Positions 1 to 64,000 of a DNA stretch of 64,000 bases are shown in pieces. A model generated the notes under the pieces. The model saw nothing but the letters and a program-made list of their open reading frames with translations. It did not search any database and was not told the origin of the DNA. Source of the DNA: Luteibacter rhizovicinus (lineage in GTDB: Bacteria > Pseudomonadota > Gammaproteobacteria > Xanthomonadales > Rhodanobacteraceae); contig NZ_SMCS01000010.1 of NCBI RefSeq assembly GCF_004342265.1, forward strand, positions 1 through 64,000, read 5' to 3'. The position numbers were made by a program, and so were the translations under genes. How positions within the stretch are numbered: position 1 is the first letter of the stretch; every line of letters starts with the position of its first letter.

Positions 1-31
1 GGCCTCCCCAATCGGGGAGGCCTTCGTCTTT
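1..31 (+). terminator. Rho-independent terminator of an upstream gene
   Basis: A perfect 9-bp stem (ggcctcccc with ggggaggcc) closes a 4-base loop and is followed by the T-rich ttcgtcttt. The gene it ends lies before the window. The T tract suits transcription entering from the left. Confidence 0.6.
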
Positions 32-60
32 GCGGCTGTTGCCGGTGCGCGCATCGCGCG

Positions 61-171
61 CGACCCGCAACAGGTCACCGCCAGGGGCTTTATCCTGAAA
101 TACCCGCTACGAGCCATCGTGGCGGGTTTTTCTTTGCCCGCGTTTCCACCGGAAACGACCCGCAACAGGTC
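61..171. repeat. 16-bp direct repeat around a terminator hairpin
   Basis: The 16-mer cgacccgcaacaggtc occurs at 61-76 and again at 156-171. The second copy overlaps a perfect 7-bp inverted repeat at 141-157 (cgtttcc, loop acc, ggaaacg). The repeats bracket the second terminator. No function is recognised. Confidence 0.55.
103..137 (+). terminator. Strong Rho-independent terminator
   Basis: The stem acccgctacg/cgtggcgggt has one G-U pair and a 6-base loop, and is followed by tttttcttt. It makes a second, tandem stop for transcription coming from the left. The rest of 1-295 shows no gene. Confidence 0.7.
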
Positions 172-295
172 TCCCAAAGCCGCGCGTGAGGCACAAGCAT
201 CAGCGCATTCCCGCACCGCCTTCCAGTAACCAAGTCCGCAAGAACTTGCGCCTACCCGCTATCATCGGGAATTACCCAGAAACACGAGATCCCGA

Positions 296-859
296 ATGCA
301 ACGCTCCAACCGCCTAGGCCTGATGTCTTACCTGATCTTCTCTTCGCGCTGGCTGCAGCTGCCGCTCTACCTCGGATTGATCCTTGCTCAGGCCATCTAC
401 GTCGTGCAGTTCCTGCGCGAGCTCTGGCACCTGATCGAAACCTCGCTCCTGCATGGCGGCATCGATGCCGCGGTTGCCGACCAGAGTGCCGAAACGACGA
501 TCATGCTCACGGTCCTCGGCCTGATCGACGTGGTCATGATCTCCAACCTTCTGGTTATGGTGATCGTCGGCGGCTACGAGACGTTCGTTTCCCGTCTTCG
601 CCTCGAAGGCCATCCCGATCAGCCCGAATGGCTATCCCACGTAAACGCCACCGTCCTGAAAGTAAAGCTGGCGATGGCGATCATCGGCATCTCGTCGATC
701 CATCTCCTGGCCACATTCATCAAGGCGAAAAACCTCGATGGAAGCGTAATCATGTGGCAGATTCTGCTGCACCTGACCTTCGTGGTTTCCGCGCTTGCCC
801 TCGGCTTTATCGATCGTGTGATGCAGCCCGCGGCGAGTCGCTCTGGCGCACCGCACTAA
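296..859 (+). CDS. UPF0114 family integral membrane protein (YqhA-like)
   Basis: A 187-residue inner-membrane protein of the UPF0114/YqhA family, whose function is unknown. Three to four hydrophobic segments are visible (about residues 17-38, 68-92, 120-142 and 152-172), and an SRW[12 protein letters not shown] stretch near the N terminus is typical of the family. The length is normal. The start at 296 lacks a clear ribosome binding site. Met10 (position 323) is an alternative, but the family usually begins close to the SRW stretch, so 296 is kept. It precedes glpR by 70 bp and has no obvious link to glycerol metabolism. Confidence 0.75.
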
Positions 860-929
860 GCCCCGGGAATGACATGGCGAGCCGCAGCGGTCATGATGTC
901 GCTGCGGTTCGCATTTATCTCTGAGAACG

Positions 930-1697
930 ATGGATCCAACACTCAATCGCCGCCAGGAAGAACTGATCGCTCTCGTTCAACGCGAGGGCTTCGTTGCCGT
1001 CGAGCAACTGGCGGTGCATTTCGACGTAACGGCTCAGACGATCCGTCGCGACCTCGCGATGCTGTGCGACGCCGGGTTGCTACGTCGCTATCACGGCGGT
1101 GTAAGTCCGCCCTCGAGCGTCGAAAATCTGGCCTACAACGCACGAAAAGGCCTCCTGCAAGCCGAGAAGCAACGTATTGCCGCACTACTTGCGCGGCACA
1201 TTCCCGATGGTGCATCGCTCTTCATCAATCTAGGGACGACCAACGAAGACGTAGCGCGCGCATTGCTCGCGCACAAAGGCCTTCGCGTCATTACCAACAA
1301 CCTCAATGTCGCGATCATGCTCAGCGACAACCCGTCGTTCGAGGTGATCGTCGCGGGCGGTGTCGTTCGGGGAAGGGACCATGGGGTGACGGGCGAAGCG
1401 ACGATCGAGCTGATCCGTCAGTTCAAGGTGGACTTCGGCATCGTCGGTATTTCCGGTATCGACCTGGACGGAACGCTCCTCGATTTCGACTACCAGGAAG
1501 TTCGCGTGGCCCAGGCGATCATCGAGCATTCGCGCCAGGTCTATCTGGCCGCCGATCACACGAAGATAGGGCGCAACGCCCTCGTGCGACTCGGATCGCT
1601 CTCGCGCGTGGACGCCTGGTTCACCGACCAGGCCCCGCCAGAACCGCTCGCGGCGTTTCTCGAGACCGCGGGAACGCACCTGTATATCGCCGACTGA
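930..1697 (+). CDS. glpR: DeoR-family repressor of glycerol-3-phosphate regulon
   Basis: A 255-residue cytoplasmic repressor. The N-terminal DeoR winged helix-turn-helix (residues about 5-60, with the TAQTIRRDL recognition helix) is followed by the sugar-phosphate isomerase-like effector domain (about 75-235), which in this family binds glycerol-3-phosphate. The length equals E. coli GlpR. The function is supported by position: it sits directly upstream of glpD-glpF-glpK, and GlpR-like half-sites lie in the glpD leader. Inference: it represses glpD, and probably glpF and glpK, until glycerol-3-phosphate accumulates. Confidence 0.88.
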   Translation: MDPTLNRRQEELIALVQREGFVAVEQLAVHFDVTAQTIRRDLAMLCDAGLLRRYHGGVSPPSSVENLAYNARKGLLQAEKQRIAALLARHIPDGASLFINLGTTNEDVARALLAHKGLRVITNNLNVAIMLSDNPSFEVIVAGGVVRGRDHGVTGEATIELIRQFKVDFGIVGISGIDLDGTLLDFDYQEVRVAQAIIEHSRQVYLAADHTKIGRNALVRLGSLSRVDAWFTDQAPPEPLAAFLETAGTHLYIAD

Positions 1698-1768
1698 AGT
1701 CGGCGCCTCTCCTCCCCGCCAGCCATCCCGCCCGGTGCTCCGCTGCACTGCAGCGTGCGATGTTTGTA

Positions 1769-1872
1769 AATGTTCGAATATGATCGATAACGTTCGCTCA
1801 TGGCGAAATATGCGTGCCATACGCAAATATTGCCGCTTACAATTTTCATTTGTCTCATAAATCGAACGTTCC
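1769..1872 (+). promoter_or_regulatory. Putative GlpR operators and glpD promoter region
   Basis: The 238-bp glpR-glpD gap contains an AT-rich stretch unlike its surroundings. The 10-mer aatgttcgaa at 1769-1778 matches the E. coli GlpR half-site WATKYTCGWW exactly. The 10-mer atcgaacgtt at 1861-1870 matches the reverse half-site with one mismatch, and aacgttcgct at 1789-1798 is a weaker copy. Their spacing over about 100 bp would allow multi-site repression. Exact -35/-10 boxes cannot be fixed by eye. Confidence 0.5.
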
Positions 1873-1935
1873 CTGGCGTATGGTTCTCCCGGTCGACGGC
1901 CTTCTCCGTCGTAAGCCTTGCCTTCGGAGTGGTGA

Positions 1936-3438
1936 ATGATCGAGCAGGTCGATGTACTGGTAGTCGGTGGCGGCATCAATGGCGCCGGCATCGCGCGCGA
2001 CGCGGCGGGACGGGGAATGTCGGTCGTACTTTGCGAGCGTGACGACCTCGCCTCGCATACGTCGAGTGCAAGCACCAAGCTGATTCACGGCGGTTTGCGC
2101 TACCTCGAGCAGTTCGAGTTCGCACTGGTAGGCAAGGCCCTCGCCGAGCGCGAAGTGTTGCTGCGTGCGGCGCCGCACATCATCTGGCCGCTGCGTTTCG
2201 TCCTGCCACATCAGCCTCACTTGCGTCCGGCCTGGATGATTCGCATCGGCCTGTTCCTCTACGACCATCTCGGTCGCGGCCGCCGCACGTTGCCGGGCTC
2301 GCGGCGCATTCGTTTCAGTAAACACGTCGCCGGCGAACCGCTGCGCGACGAGTTTCACGTTGGCTTTGTTTATTCCGATGCCTGGGTGCAGGACGCGCGG
2401 CTCGTGGTTCTCAACGCGATGGATGCCTCACGGCGTGGTGCAGAGATACTCACGCACACGCGTTGCATCAGTGCAAAACGCGATGGTACGGAATGGATCG
2501 TCGAGCTCGAATCGGAGAAGGAGGGCCGGCGTACCATTCGTGCGCGTGCGCTCGTCAATGCGACCGGTCCCTGGGCCTCGTCGTTTCTCGACGACGTGGC
2601 TCACGTAAAGCACGATCACGCACTGCGTTTGATCAAGGGCAGCCACATCGTCGTGCCGAAGCTGTTCGAACATCGCTACGCGTACATTTTCCAGCAGCCC
2701 GATCGCCGCATCGTCTTCGCCATACCCTACGAACGCGACTTCACCCTCATCGGTACCACCGATATCGAATACCGTGCCGATCCGGCGCATCCGGCCATCG
2801 ACGCGGAAGAAACGTCCTATCTGTGCGAGGCGGCCAATCGCTATTTCAAGCGCAGCCTAGCGCCTGCCGATGTGGTGTGGAGTTACAGCGGGGTGCGGCC
2901 ATTGCTTGAAGACAAGAGTGGCAACGCGTCGGAAGTGACACGCGATTACCACATCGAACTCGATCAAAACGGGCCGCCGTTGTTGAATGTGTTCGGCGGA
3001 AAGCTCACCACCTACCGGAAGCTCTCCGAGGAAGCCGTCGATCTTCTCGGTCCGGCGTTGGGGAATCCCCAGCCGGCATGGACTGGCACGGGACACGCGC
3101 TGCCTGGCGGCGGCGAGTTCGACATCGATGCGCTGCTTGCCGACGTTCGCGCGGATCGCCCATGGCTACCGGAAGATCTGGCATGGCGACTGGTGCACAG
3201 CTACGGCACGCATGCGCGCGATCTCCTTGGCGAAGCATCGGGACTGGAAGCGCTCGGTCCGCATTTCGGCGGTGGCCTGTATCGGGCCGAAGTGGATTAC
3301 CTCGTGAGACACGAGTGGGCAACGCAGGTCGAAGACATTCTCTGGCGTCGAAGCAAGCTTGGTTTGCGTCTGGTTCCCGCCGAGGTCGAGCGTCTTGCGC
3401 GGTACCTCGACGAAAAGAAAATCGCCACGAGCGCGTGA
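1936..3438 (+). CDS. glpD: Aerobic glycerol-3-phosphate dehydrogenase
   Basis: A 500-residue FAD-dependent, membrane-associated enzyme that oxidises sn-glycerol-3-phosphate to dihydroxyacetone phosphate and passes electrons to quinone. The N terminus shows the FAD Rossmann fingerprint (VVGGGINGAGIARDA, residues about 9-23) and the GlpD signature HGGLRYLEQFE near residue 51. The C-terminal GlpD-type domain covers about 390-500. The length is usual. It is the first structural gene of the glp cluster, with the putative GlpR operators in its leader. Confidence 0.95.
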   Translation: MIEQVDVLVVGGGINGAGIARDAAGRGMSVVLCERDDLASHTSSASTKLIHGGLRYLEQFEFALVGKALAEREVLLRAAPHIIWPLRFVLPHQPHLRPAWMIRIGLFLYDHLGRGRRTLPGSRRIRFSKHVAGEPLRDEFHVGFVYSDAWVQDARLVVLNAMDASRRGAEILTHTRCISAKRDGTEWIVELESEKEGRRTIRARALVNATGPWASSFLDDVAHVKHDHALRLIKGSHIVVPKLFEHRYAYIFQQPDRRIVFAIPYERDFTLIGTTDIEYRADPAHPAIDAEETSYLCEAANRYFKRSLAPADVVWSYSGVRPLLEDKSGNASEVTRDYHIELDQNGPPLLNVFGGKLTTYRKLSEEAVDLLGPALGNPQPAWTGTGHALPGGGEFDIDALLADVRADRPWLPEDLAWRLVHSYGTHARDLLGEASGLEALGPHFGGGLYRAEVDYLVRHEWATQVEDILWRRSKLGLRLVPAEVERLARYLDEKKIATSA

Positions 3439-3591
3439 GCGCCCTGAAGACAAATTGAACGAAGAGGGCGCGCGTCGCTCCATGGGCGAAGCGCGTGTGT
3501 AGTGACTGGATCCGGACGGCTGGCGTTCCGGGCCTTGGCCAGATGGCACAGAGTGATCGTGCCGTCTGAGTGGATACAGGAGAGTGCGTCC

Positions 3592-5813
<2,222 letters not shown>

Positions 5814-5834
5814 GCGGCTTTACCGCTTCCTAGG

Positions 5835-5927
5835 TTTCGCGCGCAGGCGCGCTCCCACAGAAGCTGGTTGTGCAGGTGCCTTGCTCTCTGGGGGAGCGCG
5901 CCTGCGCGCGAAGCCTGCGAAGCGAAG
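5835..5927. repeat. REP pair (GTGG family), head-to-head order
   Basis: An inverse REP (tttcgcgcgcaggcgcgc with ctcccacag, 5835-5860) is followed by a direct copy at 5889-5927 (gggggagcgcgcctgcgcgc then gaagcc). The inverse copy comes first, opposite to most pairs in the window. It sits in the glpK/kinase tail-to-tail gap. Confidence 0.75.
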
Positions 5928-5939
5928 ATACAAAGCGCA

Positions 5940-5976
5940 TAAAAAAGGCGATGCCCGAAAGCATCGCCTTTTTTCA
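5940..5976. terminator. Bidirectional terminator between glpK and the PfkB kinase
   Basis: An A tract, the stem ggcgatgc/gcatcgcc with a small loop, and a T tract form a symmetric hairpin that can stop both glpK (plus) and the convergent kinase gene (minus). Confidence 0.85.
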
Positions 5977-5994
5977 TCGCATCGAAGCGACGCG

Positions 5995-6930
5995 TTACGC
6001 GAACGAATATCCGAACTGTTCGTTGAACTCGCTGGCGAACTGCTCGTACGTAAAGCTCTGGTTCTGCGTGCCCGGATGCTCGACCTTCAACGCGCCCATC
6101 AGCGACGCCATGCGGCCGACCGTCTTCCAGTCGTAGCCCTTCATGATGCCAAAGATCAGACCCGCGCGATAAGCATCGCCGCAGCCGGTGGGGTCGACGA
6201 CCTGACGCTCGCGTGCCGGCGGGATTTCAATCACGTCGCCGGCGGTGTGGATCAGCGAACCGCGCGGACCCTGTGTGACGATATACGCCGTGACGTGCGA
6301 AGCGATTTCCGTCGCGCTCCATCCCGTGCGCTGCTGCAGCAGCTGCGACTCGTAATCGTTGACGATGACATACGTCGACTTCTCGATCATCGAGCGGAAC
6401 TCGTCGCCGTTGAACAGCGGCATCGCCTGGCCCGGATCGAAGATGAAGGGCACGCCGCGCGCCGCGAATTCGTCCACATGCTGGAGCATCGCATCGCGAC
6501 TGTCCGGCGCAACGATGCCGAACTCGCAGTCGGGAATATCGCGCACGTGGTTTTCATGGGCGCTGGACATCGCGCCCGGATGGAACGCGGTGATCTGGTT
6601 GTTATCCAGGTCGGTCGTGATGAAGCACTGCGGCGTGAACTGGTCGTCGTACTGACGGACGTTGTCCAGGCTGATGCCGCAGTTGACCAGATGCGTGCGG
6701 TACGGCGCGAAGTCCTGGCCAACGGTTGCCACCGGCATCGGATTGCCGCCGAGCAGTTTCAGGTTGTAGGCAATGTTGCCCGCGCAGCCGCCGAACTCGC
6801 GACGCATGCGCGGCACGAGGAACGAAACATTCAGGATATGAACCTTGTCCGGAAGGATGTGATTCTTGAACTGATCCGGGAACACCATGATGGTGTCGTA
6901 AGCCAAGGAACCGCAGATAACGGCTGTCAT
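5995..6930 (-). CDS. PfkB-family carbohydrate/nucleoside kinase (adenosine kinase-like)
   Basis: A 311-residue ribokinase/PfkB-fold kinase. The N-terminal region has FGGCAGNIAYNLKLLGG (about residues 44-60), matching PfkB signature 1. The C-terminal signature DPTGCGDAYRAG (about 244-255) contains the catalytic Asp. The sequence resembles bacterial adenosine-kinase-like members more than ribokinase, but the substrate cannot be fixed from sequence alone. The open frame extends further upstream. The start at 6930 is chosen because the protein then begins at the usual first beta strand (TAVICGSLAYD). It is transcribed away from mreB. Confidence 0.8.
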   Translation of the reverse strand: MTAVICGSLAYDTIMVFPDQFKNHILPDKVHILNVSFLVPRMRREFGGCAGNIAYNLKLLGGNPMPVATVGQDFAPYRTHLVNCGISLDNVRQYDDQFTPQCFITTDLDNNQITAFHPGAMSSAHENHVRDIPDCEFGIVAPDSRDAMLQHVDEFAARGVPFIFDPGQAMPLFNGDEFRSMIEKSTYVIVNDYESQLLQQRTGWSATEIASHVTAYIVTQGPRGSLIHTAGDVIEIPPARERQVVDPTGCGDAYRAGLIFGIMKGYDWKTVGRMASLMGALKVEHPGTQNQSFTYEQFASEFNEQFGYSFA

Positions 6931-6936
6931 GCGTAG

Positions 6937-8244
<1,308 letters not shown>

Positions 8245-8295
8245 TCGGTGCTGACGACGGGGCTCATCGCGCGTCCCGTCGTCCTCGCCAAAGCC

Positions 8296-8434
8296 GGGTG
8301 CGTATCCGCACCCGCAATCCTTCGTAATACCGCGTTCGCCGACCGGCGAACGCCGGCCTGGGTACAGAGCCTCCATGCATCCCACGCTTCCAGCCTCGTC
8401 GTCCACCGATCCGACGCGCCGCTTCGCGGCGGGC
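8296..8434 (+). other. Three short hairpins in the mreB-mreC gap
   Basis: The 218-bp gap holds three perfect or near-perfect stems: gggtgcg/cgcaccc at 8296-8313, cgttcgcc/ggcgaacg at 8333-8352, and cgccgc/gcggcg around 8417-8432. None has a T tract, so none is a simple terminator. They may protect or attenuate the mreB message relative to mreCD. Confidence 0.4.
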
Positions 8435-8462
8435 GTCGTGTCGTCCGGAGCGTGCTGACGTC

Positions 8463-9473
8463 ATGGCACTGAACAGGGATGATTCCTCGCCGCTGTTTGC
8501 CGGGTCCGTCGCCGGTACGCTGAAGCTCATCGTGTACCTGGCGCTGGCCTGCATCCTGATGGTGCTCGACCACCGCGGCGGCTGGCTGGCCAACGTGCGC
8601 TACGGACTGTCGCTGGTCGTCGAGCCGGTTTACCGCATCGCGGGCCTGCCGTCGCAGGGCTTCCACGCCGCCACGGTGGCTTTCGCCGATCGCCAGCGCC
8701 TGACCGAATCGAACCAGCGTCTTCGCGAGGATCTATTGCTGGCCAATGCCAAGCTCAACCGCATGGCATCCGTCGCCGAGCAGAACACGCGTCTGAAGGA
8801 GCTGCTGGACACCCAGCACAGCCTCAATCTCAACGTGCAGCTCGCACGCCTGATTGGCGTCGACCTCGGCACCTTCCGGCATCGCATCGTGCTGAACGTC
8901 GGCGCCCGCGACCAGGTGAAGCCCGGCCAGGTCGTCATCGACGCGCGCGGCGTGATGGGGCAGGTGGTCGATGTCATGCCCACCACGTCCGTGGCCATGC
9001 TCATCACCGATCCGAACCACGCCATTCCCGTGACTATCGAACGCACGGGCCTGCGTACCATTGCCTACGGCTCCCGCGCGGGCGACATGCTGGTGCTGCC
9101 CAATATTCCCGTGTCGTCCGATGTGCGGGAGGGCGACAAGCTCGTCACCTCCGGCCTCGGCGGCCGCTTCCCGCCCGGATTTCCGGTCGGCGAAATCCGC
9201 GACGTGGCGCAGACGCCATCGGGCACGTTCCTTTCGGCGCAGGCTCGCCCCGCCGCCGATCTGGATCGCAGCGAGGACGTCCTGCTGCTGCACGATCTCG
9301 CCGAGCCCGCCGGTCCGCCGCCGCCCGCGCCTGTCGCAGGCCCGCCCGCGGATATGGCCATGCCAGCCGCGCCGCCCGCGGCAACGCTGCCCAGCGTGAC
9401 GTCGCCCACCGCGACGCCCGTGCCGGCGCGCGCCTCTACCGCCACGACGACCCGGCCGGCGGTGAATCCATGA
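8463..9473 (+). CDS. mreC: Rod shape-determining protein MreC
   Basis: A 336-residue bitopic membrane protein that links MreB to the periplasmic peptidoglycan synthases. One N-terminal membrane segment (about residues 20-37) is followed by a periplasmic coiled coil (about 70-115, rich in Glu/Leu/Arg) and the MreC beta-barrel core (about 120-275). The C-terminal 50 residues are a Pro/Ala/Thr-rich tail, longer than in E. coli and common in this order. The stop overlaps the mreD start by 4 bp. Confidence 0.93.
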   Translation: MALNRDDSSPLFAGSVAGTLKLIVYLALACILMVLDHRGGWLANVRYGLSLVVEPVYRIAGLPSQGFHAATVAFADRQRLTESNQRLREDLLLANAKLNRMASVAEQNTRLKELLDTQHSLNLNVQLARLIGVDLGTFRHRIVLNVGARDQVKPGQVVIDARGVMGQVVDVMPTTSVAMLITDPNHAIPVTIERTGLRTIAYGSRAGDMLVLPNIPVSSDVREGDKLVTSGLGGRFPPGFPVGEIRDVAQTPSGTFLSAQARPAADLDRSEDVLLLHDLAEPAGPPPPAPVAGPPADMAMPAAPPAATLPSVTSPTATPVPARASTATTTRPAVNP

Positions 9474-9961
9474 ATCGTCAACGCGTTCGTCTCCTGTGGT
9501 TCATCGCGACCTTGCTCGGGTCGCTGTTCCTCATGCTCATTCCGCTGCCGTCGCCGCTGACGCCGCTGAAACCCTACTGGCCCGCGCTGGTGCTGCTGTA
9601 CTGGTGCCTGCAATCGGGCGATCGCGTGACGCTCGGGCTCGCCTTCTGCATCGGCGTGGGCGCCGATCTGTTCGACGGCGTGTTGCTCGGCGAACAGGCG
9701 TTGCGCCTGACGGCGATGGTCTTCATCGCGCTGCGCTTCCGCTCGCGGCTGCGTTTCTTCCCGATGTGGCAGCAATCGCTGGCCGTGCTCGCCTTCCTGC
9801 TCAACGACCGTGTGCTGCTGTTGCTGGTGCGCGTGCTGGGCGGTGACGCGCTGCCGCCCGCCGAATACTGGATATCGCCCTTTGTCGGCGCGGCGATCTG
9901 GCCGTTCCTGTTCCTTATCCTCGACGACCTCCGTGCGCGACTGCGCATCCACGAGGCATGA
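9470..9961 (+). CDS. mreD: Rod shape-determining protein MreD
   Basis: A 163-residue polytopic inner-membrane protein with five or so hydrophobic helices, the usual size for MreD. It lies between mreC and mrdA with ATGA overlaps on both sides (9470-9473 and 9958-9961), which implies translational coupling. It is a member of the elongasome; its biochemical role in the family is structural. Confidence 0.9.
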   Translation: MNRQRVRLLWFIATLLGSLFLMLIPLPSPLTPLKPYWPALVLLYWCLQSGDRVTLGLAFCIGVGADLFDGVLLGEQALRLTAMVFIALRFRSRLRFFPMWQQSLAVLAFLLNDRVLLLLVRVLGGDALPPAEYWISPFVGAAIWPFLFLILDDLRARLRIHEA

Positions 9962-11967
9962 GCACGCGGCGCGCATCCATCAAGGAAATGCGCGGCGAAG
10001 TGGCGCTTTTCAGGCGCCGCGCGCTGGCCGGGTTCGGGCTGATCCTGCTCGGGCTTTCGGCGCTGATCTGCCGCTACGTCTACCTGCAGGTGATGCACCA
10101 CGACGAGTTCGCGGCGCGCTCGGAACAGAACCGCATCAAGCCGCGCGCCATTCCGCCCGCGCGCGGTCTGATCTACGATCGCAACGGTGTGCTGCTGGCC
10201 GATAACGTCCCGGCCTTCCGGCTGGAAGTCACGCCCGAGCAGGTCAAGGACATGGACGGCATGCTCGCGCGGCTGGGCAATGTCGTACCGATCAGCGACG
10301 ACGACATCGAGACGTTCAAGAAGCAGGCGAAGGCCGGTCGACGCTTCGACGGCATCCCGCTGAAGCTGAAGCTCACCGAGGACGAGATCGGCCGCTTCGC
10401 CGTGAATCGCTGGCGATTCCCCGGCGTGGACGTCGTGCCTTATCTCACGCGGCGCTATCCCCAGGGTGCGCGTATGGCGCATGTCGTGGGTTACGTCAGT
10501 CGCATCGACGCCGACGATCTCAACCGTCTGGACGAAGCGCGCTACAAAGGCACGACGCATGTCGGCCGCATCGGCATCGAGCGCTACTACGAAGACCTGC
10601 TGCACGGCATGCCGGGCTACGAGCTGGTCGAAGTGAACGCCGATGGCCGGACCCAGGCCGTACTCGATACGACGCCGCCCACCCCCGGCAAGAATATCTA
10701 CCTCAGCATCGACGTTCGCCTGCAGAAAGTCGCCGAGGAAGCGTTCGCGGGCCGATCGGGCGCCGCGATCGCCATCGATCCGCGCAACGGTCAGGTGCTG
10801 ACCTTCGTCAGCGTGCCGGACTACGACCCCAATCTCTTCGTCAACGGCATCAGCCATGCCGACTACACCGCGCTGATGACCGCGCCGGACAAGCCGCTGT
10901 ACAACCGTGCATTGCGCGGCGTGTATCCGCCCGGCTCGACGGTGAAGCCGTTCATTGCCCTGGGCGGTCTGGAGCTTGGGTTGCGCCGCCCTTCGGACAC
11001 AGTGCTGTCGACGGGCGAGTTCTGTATTCCGGGACAGTCCCGCTGCTATCGCGACGATGTGCGCGGCGGCAACGGTGTCGTCAATATGGTCCGCGCCATC
11101 GAGAAGTCGACGAATACGTACTTCTACAGACTCGCGCTCGACATGGGCATCGATCGCTTCAGTGGCTGGATGAGCAAGTTCGGCTTTGGCAGCAAGACCG
11201 GTATCGATCTGGTGGGCGAGGTGGAAGGCATCCTGCCGTCGCGCGAGTGGAAGGCCACGCGCAGCAAAGCGGGCTGGTACCCGGGCGAAACCGTCATCGC
11301 CGGCATCGGCCAGGGTTACTGGTCCGTCACGCCGTTGCAGCTGGCCCATGCCACGGCGACATTCGCGGGCAAGGGCATCCCGTATACCCCGCATCTGCTG
11401 CTGGATACCCAGGATGGCGTCGATAGTCCGCGCGTAGCGCAGAGCTTCCCGCCCGGCGAGTCGATCATCAAGAAACAGGCCGACTGGGACGCGGTCGACC
11501 AGGGCATGATCGCCGTGATCAACGGCACGGGTACCGGTAAGGGCCTCGGCAAGGGTTTTCCCTACGTGATCGCCGGCAAGAGCGGCACGGCGGAACGTTT
11601 CTCGCGTACCACCAACGCTTACAACGAAAACAAGAATCTCGCTTACCTGGCGACTCGCCATCGCGCTCTCTTTATCGCGTACACGCCAGCGGAAGATCCG
11701 CGCATCGCCGTGGCCGTCGTGCTCGAAGCGGGCGCGTGGGGCGCGAAAGATTCCGGTCCCATCGCGCGCAAAATTCTCGACGAATGGGTCGTGGAGCAGG
11801 GCGGCCCGCGGCCGACCGATCCGGGTCCGATCGATGCCGTCACCACCGAACCGGTGCCCGACGCCGAGCATGAGCCCGCGCCCGGCAGCTCGTCCCCGTC
11901 CGATGCACCGGGCGGCGCGCCCGCCGATGTGCCCGCCGATGCCGAATCCACCGGAGACACGCCATGA
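9958..11967 (+). CDS. mrdA: Penicillin-binding protein 2, elongation transpeptidase
   Basis: A 669-residue class B PBP that cross-links peptidoglycan during lateral growth. It has a membrane anchor at about residues 22-42, a PBP dimerisation/pedestal domain (about 65-235) and a transpeptidase domain. The catalytic triads are visible: STVK with nucleophile Ser near 327, STN near 384 and KSGT near 541. A Pro/Ala-rich C-terminal tail after about 610 is unusual relative to E. coli PBP2. The gene overlaps mreD and rodA by 4 bp each, matching the PBP2-RodA partnership. Confidence 0.95.
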   Translation: MSTRRASIKEMRGEVALFRRRALAGFGLILLGLSALICRYVYLQVMHHDEFAARSEQNRIKPRAIPPARGLIYDRNGVLLADNVPAFRLEVTPEQVKDMDGMLARLGNVVPISDDDIETFKKQAKAGRRFDGIPLKLKLTEDEIGRFAVNRWRFPGVDVVPYLTRRYPQGARMAHVVGYVSRIDADDLNRLDEARYKGTTHVGRIGIERYYEDLLHGMPGYELVEVNADGRTQAVLDTTPPTPGKNIYLSIDVRLQKVAEEAFAGRSGAAIAIDPRNGQVLTFVSVPDYDPNLFVNGISHADYTALMTAPDKPLYNRALRGVYPPGSTVKPFIALGGLELGLRRPSDTVLSTGEFCIPGQSRCYRDDVRGGNGVVNMVRAIEKSTNTYFYRLALDMGIDRFSGWMSKFGFGSKTGIDLVGEVEGILPSREWKATRSKAGWYPGETVIAGIGQGYWSVTPLQLAHATATFAGKGIPYTPHLLLDTQDGVDSPRVAQSFPPGESIIKKQADWDAVDQGMIAVINGTGTGKGLGKGFPYVIAGKSGTAERFSRTTNAYNENKNLAYLATRHRALFIAYTPAEDPRIAVAVVLEAGAWGAKDSGPIARKILDEWVVEQGGPRPTDPGPIDAVTTEPVPDAEHEPAPGSSSPSDAPGGAPADVPADAESTGDTP

Positions 11968-13079
11968 TCGCCAGCATTCCGGCACGCATGCGCCGTTTCG
12001 GGCTTCGGTTGCTCAAGCGTCCGCGGCTCGACCTGCCGCTGTTGCTTGCCTTGTTTATGCTGGGCTGCGCGGGTCTGGCCACGCTGTACAGCGCGGGCAA
12101 CGGCAACCTGTCGCTGGTGGGCGGTCAGGCCGCGCGTTTCGCGCTCGGCGGCGTCCTGCTCGCCATCATTTCCCGTATTCCTCCACCGGTGCTGCGATCG
12201 TGGACGCCGTGGCTCTACGTAGGCAGCACGGCCCTGCTGGTGGTGGTCGCCGTGCTGGGCGAAGGCCGCGGCGCGTACCGTTGGCTGGATCTGGGCTTCA
12301 TGCGCTTCCAGCCATCGGAGCTGCTCAAGCTGACGATGCCGATGATGGTCGCCTGGTACCTGCATCCCCGGCAGTTGCCGCCGCGCTGGAAGGACATCAT
12401 CGTGGTCGGGCTGCTGATCGCGGTTCCCGCGGGCCTGATCGCCGAACAGCCCGACCTCGGAACGGCCCTGCTCGTCGCGGCGGCGGGTGCTTTCGCGCTG
12501 TTCCTTTCGGGCATGGCCTGGTGGCGCATCGGTGCGCTGCTCGCCGCCGTCGGCGCGGTCATTCCGGTGGCCTGGACCTTCCTGCACGAATATCAGCGCA
12601 ATCGCGTGCGCACGCTGCTCGATCCCGAGTCCGATCCGCTGGGCAACGGCTGGCACATCATCCAGTCGAAGATCGCGGTCGGTTCCGGCGGCGTCTTCGG
12701 CAAGGGCTGGGGGCAGGGCACGCAGTCCCGCCTGGAATTCCTGCCCGAACATACCACCGACTTCATTTTCGCGGTGTTCTCCGAAGAGTTCGGGCTGGTG
12801 GGCGTCTGCGCCATCGTCGTGCTCTACGCGTTCATCATCGGCCGTTGCCTGTGGATCGCCATGAACGCGCGCGACACGTATTCGCGCCTGCTTGCTGGCG
12901 CCATCGGCATGAGCTTTTTCGTATACGTCGTGGTCAACGGCGGCATGGTCGCGGGCATGTTGCCCGTCGTCGGCGTGCCGATGCCGCTGGTCAGTTACGG
13001 CGGTACGTCGGCCGTATCGCTGCTCGTTGGATTCGGCGTGCTGATGTCCATCCATGCGAACCGTAAGCTGCACGAGTGA
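11964..13079 (+). CDS. rodA: Peptidoglycan glycosyltransferase RodA
   Basis: A 371-residue SEDS-family membrane protein that polymerises lipid II glycan strands with PBP2. About ten hydrophobic helices are visible, along with the SEDS-typical segments GAYRWLDLG, FQPSELLKL and QPDLGTALL and the C-terminal MPLVSYGGTSAVSLL. The length is usual. Its start overlaps mrdA by 4 bp, and its stop overlaps the next start (TGATG). Confidence 0.95.
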   Translation: MIASIPARMRRFGLRLLKRPRLDLPLLLALFMLGCAGLATLYSAGNGNLSLVGGQAARFALGGVLLAIISRIPPPVLRSWTPWLYVGSTALLVVVAVLGEGRGAYRWLDLGFMRFQPSELLKLTMPMMVAWYLHPRQLPPRWKDIIVVGLLIAVPAGLIAEQPDLGTALLVAAAGAFALFLSGMAWWRIGALLAAVGAVIPVAWTFLHEYQRNRVRTLLDPESDPLGNGWHIIQSKIAVGSGGVFGKGWGQGTQSRLEFLPEHTTDFIFAVFSEEFGLVGVCAIVVLYAFIIGRCLWIAMNARDTYSRLLAGAIGMSFFVYVVVNGGMVAGMLPVVGVPMPLVSYGGTSAVSLLVGFGVLMSIHANRKLHE

Positions 13080-14176
13080 TGCCTGAACAAAGCCACATTC
13101 ATGGCCCGGAAAGCGCGAGAACGCGTGCTACGCTTCGGCGCATGGATGATGTCTCGATAGCGCGCAGCGCACGCCCCGCCACGAACCGGATCCGCCGCCT
13201 CGCCGGCGCGCTGTTCGTCTTTCCGTTGATTGCCGCCACCGCGCATGCCGAAACGCATCCGGGCGAAGCGCAACTGGTCAAGGAAGTGGCGAAGGAAACC
13301 GGGAAGAGCCCGGCAAAACTCACCGCCCTCCTGGATGGCGCGAAGAAACAGCAGAGCATTCTGGATGCGATCAGCCGGCCCGCCGAAGGCAAGCCGTGGA
13401 AGGACTATCGTCCGATCTTCCTGACCGAGCAGCGCATCGCCGCCGGTGCGGATTTCTACCAGGAACACCGCGCGCTGCTCGACGGCATCGGTAAAAAGTA
13501 CGGTGTGCCGCCCGAATACATCGTGGCCATCGTCGGCGTGGAAACCTTCTACGGCCGCAACACGGGCAAGTACAAGGTGCTGGATGCCTTGTCGACACTG
13601 GCGTTCTATTACCCCAAGCGCGCGCCGTTCTTCCGCGAACAGCTGAAGGCTTTGCTGATCCTGCCGGACAACCATCTCGCCGGTCCGCTCGACACCCTCA
13701 CCGGTTCGTATGCCGGCGCGCAGGGTTGGGGTCAGTTCATGCCGTCGAGCATCCGCGACTACGGTGTCGACGGCGACCACGACGGCCGCATCGATATGAA
13801 GGGCTCCATGCCCGACATTTTCGAAAGCGTCGCCAACTATTTCGCGAAGCACGGTTGGGAAGCGGGCGGCCCTGTCGCCGCGCGCGCCCAGCCGGATCGC
13901 AGTGCCGTCGCACCCGACGTCCTCAAGGACTATCGTCCGACCGCGCCGGTCGAGCGTTACATGGCCGACGGCTACGCGCCGGTGCAGCACCTGGCACCGG
14001 GTCGCGATGCCGCGCTGGTCCGGCTCGACGGCGTGTCCGGCGACGAATACTGGTTCACCTTCCAGAACTTCTACGTCATCACCACCTATAACCGCAGTCC
14101 GCTCTACGCCATGGCCGTCGACCAGCTCGCACAGGCCATCCGCGAGCGCACACATGGAGCAGGTTCCGGACGATGA
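13079..14176 (+). CDS. mltB: Lytic murein transglycosylase B
   Basis: A 365-residue periplasmic lytic transglycosylase that cleaves glycan strands to 1,6-anhydro products. A hydrophobic signal segment (about residues 38-57, ending in TAHA) precedes the SLT domain. The catalytic Glu lies in VGVETFYG (Glu155), with the family motif GAQGWGQFMPSSIRDYG further on. ATG 13079 is chosen because it overlaps the rodA stop. ATG 13142 would give a shorter n-region and is a fair alternative. There is no lipobox, so this looks soluble rather than membrane-bound as in E. coli. Confidence 0.88.
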   Translation: MPEQSHIHGPESARTRATLRRMDDVSIARSARPATNRIRRLAGALFVFPLIAATAHAETHPGEAQLVKEVAKETGKSPAKLTALLDGAKKQQSILDAISRPAEGKPWKDYRPIFLTEQRIAAGADFYQEHRALLDGIGKKYGVPPEYIVAIVGVETFYGRNTGKYKVLDALSTLAFYYPKRAPFFREQLKALLILPDNHLAGPLDTLTGSYAGAQGWGQFMPSSIRDYGVDGDHDGRIDMKGSMPDIFESVANYFAKHGWEAGGPVAARAQPDRSAVAPDVLKDYRPTAPVERYMADGYAPVQHLAPGRDAALVRLDGVSGDEYWFTFQNFYVITTYNRSPLYAMAVDQLAQAIRERTHGAGSGR

Positions 14177-15303
14177 CGCGACGCGGCGCGGGGAGGGAGC
14201 CAAACCAGTCTCGTCGGATCGGCCGCGTTGCCGGTCTGTTGCTGCTTTGCGCGCTGGTGGCACTACTCGCGGGCTGCGGTGGATCGCGTAACGCGCGACC
14301 CTCGAAAGGCTCGCACGCCAGCGGTTCCTCGTCGCGTAGCGGATCGGGACGTAGCGACGATATCCGCAAATCGCAAGGCTCGCGCTACAGCGTCGACAAC
14401 GACAGCGTGCCGACCGATGCTCCCGACGTCAGCAAGTTGCCCGAGCCGGTTCCCAAGGTCGAGCCGCGTGCGCTGTACGGCAATAAGTCGCCCTATAGCG
14501 TGCTTGGCAAAAGCTATAACGTGCTGCCGTCCCCGCGCGGTTACGTCGAACGCGGCATCGCATCGTTCTACGGCAACAAGTTCCACGGCTATAAAACCTC
14601 CAGTCTGGAGGAGTACGACATGTATCAGTTCTCGGCCGCGCATAAGACCCTTCCGCTGCCGAGCTACGCGCGCGTGACCAATCTCGAGAACGGGCGCAGC
14701 GTCATCGTTCGTATCAACGATCGCGGACCTTTCCACGAGAATCGCATCATCGACCTGTCGTTCGCCGCGGCCGTGAAACTGGGCGTCTGGCCGAAGGGTA
14801 CGGGTCTGGTCGAAGTGCGGGCCATCGATCCCCAGCATCCCGGCGACGACGCGCCTCCGGCCTTCGTCGCCGCGCCGCCGCCGCGCCCCATGCCCGTCGC
14901 GCCGCCGGTCGTTCCCCGTCCCGCGGTCAGTGCGCCGCCGCCGTCCGCCGTTCAGACAATGCCGGCCACACTTTCGGGCACGGCCATCGTCGCTGGCCCG
15001 TTCACGGTGGCGCCCGCGCGGGTTCCGGCTGGCCCGATGCCTCCGGATGCGTCGGTCGTAGAGCCAAAACCTTCTATTTATCTGCAGGTTGGCGCATTTT
15101 CGGACATGTCCAACGCCGCCCGCGTCGCCGACCAGTTGAACCGGGCCGGCCTCGGACCGGTCAGTGTGGTGGAGGCCAGTATCAACGGGCGCAGCGTGCG
15201 CCGGGTGCGGGTCGGACCCCTGGCCGACGTGGACACCGCCGATCGCGTGACCGACCAGATAGCCAATATGGGCCTGCCCAGGCCGCAGGTCGCGGTAGAC
15301 TGA
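14173..15303 (+). CDS. rlpA: Septal ring lytic transglycosylase RlpA (lipoprotein)
   Basis: A 376-residue outer-membrane lipoprotein that degrades peptide-free (denuded) glycans. The lipobox LLAGC puts the lipidated Cys at residue 35. A double-psi beta-barrel domain spans about 130-215 (GIASFYG, YAAHKTLPLPS and RINDRGPF features). After a Pro/Ala-rich linker comes a C-terminal SPOR domain (about 300-375; YLQVGAFSDMSNA) that would bind denuded septal peptidoglycan. It overlaps the mltB stop by 4 bp, pairing two glycan-cleaving enzymes. Confidence 0.92.
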   Translation: MTRRGAGREPNQSRRIGRVAGLLLLCALVALLAGCGGSRNARPSKGSHASGSSSRSGSGRSDDIRKSQGSRYSVDNDSVPTDAPDVSKLPEPVPKVEPRALYGNKSPYSVLGKSYNVLPSPRGYVERGIASFYGNKFHGYKTSSLEEYDMYQFSAAHKTLPLPSYARVTNLENGRSVIVRINDRGPFHENRIIDLSFAAAVKLGVWPKGTGLVEVRAIDPQHPGDDAPPAFVAAPPPRPMPVAPPVVPRPAVSAPPPSAVQTMPATLSGTAIVAGPFTVAPARVPAGPMPPDASVVEPKPSIYLQVGAFSDMSNAARVADQLNRAGLGPVSVVEASINGRSVRRVRVGPLADVDTADRVTDQIANMGLPRPQVAVD

Positions 15304-15367
15304 CCCGCTTTGAGCGGCCTCGAAGAGCCGCACGATTTCTTCAGACTTCACTTGGATTGCCGAAACA

Positions 15368-16591
15368 ATGACCCTGTTGCCCCGCTCACTTTTCGCCTTT
15401 GCCGCAGTCGCCCTGATCGCTGGCGTCACCGTTGCACAGACGCCGCCCCGTCCGACTGTCCCGCGCCCCGTGGTGCCGGAAGCGCCGGTGCCGCCGCCGC
15501 CGGATGTGGAAGGCAAGAGCTGGGTGCTGATGGACTACACCACCGGCCAGATCCTCGCTTCGAAAGAGCCGGACATGCAGGTCGAGCCCGCCTCGATCAC
15601 CAAGGTCATGACCGACTACGTCGTGTCGGCAGAAGTGGCCAATGGCAAGGTCCACATGACCGACCCGGTCAACATCAGCGAAAACGCTTGGCGTGGCGGC
15701 GGTGCGGGCACCGACGGCTCCACCAGCTTCCTGAAGCTCAACAGCCAGGTGCCGCTGAAAGACCTGCTGTACGGCATGATCATCCAGTCGGGTAACGACG
15801 CCGCCATCGCGCTCGCCGAGCACACCGCCGGCTCCGAGCCCGCGTTCGCCAACCTGATGAACGCGTACGCGAAGCAGCTGGGCATGGAGCACAGCCAGTT
15901 CCAGAACGCGTCGGGTTATCCGGTTGCCAATCACTTCACCACCGCGCGCGACATCGCAATCCTGTCCCGTGCGCTGATCCACGACTTCCCCGAGGACTAC
16001 GCGATTTCCGCGGTCAAGGAATTCGAATGGAACGGCATCAAGCAGCACAACCGTAACCTGCTGCTGTGGCGCGACCAGACCGTCGACGGCATCAAGACCG
16101 GTCACACCGCCGCCGCCGGCTACTGCCTCGCCGCCTCGGCCAAGCAGGGCGACGCCCGTATGATCGCCATCGTCATGGGTGCCGGTAGCGAGAAGGGTCG
16201 CGCCGACGCCGCGCTGGCGCTGCTCAACTACGGTTTCCGCTTCTACGAAACCCACAAGCTGTACGAAGCCAACAAGCCGCTCGCCACGCCCAAGCTCTGG
16301 AAGGGCGCCGAAAACACCATCGCCCTCGGCGTAGCCGAAGACGCCATGGTGTCGGTCAAGCGCGGCGACTACGACAAGCTGAAGGCCAATCTCGATATCC
16401 CCGCCACGCTGATCGCCCCGTTCAAGAAGGGCCAGCAGGTCGGCACGCTGCGCGTGACCCTGGACGGCCAGCCCGTCATCACCGCGCCGCTGGTCGCGTT
16501 GGCCGATGCGCCCGAAGGTGGTTTCTTCTCGCGTCTGTGGGACACGATCATGCTGTGGTTCCACAGCGACGGCGACAAAGACAAAAAGTAA
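15368..16591 (+). CDS. dacA: D-alanyl-D-alanine carboxypeptidase (PBP5/6 type)
   Basis: A 407-residue periplasmic DD-carboxypeptidase that trims pentapeptides. The signal peptide ends at about residue 22 (VTVAQ). The motifs are SITK with nucleophile Ser near 76, SGN near 141 and KTG near 243. A C-terminal PBP5-type beta domain follows (about 295-390), and the last residues form an amphipathic membrane-anchoring helix. It follows rlpA in the conserved cell-envelope order leading into ybeD-lipB-lipA. Confidence 0.94.
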   Translation: MTLLPRSLFAFAAVALIAGVTVAQTPPRPTVPRPVVPEAPVPPPPDVEGKSWVLMDYTTGQILASKEPDMQVEPASITKVMTDYVVSAEVANGKVHMTDPVNISENAWRGGGAGTDGSTSFLKLNSQVPLKDLLYGMIIQSGNDAAIALAEHTAGSEPAFANLMNAYAKQLGMEHSQFQNASGYPVANHFTTARDIAILSRALIHDFPEDYAISAVKEFEWNGIKQHNRNLLLWRDQTVDGIKTGHTAAAGYCLAASAKQGDARMIAIVMGAGSEKGRADAALALLNYGFRFYETHKLYEANKPLATPKLWKGAENTIALGVAEDAMVSVKRGDYDKLKANLDIPATLIAPFKKGQQVGTLRVTLDGQPVITAPLVALADAPEGGFFSRLWDTIMLWFHSDGDKDKK

Positions 16592-16603
16592 GAGGGCTCT
16601 CAG

Positions 16604-16894
16604 ATGCAGCACATCGACCTGCACGCCATAAAGCGTCCGGACCAGGGCTTCCAGTTCCCCGGCGAATTCGAAATCACGGCTATAGGCTTTGCCGACAAGG
16701 GCCTGGATGCGCGCGTTCCGGAGATCCTCGCCGGCATCGGGTTGAAGGTGCTGCACGAGACGCTGAGTACGAAGAAGACCCCGGCGGGCAACTACCAGTC
16801 GGTCTCGGTCACCTTCGTGGCGCTCACTCGCGAGAAGTACGACGAGGCGCACGCAGCTCTCAAGGCAGACGAAAACATCCGCTTTACGCTGTAA
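16604..16894 (+). CDS. ybeD: YbeD-family protein (DUF493)
   Basis: A 96-residue small cytoplasmic protein of the DUF493/YbeD family, an ACT-like ferredoxin fold. The family is almost always found between dacA and lipB, and a regulatory role in lipoylation has been suggested, but no activity is established. The start ATG lies 12 bp after dacA, with agaggg upstream. The length is normal. Confidence 0.88.
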   Translation: MQHIDLHAIKRPDQGFQFPGEFEITAIGFADKGLDARVPEILAGIGLKVLHETLSTKKTPAGNYQSVSVTFVALTREKYDEAHAALKADENIRFTL

Positions 16895-16920
16895 TCCAAT
16901 CAATATGCCTGCGAAACCCC

Positions 16921-17060
16921 TGTGGGAGCGCGCCTGCGCGCGAAAGCCAACGGAGCGGTGAAGTGGGTAGCTTGCGTCGCGGGCCCGAACGCCGGGCTCG
17001 CGGACGTCACTCTCGGCTTCACCGCTCCGTTGGCTTTCGCGCGCAGGCGCGCTCCCACAG
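16921..17060. repeat. Composite REP/BIME element (GTGG family)
   Basis: A direct REP (tgtgggagcgcgcctgcgcg, then cgaaagccaacggagcgg) and its inverse copy (ccgctccgttggctttcg through ctcccaca) form terminal arms of about 40 bp around a roughly 60-bp centre. The centre has its own hairpin, with gcgggcccg opposite cgggctcgcg. It lies in the ybeD-lipB gap of 243 bp. Confidence 0.85.
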
Positions 17061-17137
17061 AGAGCATCTGTCCTCTTGTATCGCACCCCCCAAGCCCGCA
17101 AATTCACACGTTGAGCACCCCATCCAGGTCATTCCCC

Positions 17138-17806
17138 ATGTCCTTACCCCTCAACGTGCGCCGGCTGGGCCGCGTTCCCTACGAGCCCATCTGGAAGGCG
17201 ATGAGCGCCTTCACCGATAACCGCACGGACGATACCGTCGACGAGCTGTGGCTGCTGGAACACGATCCGGTCTTCACGCTGGGGCAGGCGGGCAAGATGG
17301 AGCACGTGCTGACGCCGGGAGACATCCCGGTCGTGCCGGTCGATCGCGGCGGCCAGGTGACCTACCACGGTCCCGGCCAGATCGTGGCCTATCCCCTGAT
17401 CGACCTGCGCCGCGTCGGCGTGGGCGTGCGCGAACTGGTCAACCGCATCGAACAGGCCATCATCGACACCCTCGGCGAATGGAATATCGGTGCCGAACGC
17501 ATCGAAGGCGCCCCCGGCGTCTACGTGGCCGGCGCCAAGGTCGCGGCGCTCGGGTTGCGTGTCCGGCGCGGGTGCAGTTTCCACGGGCTGGCCTTCAACG
17601 TGAACATGGACCTCGAGCCCTATCACCGCATCAACCCCTGCGGCTACAAGGGTTTGGAAGTCACGCAGGTGCTAGACTTGGGCGGTCCGTCGCGACTGGC
17701 GGACGTGGAAGACGTGCTGGTGGAGCAGTTCTCCCGCCAGTTTGGCTTCGACGCTGTGCCGGCCGCCCCCACTCTTCCCGAACTCCCGGCCCGCATCGCG
17801 GTCTGA
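17138..17806 (+). CDS. lipB: Octanoyl-[ACP]:protein N-octanoyltransferase
   Basis: A 222-residue enzyme that moves octanoate from acyl carrier protein to the lipoyl domains of 2-oxoacid dehydrogenases. The family motif [12 protein letters not shown] (about residues 70-81), catalytic Lys134 (GAKVAALG) and acyl-accepting Cys168 (NPCGYKG) are visible. The open frame continues upstream through the REP element, but the start at 17138 gives the standard length. lipA follows after 14 bp. Its substrates AceF and the lipoylated Lpd are encoded 5 kb downstream. Confidence 0.94.
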
Positions 17807-17820
17807 GGCTGGTAGACGTC

Positions 17821-18819
17821 ATGAGCCAAACCACCACATCCCCCTCCCGATCCATCCCTATCGCCGTGGTCGACAAGCCGGGCGAGAAAATGGTGGGCAA
17901 CGACAAAATTGGCCTGAATCGCGCCAATTTCGACACCAACGTGCCGACGTTGCGCAAGCCGAGCTGGATCCGCGTTCGCCTGCCGCAGGGCAATGCCGTG
18001 CAGCAGCTGAAGTCGCGCCTGCGCGAGAACTCGCTGGTCACGGTGTGCGAGGAAGCCTCGTGCCCGAACATCCACGAGTGCTTCAGCAAGGGCACCGCCA
18101 CGTTCATGATCCTGGGCGAGGTCTGCACGCGCCGCTGCTCGTTCTGCGACGTGGCCCACGGCCGTCCGCAGCCGCCCGATCCGCTGGAGCCGGCGCGCCT
18201 GGCCGAAACCATTCGCGACATGCGCCTGAAATACGTGGTCATCACCTCGGTGGACCGCGACGACCTGCGCGATGGCGGTGCGGAACATTTCGCGTCGTGC
18301 ATCCGCGCGGTGCGCCATGCCAGCCCGAATATCCGTATCGAAATCCTCACGCCGGACTTCCGCGGCAAGGGTCGTATGGAGCGTGCGCTCGAAGTCATGA
18401 AAGACTTCCCGCCGGACGTCTTCAACCACAATCTGGAAACCGTGCCGCACCTGTATCGCGAAGTGCGTCCGGGCGCCGATTACCAGTGGTCGCTCGACCT
18501 CCTGAAGCGCTTCAAGGCGCAGCATCCCGACGTTCCGACCAAGTCCGGCATCATGCTCGGTCTCGGCGAAACCCTGGAACAGGTGCTGGAGACCATGCGG
18601 GATTTACGTGCCCATGACGTCGACATGATCACGATCGGCCAATACCTGCAGCCGACGGCGCATCACCATCCGGTGGTTCGTTACTGGACGCCGGACGAAT
18701 TCGAGGCGCTGCGCGTCGCTGGTGAGCAGATGGGCTTCGGCCATGTCGCTTCCGGTCCGCTGGTGCGTTCTTCCTACCATGCCGACCTGATGGCTCACGC
18801 CGCCGGTGTCGTCGAATAA
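17821..18819 (+). CDS. lipA: Lipoyl synthase (radical SAM)
   Basis: A 332-residue radical SAM enzyme that inserts two sulfurs into protein-bound octanoate to make lipoate. Both iron-sulfur binding sets are visible: the auxiliary cluster Cys motif C-x4-C-x5-C ([12 protein letters not shown]) and the radical SAM CxxxCxxC (CTRRCSFC). The C-terminal RSSYHA motif, whose Ser ligates the auxiliary cluster, is also present. It is co-transcribed with lipB. Confidence 0.96.
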
Positions 18820-18841
18820 AGCGCAACGAGGCAATACACGT

Positions 18842-21109
18842 ATGTCCTTTCGTCCCGCGTTAGTCCTGTTTCTGGCTCTTTCCGCCGCGGGCGCGTACGC
18901 CCAGAACGCACCCGACGCGTCGCAGGCGGCCACGTCGCCGGAACCCGGGCGCAAGGTATCGACGCTACCGCTGAAGCCGACCGTCGCGGAGGCGCAGGCC
19001 GCGCAGCTGTCGGCGCGCTTCCTGACGCGTTTCCATTACCAGGCACAGCCGCTCGACGACGCCATGTCGGCCAAAATCTACAAGGCCTACTTCGACGCGC
19101 TGGACAGCGAAAAGGTCTTCTTCACCCAGGCCGATATGGCGAAGTTCGAACCGCTGAAAACGCAGTTCGACGATGCCATCTGGAACCAGGACCTGACCGG
19201 GCCGTTTTCGGTGTTCAACCTGTACGTCGAACGCGCCGTCGACCGCATGAATTATGCCCGTGGCCTGCTGGCGAAGGGTTTCGACTTCAACGGTAACGAC
19301 AGCTACAACTTCGACCGCAAGAAGGCCGCATGGCCGAAAGACCAGGCCGAGCTCGACGACGTGTGGCGCAAGCGCACGATGAACGACTGGCTGCGTCTGA
19401 AACTCGCCGGCAAGAACGACGACGACATCCGCAAGACCCTCGACAAGCGTTACGCGAACTACATCACCCGGGTGCGTCAGCTCGACAACGAAGACGCCAC
19501 GCAGGCGTTCATGACCGCGTACGCCGAATCCACCGATCCGCACACCGATTACCTCGGCCCCCGTGCGGCGGACAGTTTCGACATCGCGATGAAGCTCTCG
19601 CTGGAAGGCATCGGCGCGGTGCTTCAGGCGCGCGACGATTACACCCAGGTGCGCGAACTCGTGCCGGGCGGTCCCGCCAGCAAGTCGGGCAAAATCAAGC
19701 CGGGCGACCGCATCGTGGCGATCGGGCAGGGCGAAACCGGCCCGATGGTCGATGTCGTCGGCTGGCGCCAGGACGACGTGGTCAAGCTGATCCGCGGCAA
19801 GAAAGATACGACGGTCCGCCTCGAAATCCTTCCGGCGGACGCAGGCCTCGACGGCAAGCACGAGTTCATCGCGCTCGTCCGCAAGAAGGTCACGATGGAA
19901 GAGCAGGCGGCCAAGAAGAAGGTCATCGACGTCAAGGACGGCGATGTCGACCGCAAGATCGGCATCATCGAACTGCCCACCTTCTATCAGGACTTCGGCG
20001 CACGCCGCGCCGGCGACGCCAACTTCAAGAGCGCCACCCGCGACGTCGCGAAGCTGCTCACCGAACTGAAAGCCGACAAGGTCGAAGGCGTCGTCATCGA
20101 CCTTCGCAACAACGGCGGCGGTTCGCTGAGCGAAGCGACCGAACTCACCGGTCTGTTCATCGACACCGGTCCGGTCGTGCAGGTGCGCGACGCGCGCGGT
20201 CAGGTCGAAGCGCAGGGCGACGATGCGCCGGGCATGGCATGGGATGGCCCGTTGGCTGTGCTGGTCAATCGCGGTTCGGCGTCGGCGTCCGAGATCTTCG
20301 CGGCGGCGATCCAGGATTACGGTCGCGGCCTCATCATCGGCGAACCCACGTTCGGCAAGGGCACCGTGCAGAATCTCGTCGACCTCGACAAGTTCGGCCG
20401 CGGCAGCAGTTCCGAGAAGCCGCAGTACGGCGAACTGAAGATGACCATCGCCGAGTTCATCCGCATCAACGGCGACAGCACGCAGCTGCGTGGTGTCACG
20501 CCCGACATCAAGTTCCCCGAGAACGGCGACGCGAAGGACTTCGGCGAGTCGACCTACGACAACGCGCTGCCGTGGCGGCAGATTCCGCCGGCCGACTACA
20601 AGCCGGTCGCCGATCTGAAGCCGCTGTTCGTGCCGCTGACGCAGAAGCACGAGGCACGTGTCGCCACGTCGCCGGCGTGGAAGCTGATGCTCGACGAACT
20701 GGCGCAATACAAGAAGCTGCGCGACAAGACCGACGTGTCGCTGAACTTCGCGGCGCGTCAGGCCGAACGCAAGCAGTACGACACGATGCAGACCGATTTC
20801 CGCAATCGTCGCAAATCCATCTTCGGCGGCGACGGTTCGGATAACACCACCGACGACAACAGCGGCGACGATGGCCTGAATCCGAACGAGCGCAGCCTGA
20901 AGTCCGAGCTGAAGTCCGAAAGCGCGGCGAAGAAAGCCAAGGACACGCCGCTCGACGAAGCCGCGCATATCGTCGGCGACGAAGTCGGCATGCTGAAGGC
21001 CGATGGCAAACTCGCCGCCACGGTACTTCCGTACGGCGGAAAGAAAATCGACATGGCTCCCGCGCAGACGGCACAGGTTCCACCGCCGCAACCGTCGAGC
21101 CCGCACTAA
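18842..21109 (+). CDS. prc: Carboxy-terminal processing (tail-specific) protease
   Basis: A 755-residue periplasmic serine protease of the S41 family. The signal peptide ends at about residue 21 (GAYAQ). An N-terminal helical region is followed by a PDZ domain (about 225-320), then the catalytic core with a Ser/Lys dyad: Ser in GSASASEIF and Lys in TFGKGTVQ. A C-terminal DUF3340-type region precedes a charged, Pro-rich tail. ATG 18842 is chosen because gagg lies at a good distance and the signal peptide begins there. ATG 18806 inside the end of lipA is less likely. A terminator follows. Confidence 0.92.
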   Translation: MSFRPALVLFLALSAAGAYAQNAPDASQAATSPEPGRKVSTLPLKPTVAEAQAAQLSARFLTRFHYQAQPLDDAMSAKIYKAYFDALDSEKVFFTQADMAKFEPLKTQFDDAIWNQDLTGPFSVFNLYVERAVDRMNYARGLLAKGFDFNGNDSYNFDRKKAAWPKDQAELDDVWRKRTMNDWLRLKLAGKNDDDIRKTLDKRYANYITRVRQLDNEDATQAFMTAYAESTDPHTDYLGPRAADSFDIAMKLSLEGIGAVLQARDDYTQVRELVPGGPASKSGKIKPGDRIVAIGQGETGPMVDVVGWRQDDVVKLIRGKKDTTVRLEILPADAGLDGKHEFIALVRKKVTMEEQAAKKKVIDVKDGDVDRKIGIIELPTFYQDFGARRAGDANFKSATRDVAKLLTELKADKVEGVVIDLRNNGGGSLSEATELTGLFIDTGPVVQVRDARGQVEAQGDDAPGMAWDGPLAVLVNRGSASASEIFAAAIQDYGRGLIIGEPTFGKGTVQNLVDLDKFGRGSSSEKPQYGELKMTIAEFIRINGDSTQLRGVTPDIKFPENGDAKDFGESTYDNALPWRQIPPADYKPVADLKPLFVPLTQKHEARVATSPAWKLMLDELAQYKKLRDKTDVSLNFAARQAERKQYDTMQTDFRNRRKSIFGGDGSDNTTDDNSGDDGLNPNERSLKSELKSESAAKKAKDTPLDEAAHIVGDEVGMLKADGKLAATVLPYGGKKIDMAPAQTAQVPPPQPSSPH

Positions 21110-21114
21110 GAAGA

Positions 21115-21138
21115 AGGCGCCGAAAGGCGCCTTTTTTT
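21115..21138 (+). terminator. Rho-independent terminator after prc
   Basis: The stem aggcgcc/ggcgcct with a gaaa tetraloop is followed by six to seven Ts. It starts 6 bp after the prc stop codon and closes the 14-kb mreB-to-prc region. Confidence 0.88.
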
Positions 21139-21208
21139 ACGTTCGGAAAACGTCGATCTCCTTAATGCCGGCGTTGGCTTTCCGCGGCCTTCGGCGGCTT
21201 TCCATGGC

Positions 21209-21385
21209 TTTCTGTGGGAGCACGCTTTCTGTGAGGGCACGCCTTCTGTGGGAGCGCGCCTGCGCGCGAAAGCCTACGGGGCGATGAAGCCCGATGCTCG
21301 CATCGCGAGCCCGCCGATCTGGCTGCGGATGCAACGTACGGCATCTACGCTCCGTAAGCTTTCGCGCGCAGGCGCGCTCCCACGG
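21209..21385. repeat. Composite REP/BIME with two degenerate REP stubs
   Basis: A full pair at 21246-21385 has the GTGG-type direct arm, a 60-bp centre (catcgcgagcccg through ggctgcggatg) and the inverse arm. Just before it are two degraded foot sequences, tttctgtgggagcacg at about 21209-21225 and tttctgtgagggcacg at about 21226-21242, as if earlier copies had decayed. The 366-bp gap 21110-21475 contains only this element and the prc terminator. Confidence 0.8.
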
Positions 21386-21475
21386 AAGGTGCCTCCCAAC
21401 AAGCGCCTCCCAGCCAACCCATCATTCACCATCCCCCTGTTACCCTCCCCGCCGAATTCCACGACAGGGCAGCCC

Positions 21476-22354
21476 ATGAACGATTTCTTCGCCTCCATCG
21501 GCTTCGAACATTTCTCGCAGAACCTTTCCCGGTACGGCATCAAGATCGGCATTGCGCTGCTCGTTGTCGTCGTCGGCTTCTGGTTCGCCGCACGTTTAGC
21601 CAATTTCAGTCGCCGCGCGCTCGAACGGGCCAGCGTCGACGTCACGCTCGCGCTTTTCCTGCGCAATATCATTTACGGCATCCTGATCGCCTTGCTGATC
21701 GTCCAGGCCATGGGTGTCGCGGGCATTCCCACCGCGCCCTTCGTCGCCGCGCTGGGCGCCGCTGGCCTGGCCATCGGCCTGGCACTAAACAGCTCCCTGT
21801 CCAATCTGGCCTGGGGCGTCCTGCTGATCCTGTTCCGTCCGTTCCGGGTAGGCGATTTCGTTCTCATCGGCGGCGTCGAAGGCACGGTCCAGAGCGTCAA
21901 CCTGATGCACACCTATCTCGTCATGCCCGATAACCGCGAGGCGGTCGTGCCGAATGCCAAGGTGGGCGGCGATGCCATCATCAACTACAACCGCCGTGGC
22001 ACCCGCCGCTTCGAGATCAAGGTCGGCATCGGCTACGGCGACGACATCGGCAAAGCCATGGACACCGTCCGCCAGCTCTTCGCCGCCGATCCGCGCATCC
22101 TCAAGGACCCGGCACCCGGTGTCTGGACCGAAGCCCTGGGCGACAGCGCCGTCAACCTCGTCATCCGCGGCTGGACCGCCACCGCGGACCTTTGGGAGAC
22201 CCAGACCAGCCTCCTGCGCAGCGTGAAAGAACACTTCGATGCCTCCGGCATCACCATTCCCTTCCCGCAGAGCGAGATCCGCGTGGTGAGCCAGCCAGGG
22301 CCCGCAGAGGCGTCCGCGCACCCGCTGATGCCCTCGCCGCAGGCCCCGAAATGA
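21476..22354 (+). CDS. Small-conductance mechanosensitive channel (MscS family)
   Basis: A 292-residue MscS-type channel that opens under membrane tension to release solutes. Three N-terminal membrane helices (about residues 20-42, 60-85 and 90-120) include a pore-lining helix rich in Gly/Ala (ALGAAGLAIGLALNSSLSN region). The cytoplasmic beta domain begins with FRPFRVGDFV, and the alpha/beta C-terminal domain follows. The size equals E. coli MscS. Start 21476 is chosen over in-frame upstream codons because those lie inside the REP element. Confidence 0.88.
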   Translation: MNDFFASIGFEHFSQNLSRYGIKIGIALLVVVVGFWFAARLANFSRRALERASVDVTLALFLRNIIYGILIALLIVQAMGVAGIPTAPFVAALGAAGLAIGLALNSSLSNLAWGVLLILFRPFRVGDFVLIGGVEGTVQSVNLMHTYLVMPDNREAVVPNAKVGGDAIINYNRRGTRRFEIKVGIGYGDDIGKAMDTVRQLFAADPRILKDPAPGVWTEALGDSAVNLVIRGWTATADLWETQTSLLRSVKEHFDASGITIPFPQSEIRVVSQPGPAEASAHPLMPSPQAPK

Positions 22355-22441
22355 GCCAAACAACCGTTTAAACCGTGGGAAATGTCTGAACAGGGATTAT
22401 GATTAGAGGGTTGCGCCGTCACAGGCGCCCCCCATTCCCCC

Positions 22442-22465
22442 GCCGACGGGTTCGTCAGCCCGTCG
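22442..22465 (+). promoter_or_regulatory. Leader hairpin just before aceF
   Basis: A perfect 8-bp stem (ccgacggg/cccgtcgg) with an 8-base loop sits 12 bp upstream of the aggagg ribosome binding site (22478-22483) of aceF. There is no T tract. It could be an mRNA stability or attenuation structure. Confidence 0.4.
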
Positions 22466-22486
22466 GTGCATGTTTCAGGAGGTTCC

Positions 22487-24166
22487 ATGGCCGACGTCAA
22501 AGAAGCGCTAGTTCCCGATATTGGCGGTAACGCCGTTCCCGTGATCGAAATCATGGTGAAGGTCGGCGACCGCGTCGAAAAAGACCAGAGTCTTGTCACG
22601 CTTGAGTCGGACAAGGCCACGATGGAAGTCCCCGCGCCGTTCGCGGGCACCATCAAGGAAGTGAAGGTGAAGGTCGGCGACGAGGTCAACGAAGGCTCGG
22701 TCATCGCCCTGGTGGAAGCCGACGGCGCTGCCGAGGCCAAGCCTGCCGCCGAAGCTCCGAAGGCCGAAGCCGCTGCGCCGGCCCCCGCGCCTGCCGCTGC
22801 TCCCGCGCCAGCCCCGGCCAAGGCCGCGGCGTCCGCCGACGGCACGAAGGAAGTGCGCGTTCCCGATATCGGCGGCAGCGCCGTTCCGGTCATCGAGATC
22901 ATGGTCAAGGTCGGCGACACCGTCGCCAAGGACCAGAGCCTGCTCACGCTGGAATCGGACAAGGCCACGATGGAAATTCCCGCGCCGTTCGCGGGTGTCG
23001 TGAAGGAACTGAAGGTCAAGGTCGGCGATGAAGTGTCCCAGGACGCGGTCATCGCCCTGATCGAAGCCGAAGGCGAGGCCGCTCCGGCCGCTCCGGCCGC
23101 TGCGCCTGCCGCCGCTCCGGCGCCGGCCGTTTCCGAAGCGCCGAAGCGCGTCGAAGCCGCTGCTCCGGCTCCGGCCCGCGCCTCCACCGATGCCGGTGGT
23201 CCGCGCACGCCGCCGGTGTCCTTCGACGCCAGCGTCGTCATGCCGGAACAGGTGCCGTATGCCAGCCCCGCCGTTCGTGCCTTCGCGCGCGAACTGGGTG
23301 TCGACGTGTCCCAGGTAAAGGGCACGGGTCGCGGCGGCCGTATCCAGCGCGACGACGTCGCCGGTTGGGTCAAGCATGCGCTTGCCTCGGGTGCGCGTCC
23401 GGTCGAGGGCGGCGCTATCGCCGTCGGCGGCGGACTCAACCTGCTGCCGTGGCCGAAGGTCGACTTCTCGAAGTTCGGTGAGATCGAAGAAAAACCGCTT
23501 TCGCGCATCCAGAAGATTTCCGGCGCCAACCTCGCGCGCAACTGGGCGATGATCCCGCACGTCACGCAGCACGACGAAGCGGACATCACCGAGCTCGAAG
23601 CCTTCCGCAAGAAGCTCGGCGAAGAAAACAAAGACCTCAAGGTCACGCCGCTGGTCTTCCAGATCAAGGCCGTGGTCGCCGCGCTGAAGAAATTCCCGCA
23701 GTTCAATGCGTCGCTGGATGTCACGGGCGAGAAGCTCACGCTCAAGAAATATTTCCACATCGGCATCGCCGTCGACACGCCGGACGGCCTCGTCGTCCCG
23801 GTCATCCGAGACGCCGACAAGAAGGGCCTGCTCGATCTCGCCGCCGAACTGGGCGAAATTTCGAAGAAGGCGCGCGACAAGAAGCTCACCGCCAACGACA
23901 TGTCCGGCGGCTGCTTCTCGATCTCGTCGCTCGGCGGCATCGGCGGCACGGCGTTCACGCCGATCGTCAATGCGCCGGAAGTCGCGATCCTCGGTGTATC
24001 GAAGGCGCAGATGAAGCCCGTCTGGAACGGCAAGGAATTCGCGCCGCGCCTGATGCTTCCGCTGTCGCTGTCTTACGACCATCGCGTCATCGATGGCGCG
24101 CTCGCCGCGCGTTTCGCCGTGTTCCTCGCCAACCAGCTCGGCGACATCCGTCGCCTGCTGCTCTGA
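22487..24166 (+). CDS. aceF: Pyruvate dehydrogenase E2, dihydrolipoyl acetyltransferase
   Basis: A 559-residue E2 core of pyruvate dehydrogenase, moving acetyl groups from lipoate to CoA. Two tandem lipoyl domains (about residues 5-80 and 125-200), each with the lipoylated Lys in ESDKATME, are joined by Ala/Pro-rich linkers. A peripheral subunit-binding domain (about 260-300; [13 protein letters not shown]) and the catalytic domain (about 325-559) with active-site DHRVIDGA near residue 530 follow. ATG 22487 has a perfect aggagg. No aceE is adjacent, so E1 must be encoded elsewhere. Confidence 0.95.
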
Positions 24167-24180
24167 TCGGGGAGATACAC

Positions 24181-25968
24181 ATGGCCAATACCATCGAACT
24201 GAAAGTCCCCGATCTCGGCGGCTCGCACGACGTGCCGGTCATCGAAATCCTGGTCAAGCCCGGCGACACCGTCATCAAGGAACAGAGCCTCATCACGCTC
24301 GAATCCGACAAGGCGACCATGGATATCCCTGCCAGCCAGGGCGGCGTCGTCACCGAGATCAAGATCAAGCTCGGCGACGAAGTGAACGAAGGCACCGTCA
24401 TCGCGCTCATCGAAGTAGCCGATGCCGTCGACACGGGTAAGCCGACCGGCGACAAGGTCGTCGGTCAGTCGAAGACGCCCGAGGCACCGAAGCCGGTATC
24501 GGCTCCTGCACCGGCCGCCGCGGCACCAAAGGCCGCTGGCGCATCGGGCCGTACCGCCGATATCGAATGCGAAATCGTCGTGCTGGGCTCCGGTCCGGGC
24601 GGCTATACGGCCGCGTTCCGCGCCGCCGATATCGGCATGGACGCTGTCCTCGTGGAACGTTACGAAACGCTCGGCGGCGTCTGCCTCAACGTGGGCTGCA
24701 TTCCGTCGAAGGCGTTGCTGCATGCATCCGCCGTCATCGAGGAAGCCGAAGCGATCTCCGCGCACGGCATCACCTTCGGCAAGCCGAAGATCGATCTGGA
24801 CAAGCTGCGCGAGTTCAAGACCAAGGTGGTCGGCAAGCTCACCGGCGGTCTCACCAGCATGGCCAAGCAGCGCAAGGTGCGTACGGTCACCGGCGTCGGC
24901 ATGTTCATTTCGCCGAACGAACTGGAAGTGACCACGTCCGAAGGCACGAAGCTCATTCGTTTCCAGAAGGCGATCATCGCCGCGGGTTCGCAGTCGGTAA
25001 AACTGCCGTCGTTCCCGTGGGACGACGAGCGCGTCATCGACTCGACCGGCGCGTTGGAACTGCGCGACGTGCCGAAGAAGCTGCTCGTCGTCGGCGGCGG
25101 CATCATCGGTCTGGAAATGGCCACGGTGTATGCGTCTCTCGGCGCCGAAGTCACCGTTGTCGAACTCGCCGACCAGCTCATGCCGGGCGCCGACCTCGAC
25201 CTCGTGAAACCGCTGCAGCAGCGAATCGCCAAGCGTTACAAAGGCATCCACCTCAAGACCAAGGTCGTCGCGGCCAAGGCCGAGAAGAAGGGCATCGTCG
25301 TCACGTTCGAAGGCGAGAGCATTCCGGAGACCACCGTATACGACCGCGTCCTCGTTTCCGTCGGCCGCTCGCCGAACGGCAACAAGGTCGGTGCGGACAA
25401 GGCCGGCGTCGAAGTCACCGATCGCGGCTTCATCCCCGTCGACAAGCAGATGCGCACGAACGTCCCGCACATCTTCGCCATCGGCGATCTCGTCGGTCAG
25501 CCGATGCTGGCGCATAAGGCGACGCACGAAGCGAAGGTCGCCGCCGAAGCGGCACACGGCGAGAAGAGCTTCTTCGACGCACGCGTGATCCCGTCGGTGG
25601 CATACACCGATCCGGAAATCGCCTGGGTCGGCGTCACCGAGCGCGAGGCAAAGGAAAAAGGCCTGAAGATCGGCGTGGGCAAATTCCCCTGGGCCGCATC
25701 CGGCCGCGCGATCGGCATCGACCGCACGGAAGGTTTCACCAAGCTCATCTTCGACGAAGCCACGCACCGCATCGTCGGCGCGGGTATCGTCGGCGTGCAC
25801 GCTGGCGACCTCATCAGCGAACTCGCACTCGCCATTGAAATGGGGGCGGAAGCCGGCGACATCGGCCGCACCGTCCACCCGCATCCGACCCTCGGCGAAT
25901 CGGTAGGCATGGCCGCCGAAGTGTACGAAGGCACGATCACCGATTTGTATATTCCGAAGAAGAAGTAA
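24181..25968 (+). CDS. lpdA: Dihydrolipoyl dehydrogenase (E3) with N-terminal lipoyl domain
   Basis: A 595-residue FAD/NAD flavoprotein that reoxidises dihydrolipoamide. An N-terminal lipoyl domain (about residues 1-80, ESDKATMD) is fused through an Ala/Pro linker to a normal E3. The E3 part has an FAD fingerprint (GSGPGGYTAAFRA near 138), the redox disulfide C168/C173 (CLNVGCIPSK), an NAD fingerprint (VVGGGIIGLEMA) and the C-terminal catalytic HPHPTLGES. The gene is 14 bp after aceF and clearly co-transcribed. Lipoyl-E3 fusions are known in Neisseria and other proteobacteria. The lipoyl domain would be modified by LipB/LipA. Confidence 0.94.
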   Translation: MANTIELKVPDLGGSHDVPVIEILVKPGDTVIKEQSLITLESDKATMDIPASQGGVVTEIKIKLGDEVNEGTVIALIEVADAVDTGKPTGDKVVGQSKTPEAPKPVSAPAPAAAAPKAAGASGRTADIECEIVVLGSGPGGYTAAFRAADIGMDAVLVERYETLGGVCLNVGCIPSKALLHASAVIEEAEAISAHGITFGKPKIDLDKLREFKTKVVGKLTGGLTSMAKQRKVRTVTGVGMFISPNELEVTTSEGTKLIRFQKAIIAAGSQSVKLPSFPWDDERVIDSTGALELRDVPKKLLVVGGGIIGLEMATVYASLGAEVTVVELADQLMPGADLDLVKPLQQRIAKRYKGIHLKTKVVAAKAEKKGIVVTFEGESIPETTVYDRVLVSVGRSPNGNKVGADKAGVEVTDRGFIPVDKQMRTNVPHIFAIGDLVGQPMLAHKATHEAKVAAEAAHGEKSFFDARVIPSVAYTDPEIAWVGVTEREAKEKGLKIGVGKFPWAASGRAIGIDRTEGFTKLIFDEATHRIVGAGIVGVHAGDLISELALAIEMGAEAGDIGRTVHPHPTLGESVGMAAEVYEGTITDLYIPKKK

Positions 25969-25973
25969 AAACA

Positions 25974-26002
25974 TCCGCGCGCTCCCGAGCGGAGCGCGCG
26001 GA
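25974..26002. terminator. Perfect 12-bp hairpin after lpdA
   Basis: tccgcgcgctcc and ggagcgcgcgga pair perfectly around a 5-base loop, starting 6 bp after the lpdA stop. No T tract follows on the plus strand, so this may be a processing or 3'-end-protecting structure rather than a classical terminator. Confidence 0.5.
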
Positions 26003-26021
26003 CACCACGTTGGCAGGAACC

Positions 26022-26064
26022 TTGTAGGAGCCCGCTTCGCGGGCGAAAGCCAACGAAGCGAAGA
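26022..26064 (+). repeat. REP element (GTAG family), upstream of the RAYT
   Basis: A direct copy with the canonical foot GTAG, the stem agcccgc/gcgggc and the conserved tail gaaagccaacgaagcgaag. It lies about 95 bp before the transposase start. Confidence 0.85.
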
Positions 26065-26159
26065 AGAGGGGCGCCCACTTAGAGCCGCGCTCCCCACCCT
26101 CGCCGACGACCGCCCAAGCAGCCTAGTCGCAAATTCTCGCGAGCTTCACTCTCTCGCAG

Positions 26160-26615
26160 ATGCATAATCCCCCCGGAAATTATTCGCTCCGTCGCGGACG
26201 CGTCTCCTGTGAAGGTCAGATCTACCTGATCACCGCCTGCACATGGGGTAGGGCGAATCTGTTCGCCAACTACCGAATAGCCCGTCTAGTTTCGAGGGTC
26301 TGTCATGCTGAAAAAACATGGCCAGATGCCACCTGCCTTGCATGGGTCGTGATGCCAGACCATTGGCATGGCCTGATCGAGCTTCACGAAGGCGATCTCT
26401 CCAAAGCGATCCGCCGATTCAAATCCCACGTCACGCGGGCTGTCCGCGCGACGGGACGGCGATATCCCGTATGGCAGAAGACCTTCCATGACTCGGCTTT
26501 GCGCCGCGATCGGGATGTTCGGCAGGCTGCACGCTATCTTGTTGCCAATCCGATAAGGGCGGGGCTGGTCGATCGTGTTGGTGACTACCCGTACTGGAAT
26601 GCTGTCTGGCTATGA
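26160..26615 (+). CDS. REP-associated tyrosine transposase (RAYT, Y1 HUH family)
   Basis: A 151-residue single-strand DNA transposase/nuclease of the TnpA-REP family. The HUH metal-binding motif is HWH (His68, His70 in MPDHWHGLIE). The catalytic tyrosine is most likely Tyr126 in ARYLVANPIRAGL, a signature region of RAYTs. RAYTs recognise and cut REP hairpins with a GTRG foot. This gene is flanked by GTAG-family REPs on both sides (26022-26064 and 26627-26669), the normal REP-RAYT-REP arrangement. Base use is less GC-rich than in neighbouring genes, suggesting acquisition. Full length and apparently intact. Confidence 0.9.
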   Translation: MHNPPGNYSLRRGRVSCEGQIYLITACTWGRANLFANYRIARLVSRVCHAEKTWPDATCLAWVVMPDHWHGLIELHEGDLSKAIRRFKSHVTRAVRATGRRYPVWQKTFHDSALRRDRDVRQAARYLVANPIRAGLVDRVGDYPYWNAVWL

Positions 26616-26626
26616 CGTTTTGCTGC

Positions 26627-26736
26627 TTCTACGTTCCATAGGCTTTCGCCCGCAAGCGGGCTCCTACAGGACGGCACCGCACGGCAGGCTCTTGTAGGAG
26701 CGCGCCTGCGCGCGAAAACCTACGAAGCGAAGAAGC
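26627..26736. repeat. REP elements downstream of the RAYT, one of each family
   Basis: An inverse GTAG-family REP (26627-26669, ggctttcgcccgcaagcggg then ctcctacagg) is followed by a direct copy at 26692-26736. The direct copy has a GTAG foot but the gcgcgcctgcgcgc stem of the other family, making it a hybrid of the two types. Confidence 0.8.
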
Positions 26737-26765
26737 CCCACCCCCATTTGTGGCATCGTAACCCC

Positions 26766-28094
26766 ATGCCCCCCACCGCCCCGACCCCGAGCCATTACCT
26801 CCGCCGCCTCGGCATCTGGGATGCCGCGATGATCGTTATCGGTGGCGTCATCGGCGCGGGCATTTTCCGCACGCCGGCCACCGTTGCCGAGCGCACGCAG
26901 TCCAGCGTCGCGCTGCTCGCCTTATGGGTGATCGGCGGACTGCTGACGCTTACCGGCGTCCTCTGCTACGCCGAACTCGGCGCGCGACGCCCGCAGGCGG
27001 GCGGCACATACGTCTATCTGCGCGAAGCATTTGGGCAACTGCCGGCTTTTCTCTTCGGCTGGACGATGGCGCTGATCAACTATCCGGGCAGCGTCGCCGC
27101 CGTCGCGACCACGTTTGCCGACTACGCATGCGCTGCGACAGGCCTCCCGGTCGAATGGGTCAAACCCCTCGCGGTCGGGGCCATCGTCTTCATCGTCGCA
27201 GTGAACCTCTTCGGCATCCGCGCTGGCGCACTGATGCAGAACGTCTTCACGTTGCTGAAGCTCGGCGCCGTGGCACTGCTGATCGTCGTGGGACTGGTGC
27301 TGGCGCGCGGTCACTACGGCATGGCCTTCGAACCGGGCCCCGCACATGTGAGCTCGGGAACCTTTATCGGCGCGTTGCTGCCGGTGCTCTTCGCTTATGG
27401 CGGATTTCACTACCTGAACGATCTTGCCGGCGAAGTCCGCGAACCGCAGCGCACGTTGCCCCGCGCGCTTGGCCTCGGCATGGGTAGCGTGGTCGTCTGC
27501 TACGTGCTGGTCAACTTCGCCTATCTGGCGGGCCTGGGTCACGCCGGCCTTGCGGCCAGCACAGCGCCCGCCGCCGAACTGATGCGCCGCATGTTCGGCG
27601 AACACGGCGCCACGGTCATCGCGGTCGGCATCGCCTGTTCCACCTTCGGTTACTGCAGCATCGCCATTGCCGGCGGCGCACGCGTACTCCAGGTAATGAG
27701 CGCCGACGGTATGTTCTTCCGTCCGATCGCACGCATCGAACCGCGCACGCGTGCGCCGCAGTTCGCGCTGGCGGCGCTTGGCCTGTGGGCGATTTTTCTG
27801 ATTCTTTCGGGAAGCTTCGGCGCCTTGCTCGATTTCACCACGGTGGGCGAATGGCTCTCGCACGCATTCGGTATCGCCACGATCTTCTGGTATCGCAGGA
27901 AACTCAAGAGCGAACCGTCGCCGTACCTGGTGCCGCTATACCCCGTGCTACCGATGATTTTCGTTGTCACGGTGCTTGGCGTCATCGTCGCCACCGCCAT
28001 CAACGATCCGCGTAACGCAGGCATGAGCCTGCTCGTCATCGCATTGGGCATTCCCGTTTACTACCTGTGGCGGCGTCGACTGCGCACAGTCTGA
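26766..28094 (+). CDS. APC-family amino acid permease
   Basis: A 442-residue inner-membrane amino acid/polyamine/organocation transporter with about twelve hydrophobic helices. The N terminus has the APC signature GGVIGAGIFRTPA at about residues 24-36, where the unwound substrate-binding segment of TM1 lies. The substrate cannot be assigned. ATG 26766 is chosen because the first residues before TM1 then have the usual length; a TTG at 26748 is less likely. The next gene starts 15 bp later. Confidence 0.82.
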   Translation: MPPTAPTPSHYLRRLGIWDAAMIVIGGVIGAGIFRTPATVAERTQSSVALLALWVIGGLLTLTGVLCYAELGARRPQAGGTYVYLREAFGQLPAFLFGWTMALINYPGSVAAVATTFADYACAATGLPVEWVKPLAVGAIVFIVAVNLFGIRAGALMQNVFTLLKLGAVALLIVVGLVLARGHYGMAFEPGPAHVSSGTFIGALLPVLFAYGGFHYLNDLAGEVREPQRTLPRALGLGMGSVVVCYVLVNFAYLAGLGHAGLAASTAPAAELMRRMFGEHGATVIAVGIACSTFGYCSIAIAGGARVLQVMSADGMFFRPIARIEPRTRAPQFALAALGLWAIFLILSGSFGALLDFTTVGEWLSHAFGIATIFWYRRKLKSEPSPYLVPLYPVLPMIFVVTVLGVIVATAINDPRNAGMSLLVIALGIPVYYLWRRRLRTV

Positions 28095-28109
28095 TCCCAC
28101 GGAATCATC

Positions 28110-30242
28110 ATGCGTCTATCGAAGTTTTTCTTTGTCGGTGCTTGTTTCGCCAACGCCTGTTGCCACGCCGCCGTTCCGCCACCGGGCGATACGGTCGTCG
28201 ATCTGGTCCATCCGGGCGCGTCGATCCGCATCGACGCCAGCGACGCTTCGCTCGACGGCAAAGTGCAGCACGCCGCCGACGGAAGCGAGCAGGTCGCCGC
28301 TACCTTCCGGCCTGCGGCAGCGCCGTCCCTTACCCTGAAGCCCACGTCGGGAACATGGGACTGGTCGGCGAAAGGCAGCGTGACGCTTCGCGTGCAGAAC
28401 GGTATGCCCTGGCCCGTGACCCTGATGGTCGACATCGCAGGGCAGGGCGATGCGCATCTGCGCACGACGGTGGGTATTCCGCCCGGGCCGCCGCAGACAC
28501 TGATCGTCCCGCTGGCGCCGACCTCTCCGCGTGCGTTCGGCATGCAGGTCGGGCCGCCGATGCCGTTTGGCGACGATGCGCACAAGCTGATCGTCGCGAC
28601 CTTCGTCGACGGTGGCATCGATACGCACGCCGTCACGTCGTTGCGTCTGTCGATGCCGCAGCCGGGGTCGCCGCAGACGCTGCTTTTCGGCAAGCTCGAC
28701 GCGGTAGCTGGCGACGCTGGCCTGAAAAGCGCGTACACCGCCATCGTCGATCGCTATGGTCAGTTCACGCGTGCCACGTGGCCCGAGAAAGTCGGTACGG
28801 ATGCCGAGCTGAAAGAACGCGCGAACGCCGCGCCCGCTGCCTCGGCCCGTGACGATCTCGATATCTATGGCGGCCGGAAAGACCTCGCCGGTCTGCAACG
28901 CACTGGCTGGTTCCACACGCAGAAACTTGGTGCCCGCTGGTATCTCGTCACGCCGGAAGGCCATGCATTCTTCTCGCTTGGCGTGAACGCGGTAAACGCT
29001 ACCGACGGCCGCACCTACGTGGAAGGCCGCGAGTACATGTTCACCGATACAAAGTGGACCGGAGAGGATCGCTTGGGCACCGGCGACAGTCGCAGCGACA
29101 AAGGTTCGCAGCGCGACAACGGCCTGAACCACGGGCGCTGGTGGGACATCTACGCCACGAACATCACGCGTACGCTGGGCGCGAACGGAGCATCGGCATG
29201 GCGCAAGCGCAGCATCGATCGCCTGCTCGCATGGCGATTCAATACGCTGGGCAACTGGAGCGATCCGGCGTTGGCGAAGGAAAAGCGCATCGCCTATACC
29301 GTGCCCATCCTCGTCCATGGCGATTACAACACCGTCGCCACCGGTTTCGATTACTGGGGCCGCATGCCCGACCCGTTCGATCCGCGTTTCGTGGCGGCGG
29401 TACGCGATGCCGTGACGCGAGCGACGCACGACGTGCGCTACGATCCCTGGTTGCTGGGTTACTTCGCCGACAACGAACTCGCATGGGCGGGCACGGGACC
29501 ACAAGGTCGCTGGGCGCTGGCTACCGGCACGCTGAAGCAGGGTCCGGATAGTCCGGCGAAGCAGGCGTTCATCGCCGCGCTGAAGAAAACCTATGGCGAC
29601 GACGCTGGCCGGTTCGCGCAGGCGTGGGGCTTGCCGTCGATGTCATGGAGCCAGCTCGCCGCAGCGAACTTCGTACCGCCCGATCCATCCGAGGCGCATC
29701 CCGCGGTCGCCGTCGACTACATCGCGTTTCTGAATCTCTACGCGGACACCTATTTCCAGACGGTTGCGCAAACGCTGAAGAAGGCCGATCCGCATCATCT
29801 GTTCCTCGGCGGTCGTTTAGCCGTCCGTACGCCGGAAGTGGAAGCGGCCAGTGCGAAGTGGAGCGACGTCACCAGCATCAATACGTATACGGATCTCCCC
29901 GAGCACGGTTTCGATATCGCGGCCTTCCGCAAGATGGACAAGCCCGTGATGATTACCGAGTTCCATTTCGGCTCGGCGGATCGGGGCCCGTTCGGCAATG
30001 GTGTAGCGGCCGTGGCGAATGAAGCCGAGCGCGGCAAAGCGTACGCCCGTTTCGTCGATTCGGCCGTGGCGTCGGGTGTCATCGTCGGCACGCACTGGTT
30101 CCAGTATGTGGATCAGCCCGTCACCGGAAGAATCCTCGACGGCGAGAACGCGCACATCGGGCTGGTAGGCATCACCGATATCCCGTTCGGGGAATTCACG
30201 AAGGCGGTGACGGAAGAAAACAAACGCGCGACAAGCCGCTAA
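28110..30242 (+). CDS. Secreted GH42/GH50-like glycoside hydrolase (agarase-like)
   Basis: A 710-residue exported protein. The signal peptide ends at about residue 21 (CCHAA). A beta-rich N-terminal region (about 25-230) precedes a TIM-barrel hydrolase domain (about 255-700). The clan GH-A catalytic pair is visible: the acid/base Glu after Asn in YFADNELAW (about residue 456) and the nucleophile Glu in ITEFHFG (about 616). The pattern resembles GH50 beta-agarases and GH42 beta-galactosidases. The exact substrate is not deducible, and agarase is a family label rather than a demonstrated function. It follows the permease by 15 bp. Confidence 0.7.
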   Translation: MRLSKFFFVGACFANACCHAAVPPPGDTVVDLVHPGASIRIDASDASLDGKVQHAADGSEQVAATFRPAAAPSLTLKPTSGTWDWSAKGSVTLRVQNGMPWPVTLMVDIAGQGDAHLRTTVGIPPGPPQTLIVPLAPTSPRAFGMQVGPPMPFGDDAHKLIVATFVDGGIDTHAVTSLRLSMPQPGSPQTLLFGKLDAVAGDAGLKSAYTAIVDRYGQFTRATWPEKVGTDAELKERANAAPAASARDDLDIYGGRKDLAGLQRTGWFHTQKLGARWYLVTPEGHAFFSLGVNAVNATDGRTYVEGREYMFTDTKWTGEDRLGTGDSRSDKGSQRDNGLNHGRWWDIYATNITRTLGANGASAWRKRSIDRLLAWRFNTLGNWSDPALAKEKRIAYTVPILVHGDYNTVATGFDYWGRMPDPFDPRFVAAVRDAVTRATHDVRYDPWLLGYFADNELAWAGTGPQGRWALATGTLKQGPDSPAKQAFIAALKKTYGDDAGRFAQAWGLPSMSWSQLAAANFVPPDPSEAHPAVAVDYIAFLNLYADTYFQTVAQTLKKADPHHLFLGGRLAVRTPEVEAASAKWSDVTSINTYTDLPEHGFDIAAFRKMDKPVMITEFHFGSADRGPFGNGVAAVANEAERGKAYARFVDSAVASGVIVGTHWFQYVDQPVTGRILDGENAHIGLVGITDIPFGEFTKAVTEENKRATSR

Positions 30243-30249
30243 AACTGTA

Positions 30250-30389
30250 TGTAGGAGCCCGCTTGCGGGCGAAAGCCAACGAAGCGGAGTCGCCATGCGT
30301 AACATTCGCAGCCCGTAGATCGGGCTCGCGGAGGTGAGCATCCGTCTTCCTCACCCCGTTGGCTTTCGCCCGCAAGCGGGCTCCTACAC
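30250..30389. repeat. Composite REP/BIME element (GTAG family)
   Basis: A direct GTAG-type REP (gtaggagcccgcttgcgggc) and its inverse copy (gcccgcaagcgggctcctac) flank a centre with its own hairpin, gcagcccg against cgggctcgcg. It is the same architecture as the GTGG composites, in the gap between two convergent genes. Confidence 0.85.
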
Positions 30390-30404
30390 AGAGCGGGCGA
30401 GTTC

Positions 30405-30602
30405 TCAGCCAGCGCAAACCTTCGCCGGTTCCCTCACCGCCTGCCTGCCCGCATCCTGACGAAACGCCCGCCGGCCGAACGCAAACGCGATCGGCTCGGC
30501 CACCCCGATAGCGGTACTGGCAAGCACGCTCTGGTTCACCGCGTAACTCATGGAAAACGCGATGCTGAAATGCGTCGCGGCGTATTTGATCGCCCGGGCC
30601 AT
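30405..30602 (-). CDS. DUF2061-like small membrane protein
   Basis: A 65-residue protein with two short hydrophobic stretches (about residues 10-20 and 25-42). The arrangement (IKYAATHF, then TAIGVAEPIAF) is reminiscent of the DUF2061 family of predicted small membrane proteins. The start at 30602 has gaggg upstream. Met at 30632 would add ten residues and is possible. The function is unknown. Confidence 0.55.
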   Translation of the reverse strand: MARAIKYAATHFSIAFSMSYAVNQSVLASTAIGVAEPIAFAFGRRAFRQDAGRQAVREPAKVCAG

Positions 30603-30700
30603 GTCGGCGCCCTCATTGAGAATGACTCTCATTATGGGGGCGCACTGGCCAGAGTCCAACGCATAGTCTCAATCGCCCCGATAGGGCGACCGAATGGCGT

Positions 30701-31111
30701 TCAGCGGCGAATCGTGGTCCCCACGATCATCGCCACCATCATCACGATGGCCACCGCCATGCAGGCGCTGGTCGGTTTCACGCGACGGGCGTCGATTCGC
30801 GGCACCAGCCGCCATACGAGGAAGGCGCCCAGAACCATGTCGACGACCAGCGAGGCACGCATCCAGGGCAGCTCGAAGATCGATACGCCGGCCGCCCTGC
30901 CGTGCTGGGCGATGATGACCATACCGCTCATGGCCACGGCCGCCAGCGTCCAGAGCAGGCTGGCGAAATACGCGCGATTGAACACGACAGGCACTTTTTC
31001 CAGCCAGCGCAGCACCAGCCAGACCACCAGCGCGGGAAGGACCGCACCCGCGCTGCTATAGATAACCCACCAGATGGCGCCGCTTAAGAAGGTGAGCAGG
31101 GTTTGCGTCAC
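30701..31111 (-). CDS. Hypothetical four-helix membrane protein
   Basis: A 136-residue protein with four predicted membrane segments (about residues 8-36, 47-70, 85-102 and 115-134). No family is recognised. It is spaced 16 bp from the Mpo1-like gene upstream on the same strand, so the two may be co-transcribed with purC. Confidence 0.6.
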   Translation of the reverse strand: MTQTLLTFLSGAIWWVIYSSAGAVLPALVVWLVLRWLEKVPVVFNRAYFASLLWTLAAVAMSGMVIIAQHGRAAGVSIFELPWMRASLVVDMVLGAFLVWRLVPRIDARRVKPTSACMAVAIVMMVAMIVGTTIRR

Positions 31112-31127
31112 GCAGGATCCTTTGAAC

Positions 31128-31595
31128 TCAGTAAGACACGCCGAACCGGCGCATGGCCTTGCTCATCAGCCACGCGGGGCCGATCAGCAGGTATTGCAGG
31201 TCGGTGAAGAACGACGGACGGCGGCCTTCGATGGCATGGCCCACGAACTGGCCGATCCACGCGGCGACGAACACCCCGACAGCGAGCCAGGCCAGTCCGG
31301 CCGGCCCAAGCGCGCGGTAAAGCCCTTCGGTCACCAGCCCGAGGACGATGAATACCAGCGCCATCGCCAGTCCGATCCGTCGCGACAGCCGGAAATAGTA
31401 GAAGAGGAAGGCGAGAAACATGGCGACCACGGCCCAGAGCCCGGGTCGTCCGATCATCGGCGGCACGGGAATCAGCCAGATCAGTGCGATGGCGCACCAG
31501 GTAATCGCCGGCACGCAGATCCAGTGGATCAGGGTATTGGTCGGATTCTGGTGGTCTTTGCTGTAATTGCCGAACCAGGTGGTTGCGTCGCGCAT
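31128..31595 (-). CDS. Mpo1-like (DUF962) membrane protein
   Basis: A 155-residue polytopic membrane protein of the DUF962/YGL010w family. The N-terminal family signature YSKDHQNPTNTLIHWICVP carries conserved His residues, and a second His occurs in FVGHAIEGRRPS. Yeast Mpo1, from the same family, is an iron-dependent dioxygenase in 2-hydroxy fatty acid degradation. Whether the bacterial members do the same is not established. About four hydrophobic helices are visible. It lies 30 bp downstream of purC. Confidence 0.78.
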   Translation of the reverse strand: MRDATTWFGNYSKDHQNPTNTLIHWICVPAITWCAIALIWLIPVPPMIGRPGLWAVVAMFLAFLFYYFRLSRRIGLAMALVFIVLGLVTEGLYRALGPAGLAWLAVGVFVAAWIGQFVGHAIEGRRPSFFTDLQYLLIGPAWLMSKAMRRFGVSY

Positions 31596-31625
31596 GTGAT
31601 CCCCTCCTGCCAGTGTTCGAACGGA

Positions 31626-32558
31626 TCAGTCGATCCGGATGCCCGCGAGGCGCTGCAATGCCTCGGCGTATTTTGCCGCCGTACCCTCGATGACGTCGGC
31701 CGGCACGTTCGGGCCCGGCGCGCGTTTATTCCAGCCCATCGCTTCGAGATAGTCGCGCACGAACTGCTTGTCGTAGCTCGGCGGGCTGATGCCTACCTGA
31801 TACTCGGACGCCGGCCAGAAGCGCGACGAATCGGGTGTCAGCATTTCGTCCATCACGTACAACGTGCCGCTATCGTCCGTGCCGAACTCGAACTTGGTGT
31901 CAGCGATGATGATGCCGCGCTCGGCGGCATAGGCGGCGGCGAAGCGGTAGATGGACAGCGTCGCCTCGCGGACCGTATTGGCCAGTTCCTCGCCCACGGC
32001 CTCGACGACCGCGTCGAAGTTCACGTTCTGGTCGTGGTCGCCCACGGCGGCCTTGGTCGACGGCGTGAAAATCGGCTCGGGCAATTTTTCCGCCTGGCGC
32101 AGGCCGGCGGGCAGGGCGATGCCGCAGATCGAGCCGGTCGCCTGATAGTCCTTCCAGCCCGAACCGATGATGTAACCGCGGGCGATGGCCTCGACCGGTA
32201 CCGGCTTCAGGCGTTTCGTAATGACCGCACGCTTCTCGTACAGCGCCGGATCGACCCCAGCCGGCAGCACCGAGGCAACGGGCTCGTGCGTAAGATGATT
32301 CGGCACGATGTGCGCCGTCTTCCCGAACCAGAAGTTGGATATCTGCGTCAGCATCTCGCCCTTGCCCGGAATCGGGTCGGGCAGCACCACGTCGAACGCG
32401 GATAGCCGGTCCGTCGCCACCATCAGCAGGCGGTTGCCGGGCAGGGCGTAGACGTCGCGGACCTTGCCGCGATGGATCAGGTCCAGACCAGGCAGTTCGG
32501 ATTGCAGCAGGGTGGTGGGCACGGGCTTCAGGCTCCGGAAAACGAAGAATGCGGTCAT
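31626..32558 (-). CDS. purC: Phosphoribosylaminoimidazole-succinocarboxamide synthase
   Basis: A 310-residue SAICAR synthetase that joins CAIR and aspartate with ATP in purine synthesis. Diagnostic features are HRGKVRDVY (about residues 26-34), [18 protein letters not shown] and the C-terminal [10 protein letters not shown] region. The length is of the longer (about 300-residue) class seen in Xanthomonadales. The start at 32558 follows the family N terminus; an in-frame Met five codons upstream is possible. It is divergent from the cytochrome c gene. Confidence 0.93.
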
Positions 32559-32653
32559 TGTACCGCCCGGCATCCTGCTTGGCGCCGGCCAGCACCCCCG
32601 ACGCGTGCGGCCACAGGCTAGAATTACCGCCTGTTGCCCCCATTGCGTTCCGA

Positions 32654-32968
32654 ATGCGTATTCCGACGACCGCGGCGCTTGCCCTGGCCCTGACCTTCCC
32701 TGTGTTCGCTGCCCCGCCCGTCAAACCGGCGCGGCTCGGCCTGTGTGCGGCGTGCCATGGCGCGGACGGCATGGCGACGATGCCCGGCGCGCCCAATCTG
32801 GCAGGGCAGAAGCTCGACTATCTGCGCGAAGCACTGCGCCAGTACCGCGACGGCCGTCGCGACGTAGCCGTCATGCGCGCGGCTACCGGCCCCCTTTCCG
32901 ATGCGGAACTCGACCAGCTGGCCCAGTGGTTCGCCGCCCAGACGCCCCACCCGCAGGCCGCTCCATGA
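32654..32968 (+). CDS. Small periplasmic cytochrome c
   Basis: A 104-residue class I c-type cytochrome. The signal peptide ends at about residue 19 (FPVFA). The single heme motif CAACH is at residues 31-35, and a Met for the sixth ligand lies in the second half (VAVMRAATG). It resembles the c553/cytochrome c4-half type electron carriers. The start is ATG 32654; longer in-frame starts would precede the signal peptide. It overlaps the next gene by 4 bp. Confidence 0.85.
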
Positions 32969-33783
32969 ATTTCACCGCTACGATGATCGGCGCCTTCGCC
33001 GGCTTCTGGGTCACGCATTACAGTCTGCTCGGCGCCCTGGTCGGTGCGGCGCTCGGCTTCATGTTCGACGCCAGCCGCCAGCAGCAGCGTTCCCGTGCCG
33101 CTCCCGTCGCCGGCGGCTACATCCATCCGCTGTTCGCGTTGATCGGCGCGGTAGCCAAGGCCGACGGGCGCATCTCCGAAGCCGAGATCGCCATCGCCGA
33201 ACGCCTGATGAGCCGTTTCGGCCTAGATACCGAACAGCGCCGCGACGCCATCATCGCGTTCAACGAAGGCAAACAACCCGAGTTCAACGCGACCGTCGTC
33301 ATCAACGAACTGCGCGCGTGGGTCGGCCATCGGCGCGACCACAGCTTCACCGTCCTCGACGTCGTCATGGAGACGGTACTCGCCGAGGGCGAGCCCGCGC
33401 CCGAGAAAATGGCGATCCTGCGCCAGCTCGCATTCGCCCTGCGCATCAGCGATATGGAGCTCATGGCCCTGATGGCCATGAAAGGCTACGCGTGGAACGC
33501 CACGGGCGGCGGCCAGCGCGGTCGCGCGTACGGCGGCGGCAACGGTGGCGGCTACGTGCCGCCCCATCGCAACACGCAGGGCCCCGATCCCTACGCCATC
33601 CTGGGCATCCAGCGCGATGCGGACGATCGCGCCATCAAGCGCGCGTATCGCAAGCTGATTTCCGAACACCACCCCGACCGCCTTGGCGATCTGCCCGAAG
33701 ACATGCGCCGCCGCGCCGAATCGCGGGCAAGCGATATCAACGCGGCGTACGAGCGGATCAAGGCGGAGCGGGGGTTCAAATAA
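32965..33783 (+). CDS. djlA: DjlA-like membrane-anchored J-domain co-chaperone
   Basis: A 272-residue co-chaperone for DnaK. The layout matches DjlA: a short N-terminal membrane segment with Gly (about residues 7-32), a TerB-like helical domain (about 50-180), a Gly-rich linker and a C-terminal J domain (about 205-270). The J domain carries the DnaK-stimulating HPD in EHHPDRLGD. The start at 32965 overlaps the cytochrome stop (ATGA), suggesting coupling. Confidence 0.85.
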
Positions 33784-33808
33784 CCTTCCCGGGAAGCTCT
33801 CACGCTTT

Positions 33809-33947
33809 CTGTGGGAGCGCGCCTGCGCGCGAAAGCCAACAGGGCGCGGAAGCCCAAGGTTTCCTTCGCGAGCTCGCTATCCAACTGCGGATGCCAGGCA
33901 CCGCTTCTCCGCTCCGTAGATTTCGCGCGCAGGCGCGCTCCCACAGA
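33809..33947. repeat. Composite REP/BIME element (GTGG family)
   Basis: A direct arm (ctgtgggagcgcgcctgcgc onward) and an inverse arm ending ctcccacag flank a centre similar to that of the 21246 element (ttcgcgagctcg, then ctgcggatg). It fills most of the 209-bp djlA-rpe gap. Confidence 0.85.
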
Positions 33948-33992
33948 GAGCGCTACGCTACCCGCATCAGCCCCACGCCAAAGGCCACCCCC

Positions 33993-34667
33993 ATGTCCCG
34001 CCAGCCTTCCGTCATCGCTCCATCCATCCTCTCGGCCGACTTCGCCCGTCTCGGGGACGACACCCGCAAGGTGCTCGATGCCGGTGCCCAGTGGGTGCAT
34101 TTCGATGTCATGGACAACCACTACGTGCCGAATCTGACGATCGGTCCGATGGTTCTGAAAGCGCTGCGCGACTACGGCATCAAGGAGCACATCGACGTGC
34201 ACCTGATGGTCAAGCCCGTCGACCGCATCGTGCCGGACTTCGCCAAAGCCGGTGCCAACAGCATCAGTTTCCATCCCGAAGCCAGCGAGCATGTCGACCG
34301 CACCATCGGGCTGATCAAGGAGGAGGGCTGCCAGGCGGGTCTGGTGTTCAATCCGGCCACGCCGCTCGACTACCTCGACTTCGTCATGGACAAGATCGAC
34401 CTAGTGCTGATCATGTCGGTCAACCCCGGCTTCGGCGGTCAGAAGTTCATCCCCATGGCGCTGGAGAAGATCCGCCAGGTGCGCGAGCGGATCGATCGCA
34501 GCGGCCGGGCCATCCGCCTCGAAGTCGACGGCGGCGTGAATGCCGACAATATCGGGCAGATCGCGGCGGCGGGTGCCGATACCTTCGTCGCGGGCTCGGC
34601 CATCTTCAATGCGCCCGACTATGCGGACGTTATCGCCAGGATGCACGCGTCGATTCACGGCAAATGA
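33993..34667 (+). CDS. rpe: Ribulose-phosphate 3-epimerase
   Basis: A 224-residue TIM-barrel enzyme that interconverts ribulose-5-phosphate and xylulose-5-phosphate in the pentose phosphate pathway. Visible motifs are [24 protein letters not shown] (metal ligand His and Asp), [17 protein letters not shown] and the phosphate-binding VDGGVN. ATG 33993 gives the normal length and N terminus; the upstream open frame runs through REP DNA. Confidence 0.95.
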
Positions 34668-34724
34668 GCGTTTAGGCTACTAAGATCGACCTCCGGGGCG
34701 GGAGAACCATCGGAGGATCGGATC

Positions 34725-35462
34725 ATGAGCGTACGCAGCAGTCTTACTGTTCTGGTCGTCGCACTGACCGCGACGTTTGCCGCGCAGTCGGCGGAACGTC
34801 CGGTACCGTTGCCGGATCAGGGCGCGGCCGTGGCCAAATCGCTGATGCCGTGTCCCGGTGGGCTGGAACGTTTCCTTCCCGGCGAATACTACTTCTGCGC
34901 CGCTGCCCGCGATTTCTGGGCAGGCCATCAGGGCATGGCCGTCGAGCGTCTGAAGGACGCCTCCCGCTGGGCCAGCAAGCCGGCGCAGTACGCGCTTGGC
35001 ATCATGTACTTCAACGGCGATCGCGTCGCCGCCAACCGCCCGCTCGGACTGGCCTGGCTGGCGATCGCGGCGGAACGCCACGACGTGCAATACGAGCCGG
35101 CCTTTATCTCGGCCTATCGCATCGCTACCCCGGCCGAACGCGACCAGGCAAATGCGTACTGGAACGAGTTGAAACCCGTCTACGGCGACAAGGTCGCGGC
35201 GGTTCGCGCCAAGAAGCGCTTCGACCGCGAAATGAACCAGATCGCCTGGGCGGCCAATTTCGGCGGAAGCATCTTCGTCGACGGCCTCACCTCGCCGATG
35301 GGCGCGCAACCGGGCGACACCCGCTTCATGGCCAGCGGCTTCGGCTTCGGCCGCATGATGGAATACAAGGCAGCCAACTACTTCTACGGCTGGGAAGGCG
35401 AAGTCACGGTGGGCGAGGCGCAGCTGGTTCCGCTACGGACGCTGATTGCAAAGGGCGGTTAG
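34725..35462 (+). CDS. Secreted Sel1-repeat-like protein
   Basis: A 245-residue exported protein with a signal peptide to about residue 22 (AAQSAE). A TPR/Sel1-like helical stretch runs over about 60-115 (AVERLKDASRWASKPAQYALGIMYFNGDRVAANRPLGLAWL, with the typical A-Y-LG-MY-G spacing). The C-terminal half is of unknown fold. The function is unknown; Sel1 repeats usually mediate protein contacts. A strong terminator follows. Confidence 0.65.
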   Translation: MSVRSSLTVLVVALTATFAAQSAERPVPLPDQGAAVAKSLMPCPGGLERFLPGEYYFCAAARDFWAGHQGMAVERLKDASRWASKPAQYALGIMYFNGDRVAANRPLGLAWLAIAAERHDVQYEPAFISAYRIATPAERDQANAYWNELKPVYGDKVAAVRAKKRFDREMNQIAWAANFGGSIFVDGLTSPMGAQPGDTRFMASGFGFGRMMEYKAANYFYGWEGEVTVGEAQLVPLRTLIAKGG

Positions 35463-35477
35463 CCGCCCCGCAAAAAA

Positions 35478-35504
35478 ACTCCCTCCGCCAGCTGGCGGAG
35501 GGAG
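35478..35504. terminator. Strong hairpin after the Sel1-like gene
   Basis: ctccctccgcca/tggcggagggag is a perfect 12-bp stem with a 2-base loop, preceded by seven As and followed by aaaa. The A tract makes it a good terminator for minus-strand transcription of the small genes to its right. It also forms at the 3' end of the plus-strand gene. Confidence 0.8.
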
Positions 35505-35534
35505 CAAAAGTGCTCCACGGCGGAGCGGGGTAAA

Positions 35535-35594
35535 TCAGATCGGCTGCCAGTCGGGGTCGGGCTCACTGCGAACGTCCATCACAGATCGGTCCAT
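35535..35594 (-). CDS. Very small candidate gene, 19 residues
   Basis: A minus-strand reading frame of 19 codons, rich in Asp and ending DPDWQPI. It has a good Shine-Dalgarno sequence (gaggag) 7 bp before its ATG and lies 13 bp after the stop of a second tiny frame. The A/T side of the hairpin at 35478-35504 would terminate it. No family is recognised. Coding status rests on the ribosome binding site and position only. Confidence 0.35.
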   Translation of the reverse strand: MDRSVMDVRSEPDPDWQPI

Positions 35595-35607
35595 CACGGG
35601 TCTCCTC

Positions 35608-35715
35608 TCAGTGCATGCCGAAGACGATGCCAAGCAGTAACGCGCCGACGGCCAGTGCCACGCGCAGCGGCTCGAAGTTGCGTTCCAGTTCGGTATTGTT
35701 CGCTTCGGGTTTCAT
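35608..35715 (-). CDS. Very small single-helix membrane protein candidate, 35 residues
   Basis: A minus-strand reading frame of 35 codons with a charged N-terminal half and one hydrophobic helix (about residues 17-33, VALAVGALLLGIVFG). It has a ggagg ribosome binding site about 6 bp before the ATG. This layout is typical of bacterial small membrane proteins. It is followed at once by the 19-residue frame. Together they look like a tiny two-gene unit, but homologues cannot be checked here. Confidence 0.5.
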   Translation of the reverse strand: MKPEANNTELERNFEPLRVALAVGALLLGIVFGMH

Positions 35716-35823
35716 GAAAGTCCTCCAGTGGCTGCCAGTAAAGCGTTCCTGTCGGTACGCAGAGCGACCATGAAGAGGCAAACTGCCGATGGTTTGTGGC
35801 GGTTCGCGGGCAGGGGAACCGAT

Positions 35824-37485
35824 TTATCGTACGCGCGACGAACGGGGCGATCTCGTTGCCTGTTCGACCAGACGCTCGAGCCGTTCATTCCCGATGGCCG
35901 AGCCACGGCATTCGGACAGGCCTTCCGGTAGCCGGTCATGGATCAGGTAATTGCCGATCTTTCCGAACGAGCAGGCATTGCCGCGTGCGATGACCCCGTG
36001 GCCGGTAGTCCCGGGTAGTACGACCATCGCAGCATTGGGCAATGCGCCGTATGTCGACATGGCACCCGGCAACGGCGTGCGCGAGTCGTGTTCGGTTTGC
36101 AGGATCAGGGCGCGCGGTATGCGTGCATAGTCGCCTGGCGAGGGTCGCGAAGCGGCGTGCCGCGTCCAGTACATGCATGGCCGATGCGTCATCGCCCCGC
36201 CACTGGCCATGCGATAAAGCGCTGCGTACGAGTCGCCTTTCCGAGTCCAGTACGTGGGATCCCGAATGGCTTGCGTGTCGTTGCAGGCCACTGCTTCATT
36301 GATCGAATCGCTTACGCCCAGGTCGAACGTATCCGCCGTGGGCAGGGAGTAAGCCGGATAGACGACGTTCGGGACCATGAACGTGGCAAAGGCGCCGAGT
36401 TCTGGCGGAGCCTCATGCCGGTAGTAGTTCTTTGCAAGGTCCACCAGGGTGTCGGCATCCGCTTCCGGGTGATGGGAGGCAATCCTTCCGATGTCGTTGC
36501 CCATCGAGAGCACGAATCCCGCCTCCCTGACGTTTCCCTGCGCGAGTTGAACTTCCAGGAATTCGCGTACGGATTTTTTCAGGACGTGCGGCATGGCCTC
36601 GAACGTTGCCCGGACCGCGTCGGGTGAGTCGCCCAATCCGAAAACCTCCGGCCTGGAAATGGCGAGGGGAATTACGAGGTCGTCGATGATGGCCTGGGTT
36701 TCGGGTGCCTGCGCAAGTCTGGCTACGTCGAAATCCTGGGTAATGTTCATGGCGCTATCGAGGACGAGCCGGTCTATGCGATCCGGATATCTGGCCGCGT
36801 ACCACGAGGCCAGCCAGGTGCCGTACGACACGCCGTAAAAGCTGATCCGCGATTCACCCAGGACCTCGCGTATCGCGTCGATATCGCGCACGGTCATTTC
36901 CGTATCGACGTAGCGAGACATCGGCTGGGATTCGCATGTCTGTGCCGTGAATTCCGCGCTGGCATGCATGCGCGCTACGTTGCCCTGGGTGCGATCCTCG
37001 TTGGGGTCTTCATAAGGCACGTCCGGGCGAGTGGAGGTGCAACGCAGTGCTCCCTCACTCTCCGGCGTGAGTGCAGTCGGTTCGACGATGCCGGTTCCGC
37101 GGGGCAGGAAGCCGATGAAGTCGTAGGTATTTGCCGCTTCGACCAACAGGGGGTCATCGTGACGGTCCCACGATTGCTGGGTGGTCATGGCGAACTCGAG
37201 GCCATTCGGCGCGCCGGGGCCGCCGGGATTGAGAATGATGGCGCCGCGCCGGTGCGCGGTATCGCGCGCTGTCACCCGTACAACGGTTATGCGCATGGCA
37301 CCGGCCGTCGGATCGTTGTAATCGCGTGGCACGGTGAGCAATCCGCAACGTGTACGGTCGGCCAGTTCGCCGGGTTCCGGCGCGTAAACCGAATAGGCGT
37401 CGCACAATTCCCACTCAATCGCGTCGCGAGCGACAATCTCGGAGCAGCAGGCAAGAGCGCCCAGGCAAAGCAAGGGTCGGAGCAT
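35824..37485 (-). CDS. Secreted alpha/beta hydrolase with TAP-like C-terminal domain
   Basis: A 553-residue exported serine hydrolase of the SlpD/tripeptidyl-aminopeptidase (S33) type. The signal peptide is at about residues 1-20. The oxyanion region is NPGGPG, and the nucleophile elbow is GVSYGTW (Ser about 190). The C-terminal TAP-like domain (about 425-530) carries the acid and the His in GTTGHGVIARGNAC. Such enzymes release N-terminal tripeptides or hydrolyse small esters; the substrate is not assignable. The usual DxRGTG appears as PRGTG. The start at 37485 begins the signal peptide; the frame is open further upstream. Confidence 0.78.
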   Translation of the reverse strand: MLRPLLCLGALACCSEIVARDAIEWELCDAYSVYAPEPGELADRTRCGLLTVPRDYNDPTAGAMRITVVRVTARDTAHRRGAIILNPGGPGAPNGLEFAMTTQQSWDRHDDPLLVEAANTYDFIGFLPRGTGIVEPTALTPESEGALRCTSTRPDVPYEDPNEDRTQGNVARMHASAEFTAQTCESQPMSRYVDTEMTVRDIDAIREVLGESRISFYGVSYGTWLASWYAARYPDRIDRLVLDSAMNITQDFDVARLAQAPETQAIIDDLVIPLAISRPEVFGLGDSPDAVRATFEAMPHVLKKSVREFLEVQLAQGNVREAGFVLSMGNDIGRIASHHPEADADTLVDLAKNYYRHEAPPELGAFATFMVPNVVYPAYSLPTADTFDLGVSDSINEAVACNDTQAIRDPTYWTRKGDSYAALYRMASGGAMTHRPCMYWTRHAASRPSPGDYARIPRALILQTEHDSRTPLPGAMSTYGALPNAAMVVLPGTTGHGVIARGNACSFGKIGNYLIHDRLPEGLSECRGSAIGNERLERLVEQATRSPRSSRVR

Positions 37486-37700
37486 GGGGTGGTTCCATGG
37501 GAGGGAGGCGAAAGTATGGGTCGCCGTCCGCCTGCGGTCAGGGCAGTCTCCCCCGTGAAGACGAGTACGCTCTGGCTGATAAATTGCTGGCCGCGCCCTG
37601 TGTCGTTTGAGGCGAAACAGAGGCAATGTCGCCATGTCCCTTGCATGCGCGGCCGCCACATAGCACGCTGCGCACGCCGCTCAATCACCCGGAGTACCGC

Positions 37701-38390
37701 ATGGCCCGCAGCATCGCCATCGTCGAAGACGAACCCATCATCCGTGCGAACTACGTCGAGGCGCTCAACCGCTTTGGCTACGAAACGCGCGGCTACGGTT
37801 CGCGGGGCGAGGCCTCGATCGCGTTTTCCATGCGTCTTCCCGAACTGGTCATCATCGACATCGGCCTGGGCGACGAGCCCGAAGGCGGGTTCGACCTGTG
37901 CCGCGAACTGCGGGCGAAATCGGCCACGTTGCCGATCATCTTCCTTACGGCGCGCGATTCCGATTTCGACGTCATTTCCGGGCTGCGTCTTGGCGCCGAC
38001 GACTATCTCAGCAAGGACACCAGCCTGCATCAGCTCGCCGCGCGCATTGCGGCGTTGTTCCGGCGTATCGAATCGCTGAAGGCCCCGGCCGCTAGCGAAA
38101 CGGTGATCGAACACGGGCCGCTGAAGCTCGAATCCGAGCGTATGCGCGTGCTGTGGAACGGCATCGAGATCCCGCTGACGGTGACGGAATTCTGGATGGT
38201 GCACACGCTCGTGCGTTTTCCTGGCCACGTGAAGAATCGCGATCAGCTGATGCGCGAAGCGGAGCTGGTGGTCGATGACGCGACGATTACCTCGCATATC
38301 AAGCGCATCCGTAAGAAGTTCGTCGCGCTGGCGCCGGATTTCGATGCGATCGAAACGGTGCATGGCGTGGGGTATCGCTGGACGCCTTGA
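37701..38390 (+). CDS. OmpR-type response regulator (dedicated sortase system type)
   Basis: A 229-residue two-component regulator. The receiver domain (about 1-120) has an acidic pair at EDE (residues 9-11), phospho-acceptor Asp53 (IIDIGLG) and a Lys in YLSKDTS. A winged-helix DNA-binding domain follows (about 135-229). The overall sequence resembles the response regulator of the proteobacterial dedicated sortase system (TIGR03787). ggag precedes ATG 37701. Its likely partner kinase is encoded 230 bp downstream. Confidence 0.78.
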   Translation: MARSIAIVEDEPIIRANYVEALNRFGYETRGYGSRGEASIAFSMRLPELVIIDIGLGDEPEGGFDLCRELRAKSATLPIIFLTARDSDFDVISGLRLGADDYLSKDTSLHQLAARIAALFRRIESLKAPAASETVIEHGPLKLESERMRVLWNGIEIPLTVTEFWMVHTLVRFPGHVKNRDQLMREAELVVDDATITSHIKRIRKKFVALAPDFDAIETVHGVGYRWTP

Positions 38391-38438
38391 AGGGCGCGGT
38401 CGTGCGCGTAGTCGCTCGTTCCGGCGCATTCGTCCTGG

Positions 38439-38550
38439 GTTCCTGCCTGCGCAGGAACGACGGTGAGGGTTGCAGAAGCGTCGCTATAAGCTCTCTTGTG
38501 GGTTACGGAAACATCGCTATAACCTCACCGTCGCCCCTGCGCAGGCAGGG
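38439..38550. repeat. Inverted repeat pair of a third REP-like family
   Basis: gttcctgcctgcgcaggaac followed by gacggtgaggtt (38439-38470) is mirrored by aacctcaccgtcgcccctgc then gcaggcagggcc (38521-38550). The arms are about 30 bp. The 50-bp centre contains a near-repeat, gtcgctataa and atcgctataa. The palindrome cctgcctgcgcagg differs from the GTRG families. It lies between the regulator and kinase genes. Confidence 0.75.
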
Positions 38551-38620
38551 CCCAGCGCGGTGCAACCGGATGTCGCGATGAAACCCCTACGCGCTCTTCG
38601 ACAGCACCGATAATCCCCCC

Positions 38621-40621
38621 ATGACCCTCCGCCGCAAACTCCTCCTCGTCGCCCTCTGCACGCTGGCTCTTCCGGTCGCCGGCTGGCTCTACGTGCGGCA
38701 AATGGAAACGTTGCTACGCGAAGGCCAGGCCCAGGCGCTGGTCGCCTCCGCCCGCGCGCTGGCACGCAGCCTCGTTGTCGTCGACGCCCCGCTACCGCCG
38801 GGCGGACCCGCCTGGTACGTCCAGCACGCCAGCGTCCCCATCACGGTCGACGGCTACGCCGACGACTGGGCGTCGCTCACGCCGTGGTCGCAGCCGGCCG
38901 GCAAGAACGGCAAGGTCCTGCTGGCCGAAGACGAGCATTGGCTCTACCTCTACATCGACGTGCGCGCCACGCGCCGGCATCGCTCGGACGCCGACGAGCG
39001 GCTGGCGCTGAACGCCGATCACATCATCCTGTCCGTCGCCAGCAGCGACGAGGCGCAGCGCTATCTCATCGCCAGCGCCGCGCCCGGCGCCACGACCGCC
39101 ATCGCTCTCGACCCCGCCATGGGCATCCTGCCGGACCGCATCAACGCGCAATGGCAGGAGGACGGCAGCGGTTTCCGCGTCGAACTGCGCCTGCCGCGCG
39201 GTCTTGCCATCGAAAAGCTCGGCGTCGGCGTACACATGCCGGGCGACGGCGGCGATCCGCAGTCCGCCGATACACGTCCGCTGCTGGCCTTCTCGCCGTC
39301 CTTGTCGAAGGAACTCGCACTGCTGGCGCCCGACGGCGTGCGCGTACGCGTCCTCACGCCGCAGGCGTGGCTGCTGGCGCAGAGCGGACGACTGGATCTG
39401 CCCGACCTCCCGGCCACCGAACGCCCCGGCTGGTTTGCCTCGCTGGTGTATCGCTCGCTGTTGGCCACCCGGTTGGACGAAGAGGGCGGATGGGCCGACG
39501 ATGCGCCTCGCGTCGATCTGCCCGAAGTGACCGAAGCGCTACACGGCAAGCCGGCCACTGCGTGGCGTGCGGGTGAATCGCGCGGCAGCGTGGTCCTCGC
39601 GGCCGCAATGCCGATCGAAGTAAAGGGAGAGTCGCGTGGCGTCGTCCTGCTCGAACAACCGAGCCGCGCCGTGCCGCTGCTCGCCAATCGCGCGCTGTTC
39701 GGCCTGTTGCTGACCAGTTTCGCCGTCCTGCTGATCGCCGGCGGCGTTCTGCTGCTGTTCGCCACGCGCCTGACGATCCGGCTGCGCCGTCTGCGCAACG
39801 CCGCCGAACGCGCACAAGACAACGACGGCAAGCTGGACGGTCCTTTCCCGCTGATCGATGCCGAAGACGAACTGGGCGATCTGGCCCGCAGCTTCGCGCG
39901 GCTGTTCGATGTGGTCGGCAGTTACACCGACTACCTGCGCACGCTGGCATCCAAACTTTCCCACGAACTCAATACGCCGCTGGCCATCGTGAAGTCGTCG
40001 CTGGACAACCTCGATCACGCCGGCCTGCCGCCCGAGGCGCAGCCGTATCTGCTGCGCGCCCGCGACGGCGTCGCCCGACTCGGCGCCCTGGTCCGCGCCA
40101 TGAGCGAAGCCAGCCGCATGGAACGCGCCATCGCCTCCGCCGAGGCGGAAGACGTGAACATGGCCGACATCGTGCGCGGCTGCGCCGAGGGCTACCGCTC
40201 GGTAGCCGGTGCCCGCCACATCGAATGCATCCTGCCGCCGGGGCCGGTATCCATGCATGTCTCGCCCGAGCTCATAGCGCAGGCACTCGACAAGCTGTTC
40301 GACAACGCACTCTCGTTCACCCCGGCCGACGGCTGGCTCCGTATCGCCCTGAAGCCGACCACGGACGGGGCGGATATCGAACTGGCCAATCAGGGGCCAT
40401 CCCTGCCCACTGCCATGCAGGGCCGGCTCTTCGATTCCCTGGTCAGCCTGCGCGACAAAGCCACCCCCGGCGACGCGCCGCATCTGGGCCTGGGCCTTTA
40501 CGTGGTTCGCCTCGTCGCCGAACGGCACCAGGGCAGCGCCAGCGCGCGAAATCTCGAGGACGGGTCCGGCGTCGTGTTTACGCTGCACCTGCGCGGGTTG
40601 CCGAGGCAGAGGCTGGGATAG
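38621..40621 (+). CDS. Sensor histidine kinase (dedicated sortase system type)
   Basis: A 666-residue membrane sensor kinase. TM1 is at about residues 7-25. The large periplasmic domain (about 26-360) begins with a CBM9-like module (VDGYADDWASL near 75). TM2 is at about 362-386, followed by HAMP-like, HisKA (phospho-acceptor His about 448 in SHELNTPLAIV) and HATPase regions (N box, HLGLGLYVVR). The carbohydrate-binding-like sensor and the neighbouring regulator resemble TIGR03785, the kinase of the proteobacterial dedicated sortase system. No sortase is seen in this window. Confidence 0.78.
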   Translation: MTLRRKLLLVALCTLALPVAGWLYVRQMETLLREGQAQALVASARALARSLVVVDAPLPPGGPAWYVQHASVPITVDGYADDWASLTPWSQPAGKNGKVLLAEDEHWLYLYIDVRATRRHRSDADERLALNADHIILSVASSDEAQRYLIASAAPGATTAIALDPAMGILPDRINAQWQEDGSGFRVELRLPRGLAIEKLGVGVHMPGDGGDPQSADTRPLLAFSPSLSKELALLAPDGVRVRVLTPQAWLLAQSGRLDLPDLPATERPGWFASLVYRSLLATRLDEEGGWADDAPRVDLPEVTEALHGKPATAWRAGESRGSVVLAAAMPIEVKGESRGVVLLEQPSRAVPLLANRALFGLLLTSFAVLLIAGGVLLLFATRLTIRLRRLRNAAERAQDNDGKLDGPFPLIDAEDELGDLARSFARLFDVVGSYTDYLRTLASKLSHELNTPLAIVKSSLDNLDHAGLPPEAQPYLLRARDGVARLGALVRAMSEASRMERAIASAEAEDVNMADIVRGCAEGYRSVAGARHIECILPPGPVSMHVSPELIAQALDKLFDNALSFTPADGWLRIALKPTTDGADIELANQGPSLPTAMQGRLFDSLVSLRDKATPGDAPHLGLGLYVVRLVAERHQGSASARNLEDGSGVVFTLHLRGLPRQRLG

Positions 40622-40684
40622 ATCCCCAAAATTCGCCGCCCGCCCCCTACAATCCAAGACCCACCTGCCATCCGAACGCCCCCC

Positions 40685-42160
40685 ATGCTGTCCCGAACCG
40701 AATTCGACGCGCTGGCTGCCCAGGGCAATACGCGCATTCCGCTGGTGCGCGAGGTCTTCTCCGATCTCGACACGCCACTGTCGGTGTACCTGAAACTGGC
40801 CGATGGCCCGTACACCTTCCTGTTCGAATCGGTCGAAGGCGGCGCCACCTGGGGACGCTATTCCATCATCGGCCTGCCCGCGCGACGGGTATATCGCCTG
40901 CGCGGTCACGAGCTGGAAGTGGAGGAAAGTGGCGAAGTCGTCGAGCGGCGTCATCTCGAAGATCCGCTGGGTGAGATCGAAACGCTGCGCAAGCAGTACG
41001 AAGTGCCGAAGCTGCCGGGTCTGCCGGACTTCACGGGCGGCCTGGTCGGCTACTTCGGTTTCGAGACGATCGGGTACATCGAAAAGCGGCTGGCGCAGTG
41101 GGACAAGCGCGACGAACTCGGCACCCCCGATGTCCTGTTGATGCTGGCCGAGGAAGTCGCCGTTTTCGACAACCTCAAGGGCCGCCTGTATCTCATCGTG
41201 CATGCCGATCCATCGCGGCCGCAGGCCTACGCCGAAGCATCGCGACGTCTCGACGCGCTGGCGTTCCGCCTGCGCCAGAGCGGCGCATCGTACCCGCAGA
41301 TGCTGCAACCGGCCGTGCTCGACGAAGCCGACTTCAAGTCCTCGTTTACCCGCGAGGAATACGAAGCCATGGTCCGCACGGCGCAGGAATACATCCGCGC
41401 CGGCGACATCTTTCAGGTCGTACCCTCGCAACGTCTGAGCGTCGGCTTCCATGCGCGTCCGGTGGACGTCTATCGCGCCTTGCGCGCGATGAATCCCTCG
41501 CCTTACATGTTCTTCATCGACATCGGTACGACGCAGATCGTTGGTTCGTCGCCCGAAATCCTCGTGCGGCTGAAGGACGGTCGCGTCGTCCTGCGCCCCA
41601 TCGCCGGCACGCGCAAGCGCGGCGCCGACGAAGCCGAGGACAATGCGCTCGAAGCCGAACTGCTGGCCGATCCGAAAGAGCGTGCCGAACACCTGATGCT
41701 GATCGACCTCGGTCGCAACGATGTCGGCCGCGTCAGCAAAACGGGTACGGTCGAGCTCGCCGAATCGTTCGTCGTCGAACGCTATTCGCATGTCATGCAT
41801 ATCGTGTCGCAGGTCGAAGGCGATATCCGCGACAACCTGTCGTACATGGACGTTATCAAAGCGACGTTCCCCGCCGGCACGGTCAGCGGCGCGCCGAAAA
41901 TCCGCGCGCTGGAAATCATCCAGGAACTGGAGCCCTTCAAGCGGAACATCTACGCGGGCGCCATCGGCTGGCTGAACTGGTGGGGCGACGCCGACACGGC
42001 CATCGCCATTCGCACCGCCGTTATCCAGGATGGCCGACTGCACGTGCAGGCCGGTGGCGGCATCGTGTACGACTCTGATCCCGCCGCCGAGTGGGAAGAG
42101 ACGATGAACAAGGGCAGGGCACTGTTCCGTGCGGTTGCGCAGGCGGCGAAAGGTCTATGA
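40685..42160 (+). CDS. trpE: Anthranilate synthase component I
   Basis: A 491-residue chorismate-utilising enzyme that makes anthranilate with the TrpG amidotransferase, the first step of tryptophan synthesis. The N-terminal feedback region has LFESVEGG (tryptophan-binding Ser). The catalytic part carries FQVVPSQR, PSPYMFF, GTRKRG and the signature FPAGTVSGAPKIRA. The length is normal. There is only a 63-bp leader, too short for a leader-peptide attenuator. No trpG or trpD is adjacent. It overlaps the next gene by 4 bp. Confidence 0.94.
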   Translation: MLSRTEFDALAAQGNTRIPLVREVFSDLDTPLSVYLKLADGPYTFLFESVEGGATWGRYSIIGLPARRVYRLRGHELEVEESGEVVERRHLEDPLGEIETLRKQYEVPKLPGLPDFTGGLVGYFGFETIGYIEKRLAQWDKRDELGTPDVLLMLAEEVAVFDNLKGRLYLIVHADPSRPQAYAEASRRLDALAFRLRQSGASYPQMLQPAVLDEADFKSSFTREEYEAMVRTAQEYIRAGDIFQVVPSQRLSVGFHARPVDVYRALRAMNPSPYMFFIDIGTTQIVGSSPEILVRLKDGRVVLRPIAGTRKRGADEAEDNALEAELLADPKERAEHLMLIDLGRNDVGRVSKTGTVELAESFVVERYSHVMHIVSQVEGDIRDNLSYMDVIKATFPAGTVSGAPKIRALEIIQELEPFKRNIYAGAIGWLNWWGDADTAIAIRTAVIQDGRLHVQAGGGIVYDSDPAAEWEETMNKGRALFRAVAQAAKGL

Positions 42161-42828
42161 AACGCCTGTCGACCGTAGCGGCACTCGCTACCATGCTTGC
42201 TGTCGGCACCGCCGATGCGCGCGGGCCACAGGAACCGTGGACCGACGACTTCGATTCGCGCGTCCAGGCGCTGGCGCTGCTGGAATCGCTCAATGCCGAC
42301 CTGCTCAGCCATGCCAGCGCCACGTTGACGCTGGAGCGCTGGTGCGGCGACCACCGTATGGCCGATACGCCGAAGATCGTCGCCAACCGCGTGCAGGGTG
42401 CCGATAAGGCGTTACCCGAAGGCGCGCGCGCCGAACTGGGCATCGGTGCCGACGAACCCGTGCGGTACCGGCGTGTGCAGCTCGCCTGCGGCGGCCATGT
42501 GCTGTCCGAAGCCGACAACTGGTACGTCCCGTCGCGTCTTACGCCGGAGATGAACCGCATTCTCGACACTACCGATCAGCCTTTCGGCAAAGTGGTGCAG
42601 GCGCTTGGTTTCCGCCGGCAGACCAAGAGTGCCGACCTGTTGTGGTCGCCATTGCCCAAGGGCTGGGAAAACGGCGCGATATTGCCTCCGTCGAAGAAGA
42701 CGCTGTTGATCATTCCGCACGAAGTACTCCAGCACCGCGCCGTCCTCTATACCGCCGAAAACCAACCCTTCAGCCTGGTAGTGGAAACCTACACGGCCGA
42801 AGTGCTGACCTTTCCGCGCAGCCGGTAA
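42157..42828 (+). CDS. Exported chorismate lyase-like (UbiC-fold) protein
   Basis: A 223-residue protein starting in the trpE stop (ATGA). Residues 1-22 look like a signal peptide (VAALATMLAVGTADA). The rest follows the UbiC/UTRA fold pattern: LTLERWCGDHRMADTPKIVANRV, then RYRRVQLACGGHVLSEADNWYVP and, near the end, VLQHRAVLYTAENQPFSLVVETY, with the Arg, Gly and Glu positions that bind 4-hydroxybenzoate in UbiC at least partly kept. Export would separate it from cytoplasmic chorismate, so it may instead bind another aromatic ligand. Confidence 0.55.
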   Translation: MKRLSTVAALATMLAVGTADARGPQEPWTDDFDSRVQALALLESLNADLLSHASATLTLERWCGDHRMADTPKIVANRVQGADKALPEGARAELGIGADEPVRYRRVQLACGGHVLSEADNWYVPSRLTPEMNRILDTTDQPFGKVVQALGFRRQTKSADLLWSPLPKGWENGAILPPSKKTLLIIPHEVLQHRAVLYTAENQPFSLVVETYTAEVLTFPRSR

Positions 42829-42845
42829 GAGCTCACAGCCTAGCC

Positions 42846-42880
42846 TGCTCTCTGCTCTCTGCTCTCTGCTCTCTGCTCTC
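42846..42880. repeat. Five exact tandem copies of tgctctc
   Basis: A 35-bp pyrimidine-rich simple repeat (7-bp unit, five copies) immediately before a REP element and 17 bp after the chorismate lyase-like stop codon. Copy number is likely to vary between strains by slippage. It is not inside a gene. Confidence 0.9.
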
Positions 42881-42887
42881 TAGCTTT

Positions 42888-43027
42888 CTGTGGGAGCGCG
42901 CCTGCGCGCGAAAGCCAACGGAGCGAAGACGCCGTGGCTCACATCGCGAGCCCGGACTTCCGGCTACGAGTGTTGTGCATCGCATCGCTGCTCCGTTGGC
43001 TTTCGCGCGCAGGCGCGCTCCCACAGA
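42888..43027. repeat. Composite REP/BIME element (GTGG family)
   Basis: Direct arm ctgtgggagcgcgcctgcgc onward, centre with catcgcgagcccg, and inverse arm ending ctcccacag. Besides the heptamer repeat and this element, the 326-bp gap 42829-43154 contains only about 125 bp with a ggaggaggg ribosome binding site at its end. Confidence 0.87.
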
Positions 43028-43154
43028 AAGCTCAGAGAGAGGGCCACGGCAAACGAGGGTTTGCCAATGTACGAGGCATACCCCATCCAGCCGAGTTGAC
43101 CCCACCCCCCGCCTGGGAGGAACCTGCCAGCGCAGGGTGCGGAGGAGGGCACAT

Positions 43155-43649
43155 ATGGCAAGCACGCCATCCCGCGGGTACGCCGCGGTCGACAACCTGG
43201 GCAAGCTACGGGCGATGGCGGAGTTCCTCACCATCGGTCCGGGCGCCGATACACCCGTGCGCAGCATCGACGGCGCTATCGGCGCGGCCACGCGCTGGGT
43301 CGAACTATCCGATACGCACCAGGCCGAAGCCATGTGGCAGGCCGCCGACGACATGATGCGTCAGCTCGTACCGCTTGCCGACTGGGTTCGCTACCTCATC
43401 GGCGTGCGCGCGCAACTGGGCAGACTCCGCTCGCGCGACTGGTTCGAAATCGTCCGCGTGTGCAACCCCAATGGGCTGCCCGCCGGCGATTATCTCAACG
43501 TCGTCTTCCACGCCAGCTATCGGCAGGGCGCGGTCTACGAAACGATCTCGCTGGCACCCACGCCGGCCGGCTGGTCGCCCGTCGGCTACGTCATCCGCCC
43601 GGTGCAGCCGGACACCATGGGCTACAACGCCTCGTCCAACGCCATATAG
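43155..43649 (+). CDS. DUF4019-like protein
   Basis: A 164-residue protein with no clear signal peptide at this start. Residues about 50-155 fit the DUF4019 pattern: a conserved Trp near the start, RAQLGRLRSRDWFEIVRV, GDYLNVVFHASYRQGAVYETISL and a final W-x-PVGYVI. The family's function is unknown. ATG 43155 follows a strong ggaggaggg. The last 28 bp overlap the convergent hydrolase gene tail to tail. Confidence 0.65.
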   Translation: MASTPSRGYAAVDNLGKLRAMAEFLTIGPGADTPVRSIDGAIGAATRWVELSDTHQAEAMWQAADDMMRQLVPLADWVRYLIGVRAQLGRLRSRDWFEIVRVCNPNGLPAGDYLNVVFHASYRQGAVYETISLAPTPAGWSPVGYVIRPVQPDTMGYNASSNAI

Positions 43650-44617
43650 AAACGCTCCGGCGCTTCCAGCATCGGCGAATGGCCAAGTCCTTCGAGCGGA
43701 ATCAACTTCGCCCCCGGAATACGCGACGCGGCCTCCTTGCCCAGCGCGGGATAGTCGCCAAGCTTCGCCGCCACATCGGCTGGCGCCAGATCCCTGCCGA
43801 CGGCTGTACGATCGCGCTGCCCGATGATCAGCACCGTTGGCACGCGGATATCGGGGAATTCGTAAACCACCGGCTGCGTAAATACCATGTCGTACGTCAG
43901 CGCACCGGCCCATGCGGCCGTCTCGCGCCCGCCGCCCTCGTACATGCCCGCCTGCAGCGCTACCCAGCGGCTGTACTCAGGCCTCCAGTTCCCGCCGTAG
44001 TAACTCTTCAGCTGATAGGCCTTGATGCTCGCGAAACTGGTTTTCAGTTCGTTCGCATACCAGTCGTCCACGCTGCGCCAGGGCACGCCCTTCGCCTTCC
44101 AGTCTTCCAGCCCGATCGGGTCTACCAGTACGAGCTTCTCGACACCTTGCGGGAACATCAGCGCGTATCGCGCCCCGATCATGCCGCCCATCGAGTGAGC
44201 GATCATCGTCACTTTGTCCGCTCCCAGACTCGCCAGTAGCGCGTGCGTATTCGCGGCAAGCTGGTGGATGCTGTACTGATAACCGCGCGGTTTGGACGAT
44301 TTGCAGAAGCCAATCTGATCCGGCACCACGACGCGATAGCCCTTGTCACGCAGCCGTTCGGCTGTCGCCGTCCAATACGGCGCGCAGAAATTCTTCCCAT
44401 GCAGCAATACGGCGGTGCGCCCGTTCGGGTGCGCGGGTTTCAGATCCATATACGCCATCTGCAATGTCTGCCCCTGGCTATGCACCTCGAAGAACTGCGC
44501 GGGGTAGGGATAGTCGTACTTCTCCAGCCGAGCGCCGAGCGCGGTGATGCTGGGTGCATCGTCGGCGAAAGCGGGGCAGGCGAGGAGCAGGGAGGTGGCG
44601 AGAAGAAGGCGGCGCAT
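43622..44617 (-). CDS. Exported alpha/beta hydrolase
   Basis: A 331-residue alpha/beta hydrolase with a signal peptide (about 1-19, ending ACPAFA). The HGKNF oxyanion segment, nucleophile elbow AHSMGGM (Ser about 155), catalytic Asp near IGQRD and His in GLGHSP are visible. It resembles the haloalkane dehalogenase/esterase branch; the substrate is unknown. The start at 44617 begins the signal peptide; an in-frame Met 16 codons upstream is less likely. It overlaps the DUF4019-like gene by 28 bp. Confidence 0.78.
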   Translation of the reverse strand: MRRLLLATSLLLACPAFADDAPSITALGARLEKYDYPYPAQFFEVHSQGQTLQMAYMDLKPAHPNGRTAVLLHGKNFCAPYWTATAERLRDKGYRVVVPDQIGFCKSSKPRGYQYSIHQLAANTHALLASLGADKVTMIAHSMGGMIGARYALMFPQGVEKLVLVDPIGLEDWKAKGVPWRSVDDWYANELKTSFASIKAYQLKSYYGGNWRPEYSRWVALQAGMYEGGGRETAAWAGALTYDMVFTQPVVYEFPDIRVPTVLIIGQRDRTAVGRDLAPADVAAKLGDYPALGKEAASRIPGAKLIPLEGLGHSPMLEAPERFYMALDEAL

Positions 44618-44695
44618 GACGTGTTCTCCAGCGAAAGCCCACAGCCTACTGCGGGTGAGAGTCAACGGAGCGCGATGCGTATGAGCTGACCTGTT

Positions 44696-44834
44696 GTGGG
44701 AGCGCGCCTGCGCGCGAAAGCCAACGGAGCGAAGATGCCATGCGTGACATTCGCAGCCCGAAGCGCGGGCTCGCGAAGGGGCTCATCCCGCTTCCCCGCC
44801 CTGCTGGCTTTCGCGCGCAGGCACGCTCCCACAG
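44696..44834. repeat. Composite REP/BIME element (GTGG family)
   Basis: Direct arm tgtgggagcgcgcctgcgcg, centre with gcagcccg paired to cgggctcgcg, and a slightly degenerate inverse arm (gctggctttcgcgcgcaggc, then acgctcccacag). A partial foot, gtcaacggagcgcgatgcg, lies just before it. The 323-bp gap 44618-44940 otherwise ends in an aggagg ribosome binding site for the next gene. Confidence 0.82.
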
Positions 44835-44940
44835 AAAGCAAATCGTGGACGATTCGCACAGAAAATCGCGGCACAACCTCACGTATTTTCGATGCGATAA
44901 TCGCGCCCCGTCGGCACGCCATCAGGAGGACAACGCCCCG

Positions 44941-45282
44941 ATGAATACCTCAAGCGAATACACCCGCCCACCCATGACGCGCGGCGTCGATCCGCAGCGC
45001 ATGAACTGGCTCTGGCAACTGGTGTTGCAGTCGACGCACCTCGACCCGCAGCGCGTACGCGAAGCACTGAACGCGGTTGGCATTCCTGCGACCGACGCGC
45101 GCATCGAAAGCTGGTCGGTCCCCGATCGCGCCGACAATTATTTCCCGCTGACTCTTGCAGAGATGGAGCGCAATCTCCGCGCGCTGGTAGCGCTGGAAAT
45201 CGCCGAAGCCCGCCGTGCGGCATCGGCATCGGACGAATCGCCCCGCGATTCGTCCGACCAGCGCTTAACCGATCAGGCGTAG
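44941..45282 (+). CDS. Hypothetical protein, possibly DUF1456-like
   Basis: A 113-residue soluble protein. Residues about 20-80 form a helical region (MNWLWQLVLQSTHLD, then VREALNAVGIPATDARIESW and MERNLRALVALEI) that weakly recalls one repeat of the DUF1456/YehS family. The C terminus is charged and low-complexity. An aggagg sits 9-10 bp before ATG 44941. The end overlaps the convergent aminopeptidase gene by 10 bp. The assignment to a family is weak. Confidence 0.5.
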   Translation: MNTSSEYTRPPMTRGVDPQRMNWLWQLVLQSTHLDPQRVREALNAVGIPATDARIESWSVPDRADNYFPLTLAEMERNLRALVALEIAEARRAASASDESPRDSSDQRLTDQA

Positions 45283-46649
45283 CGCTCGGACAGGAACCGG
45301 AAGAACGCGCGCAGACCCTGCGCTTCGCCGCCACGCGGATGACCCGGCCGGTCGCTGTCGTTCCACGAATACGTGTCCAGGTGCATCCAGTCGACGTTGT
45401 CCGGCACGAAACGCTCGAGATAGAGCGCGGCCGTCACAGCGCCGGCATGGCGCGACGGTCCCGCATTCGCGAAGTCGGCGATAGACGACTCCAGCATGCG
45501 GCGATACGGACGCCACAGCGGCAAGCGCCATAACGGATCGGCCACGAGGTTGCCCGCGGCGATAACCTCGTTCGCCAACCCGTCGCGATTGGTGAACAGT
45601 GCGGGCAGCTCGGGTCCCAGCGCGACACGTGCGGCGCCCGTCAGCGTGGCGAAGTCCACGATCAGATCGGGCTCCTGTTCGGCGGCGTAGGTCAGCGCGT
45701 CGCACAGCACCAGTCGGCCTTCGGCATCCGTATTGTCGATCTCGACCGAATAGCCGGCGCGCGTCACGACGACTTCGCCGGGACGCATGGCATTGCCGGC
45801 AACAGCGTTTTCCACGGCGGGGACCAGCAGCGTCAGACGCACCGGCAGCTTCGCCTGCATGATCAGGCCGGCGAGCGCGATGGCATGCGCGGCGCCGCCC
45901 ATGTCCTTCTTCATCCAGCGCATACCGTCGGCCGGTTTCAGGTCGAGGCCGCCCGTATCGAAGCACACGCCCTTGCCGATGATGATCAGTTTCGGATGCG
46001 TTGCCTTGCCCCAGGTCAGTTCGATCAGGCGTGGCGGTCGATGACTTGCGCGGCCCACGGCATGAATCGTCGGAAAGTTCTCTGCCAGCAACTCATCGCC
46101 GACCCACTCGCGGAATGTCGCCTTGTGCGCGATCGCGTGCGCCTTCACCGCGGCAGCCAGATGCTCCGGCCCCATATCTTCGGTGGGCGTATTCACCAGA
46201 TCGCGCACCTGCGCGGTGGCATCGATCAGGGGCGCGAGTGTCTTCAGCGTTGCGCCGTCCACCGTCAGCTGCGCCGGCGCACGCGGTGCCTTGCGATAGC
46301 GGTCGAAGCCGTAGGCGCCAAGTGCCCAGCCCAGGGCGGCCAGCAGTCGATCGTCGACGACGCCCTCGTCCGCCAGCTCGTAGCTGCCGACCGGAAGTCG
46401 ATAGGGCAGGCCGGCGATGGCCGATAGCGGATCGGCGCGATCCACGGCGACCAGCACGCGGGCGAGGCCGCCCTTCGCATCCGGTAGCAGCGCGACGTTG
46501 CCCACGGTCGGACGGAATCCGATGGTTTCCAGCCATTGTTTCTGCGTCGCATCCAGCCGCCCTTCGGTGGCGGGCATGCCGGCCGTATCGACGGTTTCGA
46601 CAGGAATAAAGGCATGCTTCCCGGATTTACGTTCGATCAGCGACGACAT
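45273..46649 (-). CDS. Leucyl aminopeptidase family (M17) metallopeptidase
   Basis: A 458-residue cytoplasmic two-metal aminopeptidase. The signature NTDAEGRLVL carries metal ligands. IIGKGVCFDTGGLDLKP and MKKDMGGAA carry the catalytic Lys and metal-binding Asp residues, and the second conserved Arg is in EGR. It resembles the PepA/YpdE-like subgroup with a short N-terminal domain. The start at 46649 has ggagg at a proper distance; the frame is open upstream into the HAD gene. Confidence 0.88.
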   Translation of the reverse strand: MSSLIERKSGKHAFIPVETVDTAGMPATEGRLDATQKQWLETIGFRPTVGNVALLPDAKGGLARVLVAVDRADPLSAIAGLPYRLPVGSYELADEGVVDDRLLAALGWALGAYGFDRYRKAPRAPAQLTVDGATLKTLAPLIDATAQVRDLVNTPTEDMGPEHLAAAVKAHAIAHKATFREWVGDELLAENFPTIHAVGRASHRPPRLIELTWGKATHPKLIIIGKGVCFDTGGLDLKPADGMRWMKKDMGGAAHAIALAGLIMQAKLPVRLTLLVPAVENAVAGNAMRPGEVVVTRAGYSVEIDNTDAEGRLVLCDALTYAAEQEPDLIVDFATLTGAARVALGPELPALFTNRDGLANEVIAAGNLVADPLWRLPLWRPYRRMLESSIADFANAGPSRHAGAVTAALYLERFVPDNVDWMHLDTYSWNDSDRPGHPRGGEAQGLRAFFRFLSERYA

Positions 46650-46675
46650 GTGGCCTCCAGATGCCTGCGGTGCGC

Positions 46676-47401
46676 TCACCGCGCGTTGGGATGAGTGTGG
46701 ATGGACGGATCCGACGCACGCAACGCGTCCAGCCAGTCGGCCAGTGCGGTCATGTCGGTGAATTCGAGATCGGGCGCGGGACCGTGCGACCAGCGTTCGC
46801 CCGTGCGATTGAGCCAGGCCGTCGCCAGTCCCGCTTCGCGGGCACCGACCACGTCCAGCAGCGGGTCGTCGCCGACATGCAGGATGTGCTGGGGCGCGAT
46901 ACCGAGACGTTCGGCCGCGGCGCGGAAAATCTGCGGATGCGGCTTGGCCACGCCTTCGCCGCTGGCGCTCAGGCGCTCGCGAAAGAAATGGTCCAGGCCG
47001 ATGACTTCGAGATCCGCATTGCCGTTGCTGATGCTGGCGATCGGCAGATGCGCCGCGATGCGTTCCAGCGCGGCAAGCGAATCGGGATAAAGCTCCACGC
47101 GGTTGCGCGCGGCGAAATAGATCGACCACAGCTCGTCGACCGGCGCATCGTCGATGCCGCAGGCCGCGAACGCGTGCCGGATGGTCAGGCGACGCTGCTC
47201 GCTGAAGTCGTGGGAAAGATGGGTGTTTTCCAGCGCGATGCGATCGCGCAGTTCGCGCATGGCCTCGATGGGCCATGCCGTCGCCACCGTGGGATGGTGT
47301 TCGCGCAGCCAGGCATCCACGCAGCGCTCGGCCTCGATCAGGGCGGGCAGAACCGGCCAAAGGGTGTCATCGAGGTCGAGCGATACCGCGTGGATTTGCA
47401 T
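46676..47401 (-). CDS. HAD-superfamily hydrolase (subfamily IA)
   Basis: A 241-residue phosphatase-like protein. Motif I DLDDTLW (residues 9-15) carries the nucleophile Asp, motif II is SISNGN, motif III the Lys in AKPHPQIF, and motif IV GDDPLLDVVGA. The helical cap between motifs I and II places it in class IA. The substrate is unknown; related proteins include flavin mononucleotide phosphatases (YigB). It is 27 bp upstream of the aminopeptidase gene on the same strand. Confidence 0.83.
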   Translation of the reverse strand: MQIHAVSLDLDDTLWPVLPALIEAERCVDAWLREHHPTVATAWPIEAMRELRDRIALENTHLSHDFSEQRRLTIRHAFAACGIDDAPVDELWSIYFAARNRVELYPDSLAALERIAAHLPIASISNGNADLEVIGLDHFFRERLSASGEGVAKPHPQIFRAAAERLGIAPQHILHVGDDPLLDVVGAREAGLATAWLNRTGERWSHGPAPDLEFTDMTALADWLDALRASDPSIHTHPNAR

Positions 47402-47409
47402 CGATGGGC

Positions 47410-48882
47410 TCAGCGAGCCGAGCCGATCTTCAGCACCTGGCCCGGGTGTACGTTGTTGTCTTTGATGCCGTTCATGGCGCGAAGCTGGTTCACGTCCACC
47501 GCATTCTTCTTCGCGATGGAGTACAGCGTGTCGCCCGTCGACACCTTATAGGTGTGGGAGGCAACCGCCGCCGGCTTCTTCGCCGGGGCTTCCTTCGCGA
47601 CGACCTTCTTCGGCTCGGCCTTCGCGATCGGCTTCAGGGGCAGGGCGGGCGTGGCCTTCTCGGGCACTTCGTTCGCCGGAACCGGCTTGGCGACCGGCTT
47701 GCCGCGAACCGTCACGGCATCGGCCGTGACCTTCGCGAAGCGACCGCCACGCTTGGCCTGATCGGATACGGTGATGGCTTCGGCATGGACGCCACCGAAG
47801 GCCTTGCGTGCCGTCGTCGTCACGCTCGCCACGACGGTGGCGAACTGCGACGGCTCGGCGGCCGGTGCCTTGGTCTTGGCCGGCTTGCCAGCCTTCGCGA
47901 CCGTGCCCTTGGCAGCAGCCACGGCGGCCTGCGTCGCTTCGGCGCCGGCTGCGGCGGCAGCCACGGTCGGCGTCGTCATCGCGGAGCCAACGTTGGCACG
48001 TGTGCCGACCGTCGAGGCAATGCGTGCACGACGCGCGGCGTCGCCCGAGGCCAGCGTAGCGCCATCGGCATACGGCACCAGGCTATGCGCCCGCAGCAGG
48101 GAACTGCCCTGGCTGCTGGTCACGAACTGGATGAATTCCTTCGTCTCGGCAGCCTTCGGGCTGGCGTCGTTCGTGACGAGATACAGCTCGGTGTACAGCG
48201 CATACGAACCGTTGGCGATCGTCGACGCCGAGGGCGCGACGCCGTCGATCGAGATGATCTTGACCTTCTTGTTGCCGGTGACGCCCGCCAGGGTGGTCGC
48301 GCCGAGGCCGCGCTTGTCCAGCGTCACGCCTTCTTCGAGCTTGGCGACGTTGACGTACAGACGCGGAGCGGCCACCGGCTGGTTGCCGCGTCCGAACAGC
48401 AGCTTGCGCATGCTGAATTCCACGCCGTCGCCCGGGCTGGCCACCGCGTACAGGTTGATCGGCTCGTCGTTGCCGCCGACGTCCTTCCAGTTCGTGATGC
48501 GGCCGAAGTAGATCTCGTGCAGCTGCATCAGCGTGATGTTGCTGACCGGATTGGCCGGGGAGGTGATCATCACCAGCGCGTCCCATGCGACCGGCGTGAA
48601 GGTCAGCGACTGTTCGGCGCCACCGAAACCCGGGCGGGCGCTACCGGCCAGATCGGCCGTGCCCTTGACCACCGCGTCGATACCCGACGCCGTATTGAAC
48701 GGCTGCAATTCGATCTTGCCCTTGCCGGACTTTTCCCACGCCTTGGCGACGTCGGTAACCACGCCGCGCGCGGTGGTGATATCGCCACGCCAGACCAGGG
48801 GAGGCTCCGCGGCCAGGACAGTTGCGGACGCACAAACGCTAATAAGCGTGGCGGAAATCAGTCGCGCGAGACGTAGGGACAT
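47410..48882 (-). CDS. PstS-like phosphate-binding domain fused to a LysM domain
   Basis: A 490-residue exported protein. The signal peptide ends at about residue 24 (TVLAA). A PstS-type substrate-binding domain follows (about 26-270: SGIDAVVKGTADLAGSARPG, LMQLHEIYFGRITNWKDVGG and similar). A long Ala/Lys/Pro-rich linker (about 300-440) leads to a C-terminal LysM domain (about 443-488, YKVSTGDTLYSIAKKN through PGQVLKI). LysM binds peptidoglycan, so this would tether the ligand-binding domain to the wall. No pstCAB genes are adjacent. The start at 48882 begins the signal peptide. Confidence 0.8.
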   Translation of the reverse strand: MSLRLARLISATLISVCASATVLAAEPPLVWRGDITTARGVVTDVAKAWEKSGKGKIELQPFNTASGIDAVVKGTADLAGSARPGFGGAEQSLTFTPVAWDALVMITSPANPVSNITLMQLHEIYFGRITNWKDVGGNDEPINLYAVASPGDGVEFSMRKLLFGRGNQPVAAPRLYVNVAKLEEGVTLDKRGLGATTLAGVTGNKKVKIISIDGVAPSASTIANGSYALYTELYLVTNDASPKAAETKEFIQFVTSSQGSSLLRAHSLVPYADGATLASGDAARRARIASTVGTRANVGSAMTTPTVAAAAAGAEATQAAVAAAKGTVAKAGKPAKTKAPAAEPSQFATVVASVTTTARKAFGGVHAEAITVSDQAKRGGRFAKVTADAVTVRGKPVAKPVPANEVPEKATPALPLKPIAKAEPKKVVAKEAPAKKPAAVASHTYKVSTGDTLYSIAKKNAVDVNQLRAMNGIKDNNVHPGQVLKIGSAR

Positions 48883-49030
48883 GGACGGCAAAAACCTCAG
48901 AGGGCGAAGCGGTGAAGTAATGGTCGGCAATTATGGCCATGTAGGCCCTCGCCTGCACCTGCGGCGTCGTTCAGCATCCTGCCGGGGGGAAACCGAACGG
49001 GGGCTGAGGGGCGTGAAGGGTGCCGCGTCG

Positions 49031-49174
49031 CCGCTTTGTTGGCTATCGCACCGTCATGGATATTTTGCTTGGCACAAGCGCGCAGGCGCGCTTCCACAGA
49101 AAGCGAGCCTGCTCCCGAATCTCTTGATCTCTGTGGGAGCGCGCCTGCGCGCGATAGCCAACGAAGCGATGAAG
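49031..49174. repeat. Composite REP/BIME with an interrupted inverse arm
   Basis: The direct copy at 49130-49174 is complete (tgtgggagcgcgcctgcgcg, then cgatagccaacgaagcg). The inverse copy is split: its tail cgctttgttggctatcgc (49032-49049) is separated by about 27 bp from its hairpin (gcgcgcaggcgcgcttccac, 49078 onward). The 316-bp gap 48883-49198 holds this element and nothing else recognised. Confidence 0.7.
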
Positions 49175-49198
49175 CCGCGCCCACATCAGAACCCCACC

Positions 49199-50563
49199 TC
49201 ACAAAACCGCGTAATAAACCCCATCCCCCCGCACCACAGTCAATAACAACTGCCGCGGCGGCTGCCCGCCAATCCCCTGCAACGCCTTCACACTTGTGAC
49301 GCGCCGCTGCCCGACCCCGATAACAATGTCGCCATCCTGCAACCCGGCGGACGCCGCCACCGTCCCGCGCCGCACGCCACTCAATACCGCGCCATACAAC
49401 CCCTGCGCCCGCTGCTCTCCATCCACATCCGTCAACGTCACCCCCGTCAGCCGCGGATCGACACGCCCGCCATCCAGCGTCGCCAGCTTCGCTGCCTCGA
49501 TCTTCGCCTCCACCTCGCGCGACGTTCCCTCTCGCTGGACGGTGAGATGCACCGACGTGCCCAACGGCAACAATCCTTCGGCATTACGTACATCCTGCGC
49601 ACTACGCACGGGCTTCCCGTCGACCGCCGTCAACACGTCGCCGATCTGCAACCCGGCGCCATCCGCGGGCGACCCCTCATTGATCCGGGTGACCACCGCC
49701 CCGGTTGTGTCCTTCAGCTTCAGCGCCTGCGCCACGCGCGGCGTCACATCCTGCACGTCCACGCCGAGATTCCCGCGCCGCACCTTCCCATAAGCCAGCA
49801 ACTGCTTCATCACCTGTCCGGCGAGGTCCACGGGAATGGCGAAGCCGATACCGACATTCCCACCCGAGGGCGAGAAGATCATCGAGTTGATACCCACCAG
49901 CTCGCCACGCAGATTCACCAGCGCGCCGCCGGAGTTACCGGGATTAATCGATGCGTCGGTCTGGATGAAACTCTGATAGCCCTTGCCCAACCCAGACCGG
50001 CCCAGCGCCGAGACAATGCCCGACGTCACCGTCTGACCCAGCCCGAACGGATCGCCCACCGCCACCACGAAGTCGCCCACGCGCAGTTGCGACGAATCGG
50101 CCAGGGGCAATGCCTGCAACCGGTCCGCGTCGATCTGCAGCACCGCGATATCGGTATCGGCGTCGCTACCGACCAGCTTCGCCTTGAAGTCGCGACCGTC
50201 CTGCAACGTGACCGTGATGTCGTCCGCGCTGCCCACCACATGGTGGTTCGTCAGCACATAGCCCTTGGCCGCATCCACCACCACGCCTGACCCCAGACTC
50301 TGCTCCACGCGCTCGCGCGGTACGCCCTGTCCGCCGAACAGTTGCCGGAAAAGCGGATCGTCGAAATACGGATCGCGGGCACGCACGCGCGTCTTCGTGG
50401 AGATATTCACCACGGCGGGCGTGACCTTCGTAAGCATAGGTGCCAGCGAGGGCAGGGCCTCGCCGCCCACGACCGGAGGCAGCGCTGCGTGGGCGGCGAA
50501 CGCGGTGGAGGCGAACAACAACGCAGCAAGCATCCGGCCAGCGATACGTCGAAAACAAAACAT
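49199..50563 (-). CDS. degQ: DegQ/DegP-type periplasmic serine endoprotease
   Basis: A 454-residue HtrA-family protease that degrades misfolded periplasmic proteins. The signal peptide is at about 1-26 (AAHAA). The trypsin-like domain has catalytic His in TNHHVV, Asp in DADTDIAV and Ser in GNSGGALV. Two PDZ domains follow (about 255-345 and 365-450). The overall length and short loop region fit DegQ rather than DegP. REP DNA flanks the gene on both sides. Confidence 0.85.
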   Translation of the reverse strand: MFCFRRIAGRMLAALLFASTAFAAHAALPPVVGGEALPSLAPMLTKVTPAVVNISTKTRVRARDPYFDDPLFRQLFGGQGVPRERVEQSLGSGVVVDAAKGYVLTNHHVVGSADDITVTLQDGRDFKAKLVGSDADTDIAVLQIDADRLQALPLADSSQLRVGDFVVAVGDPFGLGQTVTSGIVSALGRSGLGKGYQSFIQTDASINPGNSGGALVNLRGELVGINSMIFSPSGGNVGIGFAIPVDLAGQVMKQLLAYGKVRRGNLGVDVQDVTPRVAQALKLKDTTGAVVTRINEGSPADGAGLQIGDVLTAVDGKPVRSAQDVRNAEGLLPLGTSVHLTVQREGTSREVEAKIEAAKLATLDGGRVDPRLTGVTLTDVDGEQRAQGLYGAVLSGVRRGTVAASAGLQDGDIVIGVGQRRVTSVKALQGIGGQPPRQLLLTVVRGDGVYYAVL

Positions 50564-50616
50564 AGTGATTCTCCCTTAAGCAGTTCTGATCGATGGACAC
50601 CCGAGGCCGCCTACTC

Positions 50617-50757
50617 CTGTGGGAGCGCGCCTGCGCGCGAAAGCCAACGAAGCGAAGAAGCACAATGCCCACCTTCGCCAGCCCAATTTCCAGGCTGCGG
50701 ATGCGACGCACGGCACCTCCGCTCCGTTGGCTTTCGCGCGCAGGCACGTTCCCACAA
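50617..50757. repeat. Composite REP/BIME element (GTGG family)
   Basis: Direct arm ctgtgggagcgcgcctgcgc, centre with gccagcccaatttccaggct and gcggatgcgacg, and inverse arm ending acgttcccaca. It occupies the first part of the 516-bp gap 50564-51079. The rest of the gap holds a less GC-rich leader with the NrdR-like box. Confidence 0.84.
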
Positions 50758-50889
50758 GAGAGCAAACGCAGCGAGCGAAAAACCTCCATTTCGACCGCAA
50801 CAAAATACCCAGGTTTCCCAGCTCTCAAAAACCGTTCCACGACCCTTTACATCGTCCATGCCCAGCAGTACTGTTCCCACCTGCGGCAA

Positions 50890-50905
50890 CCACAACATCT
50901 TGTGT
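50890..50905 (+). promoter_or_regulatory. Putative NrdR box upstream of nrdJ
   Basis: The 16-mer ccacaacatcttgtgt matches the palindromic NrdR consensus acaCwAtATaTwGtgt at 13 positions. A weak second site, tcacctagtgctggtg, begins 31 bp further on (50921), the spacing typical of NrdR box pairs. Inference: dATP-dependent repression of nrdJ by NrdR. No B12-box/cobalamin riboswitch motif is seen in this leader. Confidence 0.42.
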
Positions 50906-51079
50906 TCTCTTCTTCACACATCACCTAGTGCTGGTGATACGGTTCGGAAGAACAAAGCTGGAAACGCGTATCGGCAGGCTTGGGCCGGGGGCCGGATCGC
51001 GAGGTCGGACAAGGATGGTTTCGAAGTGTCCGGGGGCGGCGCTTCGAGGTTGTGCCACGACGACAATAAAGGCCTGGTC

Positions 51080-54000
51080 ATGGCCGAGAACGAGGACGAC
51101 AAATTCATGAGCACAGCACGTGCGCAAGCCATCGGGCTTGAGACCGCGGCGATTCCGCTCCAGCCCGCCTCCTACGACATCTGGGACAAGAAGTACCGTC
51201 TGAAGGCGAAGTCCGGCGAGCCCGTCGATGGCAGCGTGGACGAAACCTATTCGCGCGTCGCTCGCGCCCTTGCCGATGTCGAAATCACCGAAGAGCTTCG
51301 CGCCCATTGGTTCGAGCGCTTTCTCTGGGCCCTGCGCCGCGGTGCCATTCCCGCCGGCCGCATCACGTCCAATGCGGGTGCGCTGGCGCACAAGCCGGCC
51401 ACGTCCACCATTAACTGCACCGTGTCGGGAACCATCCACGACTCGATGGACGACATCCTCGAGAAGGTGCACGAAGCAGGCCTCACCCTGAAAGCCGGCT
51501 GCGGCATCGGCTACGAATTCTCGACGCTTCGTCCGCGCGGCGCGTACGTCTCCGGCGCTGGCGCACACACGTCCGGCCCGCTGTCGTTCATGGATATCTA
51601 CGACAAGATGTGTTTCACCGTCTCGTCCGCCGGCGGTCGCCGCGGCGCGCAGATGGGTACGTTCGACATCAGCCATCCGGACGCCAAGGAATTCATCCGC
51701 GCCAAGCGCGAAGACGGCCGGCTGCGCCAGTTCAACCTGTCGCTGCTGATCACCGACGGCTTCATGGACGCCGTGGAGAACGACCAGGACTGGCCGACCG
51801 TCTTCCCGGTACACGTCAAAGAGCAGGACGAAATCGACCTGACCGACCCCACCAAGGTCGTCTGGCGCGAATGGCCCACCACGCAGAACTACGTCGTCCG
51901 CGAAGACGGTCTGGTCGCCTGCAAGATCTACGGCCACATCCGCGCGCGGCACCTGTGGGACATGATCATGGTCTCGACGTACGACTACGCCGAGCCCGGT
52001 TTCATCCTGATCGACCGCGTCAACGAGATGAACAACAACTGGTGGTGCGAGCACATCCGCGCGACCAACCCCTGCGTCACGGCCGATACCTGGGTGCAGA
52101 CGTCGGAAGGTCCGCGCCAGGTCGCCGACCTCATCGGTACGCCATTCGCCGCCCGCGTCGACGGCAAGGACCACGCCACCGGTCCGGAAGGCTTCTTCCT
52201 TACGGCACGCAAAGACGTCGTGAAGCTCGCGACCGATCAGGGCTACCAGCTTCGCCTGACCGCCGATCATCGCGTGCGCAAGGTCGTTCGCAAGACGCGC
52301 TGGGCGCTGGACACCGACTGGTGCGCCGCTGGCGACCTGCGTCCGGGCGACGAGGTGCTGCTCAACAACCATCGCGGCGGTAACGCGTGGGCTGGCAAGT
52401 ACACCTTTGAACAGGGTTTCCTGCTCGGTCTGCTGGTCGGCGACGGCACGCTGAAGAACGACAAGGCCGTGCTGTCCGTTTTCCATGCTGCCATGGCGGC
52501 CAACGGCGGCATCGCCGCGCCGTCGCCCGGTGTCTATGCGCTGATGGACGCTGCCGAGACGGCCGCCCGCACGCTGCCGCACCGCGCGGACTTCGCCGGT
52601 TGGCAGTCGGTGGGCAACCGTAACGAATTCCGTCTGTCGCTGGGCGCGCTGAAAGAGCTGGCGCTTGAAGTCGGCATGACACCCGGCAACAAGTGCATCG
52701 GTCCGGCAGCCGAGCAGGCGTCCAGCGATTTCAGTCGCGGTTTCCTCCGCGGTCTGTTCGATGCCGACGGTTCGGTGCAGGGCAGCCAGTTGAAGGGCGT
52801 CAGCGTCCGTCTGGCCCAGTCCGACCTGCCGCGCCTTGAAGCCGCGCAGCGCATGCTGCTGCGTCTGGGCATCGCCTCGACGATCTACGCCAACCGTCGC
52901 GACGCGGGCACGGCCCGCTTGCCCGACGGTCGTGGTGGCATGGCCGACTACGCGACGCAGGCTCAGCACGAGCTGGTGATCGCAGGCGACAACCTCGCGA
53001 CCTTCGCCGAGCAGATCGGCTTCGCCGACACGGACAAACAGGGCAACCTCAAGCGCCTGCTTGCCGCCTATGTCCGTACGCCGAACCGCGAGCGCTTCAC
53101 CGCCACCGTCGCCTCCATCGAGGCCGACGGTACCGAAGCCGTCTACGACGTGCAGGTGCCGGACATCAACACGTTCGACGCCAATGGCCTGCACGCGCAC
53201 AACTGCGGCGAACAGCCACTTCCGCCGTACGGCTCCTGCCTGCTGGGCTCGGTGAACCTCACCACCTTCGTGCGCGATCCGTTCGGGCCGAAGGCCCGCT
53301 TCGACTGGGACGAGTACCGCGAGGTGGTGAAAATCTTCACCCGCATGCTCGACAACGTCGTTGAGATCAACGGCCTGCCGCTGGAACGGCAGCGCCAGGA
53401 AATCCTGGGCAAGCGCCGTCACGGCATGGGCTTCCTGGGCCTGGGTTCGACCCTGACCATGCTGAAAATGCGTTACGGCAGCACCGACGCCGTCGGCTTC
53501 ACCGACGAAGTTTCCCGCGAAATGGCCGTGGCCGGTTGGGAAGTGGCACTGGAACTGGCGAAGGAAAAAGGTCCGGCGCCCGTCCTGGCGGCCACCTATG
53601 AAGTCACCGGCGACATGCTGCGCAAGCGCCCCGAAATGGCGCGCGACGGCTACAAGATCGGCGACGCCATCCCCGGCCGCATCCTGCACGCGAAGTATTC
53701 GCGCTACATGCAGCGCGTGGCCGAAGTGGCCCCGAACCTGATCGAAGCCCTGGCCGAAACCGGCGCGCGCTTCACCCATCACTCGTCGATCGCGCCCACC
53801 GGCACCATCTCGCTCAGCCTGGCCAACAATGCCTCCAACGGCATCGAGCCCAGCTTCGCGCATCACTATTCCCGCAATGTGATCCGCGAAGGCAAGAAGT
53901 CGAAAGAGAAGGTCGAGGTCTTCAGCTACGAGCTGCTGGCCTACCGCGCCCTGATCAACGGAGAGGCCATGCCGTACTCCGACGATCCGAAGGCGAAGCT

Positions 54001-54385
54001 GCCCGAATACTTCGTTGCGGCCGACGACATCAGCCCGAAAGAGCATGTCGACATCCAGGCTGCCTCCCAGAAATGGATCGACTCGTCGATTTCCAAAACC
54101 GCGAATGTCCCGACGGACTATCCGTACGAAGACTTCAAGGACATCTATTTTTACGCTTATAAACAGGGTTTAAAGGGATGTACGACATTCCGTTTCAACC
54201 CCGCGGCGTTCCAGGGTGTGCTGGTCAAGGAAACCGATCTTGAGAACACCCTCTACCGCTTCGAGTTACAAGACGGTAGCTTTGTCGAACTGAAAGGCAA
54301 CGAGCAGGTCGAATACGACGGTGAAATGCATACCGCCGCGAACCTTTTCGATGCTTTGAAGGAAGGCTATTACGGCAAGTTCTGA
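51080..54385 (+). CDS. nrdJ: Adenosylcobalamin-dependent ribonucleotide reductase with intein
   Basis: A 1101-residue precursor. Removing the intein (residues 332-708) leaves a 724-residue class II ribonucleotide reductase catalytic subunit (NrdJa). It reduces ribonucleotides to deoxyribonucleotides through a cobalamin-generated thiyl radical, independent of oxygen. Extein features are STINCTVSG and AGCGIGYEF (redox cysteines), the [14 protein letters not shown] active-site loop (split by the intein after NP) and the IAPTGTISL phosphate loop. ATG 51080 is chosen (aaagg upstream); ATG 51107 is possible. The C-terminal zinc-ribbon part typical of one-piece NrdJ is missing here and is encoded separately 1.1 kb downstream. 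Confidence 0.93.
52073..53203 (+). other. Intein (377 aa, LAGLIDADG homing endonuclease type) in nrdJ
   Basis: The insert begins with Cys1 (CVTADTWV) and ends with HN before the extein Cys (block G HAHN/C). Block B is LRLTADH, with the Thr/His that assist the first acyl shift. Two dodecapeptide motifs are visible, LLVGDGTL (block C) and [10 protein letters not shown] (block E), so the homing endonuclease looks intact. Block F is [21 protein letters not shown]-like. The +1 residue is the radical-bearing Cys of NPCGEQ, so the enzyme cannot work until splicing occurs. Codon use matches the host gene, suggesting long residence or a similar source. Confidence 0.92.
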
Positions 54386-54405
54386 CCCCGCGGAGAGGGA
54401 TAAAA

Positions 54406-55356
54406 ATGTCTGAAGAAAACCAGGTCGTCGAAAGCGAAGCTTTCGAATTCGACACGATTACCACCGAAGTCACGCCGGTAAACGAAGCGTCCGTTGCTTC
54501 CGAAGCCCCCGTGGCCAAGAAGGTCGTGAAGCGCAAGCCGCGCAAACCGAAGGTCGTCGCACCGGTCGCAGCACCGGTCGTCGAAGAGCCGGTTGCCGCC
54601 ACCCCGGCGAAGAAGGCTGTGCGCAAAGCTACGAAGAAGGCAGCCGCGAAGAAGGCAGCGCCGGCCAAGAAGGCCGCTGCTAAGAAGGCGTCCGTCAAAA
54701 AGACCGCCAAGAAGGCAACGGCTAAGAAGCCGACGGCCAAGAAGGCTCCGGCCAAGAAAGCCGGCGTCAAGAAGGCTGTGAAGAAGCCGGCAGCGAAGAA
54801 GGCCGCCGTCAAGAAAGCTCCGGCCAAGAAAGCCGCAGCCAAGAAAGCGGTGAAGAAAGCCGTCAAGAAAGCTGTCGTGAAGAAGTCGGCAGCGAAGAAG
54901 GCACCGGCCAGGAAGGTCAGCGCCAAGAAGGCTGTGAAGAAGTCGGTCGCCAAGAAGGTTTCGGCCAAGAAGGCTTCGGTCAAGAAGGTCGTCAAGAAAG
55001 CTGTAAAGAAAGTCGCCAAGAAGGCCGGCGCCCGCAAGGTCGCCGTCAAGAAGGGCGTCCGCAAGGCAGCCACCACCGCACGCAAGGCCGTCAAGAAAGT
55101 CGCCGGTCGCGTCGCGAAGAAAGCTTCCACCGCCCGCAAGGCGGCGAAGAAAGCTGTGACCAAGCTGGACCGTAAGGCCGGCGTTCGCAGCAGCACGGCC
55201 AAGAAGACGGTCCGCAAGGCCGCCAGCACGAAGACGGCGCGTAAGCCCGTTGCGAAGAAAGCCGCCCGCAAAGCGGTGAAGAGGCCCACTGCCAGCAAGA
55301 AGACGGGTCGTACCGCGGCACGCAAGTCCGCCGCACGTGGCGTCCGTCGCAAGTAA
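54406..55356 (+). CDS. Histone H1-like / AlgP-like Lys-Ala-rich protein
   Basis: A 316-residue protein with an acidic N terminus (about 1-35) followed by some 270 residues of low-complexity Lys/Ala repeats of [12 protein letters not shown] and KPAAKK type. The tail has Arg/Lys (AARGVRRK at the C terminus). This matches bacterial H1-like nucleoid proteins and AlgP of Pseudomonas. It should bind DNA non-specifically. It starts 20 bp after nrdJ and lies between the two reductase genes, so all three are probably co-transcribed. Confidence 0.82.
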
Positions 55357-55365
55357 GTAGTACCC

Positions 55366-55392
55366 GTGCGGCCCGGCTAGCCCGGGCCGCAC
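55366..55392 (+). other. 11-bp hairpin between the H1-like gene and nrdJb
   Basis: gtgcggcccgg/ccgggccgcac forms a perfect stem with a 5-base loop, 10 bp after the stop codon and 48 bp before nrdJb. No T tract follows. It could set relative expression of the genes on either side by RNA stability or partial termination. Confidence 0.5.
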
Positions 55393-55439
55393 ACCCATCC
55401 GGGCCGCGCCGTCGTCACCGATACACAGAGTAAAAAGTC

Positions 55440-56240
55440 ATGGCGATCAAGATCGACAAGAAGATCACGGGCTACCAGGTAGTCAAGCCCGAAGACAAAG
55501 CCGCCCCGGCAGCAACCGCGGCACAGGCCAAAGACATCGCGCCGATGGCCGAAGTCATCCAGATGCACGAAAGCGTCGAGCGTCCCGAGACCCTCGTCGG
55601 CAGCACGTACAAAATAAAGTCGCCGCTCTTCGAGCACGCGCTGTACGTCACCCTGAACGACATCGTCCTCAACGCCGGCACCCAGCACGAACAGCGTCGC
55701 CCCTTCGAAATCTTCATCAACTCGAAGAACATGGACCACTTCCAGTGGATCGTGGCGCTCACCCGAATTCTGTCCGCCGTCTTCCGCAAGGGCGGCGACG
55801 TGACGTTTATCGTCGAAGAACTCAAAGCAGTCTTCGATCCGCGCGGCGGCTACTTCAAAGCCGGCGGCGTCTACATGCCCAGCATAGTCGCCGAAATCGG
55901 CGCGGTCATCGAAACCCACATGAAGTCCATCGGCCTCATCCACGACCCCGAAATGAGCGACGCCACCCGCGCGCTGATCGCGGAGAAGCGTGCGGCTTAT
56001 GAGGCGGCGAGCAAGAAGCCGGCGGCGGCAAGCGCCACTGCGTCGCTCTCTGCAGGAGCCCGCTCCGCGGGCGATTCACCGTCCGACGGTGCGTCGGCAT
56101 CGCAGGTTGAAGCGGTTCAGAGCGAAGCCTCAGGCTTCCCGCCCGGCGCAACCCTCTGCGTTAAGTGCAATACCCAGGCGCTGGTTCTGATGGATGGGTG
56201 TCAGACTTGTTTGAATTGTGGGTATTCGAAGTGCGGGTGA
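55440..56240 (+). CDS. nrdJb: NrdJb: TSCPD-domain and zinc-ribbon partner of NrdJ
   Basis: A 266-residue protein corresponding to the C-terminal part of one-piece class II reductases. Residues about 70-165 fit the TSCPD domain (PFEIFINSKNMDHF, then ALTRILSAVFRKGGD). The last 30 residues are a Cys-rich ribbon (CVKCNT, DGCQTCLNCGYSKCG) like the redox/zinc end of NrdJ. The low-complexity linker between them contains an in-frame REP element (56051-56080). A split NrdJa/NrdJb pair is known in Pseudomonas. Its stop marks the boundary to lower-GC DNA. Confidence 0.8.
   Translation: MAIKIDKKITGYQVVKPEDKAAPAATAAQAKDIAPMAEVIQMHESVERPETLVGSTYKIKSPLFEHALYVTLNDIVLNAGTQHEQRRPFEIFINSKNMDHFQWIVALTRILSAVFRKGGDVTFIVEELKAVFDPRGGYFKAGGVYMPSIVAEIGAVIETHMKSIGLIHDPEMSDATRALIAEKRAAYEAASKKPAAASATASLSAGARSAGDSPSDGASASQVEAVQSEASGFPPGATLCVKCNTQALVLMDGCQTCLNCGYSKCG
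56051..56080 (+). repeat. REP element inside the nrdJb coding sequence
   Basis: tgcaggagcccgctccgcgg followed by gcgattcacc matches the GTAG-family REP through foot and stem; only three positions of the first 25 differ from the copy at 26022, and the hairpin is intact. It is read in frame as SAGARSAGDSP within a flexible linker. Confidence 0.75.
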
Positions 56241-56271
56241 TGATCGACGTTCCTGCGAAATCGGGGATACG

Positions 56272-57159
56272 GTGTACGACCTTCATTTAACCTCTTTGCA
56301 AGAGGTCTGGTCTCTTCAATCACTGGTTCGGATGCGAGAGCTTCTGCCACTGATGAGTCCGTTTGCTCTGTCGACGCATTGGTCATCAAATGAGTTAGTT
56401 GTGCTGGGGTCGTTAGCGAGCGCGTCCGCTCGATCGACCGAGAGCGTTCTTCTCCTTTGTAGGTACGGTCAGTTATGGGACGCCGAGCTCGCGAGTCGTT
56501 CCGTTTTGGAAGGGACGTTGAAATTTGCTTATCTACTTCAGAGTGAAACAACGTTTAACGCGAGATTTCACGAGTACTCTGAGGTGCAATTTGAAACATC
56601 GTTGATGAAGGATCATAAGAAGGCCGCCGCCACGGTGAGTGCTCTATCTGGCTTGGGGGTGGAATGGCTTAGGCCATTTACCGACAGATTGCTTAGCGAT
56701 GACGAGTATCGAGAGTACTCGGATCGAACATCAGCGCAGGAACGACGACGAATCGACGCAAGCTGGGGCTTCACTAACCTGCTGGCGACCCTTTCAAAGG
56801 GTGAAGAAGGTGGCTTCAAAGGTATCACTGCACTTGCAATAGGTTATTCGACGGCTAGTCATATCCAGCATGCGGATTTTGTCGGTGTATCCCTCCCTAG
56901 CGATCGCGAAGCGCGCTCAGTGGAAAACCGTAATTACCTTCACCTATCCCATTTGGGGCGTCTCATATCAGACGTTTTCTCTATGCTTTTCCTGCGGCTG
57001 ATGGCGGCATACCGGTTCCTTGGTATTGACGAGGCGCCAATTAAGGACGCAATGGCAGCGCTGGATGATCTATTGAGTCCGATGCTGGAGGCTCAATGCA
57101 AATGGGCTGAGATTGAATATGGTGTGACTGATGCTCCGTCTGGGCACTGGTGTGCGTAA
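56272..57159 (+). CDS. DUF5677-like protein at the island edge
   Basis: A 295-residue protein, mostly helical. Central features (ARSTESVLLLCRYGQLWDAELASRSVLEGTLKFAYLL, then a C-terminal HIQHAD segment) resemble the DUF5677 family, whose role is unknown. GTG 56272 is chosen because gggga lies 5-6 bp before it; an in-frame GTG at 56218 inside nrdJb has no ribosome binding site. Base composition is clearly lower in GC than all genes to its left and like the defence genes to its right. It converges on the AIPR gene, leaving a 148-bp gap. Confidence 0.5.
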   Translation: MYDLHLTSLQEVWSLQSLVRMRELLPLMSPFALSTHWSSNELVVLGSLASASARSTESVLLLCRYGQLWDAELASRSVLEGTLKFAYLLQSETTFNARFHEYSEVQFETSLMKDHKKAAATVSALSGLGVEWLRPFTDRLLSDDEYREYSDRTSAQERRRIDASWGFTNLLATLSKGEEGGFKGITALAIGYSTASHIQHADFVGVSLPSDREARSVENRNYLHLSHLGRLISDVFSMLFLRLMAAYRFLGIDEAPIKDAMAALDDLLSPMLEAQCKWAEIEYGVTDAPSGHWCA

Positions 57160-57307
57160 GTCTCATAACATACGGCCCTATCATCCAAGTCAGTGATGAG
57201 CTGTTAAAACGACTCGATGTTGAGTGGCCTATACGGCAGCCCGTAGTCCTCACGTTGGGTTGGGTATGCCCTACGTCAAAACTGGAAATTTGGTGACGTG
57301 CGTTCTT

Positions 57308-59347
57308 CTAGACAAAGCCCGCATCGATTGCTCGACGCCATGCTTCCTCGAGCTTTGTTAGTCGGAAGCCACGAAAGTTGAAACTTGCCGCTACAGCAGC
57401 GCGCTCCACGAGTTCAGACTCTCCGTCGGTCAATCCTGCCGCCTTCAAATTCCACGTGTGTAGCCGCTTCCATGTGCCGTCCTGAGCGAAGCCGTGCGCG
57501 CGGTCGCGCCAAGATCGTCCCCTGTCTTTGCTCTGTTTCGTATCGACAAGCGTGGATTCAAAATCTGAAGAGAGAGTTACGTCGCTGGCCTGCAACCGCG
57601 TCCAGCACGCCTCCTTCTTTGCCCATTCGGTAACAAGGCGATTCTTCAGCTGTTCAGGCGGAATGTCGATCAGGTACGGTAACGTGAACTCAGCTAGGCG
57701 GCGCGCTTCCAGCATAAATGAATCTGGTGCTCGCTGGGTTCGCCAAATGCCTTCAAAGTCAATGTTTAGATTCTTGCTAGCCATGCGATCACTCATTAGT
57801 GCGAGCGTATAGCTACAAAGCTGCCGAAGGATCGATCCGGGATACCACTTCTGCGCCGGGATGTCGGCATCTAAGCTCTTGGTTAAAATGCATTTGCACA
57901 CCAGTTCTCTGAAGTACGTAATCTCGTAACTTTCAGGATTGCGGGCCCACGCTTCCTGCACTATACGAGCGAATGCCGCGACGTTCTTCTGTGCGCCAGC
58001 GCAGACGCTGTGAGGTAGTGCGGCCCAAGTTACCTCATATCGGGCTACGTCTGTCTTGGTCAGTTTCTGTTTTTTAGGGTGTAGCAATTCCCAAGCTTTA
58101 GTCGCGGCTCCTTTTCTTCGTTTCAATTCGACGTTGTAGCTTCCCTGGGTTCTTTCGAAGAACCAATAACCTGGGATCTCTCCTGGTTTTGCCGAAGCGG
58201 GTGCAACCGCTTGACGCGACAATGCCTCAAGCCGCTTGAAATATGGATGGCCGGCAAACAGGTCAGAAGCGCTGACGGCATTCTGGGCATTCGCATAGCG
58301 AGCAATTGCGTGAACTGCGTCTTCGAATCCCTCCTCAGGGATTCTCGACAGCTTCATCTGTACGAATACCTTGCTAAGGTCGTAGTTAGCCTTCATTGCC
58401 CAGTAAAGAGACGCAGTTGTTTGCCCGCCATTTACAACTTGGAAATCTTTTACAAACGAGATTACTTTCTGTCCATTCGTATCGGCTACAAGATCGAGAT
58501 GAGATACCGTTGCCGTTAATCCATTGTTGTACGCAAAGAACATGGCGGGATCGGTGCGTAGGGTGTCGCGAATACCTTTGTTTACCTTACGGCCCTCGCC
58601 AAGAAAGGCTCGAACGTTCTGCTCTAGAATTCTTCCACCAAAGCGATCGTATAGTCCAGCAAGTACTACCCCAGGCACGATACACATATACGAGTCATAG
58701 CTTCCCGTCCCTCCGGCGGGGAGTGCAGGAATGCCTGCACCGAAAGATTCATCGAAGTTGATCTCGATCTCCTCGCGCCCACGAATTGATGTCTCGACAC
58801 GGCAAAGGCGCGCTACGTCCCAAAGCTGAATCTCGACATCTCGGATACCGATTGCCAGTATCGGCATCTTACCGAGAGACGTGCCCAGTTCACGATCCGA
58901 GACCAAGTAGATCTTGACCTTCAGCAGGTCCTCGCTGGCAAATGCATGAACCTCTTGGGCAAGTGCATGCCCTGGGTGACTGTCGTCCCAGCACTGAGCA
59001 ATATCGCCGTGAAGGCTACCCTCAACGAACTTGAAGGCTGACATTACTAAACTTCGCGTCTCATCTGTAGCAAGGGATGGAGGTTGGTCGGCTCCCGAAT
59101 AGTCGCCTACAACAATACTCAGCAAACCATCGCTATGAGAGATGTTAAAGGCGTCAATGAGTACAGGGGACCGATTCCATACTGCAGAGGCATAGCAGAG
59201 GTGGTACTCGACAAATTCCTCACCCGCTTCAAGAACTTGACAGGCCTTGTCAATGAATGCTGTGCGCTCGTAGTTGCCGCCACCTCTGGCATCCGCTCGA
59301 ATCTCACCAATAAGATTTCCACGATATAGCTCAACGTCTTCAAGCAT
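57308..59347 (-). CDS. AIPR-family abortive infection phage resistance protein
   Basis: A 679-residue protein of the AIPR family, named after a plasmid phage-resistance protein. The family core is clear: NVRAFLGEGRKVNKGI (about residues 244-259), DPAMFFAYNNGLT (about 266-278) and DFQVVNGGQTTASL (about 301-314). The biochemical activity of the family is not established. The start at 59347 is chosen because aggggacggag precedes it and it clears the previous stop; Met at 59389 would overlap it. It is the last gene of the island operon, 26 bp behind the DUF4420 nuclease gene. Confidence 0.88.
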   Translation of the reverse strand: MLEDVELYRGNLIGEIRADARGGGNYERTAFIDKACQVLEAGEEFVEYHLCYASAVWNRSPVLIDAFNISHSDGLLSIVVGDYSGADQPPSLATDETRSLVMSAFKFVEGSLHGDIAQCWDDSHPGHALAQEVHAFASEDLLKVKIYLVSDRELGTSLGKMPILAIGIRDVEIQLWDVARLCRVETSIRGREEIEINFDESFGAGIPALPAGGTGSYDSYMCIVPGVVLAGLYDRFGGRILEQNVRAFLGEGRKVNKGIRDTLRTDPAMFFAYNNGLTATVSHLDLVADTNGQKVISFVKDFQVVNGGQTTASLYWAMKANYDLSKVFVQMKLSRIPEEGFEDAVHAIARYANAQNAVSASDLFAGHPYFKRLEALSRQAVAPASAKPGEIPGYWFFERTQGSYNVELKRRKGAATKAWELLHPKKQKLTKTDVARYEVTWAALPHSVCAGAQKNVAAFARIVQEAWARNPESYEITYFRELVCKCILTKSLDADIPAQKWYPGSILRQLCSYTLALMSDRMASKNLNIDFEGIWRTQRAPDSFMLEARRLAEFTLPYLIDIPPEQLKNRLVTEWAKKEACWTRLQASDVTLSSDFESTLVDTKQSKDRGRSWRDRAHGFAQDGTWKRLHTWNLKAAGLTDGESELVERAAVAASFNFRGFRLTKLEEAWRRAIDAGFV

Positions 59348-59373
59348 GGCTCCGTCCCCTGATTGACTTGGTC

Positions 59374-60348
59374 CTACTGTTGCATGCAAAACATCGATAT
59401 GGTGGTGTCGAAATCGGAGCGAAACTCTTCAAGGTTTTCAAGCGATAGTGAGTAAGTTGCATCGATGATGCGATGATCGACGTTGCTGCGCGCTATTCGC
59501 GGAAAATGTCCCCGCACCTCGAACGCGATCTGCCCGGTTACTTCATAGGTCAGTGAGTCATACGTTGACGAATGTACGTAGCCGCGCCGGCACAATAGCG
59601 ACTCTGCCAGTATTTCGTCTCCATCTTTTTCGGCGTCTTCGAGAAGATCTTGAGCCAATTCGTTCAGCGAGAGCGCATCGATATGTTGAGACGGTGAAAG
59701 TTCGGCCACGATTAGTCGGAGTGGGAGGATTGGACTGTCTAGTTGATTTAACGAAGAGATGCTGACTTGATTGCGACTTCCCGTGAGTCGAACCTTCATC
59801 TCGATAACGCTTTGTGTGGAGGCAAAGTCCTGAGGATGGCAATCGGGAGCAACCCATGAGCGGAGTGCGCCGGGAAGCCCCAGCCGCGGAATCAGATTTT
59901 TCCTCAATAGCCAAAGTTCGCCTATAAGTCCGCGTACTTCGCGGTCGCTCAGAAGGCTTCCTATGGAGAGTCCGAGAAGCCTTTGCCATCGCTTGAGTCT
60001 GCCGAAGAGCTGTCTGGTGGCCTCTGATTCGGTTGTGGCCATGGAACTGATTTCGATGATGTCATTGCACAGTCTAAGGAATAAATCGCGATCTTCTTCC
60101 TGGCGTAGGAATATGTGGAGTGAATATCCTGCGTCACTTCCAGGCTCTATTTCAACTGAAATACCGCGAAGTTGAGGTAGTCGCCCTGGAAGGGTTGCTC
60201 GCGTCATCCCTTTCGTCACAAGACCGATGGCTCCCGAGGGGTGAACGGCCCAGAAGAGGTCTAAAGGATGTGGTTGATTAAGTCTGCGCCCAACCCAGTT
60301 CGTTGACGATTGAAGGCCCGCCCATGGGTCATTCAGTGGCGTCGTCAT
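59374..60348 (-). CDS. PD-(D/E)XK motif protein (DUF4420), putative nuclease
   Basis: A 324-residue protein of the DUF4420 family, predicted to have a PD-(D/E)XK restriction-endonuclease fold. Visible are the conserved LIGELWLL (about 141-148, catalytic Glu helix), HPQDF (about 171-175, with the metal-binding Asp) and IEMKVR (about 182-187, the E-x-K pair). The start at 60348 has ggag upstream and overlaps the Z1 stop by 20 bp; Met at 60378 is an alternative. Inference: this is the DNA-cutting subunit of the system. Confidence 0.85.
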   Translation of the reverse strand: MTTPLNDPWAGLQSSTNWVGRRLNQPHPLDLFWAVHPSGAIGLVTKGMTRATLPGRLPQLRGISVEIEPGSDAGYSLHIFLRQEEDRDLFLRLCNDIIEISSMATTESEATRQLFGRLKRWQRLLGLSIGSLLSDREVRGLIGELWLLRKNLIPRLGLPGALRSWVAPDCHPQDFASTQSVIEMKVRLTGSRNQVSISSLNQLDSPILPLRLIVAELSPSQHIDALSLNELAQDLLEDAEKDGDEILAESLLCRRGYVHSSTYDSLTYEVTGQIAFEVRGHFPRIARSNVDHRIIDATYSLSLENLEEFRSDFDTTISMFCMQQ

Positions 60349-63049
60349 CGTCGTCTCCGTCAACGTCGAACTGACCAAATAGTTCGCGATAAGCGACTAT
60401 GTTTGCGGTATAGGCAATGCGGCTCTCCACTTCACCATCGGCTAAACCAGGGAAACTGATGCCATAGGCTGCATGAACCTGCTTCTTCTTCTCGCGGGGT
60501 GTTGCACTATCGTCGGTTATGCTCACATCGAGAATATGGACCATCAAGAGTGGCTTGGTTCGAACTTTGCGGTAGTACAAGTCGGCAATATTGGTTCCAG
60601 AGTTCTTCTTCTTGAACTCTACTTCGGCCTCTGCCGCTTGGGCATCGTTAATGCCTGCACGCTCGAGACCTCGAGATGCTACGCGTCTAGCATTGCCCGA
60701 GATCTTCAGGGTCCGCTTATCCAATTTTGCGTTACGCTCCTGCATCCCGATTTCGAAGCCTGCTATGTGGAATGGGACGGCTTCTTCGGATCTCTTCGAA
60801 ACAAAGACGACGTCCCATTTGTCTAATGCGCGTCGTTCTGTGTACTGCTCTACGAGCGCGGAAGACATTTCGATGTTTGCGGGGTGTAATACGAAAGACC
60901 GGATGAAATCGACAATGATGTTCGACTGGACGTCCGTGAAAAGTCGACTGGGCCTGCGCCTCGTCTTTGTTGTGATGGGAGGGAATGGCTCGCACGAAAT
61001 GCCGGCCAACTGAAGTTTTTCGCCCAAAACAAGGGTGGCCTTCAAATTGGCCGTGCAAACCTCATCTGTAGCAAAGATGACAGCAGACTCTACAAGTTTT
61101 GCAGCAAGGCCAACTTCTCGAATGATCTCCTTTGCCGCGCGCATCTTGTTTCGAGCGGTCACGAGAAGTGCCTCCGGATGGGAGCGCACCGCGAAACCAA
61201 AGTCCAGGGGTGTCAACTTTAAAGACTCCATTTTGGCTATTTCGTCTCGTAATTCCTCCGTGGCGTTAGCAATGTACGAATACCATTCGAGTGCCTCCGT
61301 CTTTATAAAGAGACGACACAAATCAGCATAGCCATCCCGATATCCAAACCATCGGCCCATTTGAAGTAGGGTGTCATACATCTGCGTGTTTCTAAGGAAG
61401 TAACTTATGGTCAGCCCCTCCAAAGTGAAACCGCGCGAGAGCGAGTTGCCCCCCACGGCAATCACTGTTAGCCCCGCCTCGCCGTGACTACGATAATCTA
61501 GTGCTCCTGGCCCCGACCTTGCGTTGACCTCGGCAACTGCTATGCCCGCCGCCGCTTGATGAAGGGCTGACTGGATACGATCCCAGGATTCCGCGGTGGT
61601 TGTGCGATACATCGCGGCCCAAGCTTCGTGAATGCTTCGGATGTATGGGTCGCGGAGCGCCTCACTTCCACTGATCGCATAACGATTCTCGACGGCGTCT
61701 CGAAGTCGCTTCACGTGTTCTGCAATGCGTTCGGCTATCTTGCTCTGCACGGAGGTGAACCGCGATACATTGACAAGCATCGAGTGGTGTCGCTTGCCTT
61801 GTCCGCGCAGAATTCTGATCGCCTTGGACAGAACAAAGCAATCGATTGCTCGAACAAGGGACGGGTGTAGTTTATCGATCGTGGTGTCGATCTTGTGAGA
61901 GAGGGGTAGCCAATCGTCGGTATCATTTACTTCGACAGTAAGTGACTCGCCACTGCCTTGCTCAAGAAAAAACCGATTCGCACCTACATACGTCGATGGA
62001 GCATCGAGTCCAACGATAAAATCTCTGGGAAATAGATCGTCACCACTCATTTCGCTCGACGTGTCTGGGTCGATGAATATGTTTGCAAAGGGTGTTGCGG
62101 TGTAGCCGATATAAGTATTCTTAGTGGATATATTCAATAGCTGACGTATGAGCTGATTAATCGTGTTTGGCTTTGTTGGATCTTGTGAAGTGTTGACTGA
62201 TGCATTGTCTGCTTCATCATCGATGACTAAGATGGGCATCGTAAGTCGATCGCCACTCGAGCTCGTGCTCTGTAGCCAGTCGATCAGATTCGTTAAAATA
62301 GACTTATTCTTCTTGATTACGAAGATTGCTGGCTGCGACAGATTATTGATCGGTACTCCTAGCCCTTCTGCGCGTACGCGCAGAAAGTCATATGCACGGC
62401 TTGTGTAAGCGGTGGCGCTAAATGAGCGATCCAAAGCGCCAACACCAAGAAACTTTGGGTTGATCTTGCCCCCCAAGAGTTGGTCGCTGTCTCTACCAAC
62501 GAAACCTTCGTCAATGCGCTCTTGTGTCTGTGAGCGAAGATTGCTGTGGATTCCCGCAATGAGGATGACAAGTTTATAGCCGGCATCTGCGGCCTTATTT
62601 ATGAGGCCAACATAGTTTGCTGTTTTGCCGCTTTGGACGTGCCCAACTACGAGGCCACGTCTACTCCAAGAGCCTGCGTCCGTCGGATCGCCGGCTAGGT
62701 CAAGTATTGAATCGGTGATCTCGTCAAGCCGATCTACAACTTTGGGGCCGAAACCGCTTTGCAAGAGATGATTTTTGTAGCGTCGCCAGTAGTTCCATTG
62801 GATTTCGTGGCGTTTTCCGAGGAGCCATGCCTTGTGGTCCCCCTTGAGTGTGTGCGCTGGACCAAGGTCAACCATGAATTCACGTTCGATCTGCCGAGCG
62901 ATATCCTCATGGTCGTGGATGCTAAGCATGCCGGTGAACATCGGCAACGCGCTAAGATTTGTGACGAGTGTCCGAATCTCATCCTGAGTCGGCGCCTTGT
63001 TCATGGCGATGCCGGCTCTTGCCATGTTCAGTAACATTTCCCTGTTCAT
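60329..63049 (-). CDS. Z1-domain superfamily II helicase-like ATPase
   Basis: A 906-residue protein of the Z1 family, found with restriction-modification and AIPR genes. Helicase motifs are intact: Walker A GHVQSGKT (136-143), Walker B DDEAD (277-281), motif III-like GYTATPFANI (315-324), GGNSLSRGFTLEGL (533-546) and arginine-finger motif QMGRWFGYRDGY (563-574). The last third is the Z1-specific C-terminal region and ends in an acidic run. A strong ggggg lies just before the ATG. The gap to the GHKL gene upstream is 27 bp. Confidence 0.9.
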   Translation of the reverse strand: MNREMLLNMARAGIAMNKAPTQDEIRTLVTNLSALPMFTGMLSIHDHEDIARQIEREFMVDLGPAHTLKGDHKAWLLGKRHEIQWNYWRRYKNHLLQSGFGPKVVDRLDEITDSILDLAGDPTDAGSWSRRGLVVGHVQSGKTANYVGLINKAADAGYKLVILIAGIHSNLRSQTQERIDEGFVGRDSDQLLGGKINPKFLGVGALDRSFSATAYTSRAYDFLRVRAEGLGVPINNLSQPAIFVIKKNKSILTNLIDWLQSTSSSGDRLTMPILVIDDEADNASVNTSQDPTKPNTINQLIRQLLNISTKNTYIGYTATPFANIFIDPDTSSEMSGDDLFPRDFIVGLDAPSTYVGANRFFLEQGSGESLTVEVNDTDDWLPLSHKIDTTIDKLHPSLVRAIDCFVLSKAIRILRGQGKRHHSMLVNVSRFTSVQSKIAERIAEHVKRLRDAVENRYAISGSEALRDPYIRSIHEAWAAMYRTTTAESWDRIQSALHQAAAGIAVAEVNARSGPGALDYRSHGEAGLTVIAVGGNSLSRGFTLEGLTISYFLRNTQMYDTLLQMGRWFGYRDGYADLCRLFIKTEALEWYSYIANATEELRDEIAKMESLKLTPLDFGFAVRSHPEALLVTARNKMRAAKEIIREVGLAAKLVESAVIFATDEVCTANLKATLVLGEKLQLAGISCEPFPPITTKTRRRPSRLFTDVQSNIIVDFIRSFVLHPANIEMSSALVEQYTERRALDKWDVVFVSKRSEEAVPFHIAGFEIGMQERNAKLDKRTLKISGNARRVASRGLERAGINDAQAAEAEVEFKKKNSGTNIADLYYRKVRTKPLLMVHILDVSITDDSATPREKKKQVHAAYGISFPGLADGEVESRIAYTANIVAYRELFGQFDVDGDDDDDATE

Positions 63050-63076
63050 AATCCCCCCTGAGGATGTCTATTTGTG

Positions 63077-64000
63077 TCAAATGATGCGTCTTAGTCCTGC
63101 CAATATTTGACGGCATCTTCTGTCATTGGCAAACGGATGCGTTTGCAGTATGGAGCTGCAGATGGCCTCTGATATGGTGTCTGTATTTGGGGCCACGGCA
63201 TTGACGTAGGCTGAAAGTATGCCTCGGAGTCCGTCTTCATCTAGGCTGGGCTGTGTTCTGCCGGGGTCGGACGCCACGTCTGAAAACATTGATTCCAGCG
63301 GTAATGTCGCTTCGATAGCCGTCAAGAGATTTTCAAAGTCAGGCGAAGATGTCTGGGTTTCTAGATGCCTAACAAGCGGGTTCGCCCGATTGATCTCATA
63401 ACGAACATTTTCACGTTCGGAGATGCGAAGCCACATATCCATCTCCTTGTTGCGTGTTTGCACATTGCCGCGATGCCTGTATGGTCGTGCTCCTTGTTCG
63501 CTCATGCGTTCAATAAGAGGCTTGAGTCGCTCGCGTATTTCAGCGGGTGGACGAATTAGGGACTTGCGTACGTCGACTCCCCATTCTGCGTCGAGGGCAG
63601 TAGGTACGTCCACGCGGACGCGAAGAAGTCTTGTAATCTCGGATCGTCGGGTTAATCCAAGCCATGTTCCGTAGGCAATCAGTCGTTGCGCCCTATAGAT
63701 ATAGAGTCCCTGTGTTTCAGCAAGGCTCAGTCCAAGCGAAAGATCTTTTAGCTGTACTGGCGTGATTCGTTGATGGTGGGGAAGAGTAAAAGCCTGCGCA
63801 TGAACGATGTGACCCTCAACATGGATCGTTTCAGGTACATGTGCATCCGCGCGCGGCGTCATGCGCTGAGCGAAGGGGTCTAGCGCCGGGACAGGACTTT
63901 CATTGATGGCAATTGTAATTGCCGATCGCTGCTGACCAGCATCTGGACTTATGAATCGATGAAACGTTAGTGCGAGGTGTCGCCGGCCTTCGGAAAATAG
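63077..64000 (-). CDS. GHKL (MutL/MORC-like) ATPase, C-terminal part, cut by window edge
   Basis: 307 codons of an open frame that continues past the right edge; an internal Met at 63862 is not the start, because coding continues through LDPF and RRHLALTFHRF before it. The order LDPF, then the S5-fold-like ETQGLYIYRAQRLIAYGTWLGL and a long helical tail fits the prokaryotic MORC/MutL-like GHKL ATPases of restriction systems. The N-terminal ATP-binding motifs lie outside the window. It is the most upstream visible gene of the Z1-DUF4420-AIPR operon. Confidence 0.8.
   Translation of the reverse strand, partial: LFSEGRRHLALTFHRFISPDAGQQRSAITIAINESPVPALDPFAQRMTPRADAHVPETIHVEGHIVHAQAFTLPHHQRITPVQLKDLSLGLSLAETQGLYIYRAQRLIAYGTWLGLTRRSEITRLLRVRVDVPTALDAEWGVDVRKSLIRPPAEIRERLKPLIERMSEQGARPYRHRGNVQTRNKEMDMWLRISERENVRYEINRANPLVRHLETQTSSPDFENLLTAIEATLPLESMFSDVASDPGRTQPSLDEDGLRGILSAYVNAVAPNTDTISEAICSSILQTHPFANDRRCRQILAGLRRII

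Follow-up and report, generated by a model that had tools for sequence, protein, structure and literature searches.

The window analyzed here, a 64,000-nucleotide stretch of a Luteibacter rhizovicinus contig, closes with four adjacent minus-strand genes (57308-64000) that form an operon core encoding a MORC-type GHKL ATPase, a Z1 superfamily II (SF2) ATPase, a DUF4420 protein, and an AIPR protein. Gene starts are ATG codons that we picked, and the Pfam matches to the four proteins all lie above the gathering score. The gene for the GHKL ATPase (MzaB-like, 497 aa, 63077..64570, crossing the window end at 64000; HATPase_c_3, 99.5 bits; PADLOC MzaB, 1.8e-77) stops at 63077 and is separated by a 27-bp gap from that for the Z1 ATPase/translocase (MzaC-like, 906 aa, 60329..63049; Pfam Z1, 266.6 bits; PADLOC MzaC, 1.3e-141). 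The latter overlaps by 20 bp the gene for the putative DUF4420 PD-(D/E)XK nuclease (MzaD-like, 324 aa, 59374..60348; Pfam, 198.4 bits; PADLOC MzaD, 3e-21), and a 26-bp gap leads from there to the AIPR gene (MzaE-like, 679 aa, 57308..59347; Pfam AIPR, 265.2 bits, and AIPR_N, 87.3 bits; PADLOC MzaE, 5.4e-69).

Coordinates, Pfam matches, and motifs bear out these four genes and their spacings as they had been described in an earlier, sequence-only reading of the window, but the operon proved larger than claimed there. Past the window end, on the same contig and in numbering that continues that of the window, a C5-cytosine methyltransferase gene (532 aa, 64551-66149, minus strand; Pfam DNA_methylase, 140 bits; best PADLOC model DrmMII, 1.1e-82) precedes the GHKL gene on the same strand and overlaps it by 20 bp, thereby joining the operon, and a divergent gene for Vsr (163 aa, 66182-66673, plus strand; Pfam Vsr, 94.5 bits; PADLOC Vsr, 1.4e-36) adjoins. 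The methyltransferase of the operon is the only C5 methyltransferase found in its own genome at E 1e-10.

The lower GC content noted previously extends over the larger block (52.1% for contig 57308-66149 versus 64.0% for window 1-54400). Horizontal gain, suggested in the same reading, agrees with the distribution within the genus: a full-length Z1 relative is present in 3 of 23 genomes, the own genome counted, and contiguous nucleotide similarity stops at 56236-56246 in all 14 genus loci compared. The boundary gene (55440..56240, plus strand), downstream of ribonucleotide reductase, is matched in all 23 genomes of the genus. Variable cargo starts directly after it, the first gene past the conserved flank being a DUF5677-like gene of unknown role (56218..57159, plus strand; GC 51.5%; Pfam DUF5677, 26.0 bits, below the cut-off of 27.1).

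Motifs and predicted folds of the core proteins

The motifs of both ATPases can be read directly. In the GHKL protein, these are D35/N39, D66xG68xG70, and G97-G102; its S5 motif GLYIYRAQRLI fits the MORC pattern GhXhhpXXRhl and thus sets the protein with MORC rather than paraMORC ATPases, and residues G288, Y290, Y292, R293, and R296 are invariant in 38 of 38 aligned sequences. The Z1 protein carries QSGKT, DDEAD, TATP, and DTLLQMGRWFG and models as an SF2 translocase, residues ~82-640 of the model aligning with Mfd, FANCM, and RIG-I at Z 15-16. In DUF4420, the residues E144, D174, E183, K185, and Q202 are invariant (36 of 36 aligned), with E183xK185 forming the ExK motif, and this protein is likely the DNA-cutting subunit. 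Overall, catalytic positions do not vary among the aligned sequences.

AIPR, with 30 invariant residues among 38 sequences, was modeled at a pLDDT of 86.9. Residues 1-190 of the model have an alpha-beta fold that matches PD-(D/E)XK structures (VIA-align Z up to 9.9). The (D/E)xK motif is absent from this nuclease-like fold, and a role of AIPR as a DNA nuclease is therefore disfavored. Residues 214-363 weakly match ParB-N (5k5d, Z 6.6, 101 aligned, rmsd 3.5), Noc (Z 6.0), and SspE (Z 4.3), and this putative ParB-like part contains an invariant NGGQxT. The C-terminal part is helical. The model suggests that AIPR consists of an N-terminal PD-(D/E)XK-like fold without (D/E)xK followed by a possible ParB-like domain, an architecture that is an addition of the present analysis. 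With Foldseek alone, no match to AIPR fell below E 0.34, and phmmer against the PDB found no sequence relative at E ≤1 for AIPR, Z1, or DUF4420. The DGQQR motif of GmrSD/DUF262 proteins can be likened to NGGQT of AIPR; a comparison by hhalign with 18 GmrSD_N proteins (of 21 fetched, 3 without the DGxQR motif being excluded) yielded a probability of 0.51 on a scale of 0-100, and the AIPR central domain was rejected as a GmrSD/DUF262 relative.

Relation to Mza and other known systems

Mza (MzaABCDE) was reportedly described by Gao et al. in 2020. A PADLOC check that took in the contig beyond the window, proposed in the sequence-only reading, matched the MzaB, MzaC, MzaD, and MzaE models to all four core proteins, and the NCBIfam equivalog scores are all well under their cut-offs (MzaB 288.5 against 850 bits, MzaC 567.9 against 1500, MzaD 107.7 against 420, MzaE 321 against 1050). 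The four core genes are common to both systems and stand in the order B-C-D-E. In contrast to Mza, the first gene here encodes the C5 methyltransferase in place of the sigma factor MzaA, no sigma factor match being found within the 20-kb locus (L002). The linked C5 methyltransferase and Vsr are a further difference, since neither is annotated at the three E. coli MzaABCDE loci inspected (55 genomes had a match), no C5 methyltransferase being annotated in the 23.6-kb stretch at any of the three; a C5 methyltransferase is present somewhere in the genome of the named E. coli control. E. coli possesses a chromosomal Dcm-Vsr pair, which its Mza may borrow.

The earlier view of the block as an undescribed system could not be upheld, because the MzaB-E models match all four proteins and the gene set appears in Iyer, Abhiman, and Aravind 2008 (PMC2292703) and in Miller et al. 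2022 (PMC9523054), both available in excerpt; the tie drawn in that reading to systems of GHKL/MORC, Z1, REase-fold protein, and cytosine methylase holds. The third type of MORC operon of Iyer et al., a gene-neighborhood prediction, combines a MORC protein with GhXhhpXXRhl, an SF2 helicase with DThhQXuRhFG, and a restriction endonuclease-fold protein with E-D-ExK, with DNA methylases, Vsr, and AIPR in the neighborhoods. In contrast to the present analysis, neither the AIPR architecture nor a methyltransferase exchange was found in the excerpted text of that work. In the available part of Miller et al., a putative "Type II" system comprises Z1, PD-(D/E)XK, cytosine methyltransferase, and AIPR, is MORC-associated, shows ~20% identity to MzaBCDE, and has a sigma factor in a few cases only. 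The present operon likewise unites Z1, DUF4420, AIPR, and MORC/GHKL, with the cytosine methyltransferase (contig 64551-66149) as a core gene, and we found no clear difference from this system, called putative there. The PD-(D/E)XK protein is printed as DUF4220 in that text. The block is very probably a mobile, Mza-like anti-phage operon belonging to this "Type II".

DISARM, which in the part of PMC9142583 available recognizes DNA by structure and has its ATPase activity lowered by methylated DNA, resembles the operon in that a methylation mark goes together with an SF2 ATPase core, and DrmMII is the best model for the methyltransferase; we use it as a working analogy only. Unlike DISARM, the operon is without DrmA, DrmB (DUF1998), or DrmC: a PADLOC scan of 8 proteins gave no match to any of these, the result for the methyltransferase covering its best 25 of 53 families. 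DrmMII models were matched by each of the 26 methyltransferases that we scanned, and the link is loose because general models for type II methyltransferases and models for Druantia methyltransferases match them as well.

Methyltransferase linkage and apparent exchange

Among 41 four-core loci, the fetched stretch contains a C5 methyltransferase in 40 and Vsr in 31; one broken copy (L095) is counted here and excluded from later comparisons. At the single exception, the core runs to the end of its contig; a search of that genome at E 1e-10 found just one C5 methyltransferase, which lies at the start of another contig, together with Vsr and the end of an IS66 transposase. The methyltransferase scores outside the main subfamily in 16 of the 40 loci, and some of these outliers lie on the other strand or beside an REase of their own.

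Pairs of loci differ markedly in how core and methyltransferase compare. L069 and L070 have cores 86-93% identical and methyltransferases 45% identical (20-32% in the most variable part), and in L033 and L079 the core is 69-85% identical versus 48% for the methyltransferase, while L085 and L070 share 87% of methyltransferase and 80% of Vsr residues with cores at 29-38%. The lowest 40-column core window is 65% in L069/L070 and 38%, at the AIPR C terminus, in L033/L079; L079 and L077, whose methyltransferases are more similar, also show 38% in this part of AIPR. When pairs with a core identity of at least 60% and methyltransferases of the main subfamily were considered, the methyltransferase fell below 50% in three of eight (L033 taking part in two of the three), versus zero of two control pairs with an REase identity of at least 60%, a small control. 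A further pair, L009/L010 (core 89-94%, methyltransferases 23%), was dropped, because in L009 the contig breaks off within an additional methyltransferase-like ORF and in L010 the methyltransferase has a type II REase of its own as neighbor.

The argument for exchange uses these pair-level contrasts only. Core and methyltransferase distances correlate poorly (Pearson 0.37-0.42, Spearman 0.05-0.17), and an EcoRII-type control of 14 R-M loci, from 14 of 18 matched genomes, is equally low (R-M Pearson 0.45, Spearman 0.17); the correlation was therefore discarded as proof of exchange, and for the same reason is no argument for a sequence-blind core. Some core segments, Z1 641-700 (partial r 0.25-0.29) and AIPR 641-680 (partial r 0.28), weakly track the methyltransferase variable region; four coefficients were tested, and none was reached more than once in 500 permutations. 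On sequence comparison, the pair contrasts look like methyltransferase exchange in about two events, a diverged variable region being no proof of a new target. What seems novel is how freely the core machine, itself constant, appears to have its marking enzyme exchanged.

Proposed mechanism and alternatives

A conventional site-specific, ATP-dependent R-M system of the CglI kind, in which a core subunit would read the unmethylated target, Z1 translocate, and the nuclease cut where complexes meet, appears unlikely to us. It has precedents: according to the available parts of PMC4267653 and PMC5737866, CglI and BceSIV are characterized R-M systems in which a methyltransferase is joined by a Z1-containing ATPase and a separate nuclease, and they require NTP hydrolysis; the operon shares this set of proteins with CglI, NgoAVII, and BceSIV. 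The weak tracking of the methyltransferase variable region by Z1 641-700 and AIPR 641-680 is consistent with such a system, as is the similarly low correlation in the EcoRII-type control. Their nuclease, however, is a PLD enzyme, whereas DUF4420 is of the PD-(D/E)XK type; they are described as two subunits plus a methyltransferase, hence with neither GHKL nor AIPR; and cores averaging 77% and 89% identity go with methyltransferases only 45-48% identical. Were the methyltransferase itself the target-recognition subunit, recruiting the core to unmethylated sites as in Type I, Type III, and ISP enzymes, both its presence in 40 of 41 loci and a core that is unchanged when the methyltransferase changes would be accounted for. 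We consider this improbable, as the 16 methyltransferases outside the main subfamily, some on the other strand or with their own REase, argue against a strict docking interface, and no methyltransferase is linked to Mza at the E. coli loci inspected.

The family name AIPR, expanded in the accessible part of PMC9122126, stands for abortive infection phage resistance, and together with the 30 invariant AIPR residues it would suit a toxin-like effector through which the cell is killed or arrested once the ATPases have sensed infection, with the methyltransferase as an accessory. An N-terminal HEPN domain is stated for AIPR in the excerpted PMC3506569, but the N-terminal part, to which this comparison applies, models here as alpha-beta and PD-(D/E)XK-like rather than all-helical, and DUF4420 keeps its full catalytic set in all 36 sequences; we rate abortive infection as a very improbable explanation.

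We favor a reading in which the operon probably methylates its own DNA and an ATP-driven nuclease machine attacks DNA that is unmarked, which would amount to defense. The sequence-only reading had called the mechanism of the whole operon poorly described, and we likewise found none in the part of the literature covered by our searches. The C5 methyltransferase would mark host DNA, with Vsr limiting the mutations that arise from methylation. The core proteins would assemble into one ATP-driven machine: the Z1 SF2 ATPase would travel along double-stranded DNA, which the MORC-type GHKL protein would probably clamp or loop and which DUF4420 would cleave. AIPR would not cut DNA in this scheme but would serve to gate the complex or to assemble it. 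Methylation of host DNA would hold this machine off, and unmarked DNA would be sensed. We give this full mechanism, a methyl mark combined with a Z1/GHKL/DUF4420/AIPR machine, an even chance of being correct.

By analogy with what is proposed for DISARM, the core may be blind to the methylated sequence, methylation blocking it independently of sequence, a possibility for and against which we stand about equally divided. If the core is indifferent in this way, phage escape through loss of target sites would be impossible. One mark could then serve several defense machines, Mza-like systems would be mechanistically joined to DISARM, and the function of prokaryotic MORC ATPases, which are related to eukaryotic MORC proteins, would become directly testable. 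More tentatively, such a sequence-blind Mza-like core might be combined with exchangeable "password" cassettes (a DrmMII-like C5 methyltransferase plus Vsr), a cassette type that would serve other, unrelated effectors as well, namely SspFGH-like systems and, by model name, DISARM. In genome G019, SspF/G/H-like genes at the same site have a methyltransferase of this subfamily and Vsr as neighbors.

The operon and its relatives

All four minus-strand genes described in the sequence-only reading are present with their motifs intact, and that observation is sound: AIPR (57308-59347), DUF4420 (59374-60348), Z1 (60329-63049) and a GHKL gene whose stop lies at 63077 and whose start, at 64570, falls beyond the window. 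Reading further on the 103-kb contig, we found a C5-cytosine methyltransferase gene ahead of the GHKL gene (64551-66149) and a divergent Vsr gene (66182-66673), both outside the window. Family calls for the operon proteins were concordant across Pfam, PADLOC and NCBIfam. PADLOC names the four core proteins MzaB-E, after the anti-phage system MzaABCDE. NCBIfam gives the same names with scores far below its equivalog cut-offs, and the operon is therefore a relative of Mza rather than Mza sensu stricto.

The claim of an undescribed system did not survive, as the kind is already known. In the available part of Iyer et al. 2008, operons of this sort are predicted to be restriction-modification systems, composed of MORC, an SF2 helicase with the motif DThhQXuRhFG, an E-D-ExK RE-fold protein, methylases, Vsr and AIPR (PMC2292703); the comparative-genomic link between GHKL/MORC, Z1, REase-fold and cytosine methylase genes cited in the earlier reading holds. 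The available text of Miller et al. 2022 describes a putative defence system, "Type II", with Z1, PD-(D/E)XK, a cytosine methyltransferase, AIPR and MORC, and puts its identity to MzaBCDE at ~20% (PMC9523054). From the accessible parts of two further sources come one island with a Z1 helicase, EcoRII-like endonuclease, Dcm-like methylase and DUF4420 (PMC5379612, a survey), and an association of AIPR, to which an N-terminal HEPN domain is ascribed, with restriction-modification (PMC3506569). No mechanism for the whole operon was found in the literature searched, whose reach mostly excluded subscription papers. What we add are the two genes beyond the window, the architecture of AIPR and a testable hypothesis for methylation sensing.

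Profiles of the window proteins and one sigma factor were searched against 56 loci collected by Z1 or MzaE similarity. All four core genes (each >150 bits) occur in 41, of which 40 carry a C5 methyltransferase, 31 Vsr and 8 a sigma-70 gene within the stretch. The single locus lacking the methyltransferase is interrupted by a contig end; the sole C5 methyltransferase found in its genome begins 0.8 kb into another contig, where Vsr and the terminal part of an IS66 transposase also lie, which suggests, short of proof, one locus split between two contigs. In the genome of the window, the operon's C5 methyltransferase is the only one found at E 1e-10. The same subfamily also occurs in sigma-type loci (L035, L066, L070, L069/L098). 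Three E. coli MzaABCDE loci, from 55 matched genomes, argue against linkage to a methyltransferase as a general rule: in their 23.6-kb stretches the annotation lists no C5 methyltransferase. Among the variants, the Devosia plasmid copy (L095, CP104975.1) is broken, with GHKL, Z1 and AIPR in several fragments, and locus L006 has AIPR ahead of GHKL-Z1-DUF4420 and a convergent methyltransferase.

A variable genomic site

Of 23 Luteibacter genomes, our own included, 3 encode a protein related to Z1 over its full length, and one more gives partial matches. Z1 matches at E 1e-30 occurred in 9/369 genomes of a class-wide sample, and the MzaE model matched 21/398 genomes of a phylum sample (own genome included in both), none of the 21 passing its equivalog cut-off. 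The gene at 55440-56240 is present in 23/23 genus genomes; cargo follows it in the three with the full-length Z1 relative and, in the form of another kind of Z1 system, in one more genome. Contiguous nucleotide similarity stops at 56236-56246 in 14/14 loci compared. Further along, it resumes in parts of the core in L031, which carries a 57% identical Z1 system; for L112 and L116, a permease gene (~71.1-72.6 kb on the contig) is the sole place where alignment resumes. Since similarity ends at one point and GC is lower in the operon region (52% versus 64%), the site is variable and probably serves as a hotspot where defence genes were gained repeatedly, in line with the horizontal gain proposed earlier from GC.

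At this site, locus L111 (G011) has a second partial copy of the boundary-gene end (18036-18128; 95 columns, 79% identical), ~0.9 kb past the first and possibly an integration footprint. Locus L041 (G015) holds a different Z1, DUF4420 and methyltransferase set, perhaps the Type I of Miller et al.; a profile search of it gave no GHKL or AIPR match. Elsewhere in the window, the ribonucleotide reductase ORF (50342-54385) contains a ~1.1-kb insert (52077-53202), intein-like by eye, that is missing from the aligned G012 gene, and a 316-aa ORF (54406-55356), mostly Lys/Ala-rich repeats, resembles by eye histone H1-like proteins.

Predicted structures and the likely nuclease

In structural alignments, residues ~82-640 of the Z1 model (pLDDT 79.6) matched the SF2 enzymes Mfd (Z 16.0), FANCM (15.7) and RIG-I (15.1). 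The N-terminal 190 residues of the AIPR model (pLDDT 86.9, pTM 0.48) resembled PD-(D/E)XK nucleases: AF1548 (Z 9.9; of unknown function, and placed in this class by us), FokI (9.6) and MspJI (9.3). The third strand of this fold lacks (D/E)xK, and only 20/38 sequences have Asp at position 65; nuclease activity of the modelled domain is therefore unlikely. Residues E144, D174, E183, K185 and Q202 of DUF4420 are kept in 36/36, and this conservation, together with the probable inactivity of the AIPR domain, makes DUF4420 the likely cutter of the operon. AIPR 214-363 holds many of the protein's invariant residues (N306-G307-G308-Q309-T311 and others); the likeness of its model to ParB-N (Z 6.6, 101 residues, rmsd 3.5) may merely reflect a common arrangement, and profile comparison of the central region with GmrSD_N gave no support.

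Possible methyltransferase exchange and proposed mode of action

Across 24 loci with the main methyltransferase subfamily, the four core proteins co-evolve (pairwise distance correlation 0.87-0.96), with lower values between methyltransferase and core (0.37-0.42); as 14 EcoRII-type restriction-modification loci used as control gave 0.45, the low value alone says little. Single pair contrasts in sequence identity are more telling on exchange. L069 and L070 share 86-93% identity in the core and 45% in the methyltransferase, and at E 1e-10 the L069 genome has just one C5 methyltransferase; L033 and L079 share 69-85% and 48%, with the methyltransferase upstream of the GHKL gene at both. Conversely, L085 and L070 are 29-38% identical in the core versus 87% in the methyltransferase and 80% in Vsr. 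At the genus hotspot of G019 (L102, 4165-14590), Vsr and a DrmMII-like methyltransferase of the same subfamily, 42% identical to the window operon's, precede SspF-, SspG- and SspH-like genes; the 19.9 kb read there contains no Mza-like core.

The main rival reading is a site-specific mode like that of CglI, to which the operon is related through the Z1-containing ATPase. According to the available parts of the CglI papers, the enzyme uses this ATPase to hydrolyse NTP and is proposed to translocate; cutting follows once complexes have communicated along the DNA (PMC5737866; PMC4267653). A Pfam scan of the operon proteins found no recognised DNA-reading domain, which, with the pair contrasts and a loose relation of the methyltransferase to DrmMII of DISARM, leads us to favour, at about an even chance, a DISARM-like mode. 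The available text on DISARM proposes that DNA structure is recognised and that methylation represses, with no fixed sequence (PMC9142583); by analogy, the core would be repressed by methylation and act without a fixed target sequence. DrmMII models match 26/26 methyltransferases scanned, as do general methyltransferase models.
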